In this document: one piece after another, positions 1-7,872 of the stretch
How positions within the stretch are numbered: position 1 is the first letter of the stretch
How the letters are laid out: the number at the start of each line of letters is the position of its first letter
Source of the DNA: Lachnospiraceae bacterium
GTDB lineage: Bacteria; Bacillota_A; Clostridia; Lachnospirales; Lachnospiraceae
Length of the DNA stretch: 7,872 bases
NCBI GenBank assembly: GCA_024699595.1
Contig: JAILPG010000006.1
Coordinates: 1 to 7,872 of the forward strand
Reading direction: 5' to 3'
Program-made: the position numbers and the translations under genes
The notes under the pieces: model-generated
Told to the model about the DNA's origin: nothing
Seen by the model: only the letters and a program-made list of their open reading frames with translations
Databases searched by the model: none

Positions 1-1
1 C

Positions 2-559
2 ATCAAGGATATAAAGTGCGATCTGACCGATGAGATAGCCGAGGGCCTTATAAGAACTGTCATTAAGAATGCACGGATACTTATGCAGAAGCCCGATGAT
101 TATGATGCCATGGCAGAGATCATGTGGGCGAATTCACTGTCCCATAACAACCTGACGGAATGCGGAAGAGGCAAGGATTTTTCCGTACATAAGCTCGGAC
201 ATGCGCTCAGTGCCAAATATGATGTTACCCATGGGGCTTCACTGTCTGCAGTTTGGGGCAGCTGGGCAAGATACCAGATGGATGAAGGCCTTGACAGATT
301 CGCAAGATTTGCTGAAAAGATATGGGATATAAAGGGTACAGATAAAAAGGCTGCCGCTTTGGAAGGCATTGAGAAGACGGAAGCTTTCTTCAGGGAGATA
401 GGAATGCCTGCAAGTCTTTCGGAGCTTAAGGTCGAGCCCTCTGATGAGGATATTAAGAAGCTTGCACTTGACGCTACGATGAATGATACCGTAAAGCTCT
501 CGCGCCTCAGACCGCTTGATGCGAAGGCTGTCGAGGAGATCTACAGGGCGGCGAAGTAG
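2..559 (+). CDS. Iron-containing alcohol dehydrogenase, butanol-dehydrogenase type (3' part; 5' end outside window)
   Basis: This is the C-terminal 185 residues of a group III metal-dependent alcohol dehydrogenase (BdhA/YqhD-like), a cytoplasmic enzyme that reduces aldehydes to alcohols with NAD(P)H. The frame is open from base 2 and ends at TAG 557-559; the ATG at 83 is internal, because the codons before it read as good family sequence. The signature is HKLGHALSAKYDVTHG: its first and last histidines, 14 residues apart, match the two metal-ligand histidines known in FucO and YqhD. The Asp and His ligands of the N-terminal half are off the window. The C-terminal all-helical part, ending EEIYRAAK, looks complete. 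The hairpin array starts one base after the stop codon, and no ordinary terminator separates the two. Fermentative aldehyde reduction is the likely role; cofactor and substrate cannot be told from this part. Confidence 0.93.
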   Translation: MKDIKCDLTDEIAEGLIRTVIKNARILMQKPDDYDAMAEIMWANSLSHNNLTECGRGKDFSVHKLGHALSAKYDVTHGASLSAVWGSWARYQMDEGLDRFARFAEKIWDIKGTDKKAAALEGIEKTEAFFREIGMPASLSELKVEPSDEDIKKLALDATMNDTVKLSRLRPLDAKAVEEIYRAAK

Positions 560-560
560 A

Positions 561-1240
561 ATACCCACTAAAGCATGCCGAAGAACAGATCAGTAGGTAT
601 GAAGAAATTAACAGGCTCAGAAGAATACCTACTAAAGCATGCCGAAGAACAGATCAGTAGGTATGAAGGAAATAACAGGATCCTAAGAATACCTACTAAA
701 GTATGTAGAATGGCAGATTAGTAGGTATGGAGCAACCAACAAGCCTGGAAGAGTACCCACTAAAGCATGCTGAAGAGCAGATTGGTAGGTATGAAGGAAA
801 TAACAGGCTCAGAAGAATACCTACTAAAATAGGGCGAAGAGCAAATTAGTAGGTATGGAGCAACCAACAAGATTCTAAGAATACCTACTAAAATAGGGCG
901 AAGAGCAAATTAGTAGGTATGAAGCAACCAACAAGCCTGGAAGAGTACCCACTAAAGCATGCTGAAGAGCAGATTAGTAGGTATGGAGGAAATAACAGGA
1001 TCCTAAGAATACCTACTAAAGTATGTAGAATGGCAGATCAGTAGGTATGAAGCAACCAACAAGCCTGGAAGAATACCCACTAAAGCATGCTGAAGAGCAG
1101 ATTAGTAGGTATGAAGCAACTAACAAGCCTGGAAGAATACCTACTAAAGCATGCCAAAGAGCAAATCAGTAGGTATGAAGCAACTAACAAGCCTGGAAGA
1201 ATACCTACTAAGTCAGGTCAAACAGAAGATTGGTAGGTAT
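561..1240. repeat. Tandem array of eleven 64-bp units, each a 40-nt stem-loop plus 24-nt linker
   Basis: Hairpins start at 561, 625, 689, 753, 817, 881, 945, 1009, 1073, 1137 and 1201, exactly 64 bp apart with no insertion or deletion. Each is an 11-nt left arm (consensus ATACCTACTAA), an 18-nt loop and an 11-nt right arm (TTAGTAGGTAT). Units 3, 5 and 6 have perfect stems. The others differ from consensus only by transitions at arm positions that leave a G-U pair in one of the two strands. Loops fall into classes, for example agcatgctgaagagcaga (units 4, 7, 9), aatagggcgaagagcaaa (5, 6) and agtatgtagaatggcaga (3, 8). Unit 11 has the most divergent loop, and the sequence after it no longer matches the linker. 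Linkers start ga/gg-ag and end in aaga, with three alternative cores. The array fills the whole 710-base gap between the dehydrogenase and the amr genes. I do not recognise it as a named family. Confidence 0.95.
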
Positions 1241-1257
1241 GAGAGGGAATCAGGAAA

Positions 1258-1264
1258 GAAGGAG
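1258..1264 (+). promoter_or_regulatory. Ribosome binding site for the LigB-like gene
   Basis: The sequence gaaggag lies five bases before the ATG at 1270 and supports that start. It begins 17 bases after the last hairpin of the array, so array structure could lie in the 5' leader of this gene if transcription starts upstream. Confidence 0.7.
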
Positions 1265-1269
1265 ACAGT

Positions 1270-2070
1270 ATGCCGATACTTGCAGGATATATGGTACCGC
1301 ATCCGCCGCTTGCCGTACATGAAGTCGGAAGGGGCGAAGAGTATAAGGTTCAGAAAACGCTGGATGCATTTGACGCGGTCGCAAAGGACATAAGTGAATT
1401 AAAGCCGGAGACCATCATCGTTACGTCTCCGCACAGCATTATGTATTCTGATTACTTTCATATTTCTCCCGGAGAGAAGGCAGCAGGCGATTTTTCGGGC
1501 TTCAGGGCGGGTATGGTAAAGATCGATGCTTCTTATGATACGGAGCTTGTCGGTACGTTATGCGATATCTGCAGGGAAAAAGACTTCCCGGCTGGAACCG
1601 AGGGAGAGCGTGCAAAAGAGCTCGATCATGGAACGATGGTGCCGTTATACTTTGTCAACAAGTATTATAAGGACTATCGGCTTGTCCGCATAGGCCTGTC
1701 GGGGCTGCCTCTTAAGGAGCATTACAGGTTCGGTTCTCTTATTTCAGAGGCGGTAAACAGGACAGGCCGAAAGGTCGTGTTCATAGCAAGCGGTGATCTG
1801 TCGCATTGCCAGAAAGAGGACGGGCCTTACGGCTATAAACCGGACGGACCAAAGTATGATGAGAAGCTGATGGAAGTCATGTCGAAAGGGGAATTCGAAA
1901 AGCTGCTTGACTTTGATGAGCGCTTTTTAAGGAGTGCGGAGGAATGCGGACACAGGTCCTTTGTCATCATGGGCGGAGCGTTAATGGACTATGAGTATGA
2001 CAGCAGGGTGCTCTCGCACGAGGCAACCTTCGGAGTAGGCTACGGGATCGGAATATACAGGTGCAGATAA
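1270..2070 (+). CDS. amrB: AmmeMemoRadiSam system MEMO/LigB-like protein (class III extradiol dioxygenase superfamily)
   Basis: A 266-residue soluble protein of the LigB / MEMO superfamily. Conserved pieces in order are MVPHPPLAV (His11), VTSPHSIMYSDYFHISPG (His55), LDHGTMVPLYFV (His120), IGLSGL near 141-146, IASGDLSHCQ (Asp176, His179) and AEECGHRSF near 223-231. In LigB enzymes the equivalent early histidines and a late Glu bind iron and a further His acts as base; here Glu224 or Glu225 is a candidate ligand. The reaction is unknown, and MEMO homologues are not established dioxygenases. The symbol is given from context: the gene is followed after 24 bp by an AMMECR1 gene and then by the radical SAM partner. 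The sequence resembles the LigB domain that is fused to AMMECR1 in many Clostridia more than free MEMO. The start is fixed by gaaggag and by the array ending just upstream. Confidence 0.85.
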   Translation: MPILAGYMVPHPPLAVHEVGRGEEYKVQKTLDAFDAVAKDISELKPETIIVTSPHSIMYSDYFHISPGEKAAGDFSGFRAGMVKIDASYDTELVGTLCDICREKDFPAGTEGERAKELDHGTMVPLYFVNKYYKDYRLVRIGLSGLPLKEHYRFGSLISEAVNRTGRKVVFIASGDLSHCQKEDGPYGYKPDGPKYDEKLMEVMSKGEFEKLLDFDERFLRSAEECGHRSFVIMGGALMDYEYDSRVLSHEATFGVGYGIGIYRCR

Positions 2071-2080
2071 AAAAGAGCAA

Positions 2081-2087
2081 AAAGGAG
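2081..2087 (+). promoter_or_regulatory. Ribosome binding site for the AMMECR1 gene
   Basis: The sequence aaaggag sits seven bases before ATG 2095, inside the 24-bp gap that follows the upstream stop. It shows that the AMMECR1 reading frame can start on its own despite being in the same frame as the preceding gene. Confidence 0.75.
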
Positions 2088-2094
2088 AAAAGCC

Positions 2095-2607
2095 ATGAGT
2101 ATGGATCCGTATGTGTCCCTTGCAAAGGACACAATAGATGCTTATATAAAGGGAAGAAAGGTTATAGAGCCGCCGGAAGGACTGCCTGAGGAAATGACAA
2201 AAGAGCAGGCCGGAGTATTTGTTTCGATACACAAGTTCGGGATGTTACGCGGCTGTATAGGCACCTTTTTACCGACGACCGAAAACATCGCACATGAGAT
2301 AATAAGCAATGCCATATCCGCATCTACGAGGGATCCGAGATTCCCGGAGATAAGGGAAAATGAGCTTGCTGACCTTGAGATAAATGTTGATGTGCTGACT
2401 GAGCCGGAACCAGCAACCAAGGATATGCTCGATCACAAGAGATACGGGGTGATCGTAACAAAGGGCTACAGGAGAGGCTTGCTGCTTCCTGATCTTGAAG
2501 GCGTGGACAGCGTGGATGAGCAGATATCCATTGCCAAGCAGAAGGCGGGCATCGCCCCTTATGAGGATGTGGAGCTGCAGCGCTTTGAGGTGGTACGGCA
2601 CATATAA
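2095..2607 (+). CDS. amrA: AmmeMemoRadiSam system protein A (AMMECR1 domain)
   Basis: A 170-residue protein that is essentially one AMMECR1 domain. The hallmark LRGCIG motif is at residues 51-56 (Cys54), followed by the conserved STRDPRFP stretch at 77-84 and a strand [13 protein letters not shown] near 94-106. The C-terminus, with [26 protein letters not shown], also matches the family. AMMECR1 proteins are conserved in all domains of life; the invariant motif forms a probable active site or ligand pocket, but no reaction can be read from the sequence. It lies 24 bp after the LigB-like gene in the same frame, with no stop in the intervening eight codons, so a single TAA separates it from a LigB-AMMECR1 fusion. 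Translation of both from one message is expected. A second ATG at 2101 is a possible alternative start, but spacing favours 2095. Confidence 0.93.
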
Positions 2608-2625
2608 ACACGGGCATGTTGAGAA

Positions 2626-2642
2626 GCAAAGCATAACTTTGC
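2626..2642. other. Small perfect hairpin in the amrA-amrS gap
   Basis: GCAAAG and CTTTGC pair perfectly around a five-base loop (cataa). No T-run follows, so it is not a convincing terminator. The overlapping TGCAGG (2640-2645) can instead pair with CCTGCA (2659-2664), so two alternative small stems exist here. It lies in the 185-bp gap upstream of the 44-bp repeats. Confidence 0.4.
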
Positions 2643-2673
2643 AGGAAACAAGTGTATACCTGCATGCTACGAA

Positions 2674-2771
2674 GCCGTGAAGCAACAAAAAGTGAGATGG
2701 GCATAGAATCTGAGCGTGCCGTGAAGCAACAAAAAGCGAGATGGGCATAGAATCTGAGCATGTCGTGAAGA
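2674..2771. repeat. 44-bp direct tandem repeat, two full copies plus a partial third
   Basis: Copies start at 2674 and 2718, agree at 42 of 44 bases, and are followed by a 10-base partial copy from 2762. Each begins gccgtgaagcaac and contains gatgggcatagaatctgagc. A short stem spans each junction: GGCAT (2700-2704) with GTGCC (2716-2720), and GGCAT (2744-2748) with ATGTC (2760-2764). Both keep five pairs on the plus strand, using one G-U pair at different positions. The piece gaagcaac is shared with the linker of the 64-bp array, which may be chance. The repeat ends about 20 bp before the amrS start. Confidence 0.85.
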
Positions 2772-2792
2772 AATACCTGGAGATATAGATAA

Positions 2793-3713
2793 ATGAAGAT
2801 AAAATGTGATGTCTGCATGCATCACTGTGAACTGAATACAGGACAGAGAGGGCTCTGCAAGGCAAGATATAACAGGGGGGACGGCATCTATCCCGCAAAC
2901 TACGGATTTCTGACTTCGCTTGCTCTCGATCCGATCGAGAAAAAGCCGCTTAAGTACTTCAGGCAGGGTTCAATGATCATTTCGGTCGGAAGCTTCGGCT
3001 GTAATCTCAGATGCCCTTATTGTCAGAACAGCAGCATTTCTCAGGCATACGGTGACAGGGATCATCTTACCGAATATGCTGCTCCGCTTGAAACAAGGAT
3101 CGCTCCCGGGATGGAGAACGGCAGCAGAGGGAATGCAGACCGACAGGAGTTTGCCGAGACATCCTATTATTCACCGGAAGACCTTAAATATATAGCCGTG
3201 CGGGCAAAGCGTGACGGAAATATCGGAGTTGCCTATACCTACAATGAGCCGATGATCGCGTATGAATACATAAAGGATACCGGAGAGCTCATCCGTGAGG
3301 AAGGAATGGTAAATGTGATCGTGACGAACGGGCAGGCAGAGATCCCGGTGCTTGAGAGGATACTTCCCGTTACCGATGCGATGAACATCGATCTAAAGGG
3401 CTTTTCGGATGAGTGTTACAAGGCATTGGGCGGAAGCTTTGAGCTTGCAAAAGACTTTATCAAAAGAGCAGCAAAAGACTGTCATGTCGAGCTCACGACA
3501 CTTGTCGTTCCGGGCCTTACGGACAGTCCGGAGGATATGGAAAAAGAGGCTGCCTGGATAGCTTCGATCGATCCCGATATTCCGCTTCATATCACAAGAT
3601 TTTTCCCGAGGTACAAGATGACAGATCCTGAGCCGACGGATATCGGGCTGATGAAGAAGCTGCGTGAGATCGCAGAGAAAAAGCTTAACAGAGTCTGCCT
3701 CGGAAACGTGTGA
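2793..3713 (+). CDS. amrS: AmmeMemoRadiSam system radical SAM enzyme
   Basis: A 306-residue radical SAM protein. The cluster motif is CNLRCPYC (Cys70, Cys74, Cys77; CX3CX2C), expected to bind a 4Fe-4S cluster and S-adenosylmethionine. An N-terminal group of Cys5, Cys8, Cys12 and Cys22 (CDVCMHHC then GLC) is typical of this AmrS family and related activases and may bind metal or a second cluster. Also visible are TYNEPMIAYEY near 149-159, VTNGQ near 177-181, MNIDLKGF near 197-204 and LTTLVVPGLTD near 234-244, all usual in the barrel. The stretch at about residues 85-125 looks like an insert. The protein ends at LGNV; from memory, many relatives carry a further Cys-containing tail there. The start is ATG 2793 with tggag about ten bases upstream. 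It follows amrA after a 185-bp gap containing tandem repeats and presumably works with the AMMECR1 and LigB-like proteins; the reaction is not known to me. Confidence 0.92.
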   Translation: MKIKCDVCMHHCELNTGQRGLCKARYNRGDGIYPANYGFLTSLALDPIEKKPLKYFRQGSMIISVGSFGCNLRCPYCQNSSISQAYGDRDHLTEYAAPLETRIAPGMENGSRGNADRQEFAETSYYSPEDLKYIAVRAKRDGNIGVAYTYNEPMIAYEYIKDTGELIREEGMVNVIVTNGQAEIPVLERILPVTDAMNIDLKGFSDECYKALGGSFELAKDFIKRAAKDCHVELTTLVVPGLTDSPEDMEKEAAWIASIDPDIPLHITRFFPRYKMTDPEPTDIGLMKKLREIAEKKLNRVCLGNV

Positions 3714-3722
3714 GGTTAAAAT

Positions 3723-3829
3723 GCCCCCCGTAATAGGAAAAAGAGCCGCGCAGGGTGCAATGTAAGAAAAGAAAAGCACCCCGTAGAGGAAAAACAGCCG
3801 CGCAGGGTGCATTGAAAAAAATAAAAAAT
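3723..3829. repeat. Two-copy 52-53-bp tandem repeat with GCACCC/GGGTGC arms
   Basis: Two similar units, about 3723-3775 and 3776-3829, share ccccgta, an A-rich piece, the perfect 15-mer gccgcgcagggtgca (starting at 3745 and 3797) and an A-rich tail. A one-base indel separates their spacing. GCACCC (3776-3781) can pair with GGGTGC on its left (3753-3758, loop 17) or on its right (3805-3810, loop 23), giving mutually exclusive hairpins. Read on the minus strand, each unit is a GC-rich stem followed by a T-rich run, so it resembles a weak terminator for antisense transcripts. It fills the gap between amrS and the hydrolase gene. Confidence 0.8.
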
Positions 3830-3830
3830 G

Positions 3831-3850
3831 CGGGCAGGACAGCATGCCCG
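3831..3850. other. Hairpin abutting the hydrolase ribosome binding site
   Basis: CGGGCA (3831-3836) and TGCCCG (3845-3850) form a perfect 6-bp GC-rich stem with an eight-base loop. It ends where the GGAGGAG ribosome binding site begins, sharing its first G. If transcribed, the stem could influence ribosome access to the 3861 start; this is inference. Confidence 0.55.
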
Positions 3851-3856
3851 GAGGAG
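3850..3856 (+). promoter_or_regulatory. Ribosome binding site that fixes the hydrolase start
   Basis: GGAGGAG lies four bases before ATG 3861. It rules against the longer reading from ATG 3828, which would place the hairpin and this site inside the gene and add eleven residues unlike the family. Confidence 0.8.
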
Positions 3857-3860
3857 TAGT

Positions 3861-5033
3861 ATGAAACAGGATTTTACATTTCCGTCGTCGGACGGACGGA
3901 CGACAATACATGCCGTGAGGTATGTGAGTGAGAACAATGAGAAACCGAAGGCCGTTTTGCAGATATCACACGGAATGGTCGAGTATATCGAGAGATATTC
4001 TGACTTTGCGGAATATATTGCAGAACACGGCTTTGTCGTATTCGGGCATGATCATGCAGGTCATGGTGAGTCGGTTGTTTCCAAGGATGATCTTGGATAT
4101 TTCGGAAAGGAGCCTAGCAGGATACTCATTTCTGACATGCATACGTTAAGATGCATGGCATCTGAGGAATATCCGGAAATACCGTATTTTATGCTTGGAC
4201 ACAGCATGGGATCATTTTTGCTTAGAGAGTATCTGTCTGTGTATGAAACGGGAATGATCAAAAATGACATAAGAGAAGAAGGCTTTACGGGCGCTTTTGA
4301 TATTGCGGACAGAAAAGATGATATGGATATGAACGGTGGAAATGGCGATCGCTCAGATCCGGATGCGAGAAGCTCAGCCGCAGGCGAAGAGGACATTTCA
4401 GGCATATCTGAAGATGAAGATGCACAGGCAGGCGGCCCCAGGTCTTTAAGCGGTGCGATCTTGATGGGTACCGGATTTTCGGCACCCGGGCTGGTGAGCT
4501 TTGTGCAGTTTTTGATAGGATGTGTCTCACTGTTTCGCGGTGAGAGGTACAGGTCTCCGTTTATCCAGAAGCTGACCTTTGACAAATCCTACGAGGGCTA
4601 CGACATGACCGGTGAGGTTCCCGAGAGGAGCTGGCTGACCAAGGATGTAGAGATCGTAAAGAAATACTACAGTGATCCGAAATGCAACTACCTGTTTACG
4701 GCAAACGGTTACAAAGGACTGATGGAAGCAGTAAAAAGTGCATGTTCAAAAGAAGATGCAGATAAGATATCAGAGGAGCTGCCGATATTGCTTGTCTCAG
4801 GAGCAGAGGATCCGGTGGGAGCAAGGGGCGACGGCGTAAGGCGGTCGGAAGCGCTGTATAAGGAAGCCGGAATAAAGAATCTGACCTGCAGGCTGTTTGA
4901 CAACGACAGACACGAGATCATCAATGAGACGGACAGGGATCAGGTATATGAAGAGATACTGTTCTGGATGCAGAATCACTTAAAACCCCGCAGTGAAGAA
5001 CCGTATTTAGAAGATGAAAAAACAGAGGTCTAG
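3861..5033 (+). CDS. Alpha/beta hydrolase, monoacylglycerol lipase / lysophospholipase-like, with acidic insert
   Basis: A 390-residue serine hydrolase of the Hydrolase_4 type (PldB/YtpA/MGLL relatives). The oxyanion region is SHGMVEYIERYSDFA (His37-Gly38), and GHDHAGHGES follows at 62-71. The nucleophile elbow is GHSMGS with Ser115. The acid is Asp317 in VSGAEDPVG and the base His351 in NDRHEI, so the triad is complete and an active esterase or lipase is likely, acting on lysolipids or monoacylglycerols by homology. No signal peptide or membrane segment is seen, so it is probably cytoplasmic. Residues about 134-195, between the nucleophile elbow and the next strand (SGAILMGTGFSAP), form a hydrophilic Asp/Glu/Gly/Ser-rich insert that makes the protein longer than usual family members (roughly 250-320 residues). 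The C-terminal tail after 375 is also acidic. It sits between amrS and hflK, and a shared message is not proven. Confidence 0.9.
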   Translation: MKQDFTFPSSDGRTTIHAVRYVSENNEKPKAVLQISHGMVEYIERYSDFAEYIAEHGFVVFGHDHAGHGESVVSKDDLGYFGKEPSRILISDMHTLRCMASEEYPEIPYFMLGHSMGSFLLREYLSVYETGMIKNDIREEGFTGAFDIADRKDDMDMNGGNGDRSDPDARSSAAGEEDISGISEDEDAQAGGPRSLSGAILMGTGFSAPGLVSFVQFLIGCVSLFRGERYRSPFIQKLTFDKSYEGYDMTGEVPERSWLTKDVEIVKKYYSDPKCNYLFTANGYKGLMEAVKSACSKEDADKISEELPILLVSGAEDPVGARGDGVRRSEALYKEAGIKNLTCRLFDNDRHEIINETDRDQVYEEILFWMQNHLKPRSEEPYLEDEKTEV

Positions 5034-5079
5034 GAACACAATTTGATCATTATATCAACAGAGAAATCGGAGGAAAAAA

Positions 5080-6075
5080 ATGAAGATCGATAAACTGAAG
5101 ACCGTGATACCGATCGTGATAGTGGTGCTTTTGGTGATAATCGTCGCCGGAGGCTCCGTATATTCGGTATCCGAGCAGGAACAGGCTGTTGTCACCATGT
5201 TTGGCAAGATAACGGATATAAAGACCGCAGGGCTTTATTTCAAGATGCCGTTCATACAGAATGTTCACAAGGTGGATACCACGACACACGGAATGGCCAT
5301 AGGCTACACCGAGTCGGCCCAAAAGGATATTAACGACGAGGACAGATATGTGGAGGCCGAAGCACTTATGATCACTTCGGACTTCAATCTGGTTGACGTT
5401 GATTTTTACCTGGAATACAGGGTTTCGGATCCTGTCAAATATCTCTATGCATCCAAAGAGCCTGAGATCGTACTGAAGAATCTTGCGATGGCCAGCATCA
5501 GATCCACGATAGTAAATTATAAGGTCGATGATGTCATCACCACGGGAAAAAGCAAGATCCAGGCCGAGATCAAGGATAAGCTCATGAAGGAGCTTTCGGA
5601 CAATGAGATCGGTCTTGAGGTAATGAACATATCAATGCAGGATGCAGAGCCCCCGACAACCCTGGTATCGGCTGCCTTTAAGGCTGTCGAGACAGCAAAG
5701 CAGGGAGCGGACACAGCTGTCAACAATGCAAACAAATACAAGAACGAGCAGGTACCGGCAGCAGAGGCAAGTGCCGATGCCATTATCCAGAGAGCTGAGG
5801 CCAAAAAAGCATCCCGTATCGCTGAGGCTGAGGGCCAGATGGAAAGATTCAACGAGACCTATGAGCAGTATAAGAATTATCCCTACATAACAAAGAAGAG
5901 GATGTTTTACGAGACAATAGAAAATATCCTTCCGAATACCAAGGTGATAATAACCGACGGTCAGACTCAGACAATGTATCCGCTCGACAGCTTCACCGGA
6001 GACAGCGGGCAGAACGATGATCAGACGATAAACGATCTTTTAAATCCTGTGGATGAGGAAGAAACGCAGGAATAA
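5080..6075 (+). CDS. hflK: HflK-like SPFH/band 7 membrane protein
   Basis: A 331-residue protein with one N-terminal membrane segment (about residues 8-29, IPIVIVVLLVIIVAGGSV), then an SPFH/band 7 domain beginning VSEQEQAVVTMFGKI and TAGLYFKMPFIQNVHKVDT. A long Ala/Glu/Lys-rich helical stretch follows at about 195-260 (including EASADAIIQRAEAKKASRIAEAEGQ), with a final acidic tail. This order is typical of HflK, which in E. coli joins HflC in a large membrane complex that holds and modulates the FtsH protease. The Gly/Pro-rich N-terminal extension of the E. coli protein is missing, as is common in Firmicutes. The start is supported by cGGAGG six bases upstream. hflC follows after 53 bp in the same direction. 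No ftsH is in the window, so its link to FtsH here rests on homology. Confidence 0.9.
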   Translation: MKIDKLKTVIPIVIVVLLVIIVAGGSVYSVSEQEQAVVTMFGKITDIKTAGLYFKMPFIQNVHKVDTTTHGMAIGYTESAQKDINDEDRYVEAEALMITSDFNLVDVDFYLEYRVSDPVKYLYASKEPEIVLKNLAMASIRSTIVNYKVDDVITTGKSKIQAEIKDKLMKELSDNEIGLEVMNISMQDAEPPTTLVSAAFKAVETAKQGADTAVNNANKYKNEQVPAAEASADAIIQRAEAKKASRIAEAEGQMERFNETYEQYKNYPYITKKRMFYETIENILPNTKVIITDGQTQTMYPLDSFTGDSGQNDDQTINDLLNPVDEEETQE

Positions 6076-6128
6076 AGAGCCTTTTCAGGGAATGCCGGAA
6101 GAATAAGCAGACGGAGGACTTAAGATAA

Positions 6129-7022
6129 ATGAAAGAATCAACAGTGAGAAAAGGGTTAATAGCCATTATCATCGCCCTTGTAGTCATAATACTGTTCGGC
6201 TCGTCGGTGTTTACGGTAGCCGAGGATGAGTACGCAGTGGTGATGGAATTTAACAAGATAACGAGAGTCGTTGACAAAGCGGGACTCAACTTCAAGGTGC
6301 CCGTGATACAGTCGGTAAGGATCATATCCAAGGCCATACAGATCTATGATATCGAGCCGAGCGATGTAATGACGAGTGATAAAAAATCGATGATAGCCGA
6401 TGATTATATCCTGTGGAAGGTCACCGATCCCGCCGTGTTTATGAAGACATTAAACGGATCTGGAACAAATGCGCAGTATCTTGCAGGTGTTGCCACCTAT
6501 AATGCCACCAAGAGCATCATATCTTCAATGACGCAGGATGAGGTCATAGCTGCAAGAGGAGAGAAGCTTACGGGAATAATCACCGAGGATGCCAATGAAG
6601 ATATGCAGAAATACGGCGTTGCCATACTGCAGGCTCAGATCAAATCACTGGATCTTCCCGATGATAACAAGGAAGCAGTTTACGAACGTATGATATCTGA
6701 AAGAAACAACATCGCAGCCTCATATGCCGCCCAGGGTGAGGCTTCAGCTCAGAAGATCAGAAATGAGACAGACAGGACGGTGTCTGTAATGAAAGCCGAT
6801 GCGGAAAAGCAGGCATCCATCCTCGAAGCAGAGGGCGAAGCGGAATATATGAGCATTTTAAAGGACGCGTACAATAATCCTGACAAGGCAGATTTTTACA
6901 ATTTCACCAGAAGCCTGGATGCACTCAAGTATTCCTTTACGAGAGGAGACAAGACCATAATCCTCGATAAGGATTCGGAGATCGCTTCCCTGCTTTATGG
7001 AACAATGCTTGAGGAGGAGTAA
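6129..7022 (+). CDS. hflC: HflC-like SPFH/band 7 membrane protein
   Basis: A 297-residue partner of the preceding HflK. It has a single N-terminal membrane segment (about residues 9-28, GLIAIIIALVVIILFGSSVF) followed directly by the SPFH domain, with VAEDEYAVVMEFNKI, AGLNFKVPVIQSV and the strand LWKVTDPAVFMKTL. A helical Ala/Glu-rich region at about 190-250 includes ERNNIAASYAAQGEASAQKI and ADAEKQASILEAEGEAEY, and the protein ends with the usual FTRGDKTIILDKDSE stretch. Length and order fit HflC (about 290-330). The gene follows hflK by 53 bp with no terminator, so co-transcription and joint assembly of the two proteins are expected. Its GGAGG lies about 11 bases before the ATG, longer than in its neighbours, so translation could be somewhat weaker. 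A strong terminator begins 24 bases after the stop. Confidence 0.91.
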   Translation: MKESTVRKGLIAIIIALVVIILFGSSVFTVAEDEYAVVMEFNKITRVVDKAGLNFKVPVIQSVRIISKAIQIYDIEPSDVMTSDKKSMIADDYILWKVTDPAVFMKTLNGSGTNAQYLAGVATYNATKSIISSMTQDEVIAARGEKLTGIITEDANEDMQKYGVAILQAQIKSLDLPDDNKEAVYERMISERNNIAASYAAQGEASAQKIRNETDRTVSVMKADAEKQASILEAEGEAEYMSILKDAYNNPDKADFYNFTRSLDALKYSFTRGDKTIILDKDSEIASLLYGTMLEEE

Positions 7023-7046
7023 ACTGTAGATCAGCTCCAATAACAA

Positions 7047-7104
7047 AAAACCCGCTGATATTTTCATGAGGATCTCATGAAATACAGCGGGTTTTCTTTT
7101 TTTT
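7047..7104. terminator. Bidirectional rho-independent terminator between convergent genes
   Basis: AAAACCCGCTG (7047-7057) pairs with CAGCGGGTTTT (7085-7095), and inside it TTTCATGAG pairs with CTCATGAAA around the loop GAT, with a small internal loop between. A T-rich run to 7104 follows on the plus strand, ending hflC transcription. On the minus strand the same stem is also followed by a T-run, so it can end the convergent gene, whose stop is at 7103-7105. Confidence 0.95.
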
Positions 7105-7609
7105 AGTCTACATCATCATAGTCATCCCAGTCGTAATCATCGTAATTATCATAATCATCGTCATTGTCATCGCCGGAGCTGCCTGATGATCCCGTATCGT
7201 CATAGTAGATATCGTTCTGTCCGGGAGTGTTTTCTGAACTGTTATCATCAGTATCATAATCTCCTTCTGCGGCCTTGTAGAGCCATTCTTCCAGCTCGGG
7301 ATCCTTAGCGAGCTCATCCATGAGCACATCCAGCAGCTCATCTGCATCCTCACCGCCCATGGAAATGACATATTCGATCAAAGCGGCATAGTAGTCAAGC
7401 TCATCCTCGCTAAAGAACAGAGCCATAAAAGTATCTGCATCCATGCCGTCAAAGCCCTGTATCTCACCGTTTTCATCTATCAGATAGAACAGCTTTGTGA
7501 CCGGATCATAATGGTATCCAAGATCAAGATCTCCGTTGTAGTGATACACGTCACCGGTATCTGCAAGATACAGGGTATAAGCGTTTGTATCTTCGCTGTA
7601 ATGCTCATA
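7103..7609 (-). CDS. Unrecognised acidic protein, C-terminal part of a frameshifted gene
   Basis: The minus-strand frame is open from about 7621 down to the TAA at 7103-7105. Taken alone, the first ATG is at 7549, giving 148 residues, but no good ribosome binding site was noticed there. The codons before it, from 7609, also read naturally (YEHYSEDTNAYTLYLADTGD), so this is best seen as the continuation of the frame in the next entry after a one-base shift. The visible part has a GYHYDPVTKLFYLIDENGEI segment, a helical acidic middle (ELDYYAALIEYV and DELLDVLMDELAKDPELEEWL) and a tail of about 45 residues made almost only of Asp, Tyr, Asn, Gly and Ser. No domain is recognised and no function is proposed. 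It shares the terminator at 7047-7104 with hflC. Confidence 0.6.
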   Translation of the reverse strand, partial: YEHYSEDTNAYTLYLADTGDVYHYNGDLDLGYHYDPVTKLFYLIDENGEIQGFDGMDADTFMALFFSEDELDYYAALIEYVISMGGEDADELLDVLMDELAKDPELEEWLYKAAEGDYDTDDNSSENTPGQNDIYYDDTGSSGSSGDDNDDDYDNYDDYDWDDYDDVD

Positions 7610-7872
7610 GCAGCCTGGCCGTTATCGCCCTTGAACTGCTGATACTGGAACAGAGGCAGGGGCTGGCCGTTAAGATGAGGCCATTGACCGTTGAAGTTGA
7701 ATACCGGAGCCGACCCACCTGCCGTAGTACAGAAGGCGTTTGTACGGCCAAGTGAGATATATTTGGAATCACTGTCCTTTAATATCACCCTCATCTCGGC
7801 ATTCTGAACCTGCGACGCTGTAAGCCCAAGCTCGGATTCGACGGCAAATCCGCCGTTTCGCACATCTTTATA
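7480..7872 (-). CDS. Unrecognised protein, N-terminal part of the frameshifted gene (5' end outside window)
   Basis: The frame is open from the right window edge. A GTG codon at 7863-7861 could start it, but the three codons before it are also open, so the true start is probably beyond 7872. It reads well to about 7610 (ESELGLTASQVQNAEMRVIL, ISLGRTNAFCTTAGG, VFNFNGQWPHLNGQPLPLFQYQQ, FKGDNGQAA). After that the frame turns into poor sequence (ITAKIQTLIPCILQIPVTCI) and stops at 7480. The adjacent frame becomes the good one at the same place. The aromatic, Asn/Gln-rich composition suggests a folded, perhaps secreted or surface domain, but no family is recognised and no signal peptide can be judged because the start is missing. 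Confidence 0.55.
   Translation of the reverse strand, partial: YKDVRNGGFAVESELGLTASQVQNAEMRVILKDSDSKYISLGRTNAFCTTAGGSAPVFNFNGQWPHLNGQPLPLFQYQQFKGDNGQAAMSITAKIQTLIPCILQIPVTCITTTEILILDTIMIRSQSCSI

Follow-up and report, generated by a model that had tools for sequence, protein, structure and literature searches.

A helically phased inverted-repeat array in a Lachnospiraceae genome as a probable dispersed member of a two-part system of half-site arrays and nuclease-like proteins

The window analysed here, a stretch of 7,872 nucleotides from a Lachnospiraceae bacterium (assembly GCA_024699595.1, contig JAILPG010000006.1, positions 1 to 7,872 of the forward strand), contains a tandem array of inverted repeats close to its 5' end (Table 1). 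The array begins directly after the stop codon of an open reading frame for an Fe-dependent alcohol dehydrogenase (Fe-ADH; 2-559) and ends 27 bp ahead of the ATG (1270) of a LigB-family gene. AMMECR1 and radical-SAM genes come next, and we take this cluster to be AmmeMemoRadiSam. TRF reported 10.7 copies of a 64-bp period with 80% matches. Each unit spans 38 bp and consists of the inverted arms TACCYACTA .. YRGTAGGTA, the right arm starting 29 bp after the left one. TRF, unit layout and arm positions all confirmed the eleven units of a preliminary description, with all ten start-to-start steps exactly 64 bp, and the unit layout showed the few sequence classes of loops and linkers that it had noted. 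The units are homogenised. The preliminary description had taken the constant period as a sign of selection or of very active homogenisation; tandem copying predicts the same period within one homogenised array, so that evidence for a constraint on spacing has to come from other arrays. A scan of positions 400-1400 for promoters and terminators revealed none.

Table 1. Coordinates of the inverted-repeat arrays and their units in the window
Feature	Positions	Strand	Evidence
Whole array, 11 units, period 64 bp	558..1242		TRF; unit layout; arm positions
Unit 1, inverted arms, span 38 bp	562..599		Unit layout; arm positions
Unit 2	626..663		Unit layout; arm positions
Unit 3	690..727		Unit layout; arm positions
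Unit 4	754..791		Unit layout; arm positions
Unit 5	818..855		Unit layout; arm positions
Unit 6	882..919		Unit layout; arm positions
Unit 7	946..983		Unit layout; arm positions
Unit 8	1010..1047		Unit layout; arm positions
Unit 9	1074..1111		Unit layout; arm positions
Unit 10	1138..1175		Unit layout; arm positions
Unit 11	1202..1239		Unit layout; arm positions
Possible second array of the same kind, arms GCACCC .. GGGTGC, period 52 bp (five turns), about 2 copies	3719..3826		TRF; inverted repeat span 36

The preliminary description had raised the question of recurrence beyond one genome. TACCTAC / GTAGGTA arms were found at unrelated loci in other genomes, including other genera, with different loops and linkers and fixed geometry. 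A search with the pattern TACCYACT-N12..34-AGTRGGTA gave 49 forward matches in 8 of the 37 genomes in the genus of G001 (backward control: 8), and all 49 were 35-38 bp long, though 28-50 bp were permitted. A stricter pattern in a family sample of 397 genomes matched four times in three genomes (37 or 38 bp) against five control matches, so there is no excess in number and only the tight span is informative. G177 showed 10 pattern matches, all of 37 bp, and G432 showed 37 matches of 37-39 bp (control 0 in both); a single 27-bp match in G136, a genus-mate of G432, is probably due to chance. Sampled stretches of G010, G012, G015 and G016 (235 kb) showed one weak 87-bp repeat but no clear intergenic inverted-repeat array, and those of G007, G008, G013, G024, G028 and G032 no array of period 50-76, which shows that the arrays are not ubiquitous. 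According to their flanking ORFs, dispersed arrays lie between diverse housekeeping genes in co-directional, convergent (L218, L104) and divergent orientation; no shared function was seen among these genes, whose names outside the window are our own reading of the translations.

Spans were compared across 120 distinct units, taken from the window and from whole-genome loci with 33-42 bp allowed. Spans of 37 bp (74 units) and 38 bp (42 units) together accounted for 116 of them; the remaining four differ in span, and some of these look spurious. After units with loops at least 75% alike had been dropped, 64 were left. In these, base pairing fell to chance level beyond about base pair 11, which led us to reject an extended hairpin, and covariation exceeded that of shuffles at base pairs 6-9, with few sequences behind pairs 6-7. 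Arms and lengths are therefore kept, while the sequence of loops and linkers varies. The distance from the start of a right arm to that of the next left arm was 34 or 35 bp in 56 of 62 cases and 44 or 45 bp in four, values one helical turn apart.

Adjacent units are mostly not copies of one another in G177, G018, G021, G266 and at one G009 locus. For G177 we used the units among the matches listed, and for G266 only the five units on contig C50 with 0-2 mismatches. The 46 start-to-start distances of up to 300 bp took the values 54, 62-64, 84, 85, 94, 95, 105, 106, 115, 116, 149, 158, 159, 168, 178 and 231 bp. Control counts are high at the mismatch levels used (up to three mismatches: G177 149 matches vs 81, G266 214 vs 50; up to two: G018 11 vs 27, G021 21 vs 15, G009 12 vs 19), so that single matches mean little and clusters count. 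A scan of periods from 8 to 13 bp peaked at 10.5-10.55 bp, one turn of DNA. Without distances of 61-65 bp and two homologous contigs the phasing remained (n=19, R=0.90, exp(-nR2)=1.8e-7), and the statistic was 5e-6 with 15 distinct values and 3e-4 with ten merged values. Several G018 arrays have a common 63-105-63 layout and may be related. A 10.5-bp register of units that are not copies suggests sites recognised from one side of the DNA duplex and is predicted neither by slippage nor by RNA structure. The earlier guess of protein binding with same-face geometry gains support from these spacings, while its invariant 64 bp does not hold: the TACCTAC arm family mostly keeps 62-64 bp, but the period is 74 bp in G001 and corresponds to other whole numbers of turns elsewhere. 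Within one G006 array (L168, 5373-5681) the arm sequence switches from TGACTGCG to ATACAGCGA with the 73-bp register held.

Inspection of flanking ORFs showed that TACCTAC arrays adjoin genes for related proteins in G266 and G014, which belong to different genera. In this partner protein of about 258 aa the N-terminus, a helix/beta domain, is variable and diverges fast, and the C-terminal domain is PD-(D/E)XK-like and conserved. Searches revealed 658 relatives at E<=0.001, and copies occur in 16 of the 37 genus genomes and 42 of 120 sampled family genomes (E<=1e-10). E152, E169, D186 and E201-H202, with H in place of K, are invariant in 32 sequences, and few parts of the protein are as strongly conserved as the PD-(D/E)XK residues; this E..D..ExK-like core places it in the PD-(D/E)XK nuclease superfamily, with DNA cleavage as a predicted activity. 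The C-terminal domain is close to PDC-S68 and PDC-S69, which PADLOC lists as candidates for defence proteins, and to HEAT_CxxC_PD-DEXK in some members, and also gave a VIA match to PD-(D/E)XK proteins. The partner protein did not reach the cut-off of any Pfam family or match any NCBIfam family. Among 32 members, one matched Pfam PDDEXK_3 (0.07) and one PF01385 OrfB_IS605 (0.2), and the Y1 transposase domain PF01797 was absent from the best 25 of the 31 Pfam families at E<=1. A PDB sequence search gave nothing below E 0.1 and Foldseek nothing at E<=0.001 for either of two models; an AP2- or integrase-type N-terminus, which we had expected, was not among the Foldseek matches listed. No relatives were found in plasmids and viral contigs, and matches in PHROGs were weak (best 3e-6). 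In a descriptive comparison of N-termini with arms, N-terminal scores were low and scattered and C-terminal scores high. The G014 copy of the gene (L181, 17801-18643) carries an in-frame TAG.

Upstream flanks were analysed for 38 copies of the gene beyond the G266/G014 pair, namely ten from the genus, 20 listed family matches, mostly picked away from contig starts, and eight more; a flank counted as positive if at least one of two automatic measures detected an array. The gene is directly preceded by an array in 33 of the 38 (8/10 genus, 17/20 family, 8/8 further copies). The misses are L259, which has just two units, L260, whose flank was limited to 160 bp, and L273, L280 and L284. Control upstream regions, sampled from 1511 that came partly from stretches chosen for holding arrays, contained one in 22 of 600 cases. 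The downstream flanks of the ten genus copies, which are somewhat shorter (about 420-560 bp), revealed no array (0/10). Among the family matches listed, 14 plus-strand genes start within 700 bp of a contig start, compared with two minus-strand 3' ends there, so that upstream arrays probably break assemblies. Only the G266 gene (L114), of the copies looked at, has arrays on both sides; these (324-484 and 1375-1475) are near-copies and flank the gene like a mobile unit.

The upstream arrays keep the same register. In the 20 with at least three units, median spacings were 52-53, 62-64, 74-75 or 84 bp (R=0.95 at 10.5 bp); adding four two-unit arrays gave n=24 and R=0.83. Among the copies for which a distance or TRF period was available (n=36, R=0.86), 34 deviated by at most 1.5 bp from a multiple of 10.5 bp, the exceptions being L273 (71 bp) and L280 (38 bp), neither of which is convincing as an array. 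Five copies (L262, L264, L276, L281, L285) lie behind a gene end that we take to be rpsI-like; counted once, they leave n=32, R=0.84 and exp(-nR2)=1.5e-10. An earlier version of the set without L294 and some others gave 7e-11 (n=26).

The arms differ between most copies of the gene; common arms were found in L262 and L276, and in L288 and L294. In six genomes (G021, G009, G006, G001, G002 and G014) gene-proximal arms recur elsewhere in the same genome. The arms CTACGTGT .. ACACGTAG at the G021 gene on contig C11 form 55 units in G021 and none in 36 other genus genomes; the 50 units listed span 39 or 40 bp and occupy 16 loci on six contigs, and the same arms were also known at a second G021 locus, L221. 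The G009 gene arms GCTAACA .. TGTTAGC have 11 occurrences in G009, of which five lie at a second locus, and a single one outside this genome, in a long palindrome in G041. One of two further gene copies in G001 has ACACTAA .. TTAGTGT arms with a step of 53 bp, as in L001 and L156. The G006 gene arms, GGCTAAGAA, are those of the array upstream of memo in L065 and are not the two G006 arm types named beforehand. Gene-proximal and dispersed arms agree in G002 and G014, too. TACCTAC arms were absent from the protein gene in the G018 copy and the G001 copies, and for several dispersed arm families no protein gene was found.

The linkage of gene and array and the recurrence of gene-proximal arms in their own genomes suggest that the array in the window, whose TACCTAC arms adjoin the protein gene in G266 and G014, is in all likelihood a dispersed satellite of a two-part system, a reading to which we assign a probability of roughly 0.7. 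One part would be arrays of paired inverted half-sites, with arms of about 6-12 bp, approximately 30-42 bp across and in mutual helical register; the other would be the proteins of about 258 aa encoded directly downstream of an array, with mostly copy-specific arms. We infer that the protein would bind the arms as dimers that share one side of the helix, both at the dispersed arrays and at its own promoter, where it would regulate itself. By analogy with what is thought for RAYT/REP, the nuclease domain may help to seed and maintain arrays in intergenic DNA; among mechanisms this seems the likeliest to us, at somewhat less than even odds. On balance we think it probable that this is an undescribed class of bacterial system, in which a nuclease-like family shifts its DNA specificity fast, has an array of its own half-sites in helical register ahead of each copy, seeds matching satellites among housekeeping genes throughout the chromosome and co-evolves with these sites. 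A search of open-licence literature found no paper describing the array-protein system, and excerpts of the SPADE paper (PMC6344855) hold nothing on such arrays. The association ties a widespread unannotated protein to a class of genomic repeats and offers a natural series of proteins with candidate matched sites, so that their specificity for DNA might be deduced from sequence. It also opens to testing the question of how a family of repeats can spread along a bacterial chromosome and keep its phase.

As described in sections of PMC2817692 and PMC3733652, REP/BIME elements are extragenic palindromes dispersed in one genome, with regularly spaced alternating arrays, and REP palindromes adjoin their cognate RAYT (TnpA-REP) gene and co-evolve with it. 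Similarly, extragenic palindromes are dispersed in the host genome here (in G021 55 units, of which the 50 listed lie at 16 loci on six contigs) and adjoin the protein gene (33/38 upstream flanks). However, RAYTs belong to the IS200/IS605-type tyrosine transposases and have a REP on either side, whereas the protein here is PD-(D/E)XK-like, without PF01797 among the best 25 of 31 families; its array is found upstream, and on both flanks in G266 alone of the copies looked at, with units in helical register and free loop sequence. The resemblance to REP and RAYT is close as regards behaviour, but the protein belongs to a different fold class. According to the excerpted text of PMC3532100, STAR elements of Staphylococcus are intergenic, with a direct-repeat motif, locus-specific spacers, tandem units of about 50 nt and unknown function. 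In contrast to the arrays here, that text presents the motif as a 14-bp direct repeat and describes no partner protein or helical phasing, and TACCTAC arms differ by eye from the STAR consensus quoted there. Unlike I-Bth0305I-type homing endonucleases and TnsA, the protein here is associated with an upstream site array. CRISPR/TIGR arrays combine regularly spaced repeats, variable inter-repeat sequence and an adjacent nuclease gene and are similar in these respects; in contrast to them, the units here are often copies of each other within an array, have short inverted arms and follow the DNA turn in their lengths.

A passive minisatellite that arose by slippage in one lineage would fit the homogenised units of the window array. 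This origin is extremely unlikely, as arms, span and helical phase are preserved in the non-homogenised arrays of G177, G018, G021, G266 and G009, and the arms are present in other genera; nor does tandem copying alone account for spacings, because units that are not copies hold the 10.5-bp register. A structured RNA, either the leader or multi-hairpin transcript suggested in the preliminary description or an mRNA stabiliser, is very improbable. The window array folds better as RNA than 20 shuffles (z -6.0), as expected from tandem inverted repeats, and many arrays sit between co-directional genes, with the covariation at base pairs 6-9 (6-7 from few sequences) in its favour too. Against this, pairing drops to chance past about base pair 11, loops are unpaired yet of constant length, an RNA hairpin does not need the kept loop and linker lengths, the 10.5-bp phasing is a property of duplex DNA, arrays occur between convergent genes, and the window gave no Rfam match above gathering score.

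Two further explanations share the protein with our reading. It might be a sequence-specific DNA-bridging or transcription factor with an inactive or incidental nuclease fold, the dispersed arrays serving as operators or anchoring sites; cooperative filament or loop formation needs same-face phasing, and the arrays lie among diverse housekeeping genes in all orientations. The strong conservation of the PD-(D/E)XK residues and the lack of a common function seen among flanking genes make this nucleoid or regulatory role rather unlikely, though the most plausible of the alternatives. A role in defence, with arrays that titrate the nuclease or mark host DNA while it acts on invading DNA, would agree with the similarity to PADLOC candidates, but this match covers the nuclease end only, and the absence of relatives from plasmids and viral contigs says nothing on targets; we consider it improbable. 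The two-part system is the reading that we prefer for the window array.

Other tandem repeats were found in the window and at memo-type loci. The intergenic repeat at 3719-3826 lies between radical-SAM and hydrolase genes, and its arms are similar to the ones in front of the protein gene on G021 contig C33 (L258); with two copies only, it is a weak candidate for a second array of the same kind. A third intergenic tandem repeat (2674-2770, period 44) has weak arms and does not clearly belong with the other two arrays. One protein-based scan for LigB/Memo relatives found 104, of which 80 were kept, the closest coming from Lachnospiraceae MAGs. Arms of the window type were absent near memo relatives at all 80 loci, and arrays with other arms lie directly upstream of a memo-type gene in two other genomes (L002, 794-960; L065, 4238-4572).
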